The translations under genes and the position numbers were made by a program. The notes under the pieces are model-generated. The model had not been told where the DNA came from. It did no database searches and saw only the letters and a program-made list of their open reading frames with translations. Source: Agathobaculum sp. Marseille-P7918 (GTDB lineage: Bacteria; Bacillota; Clostridia; Oscillospirales; Butyricicoccaceae). Taken from it: a DNA stretch of 64,000 bases. Positions 1 through 64,000 of the stretch are shown here, in pieces. The DNA lies in assembly GCF_900625105.1 (NCBI RefSeq), contig NZ_UYYD01000001.1, positions 682,001-746,000 on the forward strand, given 5' to 3'. Numbering within the stretch: position 1 is the stretch's first letter; the number at the start of each line of letters is the position of its first letter.

Positions 1-38
1 TATTTTTTATACCATTCACAAGAGGAGGCAATCCAGTT

Positions 39-338
39 ATGAACGTATTACTTCTTTGCTCGCAGGGCATGTCCACCGGCATGCTGTGCGACCGGATCGC
101 GGCTGCCGCCAAAGCGGACGGCTGCGATATGACCGTATGGGCCGCCAGCGAGATCAAAGCACGCGAGCACGTCGGCAAGGCGGACATCATTCTGCTCGGG
201 CCGCAGATCCGCTATCTGAAAAACCGCATCGCGGAAATGGCGGAAGGCAAGCCGGTCGAGGTCATCGACATGATGGCGTACGGCACCATGGACGGCAAAA
301 AGGTCTATGGCGACATCAAGAAGATCATGGGAGTATAA
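39..338 (+). CDS. PTS lactose/cellobiose-type IIB subunit
   Basis: 99-residue protein, the normal length for a free-standing PTS IIB of the lactose/cellobiose (chitobiose) family. It is the cytoplasmic phosphocarrier that takes phosphate from IIA and passes it to the sugar bound by the membrane IIC. The N-terminus MNVLLLCSQGMSTGML carries the family's phosphorylatable cysteine (Cys7) followed by the small-residue P-loop-like stretch. A strong AGAGGAGG ribosome site precedes the ATG. The IIA gene follows 4 bases after the stop, so the two are cotranscribed. No IIC is in the window; it may lie upstream, beyond base 1. The sugar cannot be told from this sequence. Confidence 0.9.
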   Translation: MNVLLLCSQGMSTGMLCDRIAAAAKADGCDMTVWAASEIKAREHVGKADIILLGPQIRYLKNRIAEMAEGKPVEVIDMMAYGTMDGKKVYGDIKKIMGV

Positions 339-342
339 CCAA

Positions 343-669
343 ATGGCGATCACACAGGAACAACTGGAACAGGCCTGCTTTCAGCTGATCTCGTTCAGCG
401 GCGCGGCCAAAAGCGACTATCTGGAAGCGATTGAACACGCGAAAAGCGGCGACTTTGCCGAGGCGGAAGCGGCCATCGCACGCGGCAACGACGAATATTT
501 GCAGGCGCACAACGCGCACTTCGACCTGATTCAGGAAGAGGTGTCAAGCGAAACCGGCCTGCTGACCCGTCTGACGCTGGTGCATGCCGAGGATCAGCTC
601 GCCATGGCCGAGACCGCGCGCCTGTTCTCCGAACAGATCATCGAACTGTACCGCCGTTTATCGAAATAA
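343..669 (+). CDS. PTS lactose/cellobiose-type IIA subunit
   Basis: 108-residue all-helical IIA protein of the lactose/cellobiose PTS family, which accepts phosphate from HPr and hands it to IIB. The conserved phosphorylation histidine is in LVHAEDQLAMAE (His81), the family hallmark. I chose the ATG at 343, just past the IIB stop, over an in-frame codon at 307 inside IIB, because the encoded MAITQEQLEQ start matches the family and a GGGAG sequence precedes it. It ends 25 bases before a strong terminator, so IIB-IIA is the end of its operon. Confidence 0.9.
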   Translation: MAITQEQLEQACFQLISFSGAAKSDYLEAIEHAKSGDFAEAEAAIARGNDEYLQAHNAHFDLIQEEVSSETGLLTRLTLVHAEDQLAMAETARLFSEQIIELYRRLSK

Positions 670-694
670 CGGCATTTCTCTCCCCACAAGCGGC

Positions 695-732
695 AAACCG
701 GCCGCCTCCTGCATGCAGGAGGCGGCCGGTTT
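695..732. terminator. Bidirectional rho-independent terminator
   Basis: Perfect 19-bp inverted repeat (arms starting AAACCGGCCGCC) with T/A runs on both sides. It separates the convergent PTS IIA gene and the SLH protein gene, and can serve both. Confidence 0.9.
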
Positions 733-762
733 TGTTCTGCCGATCTTTTCCAGAATGGTCAA

Positions 763-3099
763 TCAATCCTCCGCGCGCACGCGGACAGTGTAGCTCTCGC
801 CGTTTTCCAGATCGATGCCCTTGTAGCTATACCCCGGTTCGATGTAGAAGCTGCCGTCGTCCTCTACCTCCCAGCCCGCAGCATAGGTGCTGCCGCTGGC
901 CACGACCGTGCCGGACGAGTCCAGCAGCTCCCACGCAAAGTGCGGCGTGGAGTAATCACCGCACTGCGAGGTGCCGCTAAAGGACAGATCCAGCTCATAG
1001 CTGTCCCGATAGGTGGAGTAACGCAGCTCCGTGCCGATCTCCTCGATCGTGGCCGTGCCTTTGTCGCCCGTGACGGTCAGCGGCACGCCTTCCACCCGCA
1101 CTGCGGGCGCGGCGGCCTGCACGTCCTGCGCATCCTTGCCGTCGTCGTTGCGGAACGAGACGGTGTAGCTGCCATCCAGATCGATATCATACAAATAGAT
1201 CGAAGCGAGGATGCTGTCGCCGACGCTGTGCGGCGTGGAATGGGTATCGGTCACGCCGCGGTCCACGACCTTGCCGTTCGCGTCCCGCACTTCGTATTTG
1301 AGATACGGCTGGAACGCGAACCGGAAGTCCTCGTTCAGGCTGGTCACGACGCCGCTGACCTCGATGACGGCCATATTGTCGCTCGTCCAGCTGGACGGCT
1401 CGACGTCGATGATCTTGATCGTGCCGGCGATGATCGGGTCGAACGGAACGAAATCATAGTCCTGATCCTCCCAATTCTCATCCTTGAGGTACAGGCAGTT
1501 GAGCGTCACCGGCAGGCGTGCGCCCTTGACATCGAACTGGTACGCCGGCACCACGGTGATCGTGCAGCTGCCGGTCGCGCCATCGGCCGAAACCGCCGTG
1601 ATGGTAACCTCGCCGCTGTGCTTGCCGGTCACCACGCCGTCTTTCACGGTCGCGATCGCCGTATCCGAGCTGTTCCATGCGCTGATGTTGCGGTTGGTCG
1701 TGTTTTCCGGATAGACCTTGACGTCCACCGTGCAGGTCGTGCCCACGCGGATGGAGGGCTCGCGCGGCGTCAGCTCCAGCCGCTCGGCCTTGACCAGCGA
1801 GGTATTGCGCATGCGCATGATGGTGACGATGCTCTGCTCACGGGTGTACGACCCCTGCGGGTCGAACTTGCCGCCCTCGATGCCGTTCATGATGCCCGCG
1901 GCCTGCACCTGCCCGACCTGTGTATCCGCCCACGAAGAGATCGAAGCGTTGTCCGTAAATGCGGGCGGCACAATCTCCAGCTCGGTGCCGAGCACACGGC
2001 TGAGGTTGGTCAGGATGACCGCCGCCTGCTCGCGGGTGAGCAGGTCATTGGGTGCGAACTTGCCGCCGCCGACGCCCTGAATGACGCCCAGTCCGCCCAT
2101 TTTCTGGACGTTGACGTCCTTGGTATCGGAAAACTCCATGCGCTCCATAATGGTCGTCCCGGTGCTGTTTTCATACAGGTTGACCGCCAGCGCACAAAAA
2201 TCCGCGCGCGTGATCGCAGTGCTGTACTTATATTGCAGCTGTCTGGGCACGATGCCCGCCGTGATGCCGTTCTGCACATCCGCCGCCGCCCACGAGGACG
2301 GAGTGCGGTAATGCGCCACATAGTCCGCATCCACCCGCGTGGACAGCGTGTTCAGCGTGGACTGCACGGTATTCCGCAGATCATACGTCTTTTCCCCGCC
2401 GCTTGTCAGCTGCTGCAGGCGCGCATACCAGGTCGCGTGCGGCATTTCTTTTTCGCTGTAATCATCCACATAATAATAGTGCATGGTGCCGGTGGAGGAA
2501 AACACATCCTGACTGATGTAGATATCCGGCGAAAATTTCATCGCAAGACCCTGCACCAGCTGCCACTTGCCGCCAACGAGCGAATAATAGTAGTCCGACC
2601 CTCGGCTCGTGCCGCGCGCTGCGATCTCATACACCGCATACTTGCGTCCGTCGCTGCCGGTGCTGACGAGCAAGTCATACGAATAACGGTCGCCGCCCGA
2701 ATACCCGCGCTCGACCGGGATGTCTCCGGCCAGCCGCACCATTTTGCCGTTTTGATAGGTGTATACACAGTCGATCGAAACATTTGCGCCTTTGTTATTC
2801 GCGCCCTCCACATTCTTGCCGTATACCAGTTCCGGAATGCCGTTCTGATCAAAGTCGATCAGCTGGGCATAGCATACCTTTTCGTTGACCCAGCTCGTCA
2901 CGTCCGGATACGAGGCCACCTCTGCCGACGGCACATCGCTCGCCGGCAGGCCGATGCTGTCCAGCTCGGTCTGCAAAAAGTCGTAATACGCGCGATATGC
3001 GTCGTCGATCGCGGCCGCGCCGGCCGTCACCGGATGGCAAACCGTGGCTGTCAGCACGACCGCCGCTGCCGCCAACACCGAAGCCCATCGTTTCTTCAT
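763..3099 (-). CDS. Secreted SLH-domain protein with Ig-like domain
   Basis: 778-residue exported surface protein. A signal peptide (MKKRWASVLAAAAVV, cleavage near residue 30) is followed by about 220 residues with a Clostridia-type calcium-loop-like LIDFDQNGIPELVYGK stretch. Then come roughly three SLH motifs (about residues 255-430; ITRADF, LTREQA and YTREQS markers), a Big_2-type Ig-like domain (about 440-525), and two unassigned beta-rich regions to the end. SLH motifs normally bind pyruvylated cell-wall polymer. Having them in the middle rather than at a terminus is less common. The ATG at 3099 is chosen because GGAGGGGATTGC sits just upstream; an in-frame ATG 24 bases earlier has no ribosome site. 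Function beyond wall attachment is unknown. Confidence 0.75.
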   Translation of the reverse strand: MKKRWASVLAAAAVVLTATVCHPVTAGAAAIDDAYRAYYDFLQTELDSIGLPASDVPSAEVASYPDVTSWVNEKVCYAQLIDFDQNGIPELVYGKNVEGANNKGANVSIDCVYTYQNGKMVRLAGDIPVERGYSGGDRYSYDLLVSTGSDGRKYAVYEIAARGTSRGSDYYYSLVGGKWQLVQGLAMKFSPDIYISQDVFSSTGTMHYYYVDDYSEKEMPHATWYARLQQLTSGGEKTYDLRNTVQSTLNTLSTRVDADYVAHYRTPSSWAAADVQNGITAGIVPRQLQYKYSTAITRADFCALAVNLYENSTGTTIMERMEFSDTKDVNVQKMGGLGVIQGVGGGKFAPNDLLTREQAAVILTNLSRVLGTELEIVPPAFTDNASISSWADTQVGQVQAAGIMNGIEGGKFDPQGSYTREQSIVTIMRMRNTSLVKAERLELTPREPSIRVGTTCTVDVKVYPENTTNRNISAWNSSDTAIATVKDGVVTGKHSGEVTITAVSADGATGSCTITVVPAYQFDVKGARLPVTLNCLYLKDENWEDQDYDFVPFDPIIAGTIKIIDVEPSSWTSDNMAVIEVSGVVTSLNEDFRFAFQPYLKYEVRDANGKVVDRGVTDTHSTPHSVGDSILASIYLYDIDLDGSYTVSFRNDDGKDAQDVQAAAPAVRVEGVPLTVTGDKGTATIEEIGTELRYSTYRDSYELDLSFSGTSQCGDYSTPHFAWELLDSSGTVVASGSTYAAGWEVEDDGSFYIEPGYSYKGIDLENGESYTVRVRAED

Positions 3100-3206
3100 G
3101 CAATCCCCTCCTGCGTTCTCCATCTTGAATCAATGCTGCGGTCGGTTTTTGTCTGCTATGCACAAACTTTTCCGCTTTGCACGCCATCAATTTGTAGTTT
3201 ATGTTT

Positions 3207-3235
3207 ATTGTACCATTGACTGGTAACCGTGTCAA
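3207..3235 (-). promoter_or_regulatory. Sigma-A-type promoter for the SLH/Ig-like gene
   Basis: On the minus strand: TTGACA, 17-base spacer, TACAAT. It lies about 110 bases upstream of the ATG at 3099. Near-consensus. Confidence 0.75.
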
Positions 3236-3277
3236 ACCCCCATTGCCCGACAGGCTCGCCGCTTTGGACGGCAAAAA

Positions 3278-3311
3278 GCAGGCGCTGCCGCCCAAAAGAC
3301 GGTGCGCCTGC
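3278..3311 (-). terminator. Rho-independent terminator after the flavodoxin pair
   Basis: GCAGGCGC..CCG / CGG..GCGCCTGC hairpin followed on the minus strand by a T-run, 17 bases past the stop at 3328. Confidence 0.8.
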
Positions 3312-3327
3312 CGTTTTTTCCATGCAG

Positions 3328-3933
3328 TTATCCTTCGATCTGCATGGTTGCCATCTGTTCCTTTGTCACGCCGTTGCGTTTGCCGTAGCTGACCCAATAG
3401 CGCGTGGAAGCCTTGAGAAACAGCCCTTTGGAGAGCGGCATGGTGACCTTCCAGGTGCGTTCCTGCCCAGCCAGCATCGCCGCGGCGAGCCGTTTGATTT
3501 TCGCCCGGACCAGAATCCGGAACGGCGTGGACAGGATGGCCTCGCCGCTCCCGATTTGCAGCACCGAGCCGGACGCGAACCCGTTCTGCCGGCAATACAG
3601 CCGCAGCATTTTGACCGCGATATCGTTCTGCTCCGGCTCGAGAAAGCCGCAGTTGATCATCACCGAAATGCGCACCGGATGCTGGGGCGTATTTTGCGCC
3701 AACGTGTCCAGAAATCGCATGAGCGTCACCGGAATCCCGTCCGCATAGAGCGGAAACACCAGCAAAACATCCGAAACCTCCTGCATGGCGCAGCAAAGCG
3801 CCAGATGGTTGGTTTTGCGGACCGCGAAATATTCGGTTTCCGCCGGGCATGCCTTGGCAAACAGTTCGGCATACCTCTTGGAGTTGGATTTGGGCGCCCG
3901 CGGGCTGCCGTTTATGATCATGATTTTTGCCAT
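3328..3933 (-). CDS. Flavodoxin-fold NAD(P)H-dependent oxidoreductase-like protein
   Basis: 201-residue protein starting MAKIMIINGSPRAPKSNS, the phosphate-binding loop signature (NGSPR) of the NADPH-dependent FMN reductase / flavodoxin-like superfamily. A second family feature is DVLLVFPLYADGIP, the segment around the isoalloxazine ring. It probably binds FMN and acts in the cytoplasm. The start overlaps the end of the preceding gene by 16 bases, implying translational coupling, and the two proteins probably function together. The substrate cannot be deduced. Confidence 0.7.
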   Translation of the reverse strand: MAKIMIINGSPRAPKSNSKRYAELFAKACPAETEYFAVRKTNHLALCCAMQEVSDVLLVFPLYADGIPVTLMRFLDTLAQNTPQHPVRISVMINCGFLEPEQNDIAVKMLRLYCRQNGFASGSVLQIGSGEAILSTPFRILVRAKIKRLAAAMLAGQERTWKVTMPLSKGLFLKASTRYWVSYGKRNGVTKEQMATMQIEG

Positions 3934-4433
3934 GCCTGCACCTCGTTTTCGACGGTTTGCTCCAGTTTGTCTTGCGTGGCAAACACCACGCGATACGTTT
4001 CAAAGCTCATGTTATGGGCGTTTCGCGCGATCAGCTGCTGGAAAATCTCCTTGGATTCCTCCGACAGGTCGCCATAGGCGACGATCACCGCCTGCTTGGG
4101 CACCACCCTGCGCTGCACATGGTGGGTTTCGCCGTGCCACAGCCGGATGAACGCCTGCTGCACCGGGATCGCCCGCTCGAGCATGGTTTTCATCGTCGTG
4201 CCATAGCTGCCATATTGGATGCGGCTGACGTACAGCACATGGCTGCTGGCCGCAATGCGCGGATAAACGCGCACCGCGTCATCCCGGATCACGCACTTGC
4301 CGGGCGTTTTGGTCCAGCAGCCAAAGCAGCCGACGCAGTTTGTAATATTTAAGGCGGACAGGTCGATCCACTCCACCGATGCACGATCGATCTCGGGCAG
4401 ACGCAAAGGTGTATCGCTTAAAATGAGTTTCAT
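3918..4433 (-). CDS. Flavodoxin-family protein with Cys-rich loop
   Basis: 171-residue protein. The segment NCVGCFGCWTKTPGKC followed by VIRDD is typical of flavodoxin-family / iron-sulfur-associated NAD(P)H-dependent oxidoreductases: a CxxCxxC motif plus a fourth cysteine, then the D-D element. The later VLYVSRIQYGSYGTTMK stretch resembles the FMN-binding 'P/G-Y-G' loop. Compared with relatives, the N-terminal NGSPR-like loop is weak here (MKLILSDTPLRLPEID), and the downstream partner, which overlaps by 16 bases, supplies one. A GGGAGG ribosome site precedes the ATG. The pair could be two subunits of one flavoenzyme or a duplicated and diverged gene; this is inference. Confidence 0.65.
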   Translation of the reverse strand: MKLILSDTPLRLPEIDRASVEWIDLSALNITNCVGCFGCWTKTPGKCVIRDDAVRVYPRIAASSHVLYVSRIQYGSYGTTMKTMLERAIPVQQAFIRLWHGETHHVQRRVVPKQAVIVAYGDLSEESKEIFQQLIARNAHNMSFETYRVVFATQDKLEQTVENEVQAWQKS

Positions 4434-4632
4434 GCTTGCCTCCCATTTTTGTAATCATACTTTTTCAGTGTGTTTTATTATATCATAGATCTGCTTCTAT
4501 TTTTTATCCAGCATTTTGCTTTTTATGAGCGGAGATTTGTGAACGATACACGAAAAACTCTCTTTTTCCGCTTTCCTCTGAGCTGCGCCGCCGGTATTTG
4601 TCCCCTATTTCCGCCTGCTTTGCATAAAAAAA

Positions 4633-4664
4633 CAGACCGGACAGCATTTCGCTGTCCGGCCTGT
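4633..4664 (-). terminator. Rho-independent terminator after the C69 peptidase gene
   Basis: CCGGACAGC / GCTGTCCGG hairpin with flanking ACAG/CTGT pairing, followed on the minus strand by a run of seven T. It lies 25 bases downstream of the stop at 4689. Confidence 0.9.
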
Positions 4665-4688
4665 AAAGCCTTTGCAAAAAACGAAAGA

Positions 4689-7160
4689 TCAAGCCTGCTG
4701 CAGGTAACGCATGAGTACTGCCGCCACTTCCGCACGGGTTGCATTGCCCGCAGGGGTAAGCGTGGTGTCGGTGCTGCCGTTGAGCAGACCTTCCGCGACC
4801 GCCCATGCCAGCATCGGCTCGGCATAGCTCGAGATGTCGGCCGCATCCGTATAGGCGCTCATATCCGCACGCGCCGAAACATCCTGACCCTTATACTCGG
4901 CATAACGATACAGGATCGCTGCCATCTGCTCACGGGTGATATTGTCATCCGGTGCAAACGCAGTTTCCGAAACACCGTTTACGATCTTGTGTTCCGCTGC
5001 CCACGCAACCGCATCGGCATACCACGCGCCGTCCGCCACATCGGTGAAATCAGCGGACGCAGCCGCGGGCTTGTTCTCCATATTGTACAGCACCTGTACC
5101 ATCATCGCGCGGGACAGTTGAGTCTCCGGCGCAAACGTGGTCTTGCCGGTGCCGTTCATCACGCCGTTGCTGACCACATAGTCCACCGCGTCGGCGTACC
5201 ACGCAGAAGGAGCAACGTCGTTAAACGAAACCGTCTCTTCCGGCGCATTTTCCGAAACCCACTTAGCATAAACCGTCGTGTTGGCATCGATCTTAATCGA
5301 AGTGACCTTTTCGGTCAAATCGCTGTCCGTGTACCAGCCGTCAAACGTATAACCGTCCAGCGTCGGCTCATACTTGGACAGATCGATCACGTTGCCCTCG
5401 CTCGAATAAACCTTGTTGATCGCCGTGCCGCCATTGGTGACAAAGGTCAGCACCATCTTGGGCGTGCTGGAAGAGCTGTCCTCGGTATCGCTCTCGATCA
5501 TATCCGCATACGTCGGCATCTTGTTCTCGGTCAGGACCGAAGGAGTGAATACATCGTCCTCGGTCAGCTCGCCCGCCTTATCCGCAGCGATGAACGCGCG
5601 CAGCTCGGTCAGGATGCTCTTGGCGTTTGCAAACGCCTCTTCCGAAACCGCCTTGCCAAGTTCGGTTGCGGTTTCCTCCGCCTGCGCCGGGCTCTGCGCA
5701 TAGATGCGCGCCATCTCTTCGTCAATCGTAGCCTGCTGCTCGATCAGCGCCTTCTGGTACTTCTCCCAGTACAGCTTGACGTTGGTGCCGTAACGCTCAC
5801 GGTCGTTATCGCACAGGTCATTGAGGGCGGCAAACACCCAGTATGCCGAGGTTTCCGCCGGGAAGTCCGGATCGTCAAGCACTTCTTCAATATCGTCTGC
5901 ATCCGTGCTGTATTCGGTCTGGAAGATGTCCGACGTATCGGTCAGCAGGTTGCTGTAATACGGCAGATAAACCGAGAACTCCGCGCGGGACTGTGCTTCC
6001 CACTGGATGGTTGCCAGCGCTTCCGGCATATCGCTGCGGATCTCAAACACATGGCACTCGGCCTGACGCTCGTTACCGATGGCCGTGCCGCCCAAGTTTT
6101 TCGATCCCTCATCGTCCGCTGCATACTCCGAGCCTTCGCCGCGGCAAGCCAGCAGGCGCAGCACTTCATAGGTGGACAGCTTGCGGTCCGCTTCAAACAG
6201 CATGTTGAACGGGCCTTCCGGCGCCGCACCGTCCTGGCGCTCGATCGAAACCGTATCGGACAGCGCTTCGTTCAGGTAATTGACGCCTTGCCAATAGCGG
6301 ATGTACTGGCCGTTGCCGAAATCCTCCGAACCATAGGTCTTCTGGATATCGATCTTGGTGATCTCATCGTTCGCAACCTGACCCAGCTGCGAGGAAACCA
6401 GGAACCCGTTTTCCAGCGGCACCGAGATCAGGCCCGCGGACGCGATGACGTTTTCCGTATCCGAAACATCGATCTCGTTCATGACCACCATGTTCGGGTT
6501 GACCGAAACCTTGTCATCCGGCATCTTGAATGCAACATACTGATGGCCGGACAGGGTCTCAAAATCCCAAACCTCGTTGGCGTCGCTGATGGTGAAGGAG
6601 TTGCACTCGCCGGAGCCGTAGGTATCGATGATCTTGGCCAGCTTCTCCACGCCGTCGCGCGCGGACTCCGCCATCATCAGAACAACCGAGTTGAGCGAGA
6701 CCTCGCAGATGCCGGTGTCCACCAGCGGATCGGCCGTTTTCGCATTGTCGTTGTTCGAGGTCGAAACCGTTGCGCTCATGGCCACGCCGTTTTCATTCAT
6801 GCCGGCCTCGCCGTACGCTTCGCGCACCAGATTGCCGTTCTCATCCAAAACGGATTCGTTCTGCTCGATCGAGTCGCGCATGACGGTGTAGCGATAGGTA
6901 TGTGCCGGATACGGCATGGAAAAATCATAGGTATCCTCATACATCTCGCCTTCCGCATGGTCGGCCGCCGGGCGCACTTCGAACACCTTGTCATACAGCT
7001 TGCCGATGTCCTCCGAACGGCCGACATAGGTCGAACCGTTTGCCGACTGCTCGCTGCCGACGTACAGGCCGCAGCATGCGCCCGCACTGACGCTGCTGCT
7101 TGCCGCAATGACCGCAGCCAGTGCCACCGCGCCGAGGCGCTTGTGCCATTTCTGTTTCAT
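4689..7160 (-). CDS. SLH-anchored C69-family dipeptidase
   Basis: 823-residue exported peptidase. The signal peptide ends at AGACCGLYVG, where the cysteine (Cys29 or Cys30) matches the N-terminal nucleophile of peptidase family C69 (dipeptidase A / U34; Ntn-hydrolase fold). The catalytic domain runs to about residue 520 and includes the family segment STYVGRSEDI and a conserved GEAGMNENGVAMS stretch. Next come an InlB-type 'bacterial repeat' (about 575-635, with LDGYTFDGWYTD) and three SLH motifs (about 645-820). It probably cleaves dipeptides or peptides at the cell surface while held on the wall by SLH. The second ATG (7160) is better placed from AAAGGG than the one at 7169. It has its own promoter and terminator. 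Confidence 0.85.
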   Translation of the reverse strand: MKQKWHKRLGAVALAAVIAASSSVSAGACCGLYVGSEQSANGSTYVGRSEDIGKLYDKVFEVRPAADHAEGEMYEDTYDFSMPYPAHTYRYTVMRDSIEQNESVLDENGNLVREAYGEAGMNENGVAMSATVSTSNNDNAKTADPLVDTGICEVSLNSVVLMMAESARDGVEKLAKIIDTYGSGECNSFTISDANEVWDFETLSGHQYVAFKMPDDKVSVNPNMVVMNEIDVSDTENVIASAGLISVPLENGFLVSSQLGQVANDEITKIDIQKTYGSEDFGNGQYIRYWQGVNYLNEALSDTVSIERQDGAAPEGPFNMLFEADRKLSTYEVLRLLACRGEGSEYAADDEGSKNLGGTAIGNERQAECHVFEIRSDMPEALATIQWEAQSRAEFSVYLPYYSNLLTDTSDIFQTEYSTDADDIEEVLDDPDFPAETSAYWVFAALNDLCDNDRERYGTNVKLYWEKYQKALIEQQATIDEEMARIYAQSPAQAEETATELGKAVSEEAFANAKSILTELRAFIAADKAGELTEDDVFTPSVLTENKMPTYADMIESDTEDSSSSTPKMVLTFVTNGGTAINKVYSSEGNVIDLSKYEPTLDGYTFDGWYTDSDLTEKVTSIKIDANTTVYAKWVSENAPEETVSFNDVAPSAWYADAVDYVVSNGVMNGTGKTTFAPETQLSRAMMVQVLYNMENKPAAASADFTDVADGAWYADAVAWAAEHKIVNGVSETAFAPDDNITREQMAAILYRYAEYKGQDVSARADMSAYTDAADISSYAEPMLAWAVAEGLLNGSTDTTLTPAGNATRAEVAAVLMRYLQQA

Positions 7161-7209
7161 TTGCTTCATCCCTTTTTCAATTTTACCGCCTTTTTACAGG
7201 CCGGTTTTT

Positions 7210-7238
7210 AATATACCACTATCCCGCCGGGAGTTCAA
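7210..7238 (-). promoter_or_regulatory. Promoter for the C69 peptidase gene
   Basis: Minus strand TTGAAC, 17-base spacer, TATATT, ending about 50 bases upstream of the start codon. Confidence 0.65.
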
Positions 7239-7299
7239 GGATTTTCCGGTAATTTTGTGAATATTTTCTCATGCCGCTGAATAAAAACCCGCACGCTGA

Positions 7300-7314
7300 T
7301 GTGATAATATCACA
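7300..7314. promoter_or_regulatory. Palindromic operator candidate (TGTGATAATATCACA)
   Basis: Perfect 15-bp palindrome touching the -35 region of the rightward promoter for the rhodanese operon. It resembles CRP/FNR- or Rex-class half sites (TGTGA/TCACA) but has a 5-base centre instead of the usual 6, so the regulator is uncertain. Confidence 0.45.
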
Positions 7315-7341
7315 GACAAATTCTGTCGAATCTGCTATACT
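7313..7341 (+). promoter_or_regulatory. Promoter for the rhodanese/CoA-disulfide reductase operon
   Basis: TATACT -10 with a weak CAGACA -35 at 17-base spacing. The weak -35 overlapped by a palindrome suggests a regulated promoter. Confidence 0.5.
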
Positions 7342-7409
7342 ATATACATTATATACAACACAGGCACATCGACCGGACAGGGCGCGGTGTGCCGTCAGGA
7401 GGAACCGAC

Positions 7410-7727
7410 ATGGTCTTATTTGATTTTTTGCGCAGCCCCGACATCAATCAGGGCGTTTCCGAATACCATAACACCGCTGGCGCCGTTTTGCTGGATGTGC
7501 GCACGCCGCAGGAGTTCCGGGAAGGGCACATTCCCGGCAGCCGCAACGTACCGCTGCAAACCATCCAAGCGGCTGCGAACACCATACCGGACAAAAGCAC
7601 GCCGGTTTTCGTCTATTGTCTAAGCGGCGCGCGCAGCCGACAAGCGGCAGGCGCGCTTGCCCAAATGGGATACACCAATGTCAAGAACATCGGCGGGATT
7701 TCCGCCTATACCGGAAAGGTGGAGTGA
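7410..7727 (+). CDS. Single-domain rhodanese (sulfurtransferase)
   Basis: 105-residue rhodanese-like domain protein. It has the LLDVRTPQEFREGHIPGSRNVP element that opens the domain and the active-site loop CLSGARS, in which the cysteine carries persulfide sulfur. It probably moves sulfane sulfur in the cytoplasm. The ATG follows an AGGAGG site directly. It is 4 bases upstream of a flavin disulfide reductase that ends in a second rhodanese domain, so both probably handle the same persulfide/polysulfide or CoA-persulfide pool. Confidence 0.85.
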   Translation: MVLFDFLRSPDINQGVSEYHNTAGAVLLDVRTPQEFREGHIPGSRNVPLQTIQAAANTIPDKSTPVFVYCLSGARSRQAAGALAQMGYTNVKNIGGISAYTGKVE

Positions 7728-7731
7728 ACAC

Positions 7732-9423
7732 ATGAAAGTTGTCATTGTCGGCGGCGTTGCCGGCGGCGCGACCGCCGCGGCCCGCATCCGCAGGCGGGAT
7801 GAGCAGGCGGAGATCGTCGTTTTTGAGCGGTCGGGATTTATCTCCTACGCCAACTGCGGCCTGCCCTATTACATCGGCGGCGTCATCACCGACCAGAACG
7901 AGCTGACCCTGCAAACGCCCGAGAGCTTTTACGAGCGCTTCCGCGTCGATATGCGGGTGCACCACGAGGTGACCGCCCTCCATCCCGAACGGAAAACCGT
8001 ATCCGTGACCAACCTGCAAACCGGCGAGCAATGGGAAGAGCCGTATGACAAGCTGCTGCTCTCGCCCGGCGCCAAGCCCGCGCAGCCCCGCCTGCCCGGC
8101 GTGGGACTGGAAAACCTGTTCACGCTGCGCACCGTGGAGGATACCCTGCGCATCCGCCGTTTTCTCGACACGCACCACCCCAAGTCCGCCGTGCTCGCGG
8201 GCGGCGGCTTCATCAGCCTGGAAATGGCGGAAAACCTGCGCCGTTCCGGCATGGAAGTGACCATCGTCCAGCGCCCCAAGCAGCTGATGAACCCCTTTGA
8301 CCCCGAGATGGCGGCGTTCATCCATGCGGAAATGCGCAAGCATGGCGTGCAGCTCGCGCTGGGGCACACCGTGGAAGGGTTTGAGGAGAAAGACGGCGGC
8401 ATTGATGTGCTGCTCAAAGACGCCGCGCCGCTTCATGCCGACATGGTGGTGCTCGCCATCGGCGTGACGCCGGACAGCCGTCTGGCGCAGGATGCCGGGC
8501 TGGAAACCGGCATCAAGGGCAGCATCGTGGTCAACGACCGGATGGAAACCTCGGCGCCCGATATCTATGCGGTGGGCGACGCCGTGCAGGTGCGGCATTT
8601 TGTCACCGGACAGGACGCGCTCATCTCGCTGGCTGGCCCGGCCAACAAGCAGGGCCGCATCGCCGCGGACAACATCTGCGGGGACGACAAGCACTATCAC
8701 GGCAGTCAGGGCAGCTCGGTCGTTCAGGTGTTCGAGATGACCGCCGCGGCCACGGGCGTCAACGAAACCAACGCCAAAAAAGCCGGCCTGTCGGTCGATA
8801 AGGTCATTCTGTCCCCGATGAACCACGCCGGTTACTATCCCGGCGGCAAGCTGATGACCATCAAGGTGGTGTTTGAGCAGCAGACCTACCGCCTGCTCGG
8901 CGCGCAGATCGTCGGCTACGACGGCGTGGACAAGCGCATCGACGTGCTGGCCACCGCCATCCGCGCCGGCCTCAAGGCCACCGATCTGGCTGAGCTTGAT
9001 CTGGCGTATGCCCCGCCCTATTCCTCGGCCAAGGACCCGGTCAACATGGCGGGCTTCATGGTGGAAAACATCGCAAACGGTCTGGTCCGGCAGTGGTATC
9101 TCGAGGACGAAGCTGCGCTGCCGCGCGACGGCAGCGTCACCCTGCTGGACGCCCGCACAGAGGCGGAATACGCCGCCGGCCACATCGACGGCTTTGTCAA
9201 CATCCCGGTCGATGCCCTGCGCGAACGGCTCGACGAGATCCCGCTCTGGAAGCCGGTTTACCTGATCTGCCAGAGCGGCCTGCGCAGCTATATCGCCGCC
9301 CGCATCCTCGCAAGCCACGGATATGACTGCTATAACTTTGCCGGCGGCTACCGCCTGTACGAAACAGCAAAGCTTGACCGCTGCCTGATCGAACAGGCAA
9401 CCGCCTGCGGCATGGACCGCTAA
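7732..9423 (+). CDS. CoA-disulfide reductase-like flavoprotein with C-terminal rhodanese domain
   Basis: 563-residue fusion enzyme. The N-terminal FAD loop VIVGGVAGGATAAAR, the single redox cysteine in SYANCGLPYY (Cys42), and the NAD(P)H loop VLAGGGFISLEMAE place it in the CoA-disulfide reductase / NADH oxidase group of pyridine nucleotide-disulfide oxidoreductases. The reductase part fills about residues 1-450. The C-terminal rhodanese domain (about 470-555) has LLDARTEAEYAAGHIDG and active loop CQSGLRS. Known enzymes of this fused type reduce CoA persulfide/polysulfide (NADH-dependent persulfide reductase) or CoA disulfide. With a free rhodanese directly upstream, sulfane-sulfur reduction is the likely role. 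The ATG at 7732 follows the rhodanese stop. Confidence 0.88.
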   Translation: MKVVIVGGVAGGATAAARIRRRDEQAEIVVFERSGFISYANCGLPYYIGGVITDQNELTLQTPESFYERFRVDMRVHHEVTALHPERKTVSVTNLQTGEQWEEPYDKLLLSPGAKPAQPRLPGVGLENLFTLRTVEDTLRIRRFLDTHHPKSAVLAGGGFISLEMAENLRRSGMEVTIVQRPKQLMNPFDPEMAAFIHAEMRKHGVQLALGHTVEGFEEKDGGIDVLLKDAAPLHADMVVLAIGVTPDSRLAQDAGLETGIKGSIVVNDRMETSAPDIYAVGDAVQVRHFVTGQDALISLAGPANKQGRIAADNICGDDKHYHGSQGSSVVQVFEMTAAATGVNETNAKKAGLSVDKVILSPMNHAGYYPGGKLMTIKVVFEQQTYRLLGAQIVGYDGVDKRIDVLATAIRAGLKATDLAELDLAYAPPYSSAKDPVNMAGFMVENIANGLVRQWYLEDEAALPRDGSVTLLDARTEAEYAAGHIDGFVNIPVDALRERLDEIPLWKPVYLICQSGLRSYIAARILASHGYDCYNFAGGYRLYETAKLDRCLIEQATACGMDR

Positions 9424-9459
9424 ATGGCGATTTCCCTTTTTCGGTTGCGGCACCATACA

Positions 9460-9495
9460 AACGCCCGGCCTTTGCACTGCAAAGGCCGGGCGTTT
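9460..9495. terminator. Bidirectional terminator
   Basis: Arms CGCCCGGCCTTTGCA / TGCAAAGGCCGGGCG flanked by A and T runs. It lies between the convergent reductase and ABC-transporter genes. Confidence 0.9.
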
Positions 9496-9534
9496 TGTTC
9501 TGTGGTATTTTGTTTTGCGCGGTCTGTCCGCTTG

Positions 9535-10344
9535 TCACCCCGCGCGCTCGTGCGTCAGCAGCATGCGGTCGGTATCCAGCTCCGCACCGACCGTTTTCCG
9601 GTAGAGCGAAAGCAGACCGGGCACATCCAGCGCGTCGCGCGTACGGCCGGACAGGTCAAGCACGATTTTGCCCTGTTCGAGCATGATCGTGCGCGTGCCG
9701 AGCGACAGCGCCGCGCCGATGTTGTGCGTGACCATCATGGTGGTCGTGTGGTTTTCCGCGACGATGTCCTGCGTGATCTGCAAAATCCGCTCGGCCACCA
9801 CCGGGTCGAGCGCCGCGGTGTGCTCGTCGAGCAGCAGCACGCGCGGGGCGTTGATTGTCGCCATCAGCAGCGTCACCGCCTGCCGCTGGCCGCCGGATAG
9901 CAGGCCGATGCGGGTTTTCATGCGGTCCTCCAGCCCCATATCCAGCCGCGCGAGTTGCTCGCGGAAAAACGCGCGCTTTTTGCGCGGCAGCGCGGGGGCG
10001 AGCAGCCGTCCGCCCGCGCGGGCATAGGCCAGCGCCACGTTTTCCTCTATCGTCAGATCGGGCGCGGTGCCGCGCATCGGGTCCTGAAAGATGCGCGCAA
10101 CCTTGCGCGCCCGCTTGTACTCGGGCTGATAGGTCAGGTCCTCCCCGTCCAGCAAAATGTGCCCGCGATCGACGAAAAAGCTGCCCGCGATCGCGCCGAA
10201 CAGCGTGGACTTGCCCGCGCCGTTCGAGCCGATGACCGTGACGAACTCGCCGTCCTTTAAGGTGAGATCCAGCCCGCACAGCGCGTGATGCGCGCTGGCC
10301 GTACCCGGCTGGAAGGTTTTATCCAAGCCCTTTAGTGTCAGCAT
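9535..10344 (-). CDS. trpZ: ABC transporter ATP-binding protein (TrpXYZ-type)
   Basis: 269-residue ATPase of the uptake-transporter type paired with COG2984/COG4120 proteins. Walker A is GSNGAGKST (about 39-47), the signature is LSGGQRQAVT, and Walker B is VLLLDEHTAALDP. It is the last gene of a three-gene operon (binding protein, permease, ATPase), and its start overlaps the permease end by 7 bases. The Trp-type T-box in front of the operon points to tryptophan (or a precursor) as substrate. The symbol follows the naming used for T-box-controlled trpXYZ transporters; I assign it by context rather than by similarity search. Confidence 0.85.
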   Translation of the reverse strand: MLTLKGLDKTFQPGTASAHHALCGLDLTLKDGEFVTVIGSNGAGKSTLFGAIAGSFFVDRGHILLDGEDLTYQPEYKRARKVARIFQDPMRGTAPDLTIEENVALAYARAGGRLLAPALPRKKRAFFREQLARLDMGLEDRMKTRIGLLSGGQRQAVTLLMATINAPRVLLLDEHTAALDPVVAERILQITQDIVAENHTTTMMVTHNIGAALSLGTRTIMLEQGKIVLDLSGRTRDALDVPGLLSLYRKTVGAELDTDRMLLTHERAG

Positions 10345-11207
10345 GCCCGATTCTCCTTTCTCTCCTGCCGCTCGCGCAGCGCCGCGCTCATCGCGGGCAG
10401 CGCCAGCGTGGCCGCGACGATCACCGCCGACAGCAGCCGCAGCGCATTGGCACTCATCAGATTATACCGCAGCGCCAGCGCCAGAATGATGCGGTACACA
10501 ACCGAGCCGAGCACGGCGCTGACCAGTCCGATCCGCACGCCGCGCCGCCCGCACAGCACTTCGCCGATGATGACCGACGCCAGACCGATGACGATCATGC
10601 CGCTGCCCGCACTCACGTCGCCAAAGCCCTGACACTGGGCGAGGATCGCGCCCGACAGCGCGACCAGCGCGTTGGACAGCGCCAGCGCCGCGAACCGCAC
10701 CGCCACGGTGTTGATCGAAGAGGCGCGCACCATGTCCTCGTTAGAACCCGCGGCGCGGATGCACAGCCCGCCGACCGTCTGGAAAAAGCCGCCCACGAGC
10801 AGCAGGACAACCAGGGTTACCAGCGTGACCGCACAAGCCTCGCCGCCCAGCGGTTCAAAAAACTTTTTCGCGCTCAGGAGGGACACGTTCGGCCCGCCCA
10901 GCACGGTGATGTTGACCGTGTACAGGCCGCTCATGGTCAGAATGCCCGCGAGAATCGGATGGATGCGGCACGCGGTCTGCAAAAACGCCGTCACCATCCC
11001 CGCCAGCGCACCGGCCAGCGCGCCGCACAGCAGCGCGGCAAACGGGTGTCCCGCCGCGCACAGCATGGTCGAAACCGCCATGCCGAACGCAAACGAACCG
11101 TCCACCGTCAGGTCGGGCAGGTTGAGGATGCGGAACGAAATGTACACCCCCAGCGCCAGCAGCGCATATTCCATGCCGAGCAATACGGAATCCAGCAAAA
11201 AGTCCAT
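10338..11207 (-). CDS. trpY: ABC transporter permease (TrpXYZ-type)
   Basis: 289-residue membrane protein with about eight or nine hydrophobic helices and the branched-chain-amino-acid-permease-like element LNLPDLTVDGSFAFG near the N-terminus, typical of this permease family. It forms the membrane channel of the transporter with its neighbours. AAGGAGGGG precedes the ATG. It sits 33 bases downstream of the binding-protein gene and overlaps the ATPase gene. Confidence 0.85.
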   Translation of the reverse strand: MDFLLDSVLLGMEYALLALGVYISFRILNLPDLTVDGSFAFGMAVSTMLCAAGHPFAALLCGALAGALAGMVTAFLQTACRIHPILAGILTMSGLYTVNITVLGGPNVSLLSAKKFFEPLGGEACAVTLVTLVVLLLVGGFFQTVGGLCIRAAGSNEDMVRASSINTVAVRFAALALSNALVALSGAILAQCQGFGDVSAGSGMIVIGLASVIIGEVLCGRRGVRIGLVSAVLGSVVYRIILALALRYNLMSANALRLLSAVIVAATLALPAMSAALRERQERKENRAC

Positions 11208-11240
11208 GATTGTCCCCTCCTTATATCAGCTTGCCGCTTG

Positions 11241-12230
11241 TCAGCCGATCACAGTGACCGAATCATCCGTCGGCAGCGTGATGTGCAGGGCGTCCGCCGC
11301 CGCCTGGCTGCAAACATACTGGAAGGTGTCCAGCGCCTCGGCCGGCACCTCGGACACGGCCTTGCCCTGCAAAATCTCATACGCCATCTCCGCCGAGCGC
11401 TCGCCCAGCTGGGTGTTGGAAACCGACACGCAAGCCAGCGCGCCCGACTGCACCATCACGGGGTCCGAGCCGTAAACCGGGATGCCCGCCGCCGTCGCGG
11501 CTTCCACCACCTGCGGCATCGCGCTCTGCACGGTCGAGTCAATCGGGATATAGATCGCGTCAACGTGGCCGGCCAGCGACTGCGCCGCCTGCTGCACTTC
11601 GTTCGACGAGGCGACCGTCACTTCTTCATACGCCATATTGACCGATTCCAGATAGGCCTTGGCCTTTGCCGCGGTCAGTACGGCGTTCTGCTCGCCCGAG
11701 CAGTACAGGATGCCGACCGACTGCATATCGGGCGTCAGCTTGTCAGCCAACGTGAAGATTTCATCGACCGGGACGATGTTGGACGTGCCGGTCGCGTTTT
11801 TATCCGGCGCTTCCATGTCGCTCATCACGCCCGCCGACACCGGATCGGTCACCGAAATGAATACGACCGGCGCTTCCACGCCCGCGTTGACGACCGCCTG
11901 CGTCGCCGGTGTGACGATCGGCACGATCAGGTCGTAATCCGCGGTTTTGAGTTCGGATGCGATCGAGTTGAGCGTGGACATGTCGCCCTGCGCGTTTTTG
12001 ATATCATATGTGGCCGTGCCGCCGGTCAGCTCGGTCAGTTTGTTCTCAAAGCTGTCGATCATCTCGGTGAACGCGTCGTTATCCACCAGCTGCACAATGG
12101 CGACCTTGGCGGCATCCGTGTTTGCCGTCTGGTTCGTGCTCTCGTCCGTCGTCGTGCTCTCGCCGCCGCAGGCGGTCAGGGCCATCAGGCTAATGCTCAT
12201 CAGCAGGGCTGCAATTCGTTTGGTTTTCAT
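11241..12230 (-). CDS. trpX: ABC transporter substrate-binding lipoprotein (TrpXYZ-type)
   Basis: 329-residue lipoprotein. The signal peptide ends in a lipobox LMALTAC with lipidated Cys21, followed by a Ser/Thr-rich linker and a periplasmic-binding-protein fold of the ABC-type 'putative tryptophan/tyrosine' family (VAIVQLVDNDAFTEMIDSF; later ATGTSNIVPVDEIF and PTDDSVTVIG). It captures substrate outside the membrane for the permease/ATPase pair. The ATG at 12230 follows AAAAAAGGAGGACATTACC. Expression is controlled by the T-box leader ending just upstream, so it should rise when tRNA-Trp is uncharged. Confidence 0.88.
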   Translation of the reverse strand: MKTKRIAALLMSISLMALTACGGESTTTDESTNQTANTDAAKVAIVQLVDNDAFTEMIDSFENKLTELTGGTATYDIKNAQGDMSTLNSIASELKTADYDLIVPIVTPATQAVVNAGVEAPVVFISVTDPVSAGVMSDMEAPDKNATGTSNIVPVDEIFTLADKLTPDMQSVGILYCSGEQNAVLTAAKAKAYLESVNMAYEEVTVASSNEVQQAAQSLAGHVDAIYIPIDSTVQSAMPQVVEAATAAGIPVYGSDPVMVQSGALACVSVSNTQLGERSAEMAYEILQGKAVSEVPAEALDTFQYVCSQAAADALHITLPTDDSVTVIG

Positions 12231-12265
12231 GGTAATGTCCTCCTTTTTTCGCTTGCGGACGGACA

Positions 12266-12303
12266 AAAAAACGCCCGTCCTTAGAATCCCTTCCAAGGAC
12301 AGG
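12266..12303 (-). terminator. Terminator hairpin of the T-box leader
   Basis: Minus strand CCTGTCCTT / AAGGACGGG stem followed by a run of seven T. It is the competing structure to the T-box antiterminator. Confidence 0.85.
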
Positions 12304-12545
12304 CGTGAAAAAATCTGTTTGCCTGCGGTGCCACCTTGATTCGCACAAAAAGTGTGCGCACTCTGCGGGATGCCAACACATCCCTCTCCGGTAACGGGGA
12401 GTCCGTTGCGCTATACTGAGCCTTGCGGCCGTTCCCGCGCACCCTCTGCGGTCCATTTGTCCGATGCGCTGCTGCCGGGATCTCACCGCCCCCGACTCTC
12501 TGCGAACCCGCTTTCCGGTTTTACTTCCGCTTCTTTGGTTTGTTG
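12266..12545 (-). promoter_or_regulatory. T-box riboswitch, Trp specifier, upstream of trpXYZ
   Basis: On the minus strand the leader shows the T-box core AAGGTGGCACCGCAGG (12337-12322), which pairs with the tRNA acceptor end. Upstream is a long Stem I beginning GCAGAGAGTC with GGTGAGATCC. In the region where the specifier loop should be, ACAAATGGACC offers the codon TGG at 12455-12453, matching tryptophan. A terminator hairpin follows the T-box core. Uncharged tRNA-Trp would stabilise the antiterminator and switch on the transporter. The specifier position is my reading of the fold, not a computed alignment. Confidence 0.9.
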
Positions 12546-12550
12546 CACTC

Positions 12551-12579
12551 AGTTTACCACCAATCTTTTTTCTTGACAA
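12551..12579 (-). promoter_or_regulatory. Promoter of the T-box/trpXYZ operon
   Basis: Minus strand TTGTCA, 17-base spacer, TAAACT. The predicted start is near 12544, which begins the T-box leader. Confidence 0.75.
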
Positions 12580-12677
12580 GTCTTTATTTTTCCTGAATTT
12601 CGGAGTATGATAAGAAAAACTTTAGTTTATTTTTACCATAAATTCTTATTACGATAAATTTGAAAGGTGGAATACGC

Positions 12678-12983
12678 ATGGTCCGGCATATTTTGTTCTG
12701 GCAGCTCAAAGAGAAATTCCGCACAGGAGACGCGCAGGCGCAGGCATTGCAGGCGCTGCGCGCGTCCGTGCGCACGCTCGAGGCGATCGACGGCCTGCGC
12801 TGCGCGGAGATCGGGCCGAATCTGGCCGGCGGCGACTATGATCTGGTGTTTTACGCGGAATTTGACAGCGTCGCCGCGCTTGAAGCCTTCCGCGAGCACC
12901 CGCTGCACGTCGCCCACCGCACGCGCTGCGCGCCCTATGTCACCGGCCGGCTCGCGGGCGATCTGGACACGGCCGCGCAGTAA
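12678..12983 (+). CDS. Dabb-family (stress-responsive alpha/beta barrel) protein
   Basis: 101-residue protein beginning MVRHILFWQLKEKF, the classic start of the Dabb domain, a dimeric ferredoxin-like alpha/beta barrel. Further family features are NLAGGDYDLVFYAEFDSVAALEAF and HPLHVA. Members bind small hydrophobic ligands or act in stress; the exact role is unknown. AAAGGTGG precedes the ATG. It stands alone, convergent with the next gene and only 21 bases from it. Confidence 0.85.
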   Translation: MVRHILFWQLKEKFRTGDAQAQALQALRASVRTLEAIDGLRCAEIGPNLAGGDYDLVFYAEFDSVAALEAFREHPLHVAHRTRCAPYVTGRLAGDLDTAAQ

Positions 12984-13004
12984 GTCCGGCGCGGGCGCGC
13001 TGCA

Positions 13005-14369
13005 TCAGGCGTGCAGATCGAACTGCCGGATGGAATACCGGAATTTGCCCGATTTGCCGGGCTCGATCCGGGGCACCACGACGGCGCGCACTTCCACGCC
13101 CGGCAAAAACCCGGCGACGTCCTGACGGAACGCGTCGATCTCCTCCGGCCGGCTTTGCTCGCACAGCACCAGCCGCAGCTCCGCGCGGTCGATACTGGTC
13201 TGCACCAGCTGAAACTGCCGGAAGCTGTCATACTTGCGGGACAGCTGGTTAACAAAGTTGCCGTGCACCAGTTTGCCGTCCGGCAGCTGGAAAATGGCGT
13301 CCTCCCGTCCGTCCAGACTGCGAATGACCGGCAGCGTCACCCCGCACGGGCAACCGGTTTCCGGCGACAGCGTCGCGGTGTCACCCAGCAGATAGCGCAG
13401 GCGCGGCATCGCCAGATTGTTCAGGTCGGTGGTGACCACCAGCCCGCTCTGTCCCGGCGGAACCGGCTCAAACGTGACCGGGTCCACCACCTCCAAAATG
13501 CAGTTTTCCGCGCTCAGGTGCAGATGCCCGCACGGGCACTCGTACCCCAGAATGCCCGCGTCCCGCGCGCCGTATTCGTTGAGCACCGGGCTGCCGAACA
13601 CGTCCTGCAAGCGCTGCCGCTGATGGTCATACAGTGTCTCCGAGGTGGAAACCACGGCTTTGAGATGCCGCAGCCGCAGCGCGTCCGCAAACGGCGCCAG
13701 CAAATCGGCAAAGGTGGAAAGCGCGCTGGCGTAGCCATAGAGGTATTCCGGCTGATAGCGGTTGAGGAATCGGATATACCGCGCCACGTCCTGTTCGGTC
13801 AGGTCGTAAGCGGACAGAATCATCCGGTTTTTCAAAAACCGGTCCTTCCACCGCGCGGCGCGCTGTTTGTCCTGGCTCAGCTCGATCGGGTTGCCCCAGA
13901 TCATCACGCTGCGGCTGCCCGGGGTGATATCCCACCACGACAGCCCGCGCCACCGGGCGGCTTCATAATGCTCCACGGTATAGCGGTCCATGAAAAACCG
14001 GACCGGCTCGCCGGTGGAGCCGCCGGTCACGTTGGCGATCAGCCTCGACCGATCGTACCGGGTGTTGAGATACCGCTGCGGCTGCGCCTGAAACGCGGAT
14101 TTTTTCAGAATCGGAATCGTGCGCAGCACCGCCCAAGGGTCGCGCTCGATCGCCGCATCCGAAATGCCAAGGCTCTGGTATGCGGGCACGCCTGCGGCAC
14201 AGGCATGCAGCAGCGTTTTGAGCCGCGCCGCCCGCAGCGCGCGCAGCACTTCGGGCGCGGCATACTGTGTCTGCTCCATTTCCTGCAAATAAACCCGGAT
14301 CCGGTTGCCTTTTTTCCACTCCATCGCCGGATACAGCAGCTTTTCGATGAAAAATTTGTTGACGGACAT
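13005..14369 (-). CDS. CapK/PaaK-like adenylate-forming enzyme
   Basis: 454-residue protein of the phenylacetate-CoA-ligase/CapK branch of adenylate-forming enzymes. Visible motifs are the phosphate loop GGSTGEPVRFF, the segment LNEYGARDAGILGYEC with the substrate/AMP-contacting Y-G-A-R-D element, and two CPCG motifs (ECPCGHLHL and CPCGVTLP) that may bind metal. It would activate a carboxylic acid as an acyl-adenylate. CapK-like members are often linked to capsule or polysaccharide work, but there is no such neighbour here. The ATG at 14369 has a GGGGGAG site; the open frame further upstream overlaps promoter-like sequence. Confidence 0.75.
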   Translation of the reverse strand: MSVNKFFIEKLLYPAMEWKKGNRIRVYLQEMEQTQYAAPEVLRALRAARLKTLLHACAAGVPAYQSLGISDAAIERDPWAVLRTIPILKKSAFQAQPQRYLNTRYDRSRLIANVTGGSTGEPVRFFMDRYTVEHYEAARWRGLSWWDITPGSRSVMIWGNPIELSQDKQRAARWKDRFLKNRMILSAYDLTEQDVARYIRFLNRYQPEYLYGYASALSTFADLLAPFADALRLRHLKAVVSTSETLYDHQRQRLQDVFGSPVLNEYGARDAGILGYECPCGHLHLSAENCILEVVDPVTFEPVPPGQSGLVVTTDLNNLAMPRLRYLLGDTATLSPETGCPCGVTLPVIRSLDGREDAIFQLPDGKLVHGNFVNQLSRKYDSFRQFQLVQTSIDRAELRLVLCEQSRPEEIDAFRQDVAGFLPGVEVRAVVVPRIEPGKSGKFRYSIRQFDLHA

Positions 14370-14473
14370 CGGTCTCCCCCATTTCCCGCGGTCTGTGTCC
14401 TGCGGCCTGCCGGACAGCAGACCGATAACTGGGTTTTGCGGAACGCTTTGCGCCGTTCCTGCTTTGCAATGGG

Positions 14474-14479
14474 AGTATA
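14474..14479 (-). promoter_or_regulatory. Extended -10 element, possible promoter of the CapK-like gene
   Basis: Minus strand TGC-TATACT. No good -35 is present at normal spacing, though TTGACG lies 23 bases upstream. Confidence 0.35.
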
Positions 14480-14525
14480 GCATGCCGTTTTTTGTCTTTT
14501 TCCGTCAATTGACCCCGCCGCAGCC

Positions 14526-14565
14526 AAAAACCCCTGCAAAAGGCAATGCCTTTTGCAGGGGTTTT
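14526..14565 (-). terminator. Terminator after the kinase-HTH operon
   Basis: Arms AACCCCTGCAAAAGGC / GCCTTTTGCAGGGGTT, with T-run on the minus strand. It lies 26 bases past the stop at 14592. Confidence 0.9.
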
Positions 14566-14591
14566 GCTATTTTGATTCCTCTGCGACCCAG

Positions 14592-15653
14592 TCAGAGCAG
14601 GCCGAGCAGCTCATCCGCTTCCTCCAGATCCAGTTCTTCCAGCACGCAGCGCACATACCCGGCCACGCTTTCCACGTCCTCCGCCTCACTCTGGTACCCG
14701 GCCTGCCAGTATTCCTGCGCCAACTCGGTGCAGCGGCGGCGGGTGGCCGCGTCGCGGGTGACGGCCAGCAGCGCGGTCGCGTTGCCGAGCGCCAACTCCG
14801 GATGGGTCAGCGCCAGCTGCTGCAAGGCGTAAATGAGCACACATTCCAGCCGGTCACGCGCCCGCAGCGGGTCCATGCCCGCATAATGCAGCATGACGTC
14901 CAGCTCTTCCAGCGTCATGTTCAGGTGCAGCCCCAGCGCCGTCAGGCTGCGCCGCCGCGGCACGATGCCATGGCGCCGCAGCTGGGAAAGCTGCTTTTCC
15001 ACCCACGCCGGCAGCCCCAGACTGTGCAGGCTGCCGCCGCCGTCGCGCGCGGCTTCCAGTTGATGCACGGTCAGATAGTCGGCCAGATACCGCTCCAGCT
15101 TTTGCTTGCGCCCGGTTAGCTCGGTCCCGAACTCCTGCAAAAAGGCCGCGAATTCCGCCTCCGTGTCCACCGCCGACAAGTGCGCCATCAGCTTGGTGGT
15201 GGTGATGCTGGACGGGCCGTTGGACGGCTGCCCGGTCAGCAGCCGGTGATACATGGCCTCCGCTGCGGCATAGTCATAGCGGGTATCGCCCCGCGCCCGC
15301 CGCTGCAGGCAGAAAATACAGCAGGCGTCAAACGAGTCTCTGGGATTGAGCCCGCAATAGCCGCCATAGCGGGACAGCATATCGCTGACCGCCTGCGGCG
15401 GCATGGCCGCACCGAAGCCGATCTTGACATAGGTATCCCGGCTTTTTGGCGCGCCGCCCTGCATCCGCCAGCGCTTGACCGTGTTTTTGCTCAGCCCGCA
15501 GCGAGAGGCAAACCGGCTGTAACTCAGCCCGGACGCATCCAGCAGGCCGGCAAAAAAGGTCTGCCAAGGCTCGGCCCATCCATCCCGGTCTTCCAGCAGG
15601 GCCAGCACATCGGCAACCGTTTCGCACCGGGACACTTGCATGGCCCTATCCAT
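14592..15653 (-). CDS. Helix-turn-helix protein coupled to a receptor-like kinase
   Basis: 353-residue protein that I do not recognise as a named family. An N-terminal helix-turn-helix is visible at about residues 42-65 (YSRFASRCGLSKNTVKRW). The rest is predicted mostly helical, with a Cys cluster (YCGL..FDACCIFCLQRRARGD, about 97-122) and a C-terminal acidic helical region (LEELDLEEADELLGLL). The start ATGGATAG overlaps the kinase stop by 8 bases, so translation is coupled. It is probably the output or partner of the kinase: a DNA-binding regulator or phosphorylation target. An alternative start is the ATG at 15641. Confidence 0.65.
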   Translation of the reverse strand: MDRAMQVSRCETVADVLALLEDRDGWAEPWQTFFAGLLDASGLSYSRFASRCGLSKNTVKRWRMQGGAPKSRDTYVKIGFGAAMPPQAVSDMLSRYGGYCGLNPRDSFDACCIFCLQRRARGDTRYDYAAAEAMYHRLLTGQPSNGPSSITTTKLMAHLSAVDTEAEFAAFLQEFGTELTGRKQKLERYLADYLTVHQLEAARDGGGSLHSLGLPAWVEKQLSQLRRHGIVPRRRSLTALGLHLNMTLEELDVMLHYAGMDPLRARDRLECVLIYALQQLALTHPELALGNATALLAVTRDAATRRRCTELAQEYWQAGYQSEAEDVESVAGYVRCVLEELDLEEADELLGLL

Positions 15654-17058
15654 CGGTCTCATCCCACTGGCAGACAAAGCCGCTGTCGTCCTTGACGAAG
15701 CTGCTCATGCCGTCGATCCGGGAGTCGTTCCAGACCCAGCCCTGATCCTCGACGCGGTACATCATCAGATAATGCTCGTCGCCGCCGTCGTTGTTGGGCT
15801 CGCCGACCGCCCACGCCGCAAACTCGAACGGTTCGCCGGTGACCCACCGGAAACCGCCGCTGCTGCTGTAATTGTTCGCGCCCAGCCAAACCGTCCCGAT
15901 CTGGTTTTCCTCCAGCAGCGCAGTGATCGTGTCCATCTGCTGCTGGCTGGTGATCGTCGCCAGATGGCCGCCCCGAGCCTGACAATAGACCTGCGCCTCT
16001 TCCCAGTTCATGTTGCCCTTGACCACCGCGTAGCGGCGGCCATCCTCGGGCTCGACCTCCGCCAGCTTGGTGGCCGACGGCGGGAACAGGGACGCGCGCA
16101 GCGTCTGCACCGGGCCGGGCAGGCACAGCATCGCCACGGCAAACGCGGCGCACGCCCAGCCCGCAACCGCTGCCGTGCGCCAAGCGCGCTTTTGCGATCC
16201 GAGCGCCTGCAGCAGCGCATCGGCCGAGGCAAACCGGTTTTGCGGCAGCGCCTGACAGCAGCGCAGAACGATGCGTTTGAGCCGCCGGTCGCCCTCCGGC
16301 GGAGGCGGCAGCCGGGTGCCCTGCCAGCGGCGGCGCACGGCCGCTTCGCGCTCGGAAAAGGGCGTATTTTCCTCCATCAGGGGCAGCTGCCCGCGATTGA
16401 GCAGCTGATACAGCACAATGCCCAGCGAATACAGATCAGCGCGCCCGTCATAAACCTCGCCGCGGGCGACTTCGGGCGCCATATAGGCGGCGGTGCCGGT
16501 CATGGTCTCCAGCACACCGGCACGGCAGCGGCGCGCGATGCTGAAATCGCCCAGCTGAAAATGGCCGTCGGCGGTGCGATACAGGTTGGCCGGTTTGACA
16601 TCGCGGTGGATCAGGCCCGCATGATGCGCCGCGGCAAGGGCGGCGGCAATATCCCGCGCCAGCGTATACACCTCGGCAAGGGGCAGGACCTCGCCCTCCC
16701 GCAGCAGTTCGGCCACGCAATCCAGCCGTTCCATGCGCAGCAGCACATCCCAGCCGACCAGCGTGTCATTTTCATAGAGCGGGAAACAAGCGTCGTCGTA
16801 CAGCGTCACCACATGGCCGCAGCCGCGCAGCTGCTCGAGCGCGGCGATCTCCTGCCGGGCTTCCGTCAGGCTGCGCTCGAGCGCTTCGCCCTGCCCCAGC
16901 ACCGTAATCACCTTGACCACGCAGGAAAATCCCTGTTCCGCCTTTGCATCGGACAGGGTGTAAACGCTGCAGCTGCCGCTCCGATAAATCCGTGTTTCCG
17001 GGACCCAGTGCCCCCAAAGAGGCGCATAGCCCCGCAGCCGTGTTTCCAGATTTTCCAT
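15646..17058 (-). CDS. Membrane Ser/Thr protein kinase with extracellular C-type lectin domain
   Basis: 470-residue single-pass receptor-like kinase. The cytoplasmic kinase domain (about 20-285) has the ATP lysine in CVVKVI (Lys49), the catalytic loop HRDVKPANL (Asp153, Asn158), a magnesium motif DFS instead of DFG (Asp171), and APE (194-196). The glycine-rich loop is reduced (RSGSCSVY). One transmembrane segment spans about 294-317. Outside lies a C-type-lectin-like domain (about 335-467) with paired Cys359/Cys463, WLGANN, an EPN motif (420-422) and WND (443-445). EPN with WND is the mannose/glucose-type calcium-site pattern in animal C-type lectins. It has its own promoter and terminator with the HTH gene. 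Sugar or wall-polymer sensing is an inference. Confidence 0.85.
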   Translation of the reverse strand: MENLETRLRGYAPLWGHWVPETRIYRSGSCSVYTLSDAKAEQGFSCVVKVITVLGQGEALERSLTEARQEIAALEQLRGCGHVVTLYDDACFPLYENDTLVGWDVLLRMERLDCVAELLREGEVLPLAEVYTLARDIAAALAAAHHAGLIHRDVKPANLYRTADGHFQLGDFSIARRCRAGVLETMTGTAAYMAPEVARGEVYDGRADLYSLGIVLYQLLNRGQLPLMEENTPFSEREAAVRRRWQGTRLPPPPEGDRRLKRIVLRCCQALPQNRFASADALLQALGSQKRAWRTAAVAGWACAAFAVAMLCLPGPVQTLRASLFPPSATKLAEVEPEDGRRYAVVKGNMNWEEAQVYCQARGGHLATITSQQQMDTITALLEENQIGTVWLGANNYSSSGGFRWVTGEPFEFAAWAVGEPNNDGGDEHYLMMYRVEDQGWVWNDSRIDGMSSFVKDDSGFVCQWDETDG

Positions 17059-17105
17059 ACGCTGTGGTCCTTTCACGATCGGAATACCATGTTTTCTCCG
17101 GCTTT

Positions 17106-17134
17106 ATTATACAACAAGCCCGGTGATGTGACAA
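17106..17134 (-). promoter_or_regulatory. Promoter of the kinase-HTH operon
   Basis: Minus strand TTGTCA, 17-base spacer, TATAAT, about 50 bases upstream of the kinase start. Confidence 0.75.
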
Positions 17135-17180
17135 GTTCGGACCCGTCCGGCCAAGCCGCCTGCGAACGGGCAAAACAAAA

Positions 17181-17201
17181 CCCCCGACATTACGTCGGGG
17201 G
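17181..17201 (-). terminator. Terminator after the twin-vWA surface protein gene
   Basis: CCCCCGAC / GTCGGGGG hairpin with T-rich tail on the minus strand, 48 bases downstream of the stop. Confidence 0.85.
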
Positions 17202-17248
17202 TTCGCTTGATGTTACGCGAATCCTGCGCAAAAATGCGCGCGATCCGC

Positions 17249-20200
17249 TCAGTCCATCACTTCGCCGCCGGGGGCGGAGTTTGCATCGGACCATTCTTTT
17301 TCCAGTGCCGCCCAGTCACGGTCTTCCAGCTTCTCGGTCCAGTTCTCAATCTGGTTGTTCTCTGCACCGGTCCACTCGTAATCGTGGCTGTTGGTCGCTT
17401 CCTGCATCTGTGCATAGTACCATGCGCCGGTATCGCGGTTATCCGGCCATACGCGCATTTTGCTCGTCGGCAGCAGATGATCCTTATCCGGTACACGGCC
17501 CAGCGTGCGGTTGACGATCGTGCACGCCTCAGCACGCGTGATGCTCGCTTCCGGATGGATGGTGCCGTCCGGATAACCTTCGATCAGGCCGAGATCCACG
17601 GCCGCGTCGATGAAGTCCGCATACCAAGCGTTCGCCGGGACGTCCGCGTAGGTGCCGTCCACATAGTTGCCCGCCTCGTCGAAGAAGCTGACGGCAATCT
17701 TGGTGAACTCGGCACGCGTGATGCTGTCGTTCGGGCGGAACGAGCCGTCCGGATCACCCGACAGGATGCCCATATTGGCCAGCGTCGAGATCGCATTGTT
17801 GTACCAGTCGGTGGACGCCACATCCGTAAAGTTGTTGGTCTGGCTCCAGTTGGTGCTGCGCGCCTCGTCGGTCAGCATACGGAAGAAGATGGTCGCCACT
17901 TCCGCGCGGGTGATATCGCCCTGCGGCTCGATCGGCCAGCGGGACTCGTCATCGGTCGGCTCGCCGGTCTGGTAATCCTTCGGATAGCCGATGATGTACG
18001 CAAAGTGGTCTTCCGTGTTCAGGTCGTCCGGCGTGGGTCTGCTCGAAGAGCCACCCGAGCTTTCCTTCTCCCAGAACAGGGCAAACGGCGAGAAGGAATC
18101 TACGCTAATCTTGATACCCTGATCCGTGTTTTCCAGATTACCGTTTTCCTCGGAATACAGGACCATGGTGTAATCGCCCTCTCCGAGGTCGGTGTTGTCG
18201 TTTCGATCCAAACCTTCATAGTGCACGATCTGGAACTTCGTATTCTTGTCCGTGCCTTCCGGGTACGGCCAATAAATGGCTACAGTATCGCTTGCCGTGA
18301 CATAAACATTGCCGTTGGTGGTGTCCACCAGATCCAGATACCGCGTCTCGTAGTCGTAGTTATCCGTGATCGAGTTAAACTCTTCCACCGCACTGTTGAC
18401 CAGCGTATTCTCCGAGCCGGGCACCAGGCTGTCTACCAGCAGCTTGACCTGATTGCCTTCTTCAACTTCCAGTTCGCTGCCGTTGATAAAGAAGTGCGTA
18501 CCATCGTTAACCTGTGCCGTGACATTGGATACCTCGGTTTCGGGCGTCGTCGTCACAACCTCGGTCGTTGCCGTATGGTCGTCCGTGATACCGCGCACGG
18601 TCAGCTTGCCAGGTGTCACCGCTGCATCATATACGCTGTCATTCTTATCAATCGTAATCACGGCCTTGACCAGATGCTGCTGCAAAGCACCGCCGTAAAT
18701 GGTCATCTCATATTCATGATACAGATCATTCAGATTCACGGTGAAGTCATCACTGGTCATAAAGGTATCGCCATCGGTAAACTGCAGACGAATCGGGATT
18801 ATCTGATCGTTCACTTCTGCGGGCAGAATACGGTAGATGTACTTATTGTACGCCATGCTGGCATGTCCATCATGCTTGTCATACCGCTCCAGCTTCCACA
18901 GACGTGTGTTGCCCTGGCCGTCATCATACGTAAACGAGAGATACTTGGACAGGTCGATGACCTTGTCTCCGTTATCATTTACGGTGATATCTGCAGAATT
19001 CACTTGCTTGAGGAGCTGCTGATTGAGCGATGCCGGCAGGGTGATATAGAAGCCCGGTGTCGGCAGACCATTGGTAGTCGATCCGATCTCATTGCCGCTG
19101 CCGTTTACCACGCTGTCATAGCCGTCGCCGCCGGTGTAAATCGTGATGTCCGCCGGGGTGATGGTAATGCCGCCAGCCGTATAGGATACGGTCGGTTTTG
19201 CGAAATTCTCCGGCAAACCCTGCTTGCCATTGGAGTCGACAGGATACAGGGTCGCACTGTTGTTCGTACACAGGCCAGTATAGCCCTCGCTACCATCTGC
19301 GTCATACCGTCCATAGCTGCCCGCATCCGTCTGCGGATTGGTCAGCTTGACCGTATAAGTCAGCTGGACCGGTGCATCCTTGGTGACAGGAACATTGATC
19401 TTCCATACGAAATGTTCGCCGGACTGTGTCGCCGTGCCGTTCTGGTAATAGTTGAGGACAAATTGATAATTGTCTACCTCGGTCTTGCCAAAGCCATAGC
19501 TTGCAGTCGCACCATCCTGAGGTGTAATGGACTCCACGTTCAAAGCGGTTCCATTTACGGTGAGCTTCAAGTTCGCAATATCATTGACAAAATCAAAATT
19601 GTAGGCTACGCCGTTTTCATCCTGACCATTGCCGATGACGTCCACAACCTGAGACCCTGCGTCTACCAGCTGCACCAAATCCTCGCGGATTCCGTCAAAC
19701 ACGCCTGCTGCCGCCCCGCCGGTAAGCGCTTCTTCCGCTTTGTTCGTCCGATACCGGTAGGACTTAACCGCGCCTGCCTCTTCCAGCTTGTCAAGCATTT
19801 CCTGTACCATCGATTGGGCATAGGGTGCATCCTCGCCGATCGGGAAGCTGTTGTTAACCACGATAACATGCGCTGTCTTTGCAGCCTCTACCAAATTATC
19901 ATAGGTCAGGCACAGGGACTTTTCAAAACCGGAGAACGTGTGGGACCCTACCTGATAGGCTGTTTTAATCGTATTCGCGGGCGAAGCATTTCCGTAAATG
20001 CTCCAGTAGCTGTCCCAGGAAGAGTCACGGAAGAAGCCGTCCGGTGTCGTATCACTCACTGTTCTGTTTGCATACGCCTCTGCAAAGGTAGTGTACTGAG
20101 TTCCCATGGACATGGAACCCTGATCCCATGTATCGATGCGCTTGCTCACCGGCACATTCGAATACGTTGTATCACCGATTGTCAGATCCCCGCGGTAAAT

Positions 20201-22225
20201 ATAACCGTAAAGATCGCTGAACATAATGAGGTATTTCTCCTCACCGGAGCCCGCGGCAAGCATGTCTTGTGCCATGTCAACGGGCCATTCAGTGTTGGTG
20301 CCGCCGACCTTCATTGTATATCCCGTACCGCTATAACTGAGCTGCGTGGATACCGCCGTCTTCAGTGCTGCCAAGGCGTCGTCATTCTTCAGAGAAACCA
20401 GTCCGCTATATTTTCCACCGCTGGTTGCACTCAGCCAATCACGGGAAACCGCGTCAAACGCCACGACACCCACCTTGATATCCATGGTGTCTTTTGCGGC
20501 CAGCTCATCAAGCAAGTTGCCGACCGACTCTTCAAAGATCTCAGAACCGGCGTGGCTATCGTCGATGACAAACACGACATCCATCGTCCGCTCATAATCC
20601 GCCGCAGGCAACGCCAGCGTCACATCGGACTCATAATTGGCGTCCAGATTGGTCGCCGTCTTGGACTTGGAAATATCCCAAGACGGAGGTGTAACCGGAA
20701 CATCATTGACCGTGTAGCTCACTTTCGGAACAGGAAATTCCTCGGTGGTCTCATTGCCAATGGTAGGAGTATATGTCAGGGTTGCTTCTTCATTGGTCGG
20801 AACAGAATACGTTCCGGAAGTGGTTTCTTTGTTCTTCAGCGTCAGATTATAGGTCAGTTTGAGCGGTTTAGTACTTTCGACCGGTACATTGATTGCAAGA
20901 TCAAACTGCTCGCGAGAATCTGCATCCTTTCCATTCGAATAATACGTCAAAACATACGGATAAGTGCCGGAGCCATCGGGAGAACCGAACTTAACCACAT
21001 TAGAATTTGCAGAATCAACACTGGCTGCCTGTTCTTCGCCGCCTACTGTAAGCTTGAAGGTGTCTGCCGCGATACTATCTGCATTTGTCAGATCGAAATC
21101 ATCGCCAATAACATCATTGATGGTGCCGCTCATAATTTCATACAGAACCGTATTTTTCACACCATCAAACATGCCGGAATAATCATTCTCGTCATCTTCG
21201 TCAAAGATGGAAGAAAAACCGCCTATCGTATCCAAGTTACCGATAAATGCAGATGCCCACGGATAATAGCCTTCTTCGTTTAAGTTGGCGTCCGTGCCTT
21301 TTGCATATTTATCAGATGCAAACGCATACAGCCGATATCCCGCATCGGCAGCATCCTGCCATGCCTTTCCAGCCATATAAATCGCGGCGTCATTAGAAAT
21401 ATATCCGGTATTGTTTTCGATAGAAACATATTTTGCAGGAGTGGTGTCCTGATTCGTTTGATATGTATTAATAACGGTTTCCAATGCCGCATTATCTCGC
21501 ATCCATTGAGCCGGATTTTCAAACGACTTTACATAATCCAATTGTGTGATCTTAAAGAAGTTTTTATCAACCACACTGGCAGCGGTACTGTTGCTGCTCC
21601 AAATTTGGGTTGCATTATCTGCTCCTTTAAACTGGACATACATTGTCTTTGGCGTATCTTCCGTGCCCCAAAGGTAAGTCACGCCATCCGTTACCAGCAC
21701 CAGATGCTTGTTTTCTGGCAGGACATCCGTATCCTGCTCAAGCATCGCCATACCGGCACGGATGCCAGCCTCAATATTGGTGCCATCCGAAAGAGGTTTG
21801 TTAAAAATTTCTTCAATCTTGTCGCGACTCTCAGCATTTAACTCGGTCAGGTCAAGGTTAAATTCTTTATTATTGGCGACCTTGTTAAAAGTGACAACAC
21901 CGACATTCACCTGCAGATTATTGTCTGTCGTATAATTCTTCAGCTCATCCAGCATTGCCAATGCTTCGTCTTTTACGTTTGTGCTGGTCGACTTGTCCAG
22001 CACAAACACAACGTCAGCCGCTGTTGTGGTTTGTGTTGCGCCAATGGTCAGTGTCACATCCGTCTGGTCATTCTCAAGGTCAGTTGCCGTTTTGTCTAAC
22101 TGCACATTTCCAGCAACTCTCGTACCCGTCGAGGAATCACCTCCATCCGCCGCAAACGCAACAGTCGGTGTCATTGTCAGGAGCATGCATATCATCAGAA
22201 ATGCCGACAATAATCGTTTCTTCAT
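17249..22225 (-). CDS. Giant twin-vWA, SLH-anchored surface protein (probably phase variable)
   Basis: 1658-residue exported protein. The signal peptide (MKKRLLSAFLMICMLL, cut after AFA near residue 25) is followed by a von Willebrand A domain from about 71 with an intact MIDAS start DKSTS (77-81) and TDG (179-181). A second vWA domain from about 548 has a degenerate metal motif (DDSHAG). Several beta-sandwich segments follow, then three C-terminal SLH motifs (about 1430-1600; ITRAEVAT, ITRAEFTK, ITRAEACT). It probably acts as a wall-bound adhesin or binding protein, with the metal-binding vWA as the ligand site. TAAGGAGG precedes the ATG. Its upstream region contains a likely invertible promoter next to a recombinase. 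The N-terminal third is visibly more AT-rich than the flanking genes, suggesting diversification or transfer. Confidence 0.85.
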   Translation of the reverse strand: MKKRLLSAFLMICMLLTMTPTVAFAADGGDSSTGTRVAGNVQLDKTATDLENDQTDVTLTIGATQTTTAADVVFVLDKSTSTNVKDEALAMLDELKNYTTDNNLQVNVGVVTFNKVANNKEFNLDLTELNAESRDKIEEIFNKPLSDGTNIEAGIRAGMAMLEQDTDVLPENKHLVLVTDGVTYLWGTEDTPKTMYVQFKGADNATQIWSSNSTAASVVDKNFFKITQLDYVKSFENPAQWMRDNAALETVINTYQTNQDTTPAKYVSIENNTGYISNDAAIYMAGKAWQDAADAGYRLYAFASDKYAKGTDANLNEEGYYPWASAFIGNLDTIGGFSSIFDEDDENDYSGMFDGVKNTVLYEIMSGTINDVIGDDFDLTNADSIAADTFKLTVGGEEQAASVDSANSNVVKFGSPDGSGTYPYVLTYYSNGKDADSREQFDLAINVPVESTKPLKLTYNLTLKNKETTSGTYSVPTNEEATLTYTPTIGNETTEEFPVPKVSYTVNDVPVTPPSWDISKSKTATNLDANYESDVTLALPAADYERTMDVVFVIDDSHAGSEIFEESVGNLLDELAAKDTMDIKVGVVAFDAVSRDWLSATSGGKYSGLVSLKNDDALAALKTAVSTQLSYSGTGYTMKVGGTNTEWPVDMAQDMLAAGSGEEKYLIMFSDLYGYIYRGDLTIGDTTYSNVPVSKRIDTWDQGSMSMGTQYTTFAEAYANRTVSDTTPDGFFRDSSWDSYWSIYGNASPANTIKTAYQVGSHTFSGFEKSLCLTYDNLVEAAKTAHVIVVNNSFPIGEDAPYAQSMVQEMLDKLEEAGAVKSYRYRTNKAEEALTGGAAAGVFDGIREDLVQLVDAGSQVVDVIGNGQDENGVAYNFDFVNDIANLKLTVNGTALNVESITPQDGATASYGFGKTEVDNYQFVLNYYQNGTATQSGEHFVWKINVPVTKDAPVQLTYTVKLTNPQTDAGSYGRYDADGSEGYTGLCTNNSATLYPVDSNGKQGLPENFAKPTVSYTAGGITITPADITIYTGGDGYDSVVNGSGNEIGSTTNGLPTPGFYITLPASLNQQLLKQVNSADITVNDNGDKVIDLSKYLSFTYDDGQGNTRLWKLERYDKHDGHASMAYNKYIYRILPAEVNDQIIPIRLQFTDGDTFMTSDDFTVNLNDLYHEYEMTIYGGALQQHLVKAVITIDKNDSVYDAAVTPGKLTVRGITDDHTATTEVVTTTPETEVSNVTAQVNDGTHFFINGSELEVEEGNQVKLLVDSLVPGSENTLVNSAVEEFNSITDNYDYETRYLDLVDTTNGNVYVTASDTVAIYWPYPEGTDKNTKFQIVHYEGLDRNDNTDLGEGDYTMVLYSEENGNLENTDQGIKISVDSFSPFALFWEKESSGGSSSRPTPDDLNTEDHFAYIIGYPKDYQTGEPTDDESRWPIEPQGDITRAEVATIFFRMLTDEARSTNWSQTNNFTDVASTDWYNNAISTLANMGILSGDPDGSFRPNDSITRAEFTKIAVSFFDEAGNYVDGTYADVPANAWYADFIDAAVDLGLIEGYPDGTIHPEASITRAEACTIVNRTLGRVPDKDHLLPTSKMRVWPDNRDTGAWYYAQMQEATNSHDYEWTGAENNQIENWTEKLEDRDWAALEKEWSDANSAPGGEVMD

Positions 22226-22637
22226 TTTACTTCCTCCTTATGCAAAGACTGTATATATATAAACATCCATTTGGATGGAATTTCCTTTCCCTGGTATCGT
22301 ATGCCATACGGGAGGTCGAATTTTGTCATTTTTTGCGGTTCTTCAGCCCGGACTGTATCAATATCTTTTGATACGTCCCTGACGCACGCGGCTGGTCTGT
22401 CCCGCGCACACCAGACAGCCGCCTTTGTGCTCGCCGGTGTGGGAAAATCATAACAGTCTGCCGCACATGCCTTCGGTGCAGCGCCACCATACCTTCTGTT
22501 TGCTGTCGTAAGAGATGCTGTCCGGTGTCAGAGATGCATTGCACGAAACGCCCCACTGTGCCAACAAATCCTCTCAATCCAGTCTCACGCAATAGGCCGT
22601 CAACGCTTCCCGTACTGTCTTCTTCCCCTCCATCACG
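22226..22637 (-). promoter_or_regulatory. Long structured leader between inverton and surface-protein gene
   Basis: 412 bases without a convincing gene. As minus-strand RNA it can form strong stems: an 11-bp stem with one bulge at 22350-22378 (GGAC-GTATCAA / TTGATAC-GTCC), and a long stem at 22384-22430 (GCGGCTG-TCTG arms). Neither is followed by a T-run, so they are not terminators. I could not match the layout to a known riboswitch. If the promoter flips, this would be a roughly 470-nt 5' UTR. Confidence 0.4.
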
Positions 22638-22655
22638 AAATCAACATTTTGTGAT
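22638..22655 (+). repeat. Left inverted repeat of putative invertible element
   Basis: 18-bp AAATCAACATTTTGTGAT. It is the exact reverse complement of 22885-22902, and the match extends outward to 21 bp with one mismatch. It has internal dyad arms ATCA..TGAT, as expected for a tyrosine-recombinase core site. Confidence 0.8.
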
Positions 22656-22811
22656 TGCCATTTTTGTGCGAATTACCGGTAGAGATTGTAAAAAACGGAA
22701 TAATTATGCATTTTGAACGTTTTTAGCGCAAAAAAGGCGCAAAAAGCCAGGGCTACAAGAAAAAATGCAACTTGTATCCCTGTTTTGCCATGCCTGCGCC
22801 AATGGAGTCGC

Positions 22812-22840
22812 TTGCGAACTTCCAAAAACTGTGCTATAAT
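22812..22840 (+). promoter_or_regulatory. Extended -10 promoter inside the invertible segment
   Basis: TTGCGA, 17-base spacer, TATAAT preceded by TGC (extended -10). It is one of the best promoters in the window, and in this orientation it has no gene in front of it on the plus strand. Confidence 0.8.
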
Positions 22841-22884
22841 TGCGATAAAATATGTACACAAAAAACAATTGACAGCAGACAATC

Positions 22885-22902
22885 ATCACAAAATGTTGAT
22901 TT
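22885..22902 (-). repeat. Right inverted repeat of putative invertible element
   Basis: Exact reverse complement of 22638-22655. It ends 4 bp before the recombinase stop codon at 22907. Confidence 0.8.
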
Positions 22903-22906
22903 TGTC

Positions 22907-23752
22907 CTATGAGACCAGCCCCAGCTTTTCCAGCTGCCGGGCATGCTCCTTACCCGAGGTGACAAGGTAAATGCGCGTGGTCTCGATTGAAGAATGCCCC
23001 AGCACATCCGCCAGATGCACGATATCCTTGCAGACCTGATAGAACGCGGTGGCAAACAAGTGCCGCAGGTTGTGTGGAAACACCTTGGTCGGTTCGACCC
23101 TCGCATAGCTGCACAGATGCTTCATCTCCGCCCAGATCTGCCGTCTGGACAGACTTTTGCCGCTTGCGGTGAGAAAAATCTCGCCGGAGGCGGTTTTTTG
23201 CTGCTCAGCATATTGCAGCAGCTTGCGGGCGAGCTTCTTGGGCAGCAGAATGGTGCGGATTTTGCCCTTGAGCGCGATCTCCGCGCGGCCGCGCCGGGCT
23301 GCTTCGACCGTGATATACTTGACCTCGGAAACCCGAATGCCGGTCGAGCAGATGGTCTCCATCAGCAGCGCCAGCCGCTGCTGACGCAGCGCTTGCGCCG
23401 CCGCCAGCAAACGCGCATATTCCGCCTTGGTCAGCTCCCGCGCGGATTCCCGGAACAGCCGCCGCTGCACCTTGAGGTATTTCACATGACAGTCATTCCA
23501 GCCGAGGAAACGGCACAAGCTGTTGACCGCGGCCAGCATGGAATTGATGGTCACCGGCGCGTAACGGCGAAGCATCAAATACGACTTCCACTCGACCAGC
23601 TTGATGTTGTCCACCCGCCCGCGGCCGAGCCACAGCTGAAACGCCCGCACATCCCGCAGATATTTTTCGATCGTCCCCGCGCTGCGCTCTTCCGCGCGCA
23701 AATGCTGTTCATAAGCCGCAACCAGTCTTGCGGTCAGTTGATGTCCATCCAT
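22907..23752 (-). CDS. Tyrosine site-specific recombinase (putative invertase)
   Basis: 281-residue integrase of the XerC/D-like type. An N-terminal SAM-like core-binding domain (about 8-90) is followed by the catalytic domain with the full set of residues: Arg140 in STGIRVSEV, Lys near 162-164, HNLR (His227, Arg230), LGHSSIETT (His253), and the nucleophile Tyr262 in RIYL. It cuts and rejoins DNA through a 3'-phosphotyrosine. CGGAGG precedes the ATG. No phage or transposon genes surround it, and an 18-bp inverted repeat touches its 3' end, so a local DNA-inversion role is more likely than element integration. Confidence 0.88.
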   Translation of the reverse strand: MDGHQLTARLVAAYEQHLRAEERSAGTIEKYLRDVRAFQLWLGRGRVDNIKLVEWKSYLMLRRYAPVTINSMLAAVNSLCRFLGWNDCHVKYLKVQRRLFRESARELTKAEYARLLAAAQALRQQRLALLMETICSTGIRVSEVKYITVEAARRGRAEIALKGKIRTILLPKKLARKLLQYAEQQKTASGEIFLTASGKSLSRRQIWAEMKHLCSYARVEPTKVFPHNLRHLFATAFYQVCKDIVHLADVLGHSSIETTRIYLVTSGKEHARQLEKLGLVS

Positions 23753-23904
23753 TTGGAAAACCTCCGTTTAGCAAAGATTAAAATTATTTTACCGTATTAT
23801 TCTGCCACAATTCAGATAAAAATCATTCCTATTTTGCCTGTTTTTCTCTCTTTCTGGTATACAAGACAACAATCATTGCACCCGTGCAAAACGCAGCCAA
23901 CAAA

Positions 23905-23937
23905 AAAAGAGGCGCTCCCAATCGGAGCGCCTCTTTT
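23905..23937 (-). terminator. Terminator after the double-metallophosphatase SLH gene
   Basis: 14-bp perfect arms (AAAAGAGGCGCTCC / GGAGCGCCTCTTTT) with T7 on the minus strand, 27 bases past the stop. Confidence 0.92.
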
Positions 23938-23963
23938 GGCGTTAGCAATTCTATATATTTATC

Positions 23964-26900
23964 TTACTGTGCATCCAGTTCATAGAACCGCATTAGAATG
24001 GTGGCCACCTGCGCGCGGGTCGCCATGCCCTGCGGACTGAGGGTGGTCGAGGTCGTGCCGGTGATCAGGCCCTGCTGCACCGCCCAGAGCATCGCCGTCT
24101 GCGCGTAATCGCTGACGCTGTCCGCATCGGCAAAATCCGTCAGGCTGCCGCTGACCGCCGGGCTGCCCGCATAGCGCCACAGCATCGTGGCCAGCTGCTC
24201 ACGGGTCAGGCTGCTCTCCATGTCGGAACCGTCCGAAATGCCCTTATCCATAGACCACTGACGGCCTGCCGCATACCAGGTATCGCCGACCGTGGTGTCC
24301 ACGCCTTCCCCGCGGGCCAGCACCGTAACGAACATGGCGCGGCTCATGGCGGTGTCGGGCGAGAACGTGGTTGCGCTGGTTCCGTTGAACAGCGCACGGC
24401 TGGTGACAAAGTCCACCGCATCCGCGCCCCAGAAGGAGTCGGGCACATCGGCAAAGTGCTTGCTGTTGTCCACGATCTTGATCCGGTCGCCCGCCGAGAT
24501 TTCCACCGCAATGCCATGGTCGGTGGGCAGGCTGTCCGAAAGGACCTCCTCGCTGCCGTCCGGCTTGACGATGACCGCCACCATACCGGCGGTGACGTCC
24601 TCGACCGGAACCTCCACCTTGGTGCTTTGGTCGTCCGGCCATTTCACCGTGATGACCGGTGCGTCCGCGGTTTGTGCGGTGACCGGCACTTCCGGCATGG
24701 GCAGGTGTACGGCCTCGCCGGTCTCATGCGCATGCTGCACCACTTCTTCCGGCAGCACCACTTCCACGTCCATGTGGCCGTCCTTGTCGATCTCCGCCAC
24801 CGACGAGCTGCCGTCCGGCGCTTCGGTGGTCTCCGTGCAGGAGCCGTCGGGGTTGGTGACCGTGGTCGTGACCGAGCCGTCCGGATTGGTCACGGTTTCC
24901 GTCTCCCCGTCGGCTGTGCCGCCGGTGCTGCCGCCGCCCGAGCCGCCGGTGCTGCCGCCGCCCGAGCCACCGGTGCTACCGCCGCTCTCCTGCTGCCAGG
25001 TCGCCGTGACGGCAACCGCCTTGTCCGGCATGACAAACGTCGTATCCGCGGCCGATGCATCCGCGAAGGTCACGCCGTCACCGCTCGTCCAGCCCGCAAA
25101 CGTGTAGCCGCTGCGCGTGCCGGCCGCAATGCGAACCGTCTCGCCCGGCGTGTAGTCGCCCGCGCCCGTATTTTCGGCATAACTGCCGCTGACCGTCACG
25201 GCGTACTTGGTCTCGGGCTGCGGCTGTGCGCCCACCGTGATCTGCACGGTATTGGCATTGCCGTATGCATCCTGCACATAAACCGTGTGCGTGCCGCTTT
25301 CCAGCGCAGCGCCCGAGAGATAGGGCGTTTCGGCGCCGTCGATGAATACCGTGCAGCCGTCCGGCACGGTCAGGCTGTTTCCGTCCAGCGTACCGTCCGC
25401 CGCAACACCGGTCAGCACCGGCGTTTTCCGGAGGATGTCCACAGTGAAGGACGCAGTCATGTCCTCATGCCCCTGAATCCGGAACCGATAGGTGGTCTGA
25501 TTGACCTTGTCCGTCGCGGGCACGGTGATGTCGCCCGTGTACGGCTTCCACTGGCTGCCGTCGGTGCTGTACTCGATCTCGCCTTGCAGGCCGGCCTGCA
25601 AGGCGGCGGTCAGCGTCACGTCCTGATTGGTCTTGGTACCGGTCGTATATGCGCTGCCGCCGGCGGTCGCGCGGACCACGATCGGGTCGGTGATGCTGTC
25701 AAAGGCCGCCTCCACCGTCAGATCTTCCCGGATGACGACCGTGCTGCCCGAGGCAATGTCCTTGCCGTTCACTTGCAGCTTGGTCAGGCGGAAACCGTAG
25801 TCGGGCGCTGCCGTGACGGTCAGCGCCGTGCCGCGGGTGAAGGTCTGGGCATTGGTCAGCGCCAGCTGGCTCGCGGCCTGCGCGACCGCAATGCTGCCGC
25901 CCGTCGGCGTTGCCCAGCGCACGGTGTATTGCGGCACGATGACGGTCAGCTCGCTGGTATTGCCGTATGCATCGTGCAGCACCATCGTATGGCTGCCGCC
26001 GGGGATATCGCTGCCGCTGGTGTAGGGCACGCCGTCCACCGTGGCGGTCATGCCGTCGGGCAGCGCGATCGAGTTCAGATACGGTGCATCCTCACGGGCG
26101 GGCAGTTCGCCGCCGTCCTCGATGCCGTCCAAAGTCGGCGCCGCCTTGCAAATGTCCACGGCGAAGCAGGCGTACCGATCGGCCTGCTCCTGCTGGTCGG
26201 CATAGGCGAAGGTGTAGACCGCACTGCGCGCCGCGCCCTGCTCGACCTGCACGGTGATGGGCGCAGTATAGGACTGCCATTCGCCGTCGCCCAGCCGATA
26301 GCAGATGTCCTTGCCACTCTCTCCGGTGACCGTGATGGTCACATCCTGATTGGTCTTGACCCCGCCGGCAATCGGCTGTCCGTCCGCGGTCTGCGCGGAA
26401 ACGGTCAGCGCATCGCGCACCTTGTCAAAGGTGACGGTCTTGCCCGCGGTCAGGCCGGTTGCCTTGCCGTTGTACAGCAGCGCGGCAGTCAGTTCGACGG
26501 TGCCGCCGGCCTGAGAAGAGCGGTGCAGCGTGCTGCCGGTCAGGTACGCGCCGCTGCCGGACACCGACCAGCTGACCGAGACCCCTGCGGGCAAAGTGTC
26601 CACGCCGGTGTCCAGTTCATAGGTTTTCTCGGTATCGTCCTCGGCAAAGGTATCGTCGCCGCGGATGGACAGATCGACGCAGGCGATTTCGATGGTGTCC
26701 GCCTTGCCGGAAGGCGCGGTCGCCGTGATCTGCACGGTGCCCGCCTGATGCGCGGTGACCACGCCGTCCGCATCGACGCTCGCGATCGCGTCATCGCTGC
26801 TCTTCCAGGTCAGCCGGTTGTTCAGCGCCGTATAGGGGAACGTGCTGGATTGCAGCGCCAGCGTGCCGTCCACCGCGACCACAGGCGCCGCCGCCTTGAT

Positions 26901-29900
26901 CTGCACCTGCTCGACGGGCACATTGTTCACCTGCCGCACCGGGGACAGCAGCCACAGGTTGCACCATGCGCCGCCGCCCACGATGTTGCCGGCCTCGGCT
27001 ACGTCGGTCAGCCTGCCGCCGTAAACCACGCGCAGCTTGGCATAAACCTGCTGCACGCCGGTTTGGGTCAGCTGGGCCGTCATGCGGTTGTCGGTCAGGG
27101 TGTAACCGCGGCCGCTGTTGTCGCCGGTGTTCAGCTGGAGGCTGGTGTCCAGCTTGCCGCTTTCATTGGCTGCGAGCGCCTGCAGTGTAGCGGGCGCGGC
27201 GTCCATGGCGTAAATGCCCGCGGCGTCCTGATGCGCCTGCGCGACGTACAGGCCAGCGGTATCCACCGCCAGATCCAGATTGTTGTCCGTTGCCACTTGC
27301 AGCGCGGACACGGTCACGCCGTTCTGGCCGATGAGCTGGGCAGTGCCGCCCACATAGATGGCGGGCTTGTCATCCCAGCCGCTTTCGCCGGTCCACTCAG
27401 TCCACAGGCACACGTTGGCGTCCGACTGCACCGTGCCGCCGCTCAGGAAAACGTCGCCCTCGGCGTTGATGGCCGAGGCCTGCGACTGCGCGTTATGGAT
27501 TGCGCCGCCGGTCATAGTTAGCTCACCCACGTTATGTACGCTCTGCACGTTGCCGGAGGTGATGGTGATGTCGCCGGCGCTGTAAATGGCCTGGATGTTG
27601 TCCTGATCGGTGGTCACGGTGCTGCCGGCCACCACGATGGTATCGGTGGCATTGCCGGCGTACACCGCTTCGCGGCTGCCGTGCACCGTGCCGGTGCCGT
27701 TGAGGTAAACCGCGCCGGTGCAGCCCTGCGGGATGACAACGGCATGGCCGGAGTTGGTCGTATTTCCCGAACTCGTCCCCTTAAAGGAAGCATCATTGGT
27801 CAGGGTCTGGCGGATGGAGGTGGAACCCTGGGTAATGAGGGTGCCGTTCTCAATATAAATCAGGTTAATGGGGGTGATATCGGCCTTTTTGCCGCCCTCC
27901 TGACTCTTGAAGTCCACATCCTTGAGCACAACCGTGGCGCCGCCCGTGATGGTCAGGATGCAGCGTTCCCACACGTTGCCCTGTCCTTCGATAGTCACCG
28001 AGTGGTTGATGGTGTATTCCCAGTTGTTGTCCTTGGTGTTGATCTGCTGGCCCAAAAAGTTTTCCTCGTAACCGCCGAAGGTGCAGGTGCCGTTGAGGGT
28101 GATCTTGCTGACGGTGGGATCGCTCAGGGCATTGCGCAGCTCGGTACCGTTGCTGACCGTGACGCTTTTGCCCGCGCTGCCGGTTTGCAGCAGGTTCAGC
28201 ATCGCTTCGGCGTTTTCCAGCACGGACAGGTTGGTCACCTGCGCCTGCTCCTCGGCGCTCAGCGCAGCATAAGCGGTCCGGGCGGCCTGCACTTTGGCCG
28301 CGTCGTCCAGCGTGATAGCCGTGGGCAGGGCGTTGATCTGATCGATCACCTGCTGCGCTGCTGTTTTGGCGGGCTGGTCGCTCTTGCAGATCGAGAAGCT
28401 GTCGTACACCGCGCCGTCCTCGGTATAGGCGGTGTAATACAGGCTGTCGCCCTCGATCTCGATCCCGCTGTACACGGACTGGTACGGCTGGCCCTCCTTT
28501 TCGCTTGCAAAACCGAAATCCACGCTGCTGTCAAACTCGTAATACTTGACGCCGCTGGTGGAAGGGATGACAAACATCGTGCCGGACGGGTTGGTGGTTT
28601 GCTGATAGGTCACGCCGTCCTTCTCGATGGTGGTGGTGTTGGAGGAATTGTCCACTTCCTCGCCATGGCTTAAGAAAGGCGTGCGCAGATAGGTGTGGTC
28701 GTGGCCGGAAAGCACCAGATCCACGCCGTACTCCGCACAGAAGGTATCCAGCGTGCTGCGCAGCGCCAGCACATCGGACTCGTCGCCGTGCGGCCCCTTG
28801 GAATAGGGCGCCTTATGCGCCAGCACGATCAGCCAATCGGTGTCGGCGGACGCAGCTACGCTCTCGGCCCACTTCAGCTGCGCCTCGCCGATGGCGTTGT
28901 CGCCGTCGTTGGTGTTGAGCACGATAAAGGTGGCGTTTTTGTACTCATAGGAGTAATAAATGCCGGTGGAATCGTCCTGTTCGGGGATATTCAGGTTGTA
29001 ATGCGCCTGCAGCGCGTTGGGCAGGTCGCCTTTCTCCGAGCGGGCTTCATGGTTGCCCGCGACCGGCAGGACCGGCATCGACTGCATCTCGTCGGTGTCC
29101 AGCACCCAGCTCCAGTAATTTTCGTTGATGCCGTCGTCCACCATATCGCCCAAATGCGTGACGAACGCGGCGTCCGGGAAGGTCTGCTGCGCCTGCGCGA
29201 GCACGTTGTTATAGTGCGCGTAATCGCTCTCGGTCGAGCCCTGCGAGTCGGCCACGCTGATGAAGCTGAAGCCATCGGCATCCGCATCGCCCCGCAGCAG
29301 CACCGGCTCGCTCCAAAGCGCACCATACTGGCCGTCGGTGCCGACGCGATACCAATAATCCTTGCCTTCCTCCAGCGTCACCGCCGCCGTATGGCGCTCG
29401 GCGTTAATGATATCATAGGTCGTCACGAGGATCAGGTTGAGCTTGACCTTGGCCTTCTGCACCTGCTCGCTGTCTGCCTGCACGGTCGTGACATTGCTGC
29501 CGGACTGCATGGCCTCCGCCGCCTGCTGGGCGTTGAGGATGCCGTCGGCCTCCACCAGCTGCACCTCGCCTTCGGTGATATCGGTACCAGTGTACCACGA
29601 GAAGGTTCGACCGGTTTCAGGATTCGCGGTATCCATGGAAACCGTGATCTGATACGGCAGCGTGCCGTTTTCCACCGAGGGGCTTTGCACGGCTTCGCCT
29701 GTGTAGGTCAGAACAGCCTGCTTGCCGTCCACCACGTCGTCCAGATCGTCCTCGTCCACGGCAAAGCCCGAGATCATGTTGTCCGCCACGCCGCCGACGC
29801 TGGTGAAAAAGCTGTCGGACAGGTACTCGGTGATCAGGCCGTTCAGGATCTCTTCAATATTGACGCCGAACGTATCCAGGAGCTTGGCCACCGAGGGGTT

Positions 29901-31877
29901 GCTGCCGAAAATGGCCTTGGTCGCCGTGCCCCACATCGCATTGCGGCCGAACAGCGTGTCCATGCTGACGGTCAGGCTGTTGGTGACGTCGTTGATGAAG
30001 CCGTAGATGGAAACATCCTCCGGATAGCTGTCCTCCGGCGTGCCCTGGATGATCTCCATCACCCGCTGCTCGAGCAGCTTGCCGTCCGCCAGCACCGCAA
30101 GGCCCTGTTCCTCCCAGTCCTCCAGCGGCAGCACGTCCTCGCCGGCGTTGTGCCGCTGGAACATGGCGCGCACCAAATCCTGCAGCGTGTGGCCGTCGGT
30201 CTCGTCCACCAGCACGGTGCTGACCGCGTCCACGATCAGCTGGTCGAGACGCTCATCCAGCTCGCCGCCGACAATGTACTTTTCTTCGAACTGATCGAGG
30301 ACGCTCTGGACCTCGGTCTTGATGTCGCTGTTGCGCACGGTAAAGCTGCCCAGCAGCCCGGCCGCGCCGCTGGTGGGATTGAGGTGCACGCCGTCGCCGT
30401 CGCCCCAGTTGTCCACCGTGCCGTCCGAGGAATAGCTGATGGTCAACTCGCCGACCGAGCCGCCCAGATCCACCTTTTTCTCCCCGCTGAGCAGGCCGGG
30501 CAGCGCATCAAACAGGGTCTGATACAGGTCGAGTCCTGCGATGTTCTGCATCGCAGCCGGCACATCGGCCAGCTGGTCCAGATAGCGGTCCGCATAGCGG
30601 TGGATCAGCTTGACGATGAACGAATCGCCGTACATGGCATCGGTCATATAGTCCGCCACATCCACCTTTTCGGTGTTGGTCAGATTGCCGCCCGGTGCAT
30701 CCAGACAGGCATTCATGGTCGCCTGCTTGACGCTGACGGACGAAACCTCCAGCTGCTCCTGCACTTTATCTCCGCTGGTGTGCCGGGTGGCGGTCACCAT
30801 GCGGTACGGCGCGGGATAGGCGACCAGACTGCCGGTCTCCATGTCATACAGGGTATTGCCGGACGCGGTCGTGTAGCTGGCAATATCATTTTCATGCATA
30901 TGGCCGGTATACACCCAGCGCAGGCCGGCATCCGCCAGCGTCTTGACCAGCGTATTGTTGACATCGGTTGTGTAACCGTTTTCACCGCTCTGGATCTGCG
31001 CGCGGTCGGTGATGAACTCGGTCTCGCTGGTGGTGTTGTGCGCCAGCAGCGGATGGTGCATGCCGGCGACCACGGTCAGGCCCGCCTGCGCGCACTTGTC
31101 CAGCTCCGCTTGGATCCACGCCAGCAGATCGTCCGAGATCATGCCCTTGCCGGTGCCCCACGCCTTGCCCTGACCGTTGAAGTCCGCGGTATAGATCTCG
31201 GTGTCGATCATCAGGAAGGCGTAGCCCTTAGTCGTGACCGCCAGATAGGACAGGCCGCCCTGACAGTCGGCGATACCGTCCTCGCCCAGATCTTCCGCAT
31301 AGTATTCGATGGACGACAGCGTGCCGTTGGACGCGGCCACAGTCGCGGCTTCGTCATAGCCCATGGAAGCGTAGATCTGTCGGAAATCCGCTTCGGTGGT
31401 CCACAGCGAACCGCTGCCGTTGTCCTTGACCTGCGTGTCGTTTTCAAAGGTCATGGCGCTGCTGTTGTACAGGTCATGGTTGCCGGGGATCACCAGCACG
31501 GTGACGCCGGCTTGCTGCAGCCGGTTCATCTGTGCGGCAAAGCCCTTGTGGCTTTCCAGCTCGCCTTCGCTGGAAAGGTCGCCGGTGACCAGCAGGACTT
31601 CCGGCAGGTCGCCGTCCTCCAGCATCTGGTCCACCGCGCCGGTGGTCAGCGCCTCGCCCTCGCCCATCAGGCGCAGGTCGCCGCTGATCTGATTCTGATA
31701 ATCCTCCGCCCGGGTACCGTTATACCGTGTGGGGAAATAATGGGCGTCGGACATCACACCGAATCGCAGCGTGGTGTCCTCCCCCTGCTCCACAGCCAGT
31801 GCGGGTACACAAAGGCTCAGAAGCATCGCCAGCGCCAGGATCACGCTCATGACGCGGCGATGTACTGTGTGCATCAT
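23964..31877 (-). CDS. 2637-residue SLH surface protein with two metallophosphatase domains
   Basis: Exported multidomain protein. A signal peptide (MMHTVHRRVMSVILALAMLL) is followed by calcineurin-like phosphoesterase 1 (about 37-390; DAH, VTGDLSSEGE, GNHD, GMHHP, GHMHEN). A second phosphoesterase of the purple-acid-phosphatase type follows its Fn3-like lead (about 800-1170; VADSQ, LGDMVDDG, AGNHEARS, GHDHTYL). A beta-helix-like region (about 1220-1480) is next, then Big_2 and other Ig-like repeats, an InlB-type repeat (SGYTFAGWTSGDG), a Gly/Ser linker, and three SLH motifs at the C-terminus. It is likely a wall-bound phosphatase/nucleotidase releasing phosphate or processing extracellular phosphoesters. 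I chose the ATG at 31877 because AAGGAGGAAG is 8-10 bases upstream. Confidence 0.85.
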   Translation of the reverse strand: MMHTVHRRVMSVILALAMLLSLCVPALAVEQGEDTTLRFGVMSDAHYFPTRYNGTRAEDYQNQISGDLRLMGEGEALTTGAVDQMLEDGDLPEVLLVTGDLSSEGELESHKGFAAQMNRLQQAGVTVLVIPGNHDLYNSSAMTFENDTQVKDNGSGSLWTTEADFRQIYASMGYDEAATVAASNGTLSSIEYYAEDLGEDGIADCQGGLSYLAVTTKGYAFLMIDTEIYTADFNGQGKAWGTGKGMISDDLLAWIQAELDKCAQAGLTVVAGMHHPLLAHNTTSETEFITDRAQIQSGENGYTTDVNNTLVKTLADAGLRWVYTGHMHENDIASYTTASGNTLYDMETGSLVAYPAPYRMVTATRHTSGDKVQEQLEVSSVSVKQATMNACLDAPGGNLTNTEKVDVADYMTDAMYGDSFIVKLIHRYADRYLDQLADVPAAMQNIAGLDLYQTLFDALPGLLSGEKKVDLGGSVGELTISYSSDGTVDNWGDGDGVHLNPTSGAAGLLGSFTVRNSDIKTEVQSVLDQFEEKYIVGGELDERLDQLIVDAVSTVLVDETDGHTLQDLVRAMFQRHNAGEDVLPLEDWEEQGLAVLADGKLLEQRVMEIIQGTPEDSYPEDVSIYGFINDVTNSLTVSMDTLFGRNAMWGTATKAIFGSNPSVAKLLDTFGVNIEEILNGLITEYLSDSFFTSVGGVADNMISGFAVDEDDLDDVVDGKQAVLTYTGEAVQSPSVENGTLPYQITVSMDTANPETGRTFSWYTGTDITEGEVQLVEADGILNAQQAAEAMQSGSNVTTVQADSEQVQKAKVKLNLILVTTYDIINAERHTAAVTLEEGKDYWYRVGTDGQYGALWSEPVLLRGDADADGFSFISVADSQGSTESDYAHYNNVLAQAQQTFPDAAFVTHLGDMVDDGINENYWSWVLDTDEMQSMPVLPVAGNHEARSEKGDLPNALQAHYNLNIPEQDDSTGIYYSYEYKNATFIVLNTNDGDNAIGEAQLKWAESVAASADTDWLIVLAHKAPYSKGPHGDESDVLALRSTLDTFCAEYGVDLVLSGHDHTYLRTPFLSHGEEVDNSSNTTTIEKDGVTYQQTTNPSGTMFVIPSTSGVKYYEFDSSVDFGFASEKEGQPYQSVYSGIEIEGDSLYYTAYTEDGAVYDSFSICKSDQPAKTAAQQVIDQINALPTAITLDDAAKVQAARTAYAALSAEEQAQVTNLSVLENAEAMLNLLQTGSAGKSVTVSNGTELRNALSDPTVSKITLNGTCTFGGYEENFLGQQINTKDNNWEYTINHSVTIEGQGNVWERCILTITGGATVVLKDVDFKSQEGGKKADITPINLIYIENGTLITQGSTSIRQTLTNDASFKGTSSGNTTNSGHAVVIPQGCTGAVYLNGTGTVHGSREAVYAGNATDTIVVAGSTVTTDQDNIQAIYSAGDITITSGNVQSVHNVGELTMTGGAIHNAQSQASAINAEGDVFLSGGTVQSDANVCLWTEWTGESGWDDKPAIYVGGTAQLIGQNGVTVSALQVATDNNLDLAVDTAGLYVAQAHQDAAGIYAMDAAPATLQALAANESGKLDTSLQLNTGDNSGRGYTLTDNRMTAQLTQTGVQQVYAKLRVVYGGRLTDVAEAGNIVGGGAWCNLWLLSPVRQVNNVPVEQVQIKAAAPVVAVDGTLALQSSTFPYTALNNRLTWKSSDDAIASVDADGVVTAHQAGTVQITATAPSGKADTIEIACVDLSIRGDDTFAEDDTEKTYELDTGVDTLPAGVSVSWSVSGSGAYLTGSTLHRSSQAGGTVELTAALLYNGKATGLTAGKTVTFDKVRDALTVSAQTADGQPIAGGVKTNQDVTITVTGESGKDICYRLGDGEWQSYTAPITVQVEQGAARSAVYTFAYADQQEQADRYACFAVDICKAAPTLDGIEDGGELPAREDAPYLNSIALPDGMTATVDGVPYTSGSDIPGGSHTMVLHDAYGNTSELTVIVPQYTVRWATPTGGSIAVAQAASQLALTNAQTFTRGTALTVTAAPDYGFRLTKLQVNGKDIASGSTVVIREDLTVEAAFDSITDPIVVRATAGGSAYTTGTKTNQDVTLTAALQAGLQGEIEYSTDGSQWKPYTGDITVPATDKVNQTTYRFRIQGHEDMTASFTVDILRKTPVLTGVAADGTLDGNSLTVPDGCTVFIDGAETPYLSGAALESGTHTVYVQDAYGNANTVQITVGAQPQPETKYAVTVSGSYAENTGAGDYTPGETVRIAAGTRSGYTFAGWTSGDGVTFADASAADTTFVMPDKAVAVTATWQQESGGSTGGSGGGSTGGSGGGSTGGTADGETETVTNPDGSVTTTVTNPDGSCTETTEAPDGSSSVAEIDKDGHMDVEVVLPEEVVQHAHETGEAVHLPMPEVPVTAQTADAPVITVKWPDDQSTKVEVPVEDVTAGMVAVIVKPDGSEEVLSDSLPTDHGIAVEISAGDRIKIVDNSKHFADVPDSFWGADAVDFVTSRALFNGTSATTFSPDTAMSRAMFVTVLARGEGVDTTVGDTWYAAGRQWSMDKGISDGSDMESSLTREQLATMLWRYAGSPAVSGSLTDFADADSVSDYAQTAMLWAVQQGLITGTTSTTLSPQGMATRAQVATILMRFYELDAQ
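24919..24987. repeat. 24-bp tandem repeat encoding a Gly/Ser linker
   Basis: Two exact copies of a 24-bp unit (24919-24942, 24943-24966) and a third partial, diverged copy. They encode repeated GGSTGGSG. It is probably a length-variable spacer before the wall-anchor region. Confidence 0.85.
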
Positions 31878-32402
31878 TGGTTTCTTCCTCCTTCTCAAAA
31901 AAAAAACATGCAGGGGAATCGTACCATAAATGCCGGCTTGCTTCCGTCCGGATTGTGTATTTTTTATGTTAATTCTTCCGTCTCCAAACTTTTCCTTCTC
32001 GAATTCACGTTTAAAAAACTATCGTCATTTTACATAAATATCAATTAATATACATATACAAATCGCACAACACAGCCCTTTCCTCATGAGAATACGGCAT
32101 ATCCCCAATTCTCCAAATATATCCAAATAATTTGCAGAAAAACTCGTATAGACTTGTATATAATGTACAAATACAGCTTTACCGCGGTAAAATAATGCAC
32201 AAACTTAAGAAAAATGCACAACATTTTATTGACATTTTTATTATCCGCTCTTAAGATGAAGCTAGGATTTCATTTATATCCAAGATGTATACAAGATTCG
32301 AAATGCGCATTCGATTTGTATGATTATCCATGCAAAGCAGTGAGGTGGTGTCTTCCGCACAAAGATTGAGAAAAGAGACAGAATCACAGAAGGAGGATTC
32401 AA
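31878..32402. other. AT-rich divergent intergenic region
   Basis: 525 bases between the divergent double-phosphatase and tandem-esterase genes, far more AT-rich than the surroundings. It holds the strong rightward promoter at 32229-32257, an imperfect hairpin at 32289-32321 (ATACAA / TTGTAT arms) in the esterase leader, and only weak leftward promoter candidates. No gene is seen. Confidence 0.6.
32229..32257 (+). promoter_or_regulatory. Promoter of the tandem-esterase SLH gene
   Basis: Consensus TTGACA, 17-base spacer, TAAGAT. The predicted leader is about 140 nt. Confidence 0.8.
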
Positions 32403-35400
32403 ATGGGAAAGAGTTATTTCAAGCAGGTACTGTCTTATGCATTATCCGGCATAATCACAGCCACCTCTTTGTTCGGAGGCGTTGCAGGGGCAGTCGATAC
32501 GCATCCGGAAAACGATGCACAAACGAAAGCGCAATATGAACCCGGTGTCACCATATCCGAGCAGGCCGACCAGAACGGTTTGTATGATGTGACGTTCACC
32601 GTGGATGTTTATAGTCTTGGATTCGACACGACGACAAATCTCGCCAAGGATGTTTATTTGTACGGCAGCTTCGCCCGGTATCCGACCAATGTCTCCAACT
32701 GGACCAGCACGCACACCAATGAGGAAGAGTCCAAAAAGATGGAAGACTGGGCGCTGAAGCCGCTTACAGATGATAAAACCATCAACGGCGTGATTATTCC
32801 AGAAGACTATGCCGACGGCAGCCATCTAGATGGCACCGCGCCGCTCGAGCAGCCGACCTATGCACAGGAAATGACCGCAGTCGGCGACGGCCTGTACAGC
32901 GTGACGCTCAAGCTGCCGGCTTCCCCGTATTTCTACCGTTATGCGGTTAATCCGACCTTTACCCTCAGCACCGCGGAAACCGTATCCACCAGCAATGCCA
33001 TTCTTTCGGACCGAAAGGCTTACACGATCACCGCGGATTATCTGAGCTATGATCCGGCGAATCCCTCGGTCAGCAATCCGGCCGGCAATCATATCCAGGG
33101 CAAGAGCATGATCGTTGTCGGCGACGGCGGTTACTACCACAAGGACGACAGCGCACCCAAGGGCACGGTATCCTTTGTCCCCTACACGGATGTCAACGGC
33201 AACACCCGATATCTGGGCGTTTACCTCCCCGCAGGATATGATCCGAACGGCGCAGCTTACAAGACGCTGTACATGTCCCACGGCGCCGGCGGCGAAGAAA
33301 CCGAGTGGATGAACAAGGGCCGCGTACAGGACGTATTCGATTATGCGATCGCAAACGACGTCATCGAACCGACCGTTGTCATCACCATGGACAACACGGC
33401 GGACTACAACTGGGATATGCCCACCATCCGCAAGAACATGATGGAATACATCATCCCGTTCGTAGAATCGCACTACAATGTATCCGGCAATGCCAAGGAC
33501 CGCGCCATGATGGGCCTGTCTATGGGCGGTGTAACGACCTCGTATCTGTACATGAATGAATCCAATAGTTTTGGATACTTTGCCGTTCTGAGCGGCTGCA
33601 CCCTGCAAGACGAGAACCTGTATCCGCTCAGCAAGGTTTCCCGCGACGCCAAGCTGCTGGTTGGCGCAGGCGAAGAAGATTTCGGCTGGGCAAGCAGACT
33701 CCCCTCTGAACCCGGCACCTTCACCGGCGTCAAGCACTGGATGGACCAACTGGACGCAGCCGGTATTGAGTATGTCGAGAAAAACGTGCCCGGCACGCAT
33801 GACTGGTACACCTGGACCCAGCTGCTGGATTACGTCGTATCCGATTTCCTGTGGAAGGACGACGCCGCCGGTTCCAGCGTAACGATTTCGGATACGGCTG
33901 ACGCAAACGGGCTGTATGACGTGACCTTTACGCTCGACACGGACGATTTGTCCCTCACAAATCCGGTCAATGAAGTCTACCTGTACGGCAGCTTTGCCCG
34001 TTACCCGACCAATGTCTCCAACTGGACGGACACACATTCGGATGCTTCCGAAGCCGCCAAGATGGAAGACTGGTGGCTGACGCCGCTTGCAGACGACAAG
34101 ACCATTGACGGCGTGATCATTCCGGACGAGTATGCCGACGGCAGCCATCTGAATGACACCGCACCACTCGAGCAGCCGACCTATGCACAGAAAATGAACG
34201 ATATCGGCGACGGCAAATATTCTGTGACCCTCAAGCTGCCCGCTTCCCCGTACTATTACCGGTATGCGGTCAACCCGAAGTTCACCCTGACGGCGGACAG
34301 CGTGGTTTCCACCGGCAATGCCATTCTTTCGGATAAAAAAGCCTATACGATTTCCGCGGATTATCTGAGCTACGACCCCGGCAATCCTTCGATCAGCAAC
34401 CCGGCCGGCGGCCACGTCCAGAGCAAGAGCATGATCGTTGTCGGCGACGGCGGTTACTATCACAAGGATGACAATGCTGCCAAGGGCCGCGTGGTATTTG
34501 TCCCGTACACGGATGTCAACGGCAACACCAGATATCTGGGCGTTTACCTGCCCGCAGGTTACAGCGCAGACGGCACCGCATATAAGACGCTCTATATGTC
34601 CCACGGTATGGGCGGCGAAGAAACCGAGTGGATGAACAAGGGCCGCGTACAGGATATTTTTGACTACGCGATCGCCAATGACATCATTGAACCGACCATC
34701 GTGGTCACCATCGATAATACCGCGGATTACAATTGGGATATGCCCACCATCCGCGAAAATCTGATGGACTATGTCATTCCGTATATTGAAAGCCATTATA
34801 ATGTTTCCCGCGACGTGGAGGACCGCGCTATGATGGGTCTGTCCATGGGCGGCGTCACGACTTCGTACATCTACATGAATGAGTCGGACAACTTCGGATA
34901 CTTTGCAGTTCTGAGCGGCTGCACGCTGCAAGACCCGGACGCTTACCCGCTGAGCGCCGTTTCCCGCGACGCCAAGCTGCTGGTTGGCGCAGGTGAAGAA
35001 GACTTTGGTTGGGGTCAAGATCCCTCGGCACCCGGTTCGTTCAGCGGCGTCAAGCACTGGATGGCAGAGCTGGATGCGGCTGGCATCGACTACACCGAAA
35101 AGAATGTGCCCGGCACGCATGACTGGTACACCTGGTCGCAGCTGCTGGATTACGTCGTATCCGATTTCCTCTGGCAGGACGACGAGCAGACCACTTCCGG
35201 CGGCGGTTCCGGCGGTTCGAGCGCGTACAGCGTGACGGTTCCCTCCATCCCCAACGGTACGATCACCGTCAACCCGAAGTACGCTTCCGCAGGCGCGACG
35301 GTCACCATCACGGTGCAGCCGAACGAGGGCTATGCGATCAATACGCTGACCGTCACCGACAAGAACGGCAAATCCATCCAGCTGACCAACTTGAGCGGTA

Positions 35401-36023
35401 ACAAGTACACCTTCACCATGCCCTCCTCCAGCGTGACCATCAAGGCCTCCTTTGCGGAAGCCGGCGCGGTATCCGGCCTGCCGTTTACCGACGTTGCCTC
35501 GTCTGCCTGGTATGCGGATGCAGTCCAGTATGTCTATGACAACGGCATCATGAACGGCACGAGCAGCACGGCGTTCAGCCCGGAGCAGACCACCACCCGC
35601 GGCATGATCGTCACCATGCTGTACCGCATGGAAAAGGAACCGTCCGCCGCAGCGGCAGACTTCGATGACGTAGCCGCGAACGCCTATTATGCGGATGCCA
35701 TCGGTTGGGCATCGGCAAACGACATCGTCAACGGCTATGGCGACGGCACCTTCGGCCCGGACGACGCGATCATGCGCGAGCAGATGGCCGCGATCCTGTT
35801 CCGCTATGCCGCTTACAAGAACTATGACGTGACGGCCCAGACCGATCTGTCCAAGTATGCGGACGCTTCTCTGATCAGCAGCTATGCAACGGACGCAATG
35901 CAGTGGGCCAATGCGGAAGGCCTGATCACCGGCAACACCAGCACGACGCTGGACCCGACCGGCAACGCAACCCGCGCGGAAGTCGCTACCATTCTGATGC
36001 GCTTCAGCGAACAGGTTGCCTGA
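32403..36023 (+). CDS. SLH surface protein with tandem CE1-like esterase domains
   Basis: 1206-residue exported protein. After a signal peptide (to about residue 30) come two copies of a unit that pairs an N-terminal Ig/CBM48-like fold (YLYGSFARYPTN) with an alpha/beta-hydrolase of the esterase-D/feruloyl-esterase type (CE1). The nucleophile is in MGLSMGG (Ser373 and Ser814) and the catalytic histidine in GTHDW (His466 and about His906), with an acidic GAGEEDFGW segment between. Both sets are intact. A bacterial-repeat domain (about 940-1015) and three SLH motifs (about 1020-1200) follow. It probably removes acyl or feruloyl groups from plant polysaccharide at the cell surface. GAAGGAGG precedes the ATG. 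Confidence 0.85.
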   Translation: MGKSYFKQVLSYALSGIITATSLFGGVAGAVDTHPENDAQTKAQYEPGVTISEQADQNGLYDVTFTVDVYSLGFDTTTNLAKDVYLYGSFARYPTNVSNWTSTHTNEEESKKMEDWALKPLTDDKTINGVIIPEDYADGSHLDGTAPLEQPTYAQEMTAVGDGLYSVTLKLPASPYFYRYAVNPTFTLSTAETVSTSNAILSDRKAYTITADYLSYDPANPSVSNPAGNHIQGKSMIVVGDGGYYHKDDSAPKGTVSFVPYTDVNGNTRYLGVYLPAGYDPNGAAYKTLYMSHGAGGEETEWMNKGRVQDVFDYAIANDVIEPTVVITMDNTADYNWDMPTIRKNMMEYIIPFVESHYNVSGNAKDRAMMGLSMGGVTTSYLYMNESNSFGYFAVLSGCTLQDENLYPLSKVSRDAKLLVGAGEEDFGWASRLPSEPGTFTGVKHWMDQLDAAGIEYVEKNVPGTHDWYTWTQLLDYVVSDFLWKDDAAGSSVTISDTADANGLYDVTFTLDTDDLSLTNPVNEVYLYGSFARYPTNVSNWTDTHSDASEAAKMEDWWLTPLADDKTIDGVIIPDEYADGSHLNDTAPLEQPTYAQKMNDIGDGKYSVTLKLPASPYYYRYAVNPKFTLTADSVVSTGNAILSDKKAYTISADYLSYDPGNPSISNPAGGHVQSKSMIVVGDGGYYHKDDNAAKGRVVFVPYTDVNGNTRYLGVYLPAGYSADGTAYKTLYMSHGMGGEETEWMNKGRVQDIFDYAIANDIIEPTIVVTIDNTADYNWDMPTIRENLMDYVIPYIESHYNVSRDVEDRAMMGLSMGGVTTSYIYMNESDNFGYFAVLSGCTLQDPDAYPLSAVSRDAKLLVGAGEEDFGWGQDPSAPGSFSGVKHWMAELDAAGIDYTEKNVPGTHDWYTWSQLLDYVVSDFLWQDDEQTTSGGGSGGSSAYSVTVPSIPNGTITVNPKYASAGATVTITVQPNEGYAINTLTVTDKNGKSIQLTNLSGNKYTFTMPSSSVTIKASFAEAGAVSGLPFTDVASSAWYADAVQYVYDNGIMNGTSSTAFSPEQTTTRGMIVTMLYRMEKEPSAAAADFDDVAANAYYADAIGWASANDIVNGYGDGTFGPDDAIMREQMAAILFRYAAYKNYDVTAQTDLSKYADASLISSYATDAMQWANAEGLITGNTSTTLDPTGNATRAEVATILMRFSEQVA
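32547..35177 (+). repeat. In-frame tandem duplication of the esterase unit
   Basis: Copy 1 is about 32547-33860 and copy 2 about 33879-35177, very similar in protein (offset 441 residues with 1-3 residue gaps). This is a recent-looking internal duplication. Confidence 0.85.
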
Positions 36024-36095
36024 CAGAAAATGATACTCCTCTCTATACTATATAATAGCCCTATCTCACGGATCTAATCTCACCCCTATTTCTCA

Positions 36096-36132
36096 AAAAG
36101 CCAGCCTGCGCATGTGGCGCAGGCTGGCTTTT
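36096..36132. terminator. Bidirectional terminator
   Basis: 16-bp perfect arms (AAAAGCCAGCCTGCGC / GCGCAGGCTGGCTTTT) between the esterase gene and the convergent HTH gene. Confidence 0.92.
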
Positions 36133-36188
36133 GCATTGGGATCATGTTTTTCTTTCCTCCAGCGAGCTGTTTTGCATTTCCGCTGCCT

Positions 36189-37640
36189 TCACGGGGCCGA
36201 AACTCCCCTTTGCAGCAGTTTTTCCATCGTTTCAACAGTTTCCTTTGCCGTCAGTGTTTCACTGCCGTCCGGCAGATGGACCAGCCAATGATGGAACGCC
36301 CGACACAGATTGGGCTCCTGCACATGGATGGAACAGAATCCATCCTGCAGCGGAAAGTTTTCCGTCGTAAAGAAACCGACGCCGCCGTGCGCCGAAGTGA
36401 CCATGCTCAGATAATCCGGGAACACACCGGGTTCGAGCAGCCGTCCCTGCACGCCGCCCGTGCGGATCTGCTCTGTCAGAGCGGTCAGCAGGCGTTGACG
36501 CTGTTCCGGCGGGAACGGCCGTACAAAGGCCTCCGGAAAATCGTCCAGCATGCCCGTGTCCAGAAAGCGCTGCAAACCGCGCAGCGAAAACAGCGTATAA
36601 AACTGCTCCACCGTGCGCAGACGCCCAAACCGCTGCTGCGCTGCCCGCTCCAGCTGCGCGTAGAACGGCAGGTCGCGGCGCAGATACTCGCGAATGCAGG
36701 ATGCGTCATAAAACCGGCCGAAGCAGGGCTGATCCATAATCATATAAAACCCGCTCGCGTCGGTCATGGCATCATAGGACGCCAGCACCTCCACCGGGTC
36801 GGCGGTATACTGGATCAGGCTGTAACACCGGGAAAGCAGCGAGAAAAAATGCCGCTGGAAGCCGCTGATCTGATCGGGCGCCCGCAGCAGCATGGCGCGG
36901 GTGCTGTCCTCCGACAGGCAGATCACGCAGCTGTGCGTGACCACGAAATACGGAAACGGCTCGGCAAAATGATCGGAAAGCCGGTCGGAATAATAGTAAT
37001 ACGGATGATAGCTGCGCCTGGAAAGCAGGCAGAGCGGAAGCATGCTGCAAAAATACTCCAGATTATGCAGATTGATATCTGCCGCAGCGCCGGACGCATC
37101 CAGCGCAATGATCTGAATGATCTCCGCACGCATCCGGCCGCTCAGGCAGCGCTGCAAAAGCTCACCGCGCAGAAAGGTATCCGACGGCGGAACCGTCATC
37201 AGCAGCTGTGCATCCGCGCGGGACAGTTCTTCGGTCAGCGCCATGCGCAGCAGGGGCTGCACATTGGTCGTCCCGGCAAACACGGATCGCTCCCCGGCGT
37301 ACTGTGCCAGCGTCATCAGCAGACGAACTTCCTCAAACGCGGGCGGGAAGAAATCCAGGTTGGTCAGGTCCGCAAAGGCCCGTCCCACCAGTTCCCGACT
37401 GCGGCGCCTGCCTTCCTGTTCAAACTGCGCATCATAATAGTTCCGAAAGCGTTTTTCCTCCCCGGGTGTCAGCTTCAGGTGATAAACCAGATGATTGAGC
37501 GCATCATACGGCAAAACACGCTGTCCGGCCAGCGTTTTGGAGAGCGTCGTCCGCTCCACACCGGATATCCGGGCAAGCGCCGAAACCGTCAGCCCCTTTT
37601 TCTCCAAAAGCTCATGCAGATAGTCGCTGAACAGCAGCAT
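36189..37640 (-). CDS. HTH (XRE-like) regulator-type protein of unknown role
   Basis: 483 residues. The N-terminus has an XRE/Cro-type helix-turn-helix (about 12-50: KGLTVSALARISGVERTTLSKTL, then YDALNHLVYHLKLTPGEE). The remaining 420 residues are one long region with no motif I recognise, probably a helical sensing or effector domain. The ATG at 37640 is preceded by GGGGGTG. An ATG 18 bases upstream falls at the predicted transcription start of an extended -10 promoter (TGGTATACT) and has no ribosome site. It is monocistronic. Its target is unknown; the neighbouring esterase gene or the YjiGH operon are the candidates nearby. Confidence 0.65.
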   Translation of the reverse strand: MLLFSDYLHELLEKKGLTVSALARISGVERTTLSKTLAGQRVLPYDALNHLVYHLKLTPGEEKRFRNYYDAQFEQEGRRRSRELVGRAFADLTNLDFFPPAFEEVRLLMTLAQYAGERSVFAGTTNVQPLLRMALTEELSRADAQLLMTVPPSDTFLRGELLQRCLSGRMRAEIIQIIALDASGAAADINLHNLEYFCSMLPLCLLSRRSYHPYYYYSDRLSDHFAEPFPYFVVTHSCVICLSEDSTRAMLLRAPDQISGFQRHFFSLLSRCYSLIQYTADPVEVLASYDAMTDASGFYMIMDQPCFGRFYDASCIREYLRRDLPFYAQLERAAQQRFGRLRTVEQFYTLFSLRGLQRFLDTGMLDDFPEAFVRPFPPEQRQRLLTALTEQIRTGGVQGRLLEPGVFPDYLSMVTSAHGGVGFFTTENFPLQDGFCSIHVQEPNLCRAFHHWLVHLPDGSETLTAKETVETMEKLLQRGVSAP

Positions 37641-37778
37641 GTCCACACCCCCAACCATTTTTTCTCAGTATACCATATTTTGTCGCTTTCCGGTGTGCGT
37701 AACTTGGCAGAAAACGTGTCACAGGCTGCGGCACAGCACGGCTGTCCATCGGTCTGCCGCAAAACCAGCAAAAAAGTA

Positions 37779-37809
37779 CCCCACATCGCTGTCTGCCAGC
37801 GATGCGGGG
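37779..37809 (-). terminator. Terminator of the M20/YjiHG operon
   Basis: CCCC-CATCGCT / AGCGATG-GGGG hairpin, T-run on the minus strand, 39 bases past the stop at 37848. Confidence 0.88.
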
Positions 37810-37847
37810 CGTTAGGAAGGGATGTAAATGGGGTGGTAGCAAATAGA

Positions 37848-38051
37848 TTATTGTTTGGTGTTTTGCTGCGCCTGCTCATCCGCCCGCTTGACCACGCGGA
37901 TGCCGATGGTCAGGAAGATCGCGGAAACGATGGCGGCTGCCAGCACAAAACCATCCTGCAAGGTGAACAGGAACCGGTCGGCCAGCATCACGGTGACGAT
38001 CAGGATGCTGCCGAAGGCCTCCAGCTGAAGGCCGCGCCGTCTGGATAACAT
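37848..38051 (-). CDS. Small two-helix membrane protein
   Basis: 67 residues with two hydrophobic helices (about 11-30 and 33-53) and a charged C-terminal tail (VVKRADEQAQQNTKQ). No family recognised. AAAGGAGCG precedes the ATG, 24 bases after the yjiG-like stop. It is the last gene of the operon, so it is perhaps an accessory subunit of the YjiGH membrane complex. Confidence 0.7.
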   Translation of the reverse strand: MLSRRRGLQLEAFGSILIVTVMLADRFLFTLQDGFVLAAAIVSAIFLTIGIRVVKRADEQAQQNTKQ

Positions 38052-38075
38052 ATGGGAATCGCTCCTTTCCGGGGC

Positions 38076-38591
38076 TTACTGCACGCCCATGGCGGCAAGG
38101 ATGATGCGCATGATGACAAGGCTGATTGCCGCATCCAGCAGGCAGATGCCGATGAGCAGCGGATGCCACTTTTTGTTCGAGCCGGTGACCAGTACGATAC
38201 GGGCATAGTGGCCGATCAGTGTGCCCATCAGGATGCAGGCGGGCAGCATCATGGACGCCTGACCGAGTGTCAGCGTGCCGGCCTGATACATAGATGCGGC
38301 AGTCGCGCAGCCGGACGCCTTGGCGAAGAAGGCGGAGATCAGCACGGCGAAAGCCTCGCCCGGCAGGCCGAACAGGCCCATGACCGGGGACATGATCGTG
38401 CCGAGCAGATCCATCAGGCCGGTTTCCTGCAGGATGTAAACCAGCACATAGCCGAGGATCATCGCCGGGGTGATGTTTTCAATGCCGACTTTAAAGCCCT
38501 TGGCGCAGCCTTTGAGGAACGTATCAACGATGGACGGCTTTTTCGCTGCGGCAGGCTGTGCCGCGACAGCGGTTTTCACTTCTGCACTCAT
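38076..38591 (-). CDS. yjiG: YjiG-family membrane protein (nucleoside-recognition/gate domain)
   Basis: 171 residues with four or so transmembrane helices. It carries the gate-type motif ENITPAMILGYVLVYIL and the small-residue segment FGLPGEAFAVLISAFFAKASGCATAA. YjiG and YjiH are half-size partners carrying the SpmA/SpmB-like 'nucleoside recognition' fold. In Escherichia coli their genes sit with the isoaspartyl dipeptidase gene iadA. Here they follow an M20 peptidase, an analogous pairing that suggests they export or import a peptidase substrate or product. It is 15 bases downstream of the YjiH gene. Confidence 0.8.
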   Translation of the reverse strand: MSAEVKTAVAAQPAAAKKPSIVDTFLKGCAKGFKVGIENITPAMILGYVLVYILQETGLMDLLGTIMSPVMGLFGLPGEAFAVLISAFFAKASGCATAASMYQAGTLTLGQASMMLPACILMGTLIGHYARIVLVTGSNKKWHPLLIGICLLDAAISLVIMRIILAAMGVQ

Positions 38592-38606
38592 GTTATGTCT
38601 CCTCCC

Positions 38607-39245
38607 TTAAGCCTTTTTTCTCTTTGCATGCAGGATCAGGCGGACGATATTAGCGCCGATCAGCTTGCAGACGAACATAATCACGATGCACGGCCCCAGC
38701 GCCACCGGGCAGATGGCGACCAGCGGCGCGCCGCCGGTGATGGTGTTGTTGATGCAGGCCGAGCCGGCATATTGGTACGCGACAAAGATCGTGCGTTCGT
38801 CGTCGGTGATCTCCCCGTTTTCATACAGCTCGCGGGTCATAACGGCCGCGACGTCCGAGCCGGTGAAGCTGGAGATGAAGGCGATGCCGCACTTGCCGGG
38901 AATGCCCATCAGCGGGCGCAGCAGCGGGCGGAACACGATATCCGATGCCTTAAACGCGCCGAGCTGCTCAAACACACCGAGCAGGCCGCAGAAGAACATG
39001 ACGGCGGGGATCAAGTTGAAGCCGGCCATGAAGCCGTCCTTGGCGCCCGTGCCGCCCGAGCCGATTAGGTTGGCGCCGGTGTCGCCGATCTGGCCGAACG
39101 CACCGGACAGGTTGGTGAAGTCCAGCACCTTGAGCGGACCGTCCACCGTGCGGAACGCGCCCGAAAGCACCAGGATCAGGACGATCAGCGCGATCCATGC
39201 ACCGATGCCGATCTTTTCCTTGTTTTCTTCGGTTTTCTCTTTCAT
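38607..39245 (-). CDS. yjiH: YjiH-family membrane protein (nucleoside-recognition/gate domain)
   Basis: 212 residues, about five hydrophobic segments, with LIGSGGTGAKDGFMAGFNLIP, MFFCGLLGVFEQLGAF and ISSFTGSDVAAVMTREL, matching the YjiH half of the pair. Translated from an AAAGGAGGAAAC site, it begins 21 bases after the M20 peptidase stop. It probably forms a hetero-oligomeric membrane complex with the YjiG-like protein. The transported substrate is not known. Confidence 0.8.
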   Translation of the reverse strand: MKEKTEENKEKIGIGAWIALIVLILVLSGAFRTVDGPLKVLDFTNLSGAFGQIGDTGANLIGSGGTGAKDGFMAGFNLIPAVMFFCGLLGVFEQLGAFKASDIVFRPLLRPLMGIPGKCGIAFISSFTGSDVAAVMTRELYENGEITDDERTIFVAYQYAGSACINNTITGGAPLVAICPVALGPCIVIMFVCKLIGANIVRLILHAKRKKA

Positions 39246-39266
39246 TTTGTTTCCTCCTTTATCTCT

Positions 39267-40448
39267 TTATCCCTTGGTAAAATCATCTTCCAGCGTGCAT
39301 GCCGCGCAGGCAGCCAGAATACACCGCTGGAACATGGATTCTACTTCCGCATATTCGTCGGGCGTATGGTTGCCCTCGCCGCGCGCGCCCATACCGCATA
39401 CCGTGGGCACGCCGCACGCAACCGTGATGCCCGAGTCGGACAGGCCGCCGACCTGGAAGCAGTCGATCTCGCCGAAGCCGCAGGCCAGCGCGGTCTTTTT
39501 CAGATGGCCGAACAGCGCCATGACGCCATCGGTCGTATCCATGCAGTTGACCAGACGGCTGGTATCCAGCTCCGCCCAGGTGTCGAGCACGGTGCTGTGC
39601 GCGGTGACGCGCTCGAGCTCGGCCAGAATCTCGTTTGCGATCTCGGTGGTCGGGAACCGGACGCCGATGTGGATCGTGCACTGGTCGGGGATGGTGTTCT
39701 CCCCCATGCCGCCTTCGATTTTGCCGCAGTTGATCAGACGGCCGCGGGGAATGTCGTTGAACGCCTCGAGCGCTTCAATTTTGTGCGCGGCCTCCAAAAT
39801 GGCCGAGCGGCCCTTTTCCGGCGCGATGCCGGAGTGAGAGGCAATACCGTGCACGGTGATGGAAACCGGGCCGCCGCCCTTGCGGCCGACCACAAAACGG
39901 TTGTCCATATATCCGGTTTCAAAATTGAACGCGGCCAGCGCGCCGACGGCTTCCGCCTCCATCACGGCTTTGGCGTTGGAGAACATGTGCATGTTTTCCT
40001 CGTCGCCGGCAAAGATGCACTTGATGGGGCGATCCCGGAAACCGGCCTCGGTCAGCGCCTTGATCAGATAGACCGCGATCACCAGACCGGCCTTCATGTC
40101 CAGCACGCCGGGGCCGTGAGCAAAGCCGTTTTCGTCGATGCGGAACGGATTTTCCTTCGCGGCGCCCTCCTTGAACACGGTGTCCATATGGCCGATCAGC
40201 AGCAGCGGCGCCTTCGGGCTTTCGCTGTTCCATTCGCCGACCAGCACGCCGCCCGCGTTTTCCATGGGAACCACACGGGTTTTGACGCCCGTGCTTTCTA
40301 GCTCCCGGCGCAGGATGTTGCACACCGCATTGACGCCGTCCAGTTGGCGCGAGCCGCTTTCCGTGTTGACCAGTTCCTCCCAAAGCGCAAGCATGGGTTT
40401 GCGGTTTCCGTCGATATAACGCCGGATCTGTTCAAAAATTTCTTCCAT
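39267..40448 (-). CDS. M20-family metallopeptidase (carboxypeptidase G2-like)
   Basis: 393-residue zinc peptidase. The metal and catalytic set is in order: GHMDTV (His87, Asp89), VLDMKAGL (Asp117), GDEE (Glu150, Glu151), FETG (Glu177), and a late histidine in GEGNHTPDEYAEV. The dimerisation insert lies at about 190-300, with GIASHSGIAPEKGRSAI. The layout matches the glutamate carboxypeptidase/CPG2 group, which removes C-terminal glutamate from folates or peptides. There is no signal peptide. AAAAGGAGG precedes the ATG at 40448. It lies between a predicted transporter and the YjiHG pair, under a LysR regulator, recalling abg-type p-aminobenzoyl-glutamate systems; the substrate is inferred. Confidence 0.8.
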   Translation of the reverse strand: MEEIFEQIRRYIDGNRKPMLALWEELVNTESGSRQLDGVNAVCNILRRELESTGVKTRVVPMENAGGVLVGEWNSESPKAPLLLIGHMDTVFKEGAAKENPFRIDENGFAHGPGVLDMKAGLVIAVYLIKALTEAGFRDRPIKCIFAGDEENMHMFSNAKAVMEAEAVGALAAFNFETGYMDNRFVVGRKGGGPVSITVHGIASHSGIAPEKGRSAILEAAHKIEALEAFNDIPRGRLINCGKIEGGMGENTIPDQCTIHIGVRFPTTEIANEILAELERVTAHSTVLDTWAELDTSRLVNCMDTTDGVMALFGHLKKTALACGFGEIDCFQVGGLSDSGITVACGVPTVCGMGARGEGNHTPDEYAEVESMFQRCILAACAACTLEDDFTKG

Positions 40449-40470
40449 GGGAATCCTCCTTTTTCTCTGC

Positions 40471-41640
40471 TCACAGCAGCCGCACCGCGACACCCGCCAG
40501 CAGAACCGAGGCGATGGTGACGGTGACAAAACCGGCTGTCAGCATTTTCGGCAATAAGTAATTGAGTATCGCGGCCTTTTCCTGCTCGTTGCGGCCGAAC
40601 GCTTCCGCGACCTCGTGCGGGATCAGCATGGTGGTCGGGAAACCGAAGGTGCAGCTGATGCCGAGCGAAACCGCCAGCACAAACGGCAGGCGCAGCAGTT
40701 TGGCGCACACAAAACCGACCAGCAGCGTGCCGCCGACGCCGCAGACCGCGGAAACCAGCAGCGCGGGTAGTACGGAAAGCACTTGCTGCGGGGTGGTTTG
40801 CGCAAGGTTGGAGAAAATCAGGATGGTGACGAAAAAGGTGATCAGATTGCTGGACTTGGTTTTTTCCAGAATCCCCTTTTCCAGAAAGCCCGCGGCGAAA
40901 AGCGCCGCGCCGACGATCAGGCAAAGCACAAAATAATGGATGACGCCGCCGGTCAGTTCGGAAAGGTAATACGCGATCAGAGCGGCAATGCCGAGCTTGG
41001 CCAGATAAACCGAAGGACGGGCGAACGTCTGCGGCAGGCTCAGCAGGCCGCGTTTTTGCGCCGCCGCATCGGTTTGCTGCGGCTCGCTGTATTCCGCCAC
41101 CAGAGCGGCGTTTTCGCGGAACTGCCGCGCGGTGCGCCGCAGCAGCAGCGACGCGATCGGCACGCCGATGAATTTCTGCGTGACATACAGCACGATGCAG
41201 AACGTGCTGGCCTGTGCCAGTCCCATCTCGTCCAGCGCGGTGGTCATGATGAGCGTGGCGGCGCTGCCGCCGGCGAAGATCGGCGCGCCGGCAACCGCCA
41301 TGTCGCGGCCGATGATCGGCATGCCGATCAGGATGATGGCGGCCACGGCGCCGCAGACGCAGAACAGCGCGGTCAGCACGACCTTCCACTGGCGGCGCAG
41401 CTCGGCAAAGTCGATCGTGGTGCCCAGCGAAGCGATCAGCAGACCGGCAATGACGTTGCCGAAGCCGGTCACCTGTGCGTCCTCGATCAGGGATCGCGGC
41501 ACCAGACCGCTCCAAAAACCGAAGAGCAGCAGCAGCGCAATGCCGAGTACCGTGGAGAAAATCGCCTTGGTCTTTTGGGCGATCAGCTCTCCCGCCGCAT
41601 AGATACATAACAAAACAGTCAGCGCCAGAACCGGTGTCAT
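40471..41640 (-). CDS. Multi-helix membrane transporter of unknown substrate
   Basis: 389 residues with about ten or eleven transmembrane helices in two halves. The repeated small-residue motifs PIFAGGSAATLIMTTALDE and GISCTFGFPTTMLIPHEVAEAF resemble the paired hairpins of elevator-type carboxylate/amino acid carriers (glutamate:Na+ symporter-like). I cannot name the family. It is the first gene of the operon, 22 bases before the M20 peptidase, so it may import that enzyme's substrate. The ATG at 41640 follows AAAGGATGAG. Confidence 0.65.
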   Translation of the reverse strand: MTPVLALTVLLCIYAAGELIAQKTKAIFSTVLGIALLLLFGFWSGLVPRSLIEDAQVTGFGNVIAGLLIASLGTTIDFAELRRQWKVVLTALFCVCGAVAAIILIGMPIIGRDMAVAGAPIFAGGSAATLIMTTALDEMGLAQASTFCIVLYVTQKFIGVPIASLLLRRTARQFRENAALVAEYSEPQQTDAAAQKRGLLSLPQTFARPSVYLAKLGIAALIAYYLSELTGGVIHYFVLCLIVGAALFAAGFLEKGILEKTKSSNLITFFVTILIFSNLAQTTPQQVLSVLPALLVSAVCGVGGTLLVGFVCAKLLRLPFVLAVSLGISCTFGFPTTMLIPHEVAEAFGRNEQEKAAILNYLLPKMLTAGFVTVTIASVLLAGVAVRLL

Positions 41641-41663
41641 GTGCCTCATCCTTTCTTGTTTCG

Positions 41664-41693
41664 AGCATAGCATGCATGATTTTCCGCTGTCCA
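41664..41693 (-). promoter_or_regulatory. Promoter of the transporter-M20-YjiHG operon (copy 1)
   Basis: Minus strand TGGACA, 18-base spacer, TATGCT, about 20 bases upstream of the start codon region. Confidence 0.6.
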
Positions 41694-41704
41694 AGTCGAA
41701 AAAG

Positions 41705-41721
41705 TTATAACGCAGTTATAA
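41705..41721. promoter_or_regulatory. LysR operator candidate 1
   Basis: Perfect palindrome TTATAAC-GCA-GTTATAA centred about 20 bases upstream of the -35. It fits a T-N11-A LysR box and shares AGTTATAANNCAGTNATAA with site 2. Confidence 0.65.
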
Positions 41722-41784
41722 ATACAACATAACAGCAGAAAACATATAATATGCCGTAAAATTTTGGCGTTTTTGGACAAAAGA

Positions 41785-41814
41785 AAAGGCACTGTGCCTA
41801 AACACAGCGCCTTT
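41785..41814 (-). terminator. Terminator between the LysR gene and its operon
   Basis: AAAGGC-CTGTG / CACAG-GCCTTT hairpin with CTTTTCTTTT on the minus strand. It lies downstream of the LysR stop but also just inside the transcript from promoter copy 2. Confidence 0.75.
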
Positions 41815-41828
41815 GCTTTTCTGTTTTG

Positions 41829-41857
41829 AGTATAGCAAGTTGGCTTTCGGATGTCCA
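41829..41857 (-). promoter_or_regulatory. Second promoter, duplicated module (copy 2)
   Basis: Minus strand TGGACA, 17-base spacer, TATACT. It is followed immediately by the 41785-41814 terminator rather than a gene. Confidence 0.55.
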
Positions 41858-41861
41858 TTCC

Positions 41862-41892
41862 AAAATAGTTATAATTCAGTCATAACTATTTT
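41862..41892. promoter_or_regulatory. LysR operator candidate 2
   Basis: Perfect 11-bp arms AAAATAGTTAT / ATAACTATTTT around a 9-base centre, directly upstream of promoter copy 2. Confidence 0.65.
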
Positions 41893-41920
41893 GCATAACC
41901 GGTTATAGCGGTCAAACCGG

Positions 41921-42841
41921 TCATTTTGCCGTTGTCGGTGCCGGATACAGCCCGCTGAGCAGCTCGACAAACGCCTGCGCCTCGGGGCTGAGCAGTTCCC
42001 GCTTGCGTTGCAGCCAGCCGGTATGGATCTGCACGTTGCAGTTGCGGATGGGGATGGTTTTGATGCCGTAGCGCGCATAGTCCGGCGCGCTCAGCCCCGG
42101 CCCGAAGCGGAATACATCGGTCGTGCTCAGCAGCGCAAGGATGGCGGCGCTGTCGCTGACGTAAACCACTTTTTTATGCTCGGTCAGGCGGATGCCGTCG
42201 ATTTCCAGATAGAAGGTCAGGTTGGAGAAATAGTCATCCGGCAGGCGGACGATCGGATATTGCAGCAGCTCGGCCATCGTCACTTCATTTTGCATGTACA
42301 GCGGACTGTTCGGGCCGATGTTGGCATACCAAGTGTCCTCCCCCAAGGGGTTGAACACCAGATTCTTAAAGTGCAGCATGTGCTTCAGTTCCTTTGCCTG
42401 CACGTTATTGCTCATCACAAAGCCGATTTCCGCTTCGCCGCTTTCCACGCTTTCGATCACCTGCTGCATACGCTGCTCCACCAGCTTGAGCGAGATGTCC
42501 TCCTGCTTATGGGCGTTATAGAAGTCGCTGATCAGCCTCCCCATCGTGATGATCGGATAGGACGCAATCGAAAGGATGCGCGGGCGCTCCTTGGAGGACA
42601 GGCCTTGGATCAGCTCCATCTGGTTGAGGATGGTGCGCGCATATTGATAGAGCTTTTTGCCGTCGTCCGTCAGCACGACGCCCTTGTTGGTGCGGTTGAA
42701 AATCCGCACTTTGAGTTCGTTTTCCAGATTGCTGATGGCTTTGCTCAGGTTGGGCTGCGTCACAAACAGTTTTTCCGCAGCCTTGTTGATGCTGCCCTGT
42801 TCTGCCACGGTCACAAAATATGTAAGCTGGTGAATCTGCAT
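41921..42841 (-). CDS. LysR-family transcriptional regulator
   Basis: 306 residues. The N-terminal winged helix (MQIHQLTYFVTVAEQGSINKAAEKLFVTQPNLSKAISNLE..) is textbook LysR, followed by an effector-binding domain from about 90. The gene lies upstream of, and in the same direction as, the transporter-M20-YjiHG operon, whose promoter region carries two LysR-like palindromes. It is therefore the likely operon regulator, responding to a substrate such as an acyl-glutamate or peptide. The start is taken at MQIHQL (42841); ATGs 6 and 15 bases upstream are possible because GGAG lies between them. Confidence 0.88.
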   Translation of the reverse strand: MQIHQLTYFVTVAEQGSINKAAEKLFVTQPNLSKAISNLENELKVRIFNRTNKGVVLTDDGKKLYQYARTILNQMELIQGLSSKERPRILSIASYPIITMGRLISDFYNAHKQEDISLKLVEQRMQQVIESVESGEAEIGFVMSNNVQAKELKHMLHFKNLVFNPLGEDTWYANIGPNSPLYMQNEVTMAELLQYPIVRLPDDYFSNLTFYLEIDGIRLTEHKKVVYVSDSAAILALLSTTDVFRFGPGLSAPDYARYGIKTIPIRNCNVQIHTGWLQRKRELLSPEAQAFVELLSGLYPAPTTAK

Positions 42842-42941
42842 AGCCATACGCTCCATTCCTGATAGGATAAGAATAGTTTATCATAAAAATAGATTTTTTT
42901 CGAGAAAAAGCTGCCTGCCGCCGCAGCAAAAACCGAACAAA

Positions 42942-42982
42942 AGCAGCCGGGAATCCGTGCAAAAGACGGGTTCCCGGCTGCT
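42942..42982 (-). terminator. Terminator after the GNAT gene
   Basis: AGCAGCCGGGAA-CCGT / ACGG-TTCCCGGCTGCT hairpin, T-rich tail on the minus strand, 8 bases past the GNAT stop. It ends the permease/dehydrogenase operon. Confidence 0.9.
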
Positions 42983-42989
42983 ATGCCGT

Positions 42990-43418
42990 TTATAAGGGTT
43001 TTTCAAAGCCATAGCAGCTCTTCTCAAAGCCGATATGTTCGTAAAACTGGTGGGCCGCCACGCGCGGCAGGCCGGAGTCCAAAATGAGCGCCCGGCAGTC
43101 GCGCGCCTGCGCGAGCTGCTCGGCGTGGCGCAGCAGCGCGGCGCCGTAGCCCTGACCGCGGAAGGCAGGGTCGACAAACAGGCTGGACACATAGCAGGTC
43201 GGCCCCTGCATCCAGAAGGTGTCGAAATAGTCGCCGTGGCACATGCCCCGGCAGACGCCTTGGTCTTCGAGGAGGAAGAAAAAGCTGTCCGGATTGGCCA
43301 GCACCCGCCGGTAGACCGCTTCGGTCTGCGCGCGGTCATAGGTGCGGTAGGACCAAAGCTGCTGAATCCACGCAAACGCGGTGTCAAAATCCGCTAAGGT
43401 CGCGTTTCTGCATTCCAT
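42990..43418 (-). CDS. GNAT-family N-acetyltransferase
   Basis: 142 residues with the acetyl-CoA pyrophosphate loop in SLFVDPAFRGQGYGAALLRHA (the R-G-Q-G-Y-G pattern) and the C-terminal DSGLPRVAAHQFYEHIGFEK element. It transfers acetyl from acetyl-CoA to an amine; the substrate is unknown. It is 13 bases downstream of the iron alcohol dehydrogenase and last in the operon, so it may act on an amine in the same pathway. Start at 43418, with AAGGGGG upstream. Confidence 0.85.
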   Translation of the reverse strand: MECRNATLADFDTAFAWIQQLWSYRTYDRAQTEAVYRRVLANPDSFFFLLEDQGVCRGMCHGDYFDTFWMQGPTCYVSSLFVDPAFRGQGYGAALLRHAEQLAQARDCRALILDSGLPRVAAHQFYEHIGFEKSCYGFEKPL

Positions 43419-43431
43419 ACGCCGCGCCCCC

Positions 43432-44568
43432 TTACAGGGCTTTGCGATAGATGTCCGCAATCTGCTCCTGCGTAAAGACCACCGGGTTGTTGGCCACGCT
43501 GGCCGCCGAAACCTTCATGCAGTTTTCCGCCATCCACGGGATATCGGCCTCGGTCAGACCCAGCTCGCCCAGCGTGCAGGTCAGGTCGAGCTTTTGCAGC
43601 AGCGCCTTCACCTGTGCCGCGCAGTCGGCCGCGTCCGTGCCGCCCAGCAGCTTGGAAATGCGCGCGAACTTGTCGGGCGCGCCCGGATAGGATGCCTCGA
43701 TGACCGCCGGCGTCAGCGCCGCGAGGCCCTGACCGTGCACGATGTCCTTCAGGCCGCTGGCCGGGTGTTCCATGCCGTGCGCCAGGGTGACGCCCGCCGT
43801 GTTGATGACCATGCCGCCGATGGTAGACGCGATCGTGACCTTCTCCCAGGCCTCGGCGCTGGTGTCCGCGTCGGTGTACAGGTTCACCAGATTTTCGGCA
43901 ATGGCTTCAATCGCATACAGGCTGAGCGCGTCGCTGAACGGCTGCGCGATCTTGGAGGTATACGCTTCGATGCAATGGCACAGGGCATCGAAGCCAACCG
44001 ACGCGAGCACCTTCTTGGGCATGGTCTGCATACACTCGGGGTCGACGATAGACACCTTGGCGATGATTGCCGCGCAGCGCAGGCTCTTTTTGTCTCCGTT
44101 TTCCGGGTTGGTGAGCACGGCAAAGCCGTTGCCCTCCGACCCGGTACCGCAAGTAGTGGGGATCAGGATGAGCGGCAGCGCGCGGTCGCTCTGCTTGCGG
44201 TTGAAGATATAGTCGTTGATATCGCCGTCGTTGCAGGCCATAAAGGCGATGCCCTTGGCGCAGTCCATGATCGAGCCGCCGCCGATGGCGACGACCACGT
44301 CGCAGCCCTGCTCGGTCGCCAGACGCGCGCCCTCCTCGACGGTGGTGGTCAGCGGGTTTTGGGAAACCTGATCAAACAGCACCGAATCGATGCCTGCTTC
44401 GGCAAGGCTATCCTTGACCCGGTCATACAGGCCGGATTTCTTGGCGCTCGAGCGGCCGGTGACGATGAGCGCTTTCTTGCCGTAGGGCGCGGTCAGAGCG
44501 CCGGCCTCGGCAACCCGGCCGCAGCCAAAGACAATGTTGACCGGAAGATAGTAGGTAAAGTTATTCAT
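43432..44568 (-). CDS. Iron-containing alcohol dehydrogenase
   Basis: 378 residues, full length for group III alcohol dehydrogenases. It shows the NAD(P)-binding GGGSIMDCAKG, IPTTCGTGSE, and metal ligands in the DALCHCIEAY and LAHGMEHPASGLKDIVHGQG histidine clusters. It reduces an aldehyde or oxidises an alcohol. It overlaps the APC permease gene by 4 bases and shares a transcript with an aminotransferase. A class III aminotransferase on an omega-amino acid gives a semialdehyde, and an enzyme of this type (for example 4-hydroxybutyrate dehydrogenase) would reduce it; that coupling is inference. Confidence 0.88.
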   Translation of the reverse strand: MNNFTYYLPVNIVFGCGRVAEAGALTAPYGKKALIVTGRSSAKKSGLYDRVKDSLAEAGIDSVLFDQVSQNPLTTTVEEGARLATEQGCDVVVAIGGGSIMDCAKGIAFMACNDGDINDYIFNRKQSDRALPLILIPTTCGTGSEGNGFAVLTNPENGDKKSLRCAAIIAKVSIVDPECMQTMPKKVLASVGFDALCHCIEAYTSKIAQPFSDALSLYAIEAIAENLVNLYTDADTSAEAWEKVTIASTIGGMVINTAGVTLAHGMEHPASGLKDIVHGQGLAALTPAVIEASYPGAPDKFARISKLLGGTDAADCAAQVKALLQKLDLTCTLGELGLTEADIPWMAENCMKVSAASVANNPVVFTQEQIADIYRKAL

Positions 44569-46112
44569 AGCTGTTTGGCAGCCTCCTCATTCAATACGGT
44601 TGCAATCGCCGCTTCAATGGCAGCTTCGATCGCGTTATCGAGCGCCAGGTCGAGTTCACGGTCGGACGCCTGCAGCGTTGCGGCGTCGGCATCCGAGATG
44701 ATCTCCACCAGCGAGCCGAACTTTTCCTTATAACGGACGCGGCAGACGACAAAGAAGATCACGCCCAGTACGACCCAGCCGCCGGCCATCAGCCATTCCT
44801 GCCAGACGAGCGTTGCGCCCGAGCCGGGGATCAAGTAGCAGGCGACCATGAAGCCGGACATCAGCACGGCCATCACGCCGACGAACTTATACGGGCCGAC
44901 CTTATACGGACGGGGCATATCGGGTTCCTTTTTGCGCAGGATGAGGAAGGAGACCGCCACCATGCAATACGCCACGCAGCAACCAAAGTTGCCGGCGTCC
45001 ACGATCCAAACCAGCATTTTGCGGCCGGCAAAAGGCGCCAGAACGGTCAGCAGGCCGACCAGGTACAGGGCGTTGATTGGGGTCTTGTGCTTGGGATGGA
45101 GCTTGGCAAAGACTTTCGGAATCATGTAGGATTCTGCCATCGAGTACATCGCGCGGCTGCCGCCCATGAGGAACGAGTTCCAGCTGGTGACGATGCCGCA
45201 CATGCCGCCGACGATCAGCACCTTGGCCATGATGGAGCTGTGGAACGCCTTGGCCATGGCGTCCGCGGTGACCAGACCGGAGCCGGACAGCGAAGCCATG
45301 ATCTCGCTGTTGGGCAGCACATAGCCAACCGCCAGAATGACAAACGCGTAAAACACAACGGCCAGCACGATGGACAGAATCAGGATCTTGCCGATCTTCT
45401 TGAGATCGACGTTGATCTCTTCGGCGGCCTGCGGGATGACGTCAAAGCCGATAAAGAAGAAGGGGGTTATGAGCGCGACTTTGAGGATGCCGTGCAAAGG
45501 CGATGTGTCGCTGGCAAACACCTGACCTTCCAGATTGTCGGCCGAGCCGGTGAACACCGACGCGACGATCAGCAGAATGCCGACCAGACCGATGATGACG
45601 GTCAGAACCGTCTGGAGGAAGGCGGCCGTCTTGACGCCCATGATGTTGACATAGGTCATAAAGATGGCAACCAGGATCGCGACGATCAGCCAGGAGGCAT
45701 AGACATCAAACCCGGCGACCGTATACAGATACCCCTGCAAGAAGTCGGGGTAGATATAGGTGATGATGGTGGGCAGCGCGCACGCTTCAAAGCAGGCAAC
45801 GCTGACATAGCCCAGCACAATCGTCCAAGTGCAGATAAACGAGCCGATCGGCCCCATGGCGCGGTGGCTGAATACATGCTCGCCGCCGCACTGCGGCATG
45901 GCGGCCGTCAGTTCGGCATAGGTCAGACCCACGAAAAAGATCATGATGCCGCCAATGGCAAAGCCGATGGCCGCGCCCACGGCACCGCCGGTGTTGATCC
46001 AGTCGCCCGAGGAGACCACCCAGCCCCAGCCGATCATGGCGCCGAATGCGATCACGAGGATATCCCATGCCCCGAGCACCTTGTCGAACGAGGATGTTTT
46101 TTTGTTTTCCAT
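44565..46112 (-). CDS. APC-family amino acid permease
   Basis: 515 residues with twelve or more transmembrane helices. The N-terminal signature (VIAFGAMIGWGWVVSSGDWI) has the unwound-helix GAMIGWG of amino acid/polyamine/organocation carriers, and the PQCGGEHVFSHRAMG segment matches family members. It imports an amino acid or amine using the ion gradient. It is cotranscribed with aminotransferase and dehydrogenase genes, so its substrate is probably what they degrade (GABA, polyamine, ornithine or similar). The C-terminal tail is long and charged. AAAGGACG precedes the ATG. Confidence 0.85.
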   Translation of the reverse strand: MENKKTSSFDKVLGAWDILVIAFGAMIGWGWVVSSGDWINTGGAVGAAIGFAIGGIMIFFVGLTYAELTAAMPQCGGEHVFSHRAMGPIGSFICTWTIVLGYVSVACFEACALPTIITYIYPDFLQGYLYTVAGFDVYASWLIVAILVAIFMTYVNIMGVKTAAFLQTVLTVIIGLVGILLIVASVFTGSADNLEGQVFASDTSPLHGILKVALITPFFFIGFDVIPQAAEEINVDLKKIGKILILSIVLAVVFYAFVILAVGYVLPNSEIMASLSGSGLVTADAMAKAFHSSIMAKVLIVGGMCGIVTSWNSFLMGGSRAMYSMAESYMIPKVFAKLHPKHKTPINALYLVGLLTVLAPFAGRKMLVWIVDAGNFGCCVAYCMVAVSFLILRKKEPDMPRPYKVGPYKFVGVMAVLMSGFMVACYLIPGSGATLVWQEWLMAGGWVVLGVIFFVVCRVRYKEKFGSLVEIISDADAATLQASDRELDLALDNAIEAAIEAAIATVLNEEAAKQL

Positions 46113-46169
46113 TTTGCATCGTCCTTTCGAGCAAAATAAAAAGATGCCGAACCTTCGTTTGGAATGATT

Positions 46170-46185
46170 CTAACATCTTTGTTAG
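46170..46185. promoter_or_regulatory. Small palindrome upstream of the permease gene
   Basis: CTAAC-ATCTTT-GTTAG overlapping a TAGAAT -10-like element on the minus strand; there is no good -35. Possible operator or internal promoter. Confidence 0.3.
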
Positions 46186-46194
46186 TAATCCGTG

Positions 46195-46803
46195 TCAGCC
46201 GCCAAACTTCTGCTTGGCGAACGCTTCGATGAATTTGGCAGTTTTTTCAAAGCCCAGCACACTGCTGTCGATCAAAATGTGCCGGTTGTGCCGGTCGCCG
46301 CGGTAAGTGCCGGTCATCTGCTTGTAGCGCGCGTGCAGCTGCTTATCGTTCTTGTCGATGAGCACCCGCGCCGCCTCTTCGGAAACCTTGAGCACATCCA
46401 TAATGTGTTTGAGGCGCTCGCTCTCGGGCGCATAGACAAACGCATTGAGCACATCCGTGCGGTCGCGCAGCACATAGTCGCTGCACCGGCCCACGATGAC
46501 GCACGGGCCGCGGTCGGCCAGCTTGCGGATGATCTGGGTTTGCAGATAGACCACGCGGTCAGTTAAAATGGAGTATTTGCTGGGGCTGGCGGTGTTTTGC
46601 AGCACTTGGCTGCGGCCGCGCACCTCCACGCCGGCTTCTAACTTTTCGGCCATTTCCTTGGAAAGGCCAGTCTCTTCAATGATGCGATCGATGATGGCGC
46701 GGTCATAGCACGGATATCCCAGATCTTTGGCAATCATTTTGGCAATATCCGGCCCGCCGCTGCCGTACTCACAACCGATGGTAAGAATAAAGTCCTGCAT
46801 CAT
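46195..46803 (-). CDS. Cytidylate-kinase-like P-loop protein
   Basis: 202 residues of the 'cytidylate kinase-like family' (AAA_26). ILTIGCEYGSGGPDIAKMIA is the altered P-loop (GSGG), followed by DRAIIDRIIEETGLS. Later family segments are GPCVIVGRCSDYVL and ENERL-like PESERLKHIMDV. True cytidylate kinase is larger and differs in the nucleotide-monophosphate region, so this is unlikely to be cmk. Members often sit in transport and metabolism operons with unknown substrate. Here it lies between the aminotransferase and the amino acid permease. An AAAAAGGAG site precedes the double ATG. Confidence 0.75.
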   Translation of the reverse strand: MMQDFILTIGCEYGSGGPDIAKMIAKDLGYPCYDRAIIDRIIEETGLSKEMAEKLEAGVEVRGRSQVLQNTASPSKYSILTDRVVYLQTQIIRKLADRGPCVIVGRCSDYVLRDRTDVLNAFVYAPESERLKHIMDVLKVSEEAARVLIDKNDKQLHARYKQMTGTYRGDRHNRHILIDSSVLGFEKTAKFIEAFAKQKFGG

Positions 46804-46864
46804 GGGTTCTCCTTTTTACAGGAGGACCTTGGCCGGCCCCTGCCGGCCAAGCCCTCCGGACGTT

Positions 46865-48082
46865 TTATTTGCTCAGTTCTTCGACGGATTCCTTGAGAAT
46901 TTCGAAAGCCTTGTCGCAGTCAGCCTCGGTCAGGATGAGCGGCGGCACCATGCGGATGACGTTTGCGCCGATGGCGGTCACCAGCAGATGCTTGTCCAGG
47001 CACTTGTGCTTGATGTCGGTCGCCGCGGCAAAACCGTCAAACTCCACGCCGATCAGGCAGCCCTGATGACGGACTTCCTTGACGTGCGGCAGGGTTTCCA
47101 GCTTGGCAGAGAAATAGTCACCCATCTTTTCGGCATTGCCGGCCAGATCGCGGTCCAGCAGTTCGTCGATCTCCGCCAGTGCCGCTGCGGCGCTGACCGG
47201 ATGGCCACCGAAGGTGGTGCCGTGCGAGCCGGGGGTGAATGCCTTGGCAACTTCTTCGGTTGCGCAGATGGCGCCGATCGGCATGCCGCCGCCCAGAGCC
47301 TTGGCCATGGAGACAATGTCGGGCTTGATGCCGTAGTGCATGTAGCTCATCACGCGGCCGGTGCGGCACCAGCCGGTCTGGACCTCATCCAGCAGGAGCA
47401 GCATGCCCTTTTCGTCGCACAGCTTGCGCAGGCCGCACAGGAATTCCTTGGTCGCCGGATGGACGCCGCCCTCACCCTGTACCGGTTCGACCATGATTGC
47501 AATGGTGTTCTCGGTGCAGGCGTTGCGGAAGGATTCCAGATTGTTGTACTCCGCGTAGGTAAAGCCCGGGGTCATGTCGCCGAAGCCGATCTGGCAGGCG
47601 TTGTCCGGCTGGCCGGTCGCCGACATGGAGCCGAAGGTGCGGCCGTGGAAGCCCATTTTCGCGGTGACGATGTTGTACTTGTGCGGGCCGTACTTCTCGA
47701 CGCCATACTTACGCGCCATCTTGATCATCGCTTCGTTGGCCTCGGTGCCCGAGTTCTGGAAGTAGATCTTGTCCATGCCGATCGTGGTGCACACCTTTTC
47801 GGCCAGCAGCGCCTGCGGAATGGTGTACGGATAGTTAAAGGTATGCATGATGTCGCTGACCTGATCCTTGACGGCAGCTACCACCTTCGGATTGCAGTTG
47901 CCGGCGGAGTTGACCGCGATGCCTGCGTAGAAATCCAGATACGGGGTGCCGTTTTCATCATAAAGGTACATGCCTTCGGCAGTTTCCGCGATAAAATCGA
48001 AACGCTCATAGGTTTCGATCATGTATTTGCTGACCAGATCCTTGATTTCCTGTGCCGTGCGGCCGGTGTCCTTGAGTTTCAT
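46865..48082 (-). CDS. Class III aminotransferase (acetylornithine/omega-amino acid type)
   Basis: 405-residue PLP enzyme of the ornithine/GABA aminotransferase fold. Phosphate- and ring-contacting segments are NSGTEANEAMIKMARK and MGFHGRTFG. LLDEVQTG (Asp232) contacts the pyridine nitrogen, and the Schiff-base lysine is in SMAKALGGG (Lys261). It transfers an amino group from an omega-amino acid or N-acyl-diamine to a keto acid. It is the first gene of an operon with a kinase-like protein, APC permease, Fe-dehydrogenase and GNAT. An intrinsic hairpin lies between its promoter and its start codon, so transcription may be attenuated. Substrate not resolvable by eye. Confidence 0.85.
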   Translation of the reverse strand: MKLKDTGRTAQEIKDLVSKYMIETYERFDFIAETAEGMYLYDENGTPYLDFYAGIAVNSAGNCNPKVVAAVKDQVSDIMHTFNYPYTIPQALLAEKVCTTIGMDKIYFQNSGTEANEAMIKMARKYGVEKYGPHKYNIVTAKMGFHGRTFGSMSATGQPDNACQIGFGDMTPGFTYAEYNNLESFRNACTENTIAIMVEPVQGEGGVHPATKEFLCGLRKLCDEKGMLLLLDEVQTGWCRTGRVMSYMHYGIKPDIVSMAKALGGGMPIGAICATEEVAKAFTPGSHGTTFGGHPVSAAAALAEIDELLDRDLAGNAEKMGDYFSAKLETLPHVKEVRHQGCLIGVEFDGFAAATDIKHKCLDKHLLVTAIGANVIRMVPPLILTEADCDKAFEILKESVEELSK

Positions 48083-48118
48083 TTCTTTCTTCCTCCTGAT
48101 CGTCTGGAATCAAAACAA

Positions 48119-48152
48119 AAAGGCGCTTTTCCACCATGGGAAAAGCGCCTTT
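48119..48152 (-). terminator. Leader terminator/attenuator before the aminotransferase gene
   Basis: 14-bp arms AAAGGCGCTTTTCC / GGAAAAGCGCCTTT with TTTTTGTTTTG on the minus strand. It sits between the promoter at 48180-48208 and the start codon, and could also end the XRE-cupin transcript. Confidence 0.8.
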
Positions 48153-48179
48153 GCTTTGTCCTTTATATTGAACGTGATT

Positions 48180-48208
48180 ACCATAACACAAGCGAGCAGA
48201 AGTGTCAA
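48180..48208 (-). promoter_or_regulatory. Promoter of the aminotransferase-permease operon
   Basis: Minus strand TTGACA, 17-base spacer, TATGGT. Predicted start near 48173, about 20 nt before the hairpin. Nothing further is seen in 48209-48390. Confidence 0.7.
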
Positions 48209-48390
48209 GCCGCACGGCAAGATTTTGGTATATTGTACAAATATTTCAACTTCAGCTCATTAGATTTGCCCATATTTTTCGGGTGTCAGCCGGGAAACAT
48301 GTGGGTTCACCCCCCCGAAACACCGGATACCCTGTCGAAAACGCGTGCATCCGGGCCGAAACACAGTTTTGCGCCGTGATGTACAATATA

Positions 48391-48954
48391 TTAAACATCA
48401 CGCTGATATTCCAGAAACAGGCACAATACCGAACAGGGGTCGGGGCCGACGCAGCAATAGCGATGCTCCTGACTGGACTCAAAGCGGAAGATCTCGCCGC
48501 TTTGGATGATATGGCTGCCGCTTTCCAGCTCCAGACGCAGGGTGCCGGCCCGAACGGTCAGGTATTCCCGCGTGCGTTCGCCGTGGCTGCCCGCCAGATA
48601 GACGCCGCCCGGCGCCAGCTCGATGTGGTAGATCTCCACCCGGTGGTTTTCCTGAAACGGAAAGCAGGTGCGCACGGTGTACTGTCCGGGCACTTCCTTG
48701 GTCGGCGCGGTATCCGCGATGCGGATGAGGATGGCGTCCTGCGGCGGCGGGCCGGTCAGGTCGTTCAGGTCAATGCGCAGGCCGCTGATGATGCGCCCCA
48801 GAATGCCGATCGACGGATTGGCCGTGCCTTTTTCGATCTGCGCCAGCATGCTTTTGCTCACGCCGGTCTGCTCCGCCACCAGATCCAGACTCATCCCTTT
48901 GGCCCGGCGAATGCGGTTCAAATTCAAGGCAATGTTGTGCGATAGGTAATCCAT
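48391..48954 (-). CDS. XRE-family regulator with C-terminal cupin domain
   Basis: 187 residues. The N-terminal XRE helix-turn-helix (about 8-62: IRRAKGMSLDLVAEQTGVSKSMLAQIEKG) is followed by a cupin domain (about 100-182) with AGSHGERTREYLTVRAGTLRLE. This layout is common in regulators of amino acid and polyamine catabolism (PuuR-like). It lies between two class III aminotransferase genes and is a good candidate to control one or both. A GGGGAGGG site precedes the ATG. It starts 59 bases after the upstream aminotransferase stop and may be cotranscribed with it. Confidence 0.88.
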   Translation of the reverse strand: MDYLSHNIALNLNRIRRAKGMSLDLVAEQTGVSKSMLAQIEKGTANPSIGILGRIISGLRIDLNDLTGPPPQDAILIRIADTAPTKEVPGQYTVRTCFPFQENHRVEIYHIELAPGGVYLAGSHGERTREYLTVRAGTLRLELESGSHIIQSGEIFRFESSQEHRYCCVGPDPCSVLCLFLEYQRDV

Positions 48955-49013
48955 GGTATATCCCTCCCCATGCGGTACTGGTCCGATAGAGGTATTATAC
49001 CACAAAATCCGGG

Positions 49014-50375
49014 TCAGCGGGCACGGGTGCACGCGGCCAGCGCGTCCGCGAAGATATCCAGTCCGGCTTCCAGCTGGGCGTCGGTCATCACCAGCGGCGC
49101 GAGCAGGCGGATGACATTGCCGTAGGTGCCCGCGTTTTCGACCAGCAAACCGCGCGCGGCGCACGCCTGAATGACGGCCGACGTCAGCGCCGCGTCCGGG
49201 GTCTTGCTCGCCCGGTCGGTGACAAATTCGATGCCGACCATGCCGCCCAGACCGCGCACGTCGCCGATGCAGTCGTATTGCTCCATCAGTTTCCGGTAGC
49301 GCGCCATGACCCGGCTGCCGATCTCGAGCGAACGCTCGGCCAGATGATCGCGCTCCATGATCTCGATGACCTTGAGCGCCGCAGCGCAGGCCAGTGCATT
49401 GCCGCAATAGGTGCCGCCAATGGTGCCCGACGCCGGGGCATCCAGAATTTCGGCCCGGCCGACGATGGCGGACAGCGGCACGCCGCCGGCGATCGACTTG
49501 GCCGTGGTCAGCAGGTCGGGCTGCACGCCCGCCTCGGCCCAGTACTGGCTGGCAAACATGCGGCCGGTGCGGCAGAAACCGGTCTGCACCTCGTCGGCGA
49601 CCAGCAAAATGCCGTGCTTATCACAGACCGCGCGCACCGCCTTGACCCATTCGATCGGCGCGGGGATGAAGCCGCCCTCACCTTGCAGCGGCTCGACCAC
49701 GATGGCCGCAATGGTGTCCGCAGCTCCGCACTGCTCGAACACATCATCAATCGACTGCATGTAGTAAGCGAGTGCATCCTCCTGCGGCATGCCGGCCGGC
49801 TTGCGGTAATAATACGGGAACTGCGCGCGGAAAACGCCGCCGGGCAGCGGCCCCATGCCCGCCGCGTAAGCCTTTTTGGAGGTCATGGACATGGTCAGCA
49901 TGGTGCGGCCGTGGAAGGCGCCCGAAAAGACGATGATATTCGGGCGTTTGGTGTATGCCCGGGCGACCTTGACCGCGTTTTCATCGGCTTCGGCGCCCGA
50001 ATTGGCGAAAAAGGCCTTTTTGTGTTCGCCGCGGACGGGCGCAAGCTCACACAGCTTTTCGGCGAGCGCGATGTAGCCTTCGTGGGTGACAACGTTGATC
50101 ATGGCGTGGAAATACCGCTCGGCCTGGGCCTGCACGGCCTGGACGACTTCCGGGTGCGAATAGCCGATGTTGAGCACACCGACCCCGCCGATCCAGTCCA
50201 AAAACCGGTTGCCGTCCACATCCTCAATGATGGCGCCCGCGCCGCGCTCGATGACGGCCGGATACACGCACCCGATGGCGTTAGGGACGACCGCATGGCG
50301 GCGGTCCAGAATGGCCTGCGCCTTGGGACCCGGCAGGGTTTCGGTGATGATTTCGGGCAAAGCTTCTCGCAGCAT
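49014..50375 (-). CDS. gabT: Class III aminotransferase, 4-aminobutyrate aminotransferase-like
   Basis: 453-residue PLP enzyme close to the GABA aminotransferase group. It shows YPAVIERGAGAIIEDVDGNRFLDWIGGVGVLNIGYSHPEVV-type N-terminal architecture, ANSGAEADENAVKVAR, GAFHGRTMLTMSMTSK, VEPLQGEGGFI, VADEVQTGFCRTG, and the PLP lysine in LLTTAKSIAGG. It would convert GABA plus 2-oxoglutarate to succinate semialdehyde plus glutamate. A divergent PucR-type regulator shares the promoter region. AACAGGAGG precedes the ATG at 50375. The symbol is a best guess, since related enzymes use other omega-amino acids. Confidence 0.78.
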   Translation of the reverse strand: MLREALPEIITETLPGPKAQAILDRRHAVVPNAIGCVYPAVIERGAGAIIEDVDGNRFLDWIGGVGVLNIGYSHPEVVQAVQAQAERYFHAMINVVTHEGYIALAEKLCELAPVRGEHKKAFFANSGAEADENAVKVARAYTKRPNIIVFSGAFHGRTMLTMSMTSKKAYAAGMGPLPGGVFRAQFPYYYRKPAGMPQEDALAYYMQSIDDVFEQCGAADTIAAIVVEPLQGEGGFIPAPIEWVKAVRAVCDKHGILLVADEVQTGFCRTGRMFASQYWAEAGVQPDLLTTAKSIAGGVPLSAIVGRAEILDAPASGTIGGTYCGNALACAAALKVIEIMERDHLAERSLEIGSRVMARYRKLMEQYDCIGDVRGLGGMVGIEFVTDRASKTPDAALTSAVIQACAARGLLVENAGTYGNVIRLLAPLVMTDAQLEAGLDIFADALAACTRAR

Positions 50376-50479
50376 AATGAAAAACCTCCTGTTCTGCAAA
50401 AAAACAGCCGCCAATATCCCGAAAATGCGTCATTGCATTCTCCGAACATCAGCCGCTGCTGTGTTTTTATTCTGTATGC

Positions 50480-50508
50480 AGTATAGAAGATTTGCGCCGC
50501 CAAGGCAA
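50480..50508 (-). promoter_or_regulatory. Promoter of the GABA aminotransferase-like gene
   Basis: Minus strand TTGCCT, 17-base spacer, TATACT, about 105 bases upstream of the start. Confidence 0.55.
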
Positions 50509-50539
50509 GGGGCGCGCGTCCCAATCAAATGCCGTTTCA

Positions 50540-50556
50540 TTGTGCTATATGCACAA
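50540..50556. promoter_or_regulatory. Operator candidate between gabT-like and pucR-like genes
   Basis: Perfect inverted repeat TTGTGC-TATAT-GCACAA lying between the two divergent promoters. Plausible binding site for the PucR-type regulator. Confidence 0.5.
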
Positions 50557-50592
50557 CAGCATTCAGCCGATACAGCACCGCGAACCAATCGA

Positions 50593-50621
50593 TTGTATAT
50601 CGACCACAACTGTGCTATACT
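50593..50621 (+). promoter_or_regulatory. Promoter of the PucR-type regulator gene
   Basis: TTGTAT, 17-base spacer, TATACT, about 25 bases upstream of the GTG start. Confidence 0.65.
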
Positions 50622-50645
50622 GTTTGTCGAAAGGGGGCGGTGCCT

Positions 50646-51818
50646 GTGGCACTGTTGCTGCGCGACGTCTATGCGGACACCCGGCAGCGGTTTCAGCTGC
50701 AGCTTTTGGCCGGAGAACGGGGACTGAACCGCTGCATGCGCTGGGTCTATGTTTCCGAGGATTACACCACCGCGGATTTTCTCTACGGCGGGGAGCTGAT
50801 CCTCACCACCGGCGTGCTCAGCGGCAAAAGCGAGGGCTGGCTGCTGCACCTGCTGGACAGCATTTTCCGGCAGCACGCCTGCGGCCTAATCATCAACGAA
50901 GGGCCGTATCTGGACCGGCGGAACATCCCGCAGGAAGTGCTGGATTTTTGCAATACCAAGGATTTCCCGCTGTTTGTGATGCCTTGGCATATCCACATTT
51001 ACGATATCACCCGGGATTACTGCGACCGCATTTTCACCGACGCACGGCGCGATGAGGCCATCGGGCGGGCCTTTTTGACCTTGCTCGACCGCGAGGCTGC
51101 ACAGGGCCCGGCGCTGCGGCTGCTGGCCGATCAGGGCTTTGCCCCGCAGGGGCCGTATTCTGTCGTGCAGCTGCAGCTCTCCCCCGAAACCCCGGCCGAT
51201 CCGGTGCTGCGCGACTGGATTTCCGGCTTTTTGCTGCCCTTTCCGGCCTTTGCGCTGCTCGATCAGCCCAACCCGTGGCTGGTCTGCCGGGCTGACGGAC
51301 GGGACACGGTAGAGCAGCTAGTCGAAGCCTTGCAAACCGGGCTGCAAGCGCGGTTTCCCAACCGGACAGTCGCGGCCGGGATCGGCGGGCAGGTTTCCAG
51401 TCTGGACCTGCTGGCGCGCAGCCTGGAACAGGCGCAGGCCGCGCTGCGCTGGGGCAAAAGCCGGGCACAGAGCCGGGCCAGCTACGACGACATGGGCTTT
51501 TTCCGTCTGCTGCTCGAGGTGCCGAGCCGCGCCTTTTTGGAGGGCTATGTGCGCGAACAGCTGGGCGCAGTGCTGGACTACGACGCCCGGCATGACAGCG
51601 ACTTTGCGCAGACGCTGTATCTGTATCTGGTGCATCAGGGCAGCATTCAGGCCATCGCGGCGCAGTCGTTTTTCCACCGCAACACGATCAGCCACCGGAT
51701 CACCATCCTGCGCGACAAGCTGGGCTACCGCTTGGACGACCCGGCGGCCTGTTTCCAGCTGCTGACCGCCTTTGAGATCCGGGATTTTCTGCGCACATGC
51801 GCGCAGCCGTCGGTATAG
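50646..51818 (+). CDS. PucR-family transcriptional regulator
   Basis: 390 residues. The N-terminal PucR domain (about 10-130: LLAGERGLNRCMRWVYVSEDYTTADFLYGGELILTTG) is followed by a GGDEF-like middle region and a C-terminal PucR-type helix-turn-helix (about 340-385: SIQAIAAQSFFHRNTISHRI). Such proteins regulate purine, polyamine and GABA use. The divergent position next to a GABA-aminotransferase-like gene supports that. I chose a GTG start at 50646 (encoding MALLLRDVY..), eight bases after AAAGGGGGC. The open frame runs further upstream but through the promoter. Confidence 0.85.
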   Translation: MALLLRDVYADTRQRFQLQLLAGERGLNRCMRWVYVSEDYTTADFLYGGELILTTGVLSGKSEGWLLHLLDSIFRQHACGLIINEGPYLDRRNIPQEVLDFCNTKDFPLFVMPWHIHIYDITRDYCDRIFTDARRDEAIGRAFLTLLDREAAQGPALRLLADQGFAPQGPYSVVQLQLSPETPADPVLRDWISGFLLPFPAFALLDQPNPWLVCRADGRDTVEQLVEALQTGLQARFPNRTVAAGIGGQVSSLDLLARSLEQAQAALRWGKSRAQSRASYDDMGFFRLLLEVPSRAFLEGYVREQLGAVLDYDARHDSDFAQTLYLYLVHQGSIQAIAAQSFFHRNTISHRITILRDKLGYRLDDPAACFQLLTAFEIRDFLRTCAQPSV

Positions 51819-51900
51819 CAAAAAGCCGCAAAGATAACGTTTGATGCCTGCGCCTATCGGCGCTGCGCTGTCCGGATAAAACCATACCGTTCCCGCGGCG

Positions 51901-51943
51901 AAAAGGGCTTGTTGTCTGTCCATGGCAGACACCAAGCCCTTTT
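51901..51943. terminator. Bidirectional terminator
   Basis: Arms AAAAGGGCTTG / CAAGCCCTTTT with an inner GTCTG/CAGAC stem, between the convergent pucR-like and response-regulator genes. Confidence 0.9.
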
Positions 51944-51997
51944 GTTTTGCCTTAACACAGCGGTTGTTACGCGCCGCCCGTGTTTTGCGGCAGCCGG

Positions 51998-52690
51998 TTA
52001 CCCTTGCTCCGGTAAGCAGCGGTACACGATGCAGGGGCGGCCGCCGGTGCTGTAATTCATTTCGCTTTCGACAATATGCTGTTCGGACAGATAATTCATA
52101 TAGCGGCGCACGGTCACCACCGACAGGCCGACTTGCGAGGCGATGTCATCGCTGGTGTGCGCCTCTTCAGGCTTGGAGCGGAGATAGCGCTCGATCCGCT
52201 CGAGCGTCTGGGCCTGCAACCCTTTGGGCGGCGCTGCAGTCGAGGCAGCAAGATTGCCGTGCGCATCGGAAAACAGCGCACGATCGAGCAAACTCTGGTC
52301 GATCGTGCCGTTTTGTATCGCCTGACGGCGCTGACAAAAGTGCTCCAGCGCCAGCTGAAAGCGTTCATAGGCAAACGGCTTGACCAGATAGTCGATGATG
52401 CCCAGCCGCATCATAGTTTGCACCGTTTCCGCATCGTTTGCGGACGTGACCATAATGACATCCGCGTTGACGCCTTTCACGCGAAGGATGTGCAGCAGTT
52501 CGGAGCCGTTCATCTGCGGCATAAATACATCGAGCACAATCAAATCCACCGCGTGATTTTGCAGATAAACCAACGCAGGATTGGCGGAAGAAAAGGTTTT
52601 CACAACGGTAAAGCGAGGATCCAGATCGATATAGCGCGCATTCAGGCGGGTGATAATCGGGTCATCCTCAATAATAACAGCAGTATACAT
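51998..52690 (-). CDS. CitB/DcuR-family response regulator
   Basis: 230 residues. The receiver domain (1-120) has acidic pocket EDD (8-10), phosphoacceptor Asp54 in VLDVFMP, Thr/Ser in VTSAN, and Lys in VKPF. A linker leads to a helix-turn-helix (about 170-215: TSDDIASQVGLSVVTVRRYMNYLSEQHIV), the CitB/DcuR-type output. It is paired with the sensor kinase 17 bases upstream. Family members control di- and tricarboxylate uptake and fermentation; no such transport gene is in this window, so the targets are elsewhere. Confidence 0.88.
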   Translation of the reverse strand: MYTAVIIEDDPIITRLNARYIDLDPRFTVVKTFSSANPALVYLQNHAVDLIVLDVFMPQMNGSELLHILRVKGVNADVIMVTSANDAETVQTMMRLGIIDYLVKPFAYERFQLALEHFCQRRQAIQNGTIDQSLLDRALFSDAHGNLAASTAAPPKGLQAQTLERIERYLRSKPEEAHTSDDIASQVGLSVVTVRRYMNYLSEQHIVESEMNYSTGGRPCIVYRCLPEQG

Positions 52691-52707
52691 GGTTCTCTCC
52701 TGCTCCT

Positions 52708-54318
52708 TTAATAGGGATCGTTGACGGTGATGATAAACGATGTGCCGACCCCGGGTTCGGATTCGACCCGGATGGCGCCGTGATAGGCGGAAACCATATC
52801 CTGCACCAGCGACAGGCCGGTGCCGTGCCCCGTCCCCTTGGTGGTATAGCCCCGCTCGAAGATGCGCCGGACGGTTTCGGGCGGCATGCCGGGGCCGGTA
52901 TCGTCCACACTGATCAGCAGACCGTGTTCTCCGTCCTGAATGCTGACCGTGACCTCGCGCGGCACCGAATCCGGCACATTGCGCAGCGCGTCAAAGGCGT
53001 TTTCGGTCAGGTTTCCGATGACCGTCACCAGTCCCCCGGCCGGCATATACCGATTGTCCACCCGAAGCTGGCTGGACGACGTGAGCCCAAACCGGATGCC
53101 CAGTTCGGCGGCACGATAGGCTTTGCCGATGAGCAGCGCCGCGATGGACGGCTCGTGGATGCGGTCGGAAATAAAGCGGATGGACTGCGCGCGGGTTTGT
53201 GTGATTTGCAGCACATAGTCCTCGGCCTGTTTGATTTCCCCGAGCTGGAGCAGGCCAAGAATCACATGCAGCTTGTTGGTGAATTCATGCGTATAAGAGC
53301 GCAAAGCTTCCAGAATGTGACGCACGCCGGTCAGGTCCTGCGCCAGCTGAATGACTTCGGTGCGGTTGCGGAAAATCGCCACCGCGCCCTCGATCTTCCC
53401 GTTGCGCCAAAGCGGAATGCGGTCCGAGAGGACGGCAATGTGTTTGATGGATTCCAGATTGACGTTATATTCTGCGCAGCCGGTCTCCATGACGCGCGCG
53501 ATGGTAGAACCGGGATAGAACGCGCTGAGCGGCTGGCCGAGCGCCTCCTGCGGGGTCGTCTTGAGCAGATCGGCCGCGAACTGATTGAGATAGGTGATGC
53601 AGCCGGTCAGGTCGATGGCCAGCAGCCCTTCGTCGAGCGCGTTTAAGATATCGCTGCGCTGCAAAAACAGATGGCGGAAGGCATCCGGCTCATAGCCGAG
53701 CAGTTCCTGCTTGATGTGCCGGGTCAGGCGCAGGCTGAGCAGATTGCCGAGCATCAGCGCCGCGACGGCGATGAACAGGTGCACCGCAAGGGTACGCAGC
53801 ACGGTCAGGTGAATGGACTGCATATAGATCGCCGCCATGGTAAAGCCGCTCACCTGGCCACTGTTATCATAAACGGCGGCGTATGCGCACCGGTCCGCAT
53901 TGGCGGGCGCTTCGTGGTTATACAGCATCGTGCTGCCGCCCGACTGGAAATGGGAAAGAACATCCTCGCTCAATGCGGACAGGCCGGACAGGTCGCTCGA
54001 CTGCGAATCCAGATCATAAAACGCAATGGGCGTGCCGTCGGCATCGTAGACCGCAAATACATCAATGTTGGGCACCTCGCGCACCGTGTGCTCCACATAT
54101 TGCTGCAGCCGCACCGCATTGTTCTCTTCGGTCAGCAGCGAAGTGCCTGCCGCCACCTGCACCGCGCTTAAAAGCACCTGATCGCGCACTTTGGCATCCT
54201 GTTTCAGACTGATCCACAGGCTGGCGCAAAAGGCCAGCAGCAGTGTCACACAGATGCAGACCACCAAAATCCTGCGGATCTGCCCATAGAGTTGCAGCGA
54301 CGGAGTACTGTTTTTCAT
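52708..54318 (-). CDS. CitA/DcuS-family sensor histidine kinase
   Basis: 536 residues. Two transmembrane helices (about 15-38 and 172-196) bracket an extracellular sensor of about 135 residues (Cache/PDC-like). A cytoplasmic PAS (about 222-320) follows, then the phosphoacceptor His344 in RSYTHEFTNKLHVILGL (typical CitA/DcuS H-box), an N-box in GNLTENAFDALRN, and the G-box DTGPGMPPE. It senses an external carboxylate in known relatives. It is divergent from the ATP synthase operon, with its own promoter. AGGAAGGAAG precedes the ATG. Confidence 0.88.
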   Translation of the reverse strand: MKNSTPSLQLYGQIRRILVVCICVTLLLAFCASLWISLKQDAKVRDQVLLSAVQVAAGTSLLTEENNAVRLQQYVEHTVREVPNIDVFAVYDADGTPIAFYDLDSQSSDLSGLSALSEDVLSHFQSGGSTMLYNHEAPANADRCAYAAVYDNSGQVSGFTMAAIYMQSIHLTVLRTLAVHLFIAVAALMLGNLLSLRLTRHIKQELLGYEPDAFRHLFLQRSDILNALDEGLLAIDLTGCITYLNQFAADLLKTTPQEALGQPLSAFYPGSTIARVMETGCAEYNVNLESIKHIAVLSDRIPLWRNGKIEGAVAIFRNRTEVIQLAQDLTGVRHILEALRSYTHEFTNKLHVILGLLQLGEIKQAEDYVLQITQTRAQSIRFISDRIHEPSIAALLIGKAYRAAELGIRFGLTSSSQLRVDNRYMPAGGLVTVIGNLTENAFDALRNVPDSVPREVTVSIQDGEHGLLISVDDTGPGMPPETVRRIFERGYTTKGTGHGTGLSLVQDMVSAYHGAIRVESEPGVGTSFIITVNDPY

Positions 54319-54358
54319 CCAGATTCTTCCTTCCTATCGTTCCATATCGCATTTCCCC

Positions 54359-54387
54359 ATTCTAACACAATAGGCGAATCGCATCAA
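54359..54387 (-). promoter_or_regulatory. Promoter of the two-component system
   Basis: Minus strand TTGATG, 17-base spacer, TAGAAT, about 40 bases upstream of the kinase start. Confidence 0.7.
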
Positions 54388-54476
54388 ATTAAATCGGACA
54401 GCACCGACAGAAACCGGCATTTTGCGCATTTTATTTTTTTTACTTTCGTAAGCGATCGATTTCACATTTCTCTCGC

Positions 54477-54482
54477 TATAAT
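54477..54482 (+). promoter_or_regulatory. -10 element of the ATP synthase operon
   Basis: TATAAT 38 bases upstream of the atpB start; no convincing -35 at 16-18 bases. Confidence 0.5.
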
Positions 54483-54519
54483 AGGTCCAAAGTTTAAAAA
54501 CCAAAAGGGGTGATGCCTG

Positions 54520-55206
54520 TTGGAGGCAATCAAAGCGGAACTCAATGCGCAGCTGCAGACGCATACGGCGTTTGAGATCCCGCTAAACGGCGGCATTCCG
54601 GTGCCGGAATCCGTCGTTGTGACCTGGGCGATCATGCTGGTGCTCGTGCTGGCGGCGATCTGGCTGACGCACGGGATGCGCAAAAGGCCGGGACGGCGAC
54701 AGATGGCCGCGGAAATGCTGGTTGGCTTTATCAACAACTTCTGCCGCGACTCGCTCGGCGAAGCCCACTGGCGCACGTTCGCGCCGTATCTGGGCACGGT
54801 CGGCCTGTATCTGGCGGTGGCCAATGTGTCCGGCCTGTTCGGCGTTGCACCGCCGACCAAAGACCTGAACGTCACAGCCGGTTTGGCCGTGATGAGCGCG
54901 GTGCTGATCTACGGCGCACAATTCCGTTATCACGGGCTGGGCGGCGGTCTGAAAAAGTTCGGGGCGCCGGTGGCAATCGTGGCGCCGCTCAACATCATGG
55001 AGATCGGCATTCGCCCATTGTCGCTTTGTATGCGTCTTTTCGGCAACATTTTCGCGGGCTTCGTGATCATGGAGCTCATCAAGCTGGCCGTTCCGGCCAT
55101 CATCCCGATTCCGTTCAGCCTGTATTTTGACGTGTTTGACGGCATGATCCAGGCGATTGTGTTTGTCTTTTTGACAACGCTGTTCCTGGCGGAATCCATC
55201 GAGTAA
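54520..55206 (+). CDS. atpB: F1Fo ATP synthase subunit a
   Basis: 228-residue membrane stator subunit with five or six helices. The essential half-channel arginine is Arg172 in LSLCMRLFGNIFAGFVIMEL. It forms the ion path with the c-ring. Translation appears to start at TTG (54520), eight bases after AAAAGGGGTGA; no ATG fits. It is the first gene of atpBEFHAGDC; no atpI or atpZ precedes it. It diverges from a CitA-type sensor gene. Confidence 0.92.
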   Translation: MEAIKAELNAQLQTHTAFEIPLNGGIPVPESVVVTWAIMLVLVLAAIWLTHGMRKRPGRRQMAAEMLVGFINNFCRDSLGEAHWRTFAPYLGTVGLYLAVANVSGLFGVAPPTKDLNVTAGLAVMSAVLIYGAQFRYHGLGGGLKKFGAPVAIVAPLNIMEIGIRPLSLCMRLFGNIFAGFVIMELIKLAVPAIIPIPFSLYFDVFDGMIQAIVFVFLTTLFLAESIE

Positions 55207-55245
55207 TCCACTTTCGACAACAAAAAGAATTAGGAGGAAATAAAA

Positions 55246-55461
55246 ATGGGTATTGCAATTGGCGCGGGCATCGCGGTTCTGACTGGTATTGGCGCGGGCA
55301 TCGGCATTGGTTTTGCAACGGGCAAGTCTTCCGAGGCGATCGCACGGCAGCCGGAATCCGCCGGCCAGATCAGCAAGAATCTGATCCTCGGCTGTGCACT
55401 GGCTGAGGCGACGGCGATTTACGGCTTCCTGATCGGTATCCTGCTCATCTTCATGTCCTGA
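55246..55461 (+). CDS. atpE: F1Fo ATP synthase subunit c
   Basis: 71-residue hairpin rotor subunit with the loop ARQPES and the ion-carrying carboxylate Glu54 in LAEATAIYG. Gln35 in the loop region matches the glutamine found in Na+-type c subunits, but the next ligand position after Glu54 is Ala55, not Ser/Thr, with Thr56 following and Tyr59 retained. This leaves the coupling ion open. It is preceded by TTAGGAGG, the best ribosome site of the operon, as expected for the multi-copy subunit. Confidence 0.95.
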   Translation: MGIAIGAGIAVLTGIGAGIGIGFATGKSSEAIARQPESAGQISKNLILGCALAEATAIYGFLIGILLIFMS

Positions 55462-55477
55462 TCGGGGGCGTTATCGG

Positions 55478-55969
55478 ATGATCCTGAATCTGAACGCGCA
55501 AATTATCTGGGTATTCGTCAACCTGCTGGTGCTGTTCCTGCTGATGAAGAAATTCCTGTTCGGGCCGGTCACCAAAATGCTGGATGAGCGGGCCAAAGAC
55601 GTGTCCGCCACGCTCGACCGGGCGGAAAGCCGTCTGGCCGAGGCCGAGCAGAGCAAGGCGTCGTCGGACGAGCAGTTGGCGCAGGCCCAGAGCGAGGCGG
55701 CCCGCATCATCGCCGCTGCCAAGCAGCGCGGGGAGCGAGAATATGAGCGCCGCGTTGCCGAGGCCGAACAGGCCGTACAGCGGCTCAACGCGCAGGCGGC
55801 GCAGCAGCGGGAAGCCGACCGCGCTGCCATGCTGGCGGACGCCAAAAAGCAAATTGCAGCGCTGGTGCTGCTGACCACGGCCAAGGTTTCCCAGTGCCGT
55901 CTGGATGGGGAAACCGACCGCAGCATGCTGGATTCCTTCCTGCAGGAGGAAGCGGGTGACGCATTATGA
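55478..55969 (+). CDS. atpF: F1Fo ATP synthase subunit b
   Basis: 163 residues. An N-terminal membrane helix (LNAQIIWVFVNLLVLFLLMKKFLF) is followed by a long Ala/Glu/Arg-rich coiled coil forming the peripheral stalk. The ATG at 55478 lies 17 bases after atpE. The end overlaps the atpH start by 4 bases (ATGA). Confidence 0.92.
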   Translation: MILNLNAQIIWVFVNLLVLFLLMKKFLFGPVTKMLDERAKDVSATLDRAESRLAEAEQSKASSDEQLAQAQSEAARIIAAAKQRGEREYERRVAEAEQAVQRLNAQAAQQREADRAAMLADAKKQIAALVLLTTAKVSQCRLDGETDRSMLDSFLQEEAGDAL

Positions 55970-56481
55970 GCACGGTGGCGGCCCGCTATGCGGCTGCGCT
56001 GCGCGAATCCGGCGGCACGCTGGAGGAGCTGCGGCGCACGGCCGACTATCTGACCGAATGCGCACCGCTGTGGGAAGCGCTTTGCAGCCCGGCGGTGGAA
56101 GTGCGGGAAAAGCATGCCGTGCTCGACCGGCTTCCGGACTTTACCGAGCGCGAAAACCTGCTGCATTTTTATAAAATGCTTGCGGAAAAAGGCCGGATGG
56201 CCCTGCTTCCCGAAATTGTGGACGCATATCGTCTGCTCGAACTGCATGCAAACAAGGAAGGCCTGTGCACGCTGCGCTGCGCCCGCGAGCTGGACGAAAA
56301 ACAGCTGGGCGAACTGGCGCGGCTGCTGTGCCGCAAGCATGGCTATCAGGCCATGACCATGGAAATCGTCATCGACCCGGCGGTGCTGGGCGGTTTTGTC
56401 GCCGAACTGGACGGCATTACCTATGACAAGAGCGTAGGCGGCCAGCTGCATGCGTTGGCACAGAGCCTGCAAAAGGGGTGA
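55966..56481 (+). CDS. atpH: F1Fo ATP synthase subunit delta
   Basis: 171-residue peripheral-stalk subunit linking b to the top of the alpha3beta3 head. It shows YAAALRESGGTLEEL at the N-terminus and the C-terminal IDPAVLGGFVAELDG..YDKSVGGQL element diagnostic of OSCP/delta. Coupled to atpF by an ATGA overlap and followed by atpA after 3 bases. Confidence 0.93.
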   Translation: MSTVAARYAAALRESGGTLEELRRTADYLTECAPLWEALCSPAVEVREKHAVLDRLPDFTERENLLHFYKMLAEKGRMALLPEIVDAYRLLELHANKEGLCTLRCARELDEKQLGELARLLCRKHGYQAMTMEIVIDPAVLGGFVAELDGITYDKSVGGQLHALAQSLQKG

Positions 56482-56484
56482 AAA

Positions 56485-57983
56485 TTGTTGAATCATTCTG
56501 ATGAAATTATATCCATCCTCCGCGAGGAGATTGAACAATATGATAACCGCACGCGCCGGGACGAGACCGGCACGGTGCTCGAAATCGGCGACGGCATCGC
56601 AACCGTGTACGGTCTGGGCCGCGCCGTATACGGCGAACTGGTGGAATTTGAAACCGGGGTGCGCGGCATCGTGCTCGGGCTGGAGCGCGACAGCGTCGGC
56701 GTCGTCCTGCTCGGCAGCGAAGCCGGCCTGCACGAAGGCTCGCAGGTGCGGCGCACCGGACGCGCAGCCGACGTACCGGTCGGCGACGCGATGCTCGGCC
56801 GCACGGTCAACGCGCTGGGCGAGCCGATCGACGGCCTCGGCCCGATCGACTGCACCGAGACCCGCCCGATCGAACGCGAAGCGCCGGGCGTTGTTACGCG
56901 TGAACCGGTCAAACAGCCGCTGCAAACCGGCATTCTCGCCATCGACGCGATGGTGCCCATCGGCCGCGGCCAGCGTGAGCTGATCATTGGCGACCGTCAG
57001 ACCGGCAAGACGTCGATCGCGGTCGACGCCATCCTGAACCAGAAGGGTCAGGGTGTCATCTGCATCTATGTTGCGATCGGCCAGAAGGCCTCCACGGTTG
57101 CCAAGCTGCGCGGCACGCTGGAGAAGCACGGCGCGCTGGAATACAGCATTATCCTGTCAGCGACGGCATCGGATTCCGCGCCGCAGCAGTACATTGCGCC
57201 CTATGCGGGTGCTGCCATCGGCGAATATTTTATGGAACAGGGCAAGGACGTGCTGATCGTTTACGACGACCTGACCAAGCACGCGGTCGCTTACCGTACG
57301 CTGTCCCTGCTGCTGCGCCGCTCGCCCGGCCGTGAAGCCTATCCGGGCGACGTATTCTATCTGCATTCGCGTCTGCTCGAGCGCGCCTGCCACCTGACCA
57401 AGGAATACGGCGGCGGCTCGATGACCGCCCTGCCGATCATCGAAACCCAGGCGGGCGACGTATCCGCGTACATTCCGACCAACGTTATTTCGATCACGGA
57501 CGGCCAGATCTATCTGGAAAACGATCTGTTCTTTGCGGGCCAGCGCCCGGCCGTCAACGTCGGCCTGTCGGTTTCCCGTGTCGGCGGCGCCGCACAGACC
57601 AAGGCGGTCAAGAAAACGGCCGGCACGCTGCGCATCGATCTGGCCCGTTTCCGCGAACTCGAGGTATTCACCCAGTTCAGCTCGGATCTGGATAAGGACA
57701 CCCGCCGCACGCTGGCGCACGGCAAGCAGCTGATGGAAATCCTCAAGCAGCCGCTCTGCCACCCGCTGCAGGTGTGGCAGCAGGCGGTCATCCTGTATGT
57801 CGCGACCAGCGGCCTGCTTTCCGATGTCCCGCTCGATCGGGTCAACCAGTTTGTCCGCGATTTTGCGGACAGTCTGCCCGATGCGCTGACGAGCGAGATC
57901 CAGTCGACCGGCACCCTGAGCGGCACGTCGGCAGAACAGATCCGCGAGGCGCTGGAAGCGTATAAAAAGCAGGTGGGTGCGGC

Positions 57984-57996
<13 letters not shown>
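56485..57996 (+). CDS. atpA: F1Fo ATP synthase subunit alpha
   Basis: 503 residues, normal length. P-loop GDRQTGKT (169-176). The conserved arginine-finger region is in [19 protein letters not shown]-terminal beta-barrel, central nucleotide domain and C-terminal helical bundle are all present. The start is a TTG at 56485 (or the TTG directly after) following AAAAGGGGTGAAAA. The 3' end overlaps atpG by 13 bases. Confidence 0.95.
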
Positions 57997-60350
<2,354 letters not shown>

Positions 60351-60351
<1 letters not shown>

Positions 60352-60752
60352 TGGAAAACCTGTTTTATTTGGAAATTATCACGCCGGAAAAGCAATTTTA
60401 TGTGGGTTCCGCCGAGGGGCTGGTCATCCCTGCCATCGACGGCTCGTACGGCGTGCAGCCCGGCCATGAGCCGGTCGTCACGGCGATCGAACCGGGTACC
60501 GCACGCTTTCAGGTCAACGGCGCATGGCAGGAGGTCGTCGTCAGCGACGGCATTGCCGAAATCATGCCGGATTACGCGATTCTTCTGGTCTCCAGCGCCG
60601 AGCGCCCGGATGAGATCGACCAAGCACGCGCCCTGCGTGCCAAGGAGCGCGCCGAAGAACGGCTGCGCCAGCACCAGAGCGTGCGCGAATACCACCTTTC
60701 CAAGGCGGCGCTGGCCCGCGCCATGGCACGTCTGCGCGCGCGGTCCAAGTAA
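60351..60752 (+). CDS. atpC: F1Fo ATP synthase subunit epsilon
   Basis: 133 residues. An N-terminal beta-sandwich (FYLEIITPEKQFYVGSAEGLVIPAIDGSYGV) and a C-terminal two-helix arm (LRAKERAEERLRQHQ) can inhibit rotation. It overlaps atpD by one base and is the last gene of the operon. No strong terminator follows, so some read-through toward xfp is possible. Confidence 0.93.
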
Positions 60753-60820
60753 CGCCGCCCAGCGGCCTGTCCCCTGCAAGCAGGCCATGGAACCAGGCGA
60801 AACGGACACACGATTCCGCT

Positions 60821-60848
60821 ATATATTGTGAAATTATTCACAATATAT
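60821..60848. promoter_or_regulatory. Rex operator upstream of xfp
   Basis: Perfect 12-bp arms ATATATTGTGAA / TTCACAATATAT around ATTA. It contains exactly TTGTGAA-N4-TTCACAA, the Rex consensus of Gram-positive bacteria. Rex releases DNA when NADH rises. Confidence 0.85.
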
Positions 60849-60895
60849 AAAAATGAGAATTTTGCGTCCCAAAAGATTGTTAAATTTTTAATTAT

Positions 60896-60901
60896 TATAA
60901 T
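60896..60901 (+). promoter_or_regulatory. -10 element candidate of xfp
   Basis: TATAAT about 80 bases upstream of the start, with TTGTTA only 13 bases before it. The spacing is poor, so the promoter may depend on an activator or be misplaced. Confidence 0.4.
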
Positions 60902-60979
60902 CTGGCAAGTGAAGTGACCGAGGTATACAATAATATCGGTAACAAAAAGTATTGCAGGCAAGAGAGGAGAATACAAATC

Positions 60980-63364
60980 ATGGAAGGCAATACCAACGCG
61001 GTATGCGAAGAAAAAGGCGCACTGACCGACGAGTTGCTGCGCAAAATGGACGCATACTGGCGTGCAGCCAATTACCTGGCAGCAGGACAGCTTTATCTTC
61101 TGGATAACCCGCTGCTGCGGGAACCGCTGACGATGGATCAGGTCAAAAAGAAGATCGTAGGCCACTGGGGCACGGTACCGGGGCAGAACTTCGTCTATGT
61201 TCACCTCAACCGCGCCATCAAGCGCTACGATCTGGATTTGATCCTGCTGTCCGGACCGGGTCACGGCGGCAACTTCTTTGTGGCCAACACCTATCTGGAA
61301 GGCACCTACAGCGAGGTTTATCCGAACGTGAGCGAGGATACCGAGGGCATGAAGCGCCTGTTCAAGCAGTTCTCGTTCCCGGGCGGCATCGCAAGCCACG
61401 TCGCGCCGGAAACTCCGGGTTCGATCAATGAGGGCGGCGAGCTGGGCTACTCCATCGCGCATGCGTTTGGCGCAGTGTTTGACAACCCGGGTCTGATCGC
61501 AGCTGTCACGGTTGGCGACGGCGAGGCCGAGACCGGCCCGCTGGCAACTTCGTGGCAGTCCAACAAGTTCCTCAACCCGATCACGGACGGCGCGGTTTTG
61601 CCGATCCTGCATTTGAACGGATATAAGATTTCCAACCCGACCATCTTCTCCCGCATCTCGCACGAGGAGCTGCAGAAGTACTTCGAGGGCTGCGGCTGGA
61701 AGCCCTACTTCGTCGAGGGCGACGACCCGATGACCATGCACAGAAAGATGGCCGAGACCATGGATCAGGTCATCGAGGAAATCCTCGCGATCCAAAAGCA
61801 CGCCCGTGAGACCGGCGACGCCACCCGCCCGGTATGGCCGATGATCGTGCTGCGCACGCCCAAGGGCTGGACCGGCCCCAAGGTGGTGGACGGCAAGCAG
61901 ATCGAAGGCAGCTTCCGCGCGCATCAGGTGCCGATCATGATGGATCAGCCCGAGCACCTGCAGATCCTGAACGACTGGCTCAAGAGCTACCATCCGGAAG
62001 AGCTGTTTGACGAGAACGGCCGCCTGATGCCCGAACTGCGCGAGCTGGCTCCGAAGGGCAACCACCGCATCGGCGCCAATCCGCATGCCAACGGCGGTCT
62101 GCTGCTGCGCGACCTGCGCCTGCCGGACTTCCGCGATTACGCATTCAATGTCCCGGCGCCCGGCGCGGTCGAGGGTCAGGATATGATCGAACTGGGCGCC
62201 TATGTGCGCGACGTGTTCAAGCTCAACGAGGACAGCCGCAACTTCCGCGCCTTCGGTCCGGACGAGACCATGTCCAACCGCCTGTCGCATATCTTCGAGA
62301 TCACCAACCGCGACTGGAATGCGGAAAAGCTGGACTCGGATGAATTCCTGGCAACCGACGGCCGCGTGATGGACGGCATGCTGTCCGAGCACATGTGCGA
62401 AGGCTGGCTGGAAGGCTACCTGCTGACCGGCCGTCACGGCTTCTTCGCCAGCTACGAGGCATTCATCCGCATCATCGACTCGATGGCGGCGCAGCATGCC
62501 AAGTGGCTCAAGGTATGCAACCAGCTGCCGTGGCGACAGAAGATCGCGTCGCTCAACCTGATTCTGGCATCCAACGTATGGCAGCAGGACCACAACGGTT
62601 TCACCCATCAGGACCCGGGCTTCCTCGATCACATCGCCAACAAGAAGGCAGACGTGGTTCGCCTGTACCTGCCGCCTGATGCAAACTGCCTGCTCAGCTG
62701 CTTCGATCACTGCATCAAGAGCCGCAACTACGTCAACGTCATCGTTGCCAGCAAGCATCCGCGTCCGCAGTGGCTGACCATGGAACAGGCCGTCAAGCAC
62801 TGCACGCAGGGCATCGGCATCTGGGAATGGGCTTCGAACGATCAGGGCAGCGAACCGGATATCGTCATGGCTTGCTGCGGCGAGACCCCGACGCTGGAAA
62901 CCCTGGCCGCGGTATCCATCCTGCGCAAGGAGATGCCCGAGGTCAAGATCCGCGTGATCAACGTGGTCGACCTGATGAAGCTGCAGCCGGCAAGCGAGCA
63001 TCCGCACGGCCTGACCGATGCAGAATACGATATGCTGTTCACCAAGGATAAGCCGATCATCTTTGCGTTCCACGGCTATCCGACGCTGGTGCACGAGCTG
63101 ACCTATCGCCGTCACAACCGTCACCTGCATGTGCGCGGTTATAAGGAAGAGGGCACGATCACCACGCCGTTCGATATGCGTGTGCAGAACGATATTGACC
63201 GCTTCCACCTCGTACAGGACGCGATGCTGCGTCTGCCCCAGCTGGGCAATCGCGGTGCTTACCTGTACCAGAAGATGAGCGACAAGCTGGTCGAGCACAA
63301 GCAGTATATCACGGAATACGGCATTGATATGCCGGAGATCCGCGACTGGAAATGGGAGAATTAA
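60980..63364 (+). CDS. xfp: Xylulose-5-phosphate/fructose-6-phosphate phosphoketolase
   Basis: 794 residues, the normal size. It is a thiamine-diphosphate enzyme splitting xylulose-5-P (or fructose-6-P) with phosphate into acetyl-P plus glyceraldehyde-3-P (or erythrose-4-P). Markers are [36 protein letters not shown], the ThDP-Mg motif [24 protein letters not shown], and the C-terminal [17 protein letters not shown]. Acetyl-P made here can give ATP by acetate kinase without NADH, which fits the Rex operator upstream. GAGAGGAG precedes the ATG at 60980. It is monocistronic with a strong terminator. Confidence 0.95.
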
Positions 63365-63426
63365 GCGATTTCCAGTTTCGCATGCCGTTAACCTGCGCTT
63401 GAAAAAAAGTGAATTACGGTAAAAAC

Positions 63427-63459
63427 AAGGGCGCTGCAGAACGTTTCTGCAGCGCCCTT
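63427..63459 (+). terminator. Terminator after xfp
   Basis: 15-bp perfect arms AAGGGCGCTGCAGAA / TTCTGCAGCGCCCTT with a three-base loop, then TTTTG. The following 63460-63673 shows no gene or signal I can support. Confidence 0.93.
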
Positions 63460-63673
63460 TTGTATTCGGTTGGCGAACTTTCCCGCGTCGGATTGTGTGT
63501 ATTTTCCGGATGGAACAGCGCGGAAAACAGATGGCGGACACCAAATACAAACGCAAAGCCAGCATCCCAGGCATCAGCAGATATGTCCGTACGGCCGGAA
63601 GCCGCGGCTGCCGATTTGCCTTCCAGGCGATGCACAATCATCACGATCCCTCTGCTATCGCCGGTCGCGCCGC

Positions 63674-64000
63674 TTACTCGGTGATGCCGCGCAGCTCCGC
63701 CCACTTGAGCAGTTCCTCAATCGCCGGATTGCGGTTTTCCGCCAGCCAGCTGATAGAGAAATCCAGGGTTTCCGGCGTATGATCCTCCTGAAGCAGCGGA
63801 ACAATCTTGAGGTTTTTGGTATCATGGAAATACCGCACCGCATATTCCGGCAGGACCGCAACCCCCATTCCCGCGGAAACCATCAGCAGGATGGTCTGCA
63901 CCTCACGTTCACAGCAGACGATCCTGGGCACAAAACCGCCGCGATGATAGCAGAGCATGACCTCCTCGGTTTCGTCGTTCGGCCGCCCCTTGGGCTGCAT
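63674..64000 (-). CDS. LysR-type regulator, C-terminal part (runs off the window)
   Basis: The last 108 residues of a LysR-family effector-binding domain: VPRIVCCEREVQTILLMVSAGMGVAVLPEYAVRYF is the typical second half, where a regulator reads its ligand. The true N-terminus with its helix-turn-helix lies beyond base 64000, so the first in-window methionine is not the start. It is convergent with xfp; its targets are not visible. Confidence 0.75.
   Translation of the reverse strand: MQPKGRPNDETEEVMLCYHRGGFVPRIVCCEREVQTILLMVSAGMGVAVLPEYAVRYFHDTKNLKIVPLLQEDHTPETLDFSISWLAENRNPAIEELLKWAELRGITE

Follow-up and report, generated by a model that had tools for sequence, protein, structure and literature searches.

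In the 64-kb window, the whole stretch of DNA analysed here, a tyrosine recombinase of 281 residues is encoded on the minus strand at positions 22907 to 23752, and a segment of 229 bp (22656 to 22884), framed by two inverted-repeat arms (22635 to 22655 on the left; 22885 to 22905 on the right, 1 nt off the recombinase stop codon), lies between it and the gene of an exported surface protein of 1658 residues, also on the minus strand (17249 to 22225). The latter has the SLH anchor that the original prediction had attributed to it, but it was also described there as bearing twin vWA domains, and Pfam finds a single one, with no match for the second (about residues 520 to 960). As the SLH anchor and the vWA domain come together with a GBS104-like tip-pilin Ig domain, this make-up renders it plausible that the protein acts as an adhesin. 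Upstream of the gene, what had been seen as a plain leader of 409 nt turns out to contain a decayed accessory gene (22358 to 22633, minus strand), encoding a DUF4379 protein of the zinc-finger kind: about one repeat is left, with two in-frame stops, and its matches have E-values of about 1e-12 to 1e-18. The same gene is unbroken at four homologous loci (L185, L103, L128 and L043). Rfam, run over the region, gave only matches to leader families, all of them below threshold. On the other side of the recombinase, a terminator-like hairpin (23905 to 23937, minus strand) comes after the upstream gene, between that gene and the recombinase; this neighbour (23964 to 31898, minus strand) codes for an exported SLH protein of 2644 residues with two metallophosphatase stretches.

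The core of the arms is an exact 18-bp repeat, at 22638 to 22655 and, as its reverse complement, at 22885 to 22902 (two matches, for 0.05 expected by shuffling), precisely as had been predicted; it lengthens to 21 bp at the price of one mismatch. The window holds no other exact inverted repeat of at least 14 bp at a spacing of 100 to 500 bp, shuffled windows having none or one, and a search for the arm elsewhere in the genome, up to three mismatches being allowed, gave only one site, at three mismatches. Each arm contains a half-site dyad, ACAAAAT-N4-ATTTTGT, and in this respect looks as expected of a complete core site for a tyrosine recombinase. With at least six of the seven half-site positions matched, the dyad is present in 54 of 82 arms of the family as against 22 of 246 shuffled arms. 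What we have, then, are inverted repeats around a short intergenic segment, the arrangement of a promoter inverton.

The segment contains a sigma-A-like promoter recognized by sequence match, TTGCGA-17-TATAAT with a TGC extended -10 (22812 to 22840, plus strand), located between the repeats as foreseen. It is the sole promoter-like site in a scan from 22200 to 24000, where shuffles average 1.7, and by itself it is statistically not significant; it has meaning because it is conserved in homologues. Its -10 stands 44 nt away from the arm that it faces, while in the homologous spacers, mostly of 200 to 270 bp, this distance is mostly 45 to 50 nt, and 63 of 81 spacer promoters rank above 95% of shuffles. 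In the sequenced orientation the promoter heads toward the 3′ end of the recombinase gene and away from the surface gene, in agreement with the view that the genome copy is OFF. When the flip was simulated, transcription was placed to start near 22693, at a distance of 468 nt from the ATG of the surface gene, where about 470 nt had been announced. Judged by its sequence, the segment would accordingly be endowed with an internal promoter, presumably active, that faces its target in one orientation only.

Behind this promoter, sequence and fold reveal a stem-loop (CAGGGCTACAAG / CTTGTATCCCTG, 22748 to 22782) with an A tract before it and a T tract after it. These two tracts mean that it could stop transcription from both sides, and it is probably a bidirectional terminator. 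The hairpin of the window has a z of only -0.8, alone not significant; at the same place in homologous spacers the mean z is -1.74 (n = 81). Whichever way the segment lies, the hairpin remains between the recombinase and the surface gene, a position that would keep the OFF state tight. A terminator-like hairpin in the spacer may also suggest a switch operating at the RNA level, with a constitutive promoter outside the segment and inversion altering the structure of the terminator or of the leader, after the manner of the flagellar switch of Clostridioides difficile, which acts after initiation (PMC5386303). We consider this very unlikely: the hairpin is nearly symmetric, hence left unchanged by inversion, the promoter scan gave no promoter-like site from the surface gene to the left arm, and homologous spacers carry strong promoters at a conserved distance from the arm.

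The recombinase displays the Phage_integrase domain of Pfam together with a SAM-like domain, and its R-K-H-R-H-Y catalytic set is complete (R140, K164, H227, R230, H253 and Y262), so that the prediction of a catalytically equipped enzyme beside the right repeat is borne out. Tyrosine recombinases are often integrases of mobile elements, as are the PHROGs matches of this one, and one might be tempted to see here a chance repeat that happens to sit next to such an integrase, without any switching. The homologues make this so improbable that it can hardly be entertained. A search with the recombinase collected 80 loci from GTDB genomes, and related genomes supplied many others; a close recombinase is present in 110 of 394 sampled genomes of the order. 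An inverted repeat (score of at least 12, starting at most about 130 nt from the stop codon of the recombinase) was found in 82 of the 100 homologues with enough sequence but in only 4 of 102 upstream control regions, and in the enlarged set the position of the repeat is kept in 134 of 155 recombinase genes. Spacers inverted between colinear cassettes, considered below, contradict the idea of a chance repeat at the level of the family. We also considered whether the cassette might be phage-borne, and the phage records gave no sign of it, with one homologue at 46% and other relatives at about 30% or less.

The layout of recombinase, repeats, promoter and surface gene is common to more than 100 homologous cassettes, and R, K, H, R, H and Y are retained in all 112 near-complete recombinases. 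The promoter points inwards, to the recombinase, in 95 of 133 distinct cassettes and outwards, to the downstream gene, in 32, the remaining six being unclear. SLH domains were found in 7 of 12 large downstream proteins that were scanned; other downstream genes, read by eye from the start of their sequences, appear to be of the capsule or nucleotide-sugar type, or to correspond to flgB/flgC (L089). The plasmid set provided one close named locus, in Pusillibacter faecalis, where the annotated order agrees with that of the window: a recombinase, then a gap, then an SLH protein of 1500 residues. The genome under study has a second cassette (C34, L118), located before a 1435-aa SLH protein, with its promoter toward the SLH gene. 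We also observed that among the homologue loci contigs end near the recombinase 14 times after its stop and 6 times before its start; a hand count of low contig coordinates in the larger recombinase set gave 14 and 3. Ends falling a few hundred bp or less beyond the stop perhaps reflect mixed orientations, and this is suggestive only, because assemblies are broken by repeats too and some loci are common to both sets.

Comparison of cassettes with colinear flanks makes inversion visible. In a single MAG, the flanks of L039 and L051 are colinear (85% and 88%) and the spacer matches in the inverted sense only (78% over 195 nt). Likewise, L055 and L074 have colinear flanks, and in their case the inverted block (272 nt at 85%) extends over the whole interval between the arms. 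The closest relative of the window that was found, L185, has a recombinase 72% identical, an identical 17-bp arm core and colinear flanks on both sides; its spacer aligns to that of the window with a score of 67.4 when inverted and 53.3 when direct (shuffles giving 42 to 54), a modest similarity, and its promoter, directed toward its downstream genes, makes it look ON. Both orientations are therefore found among homologous cassettes, while the assembly of the strain itself displays a single one. As the members of these pairs are paralogues or belong to different species, what they indicate is that the segment has inverted in the course of evolution, which is distinct from switching in a culture. 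Another pair, L134 and L135, consists of cassettes 99% identical apart from a duplication of 86 nt next to the near arm, which includes an inverted piece of the start of the downstream gene, as if it came from aberrant recombination.

The single orientation of the assembly, together with the two stops that make a relic of the accessory gene in the leader, would also be in line with a locked or decayed switch, where the layout has been inherited by a copy that no longer flips, leaving the surface gene permanently OFF or dependent on another promoter. This is a very unlikely outcome, since the recombinase is intact with all its catalytic residues, the arms are nearly perfect, the promoter is strong by its sequence, and the surface gene is open over 1658 codons. 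Furthermore, over half of the cassettes in the survey lack an accessory gene from any of the four classes described below, which tells us that losing this gene need not break the switch. The reading that we hold to be very likely is the following: a self-contained invertible-promoter switch that would come with its own tyrosine recombinase and that is OFF in the assembly. The layout shared by the homologous cassettes, and the natural inversion between those with colinear flanks, sustain the promoter inverton originally proposed, and we infer that the segment 22656 to 22884 can flip in the strain itself.

The process might be pictured as follows. The recombinase would bind both arms, each of them a complete core site with its dyad half-sites, and would invert the 229-bp segment between them. 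In the OFF state, the promoter would fire into the 3′ end of the recombinase gene, leaving the SLH/vWA gene devoid of a detectable promoter. In the ON state, it would transcribe a leader of about 470 nt, with the dead DUF4379 relic, and proceed into the surface gene. In both states the bidirectional hairpin terminator behind the promoter probably insulates the transcripts of the recombinase and of the surface gene from one another. The switch family to which it belongs in Clostridia is compact, self-contained and widely distributed; it would govern the genes of SLH surface proteins, and in relatives those of the capsule type and of the flagellum. With enzyme, sites and promoter gathered in about 1.1 kb, the cassette could be moved to Escherichia coli and is directly testable.

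Similar devices have been described. Jin et al. (2025, Microbiome, PMC11892184) report an inverton group, group 139, which has 32 of its 33 members from Clostridia and whose most significant link is with a group of tyrosine recombinases. These invertons were seen to flip in Intestinimonas butyriciproducens and Clostridium sp. D5: the reads contain both orientations, and their balance changes upon passage or attachment to a surface. Paired with invertase group 35, group 139 resembles the window in its Clostridia lineage and in having a tyrosine recombinase close by, and its published coordinates give a geometry similar to that of our family (arms of 14 to 26 bp, spacers of 205 to 227 bp). It is likely that we are dealing with the same family, a match resting on geometry, lineage and the adjacent recombinase. 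The accessory genes and the terminator found in the family of the window are absent from the main-text description of group 139. In E. coli, fimS likewise associates recombinase genes with an invertible promoter of a few hundred bp that controls a surface-structure gene. However, the fimS switch has two active recombinases beside it, FimB and FimE, while the window cassette has only one, and in some relatives the second recombinase-like gene is catalytically dead, placed on the other side and included in the ON transcript. In the cwpV and flagellar switches of C. difficile, too, a Clostridia tyrosine recombinase, RecV, inverts a short stretch located upstream of a surface structure; in the family of the window, the L089 cassette stands before a flgB/flgC-like operon. 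Yet RecV works in trans and serves several sites whose repeats are dissimilar, and the flagellar switch regulates after transcription initiation (PMC5386303), which makes it a poorer precedent than the original prediction had assumed: here a single nucleotide separates the recombinase from the arm, and the promoter is inside the segment. The invertible promoters of Bacteroides (Mpi and relatives) also control surface components, but Mpi is a trans-acting enzyme with many dispersed sites, whereas in the family of the window each cassette has its own recombinase.

While the promoter switch itself is of a known kind, the slot that follows the far arm, with its accessory genes and dead recombinase, could be the new part; a search of the open-access literature gave no switch of this sort for which a dead recombinase had been described. 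Four recurring gene classes come first after the far arm in 51 of 133 cassettes: DUF4379 zinc-finger proteins, of which the window has its relic, AP2/HNH-like proteins, a small protein of about 90 residues with the signature 'YLSDL...EWNDAL', and a tyrosine-recombinase paralogue without catalytic residues. The latter was found as the first gene after the far arm at L038, L040, L045, L049, L056, L071, L072, L076, L083, L091, L094, L099, L100, L106 and L121. The catalytic tyrosine is absent from 15 of 15 intact copies, where most other catalytic residues are replaced as well, while the motifs K.NPRCL..LY and QAYDR.LE.EQL are conserved. Pairwise dN/dS values of about 0.11 to 0.29 (0.57 in the most diverged pair) indicate that the gene is under purifying selection, and its predicted fold compares with DNA-bound lambda integrase at a TM of 0.63. 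Because its gene belongs to the ON transcript, the dead recombinase is a candidate feedback regulator.

One may go further, tentatively and with more doubt than confidence, and imagine the slot as a built-in control: the dead paralogue, made in the ON state only, would bind the arms or pair with the active enzyme and set the duration of the ON state, the DUF4379, AP2/HNH-like and 'YLSDL...EWNDAL' proteins would be unrelated replacements doing the same job, and the window would have lost its copy. A tie between accessory class and orientation, DUF4379 being mostly ON and the dead recombinase mostly OFF, was a trend of the first sample that vanished with more loci. Dead recombinases also exist away from an active homologue, at L158 and L182 (both after a surface gene), L183 and L155, and since they are not always next to one, a role tied to a single enzyme is not established. 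Nevertheless, the slot, and above all the selected dead recombinase, opens the control of switching bias to experiment.

Several loci illustrate the variety of these arrangements. At L183 (799 to 2298), the dead-recombinase homologue comes right after fliW- and csrA-like genes, in a locus of the flagellar type, and the sequence examined there contains no active homologue of the recombinase. The small accessory protein (L155, 2304 to 2573, and its relatives in alignment A2) represents an unnamed family of about 90 residues, LLD.LA...GC.YLSDL...EWNDAL.YL, which is confidently modelled as all-helical; it has no Pfam match and no structural match in the PDB, and a weak NCBIfam match to anti-sigma factors falls below the cutoff. 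Finally, at L155 (593 to 3789) a serine resolvase is followed in a row by an inverted repeat of 21 to 24 bp (spacer of 115 bp) and by the genes of a dead tyrosine recombinase, of the small accessory protein and of an exported protein, and it seems, from this order of genes, that the active enzyme was swapped for one of another class.
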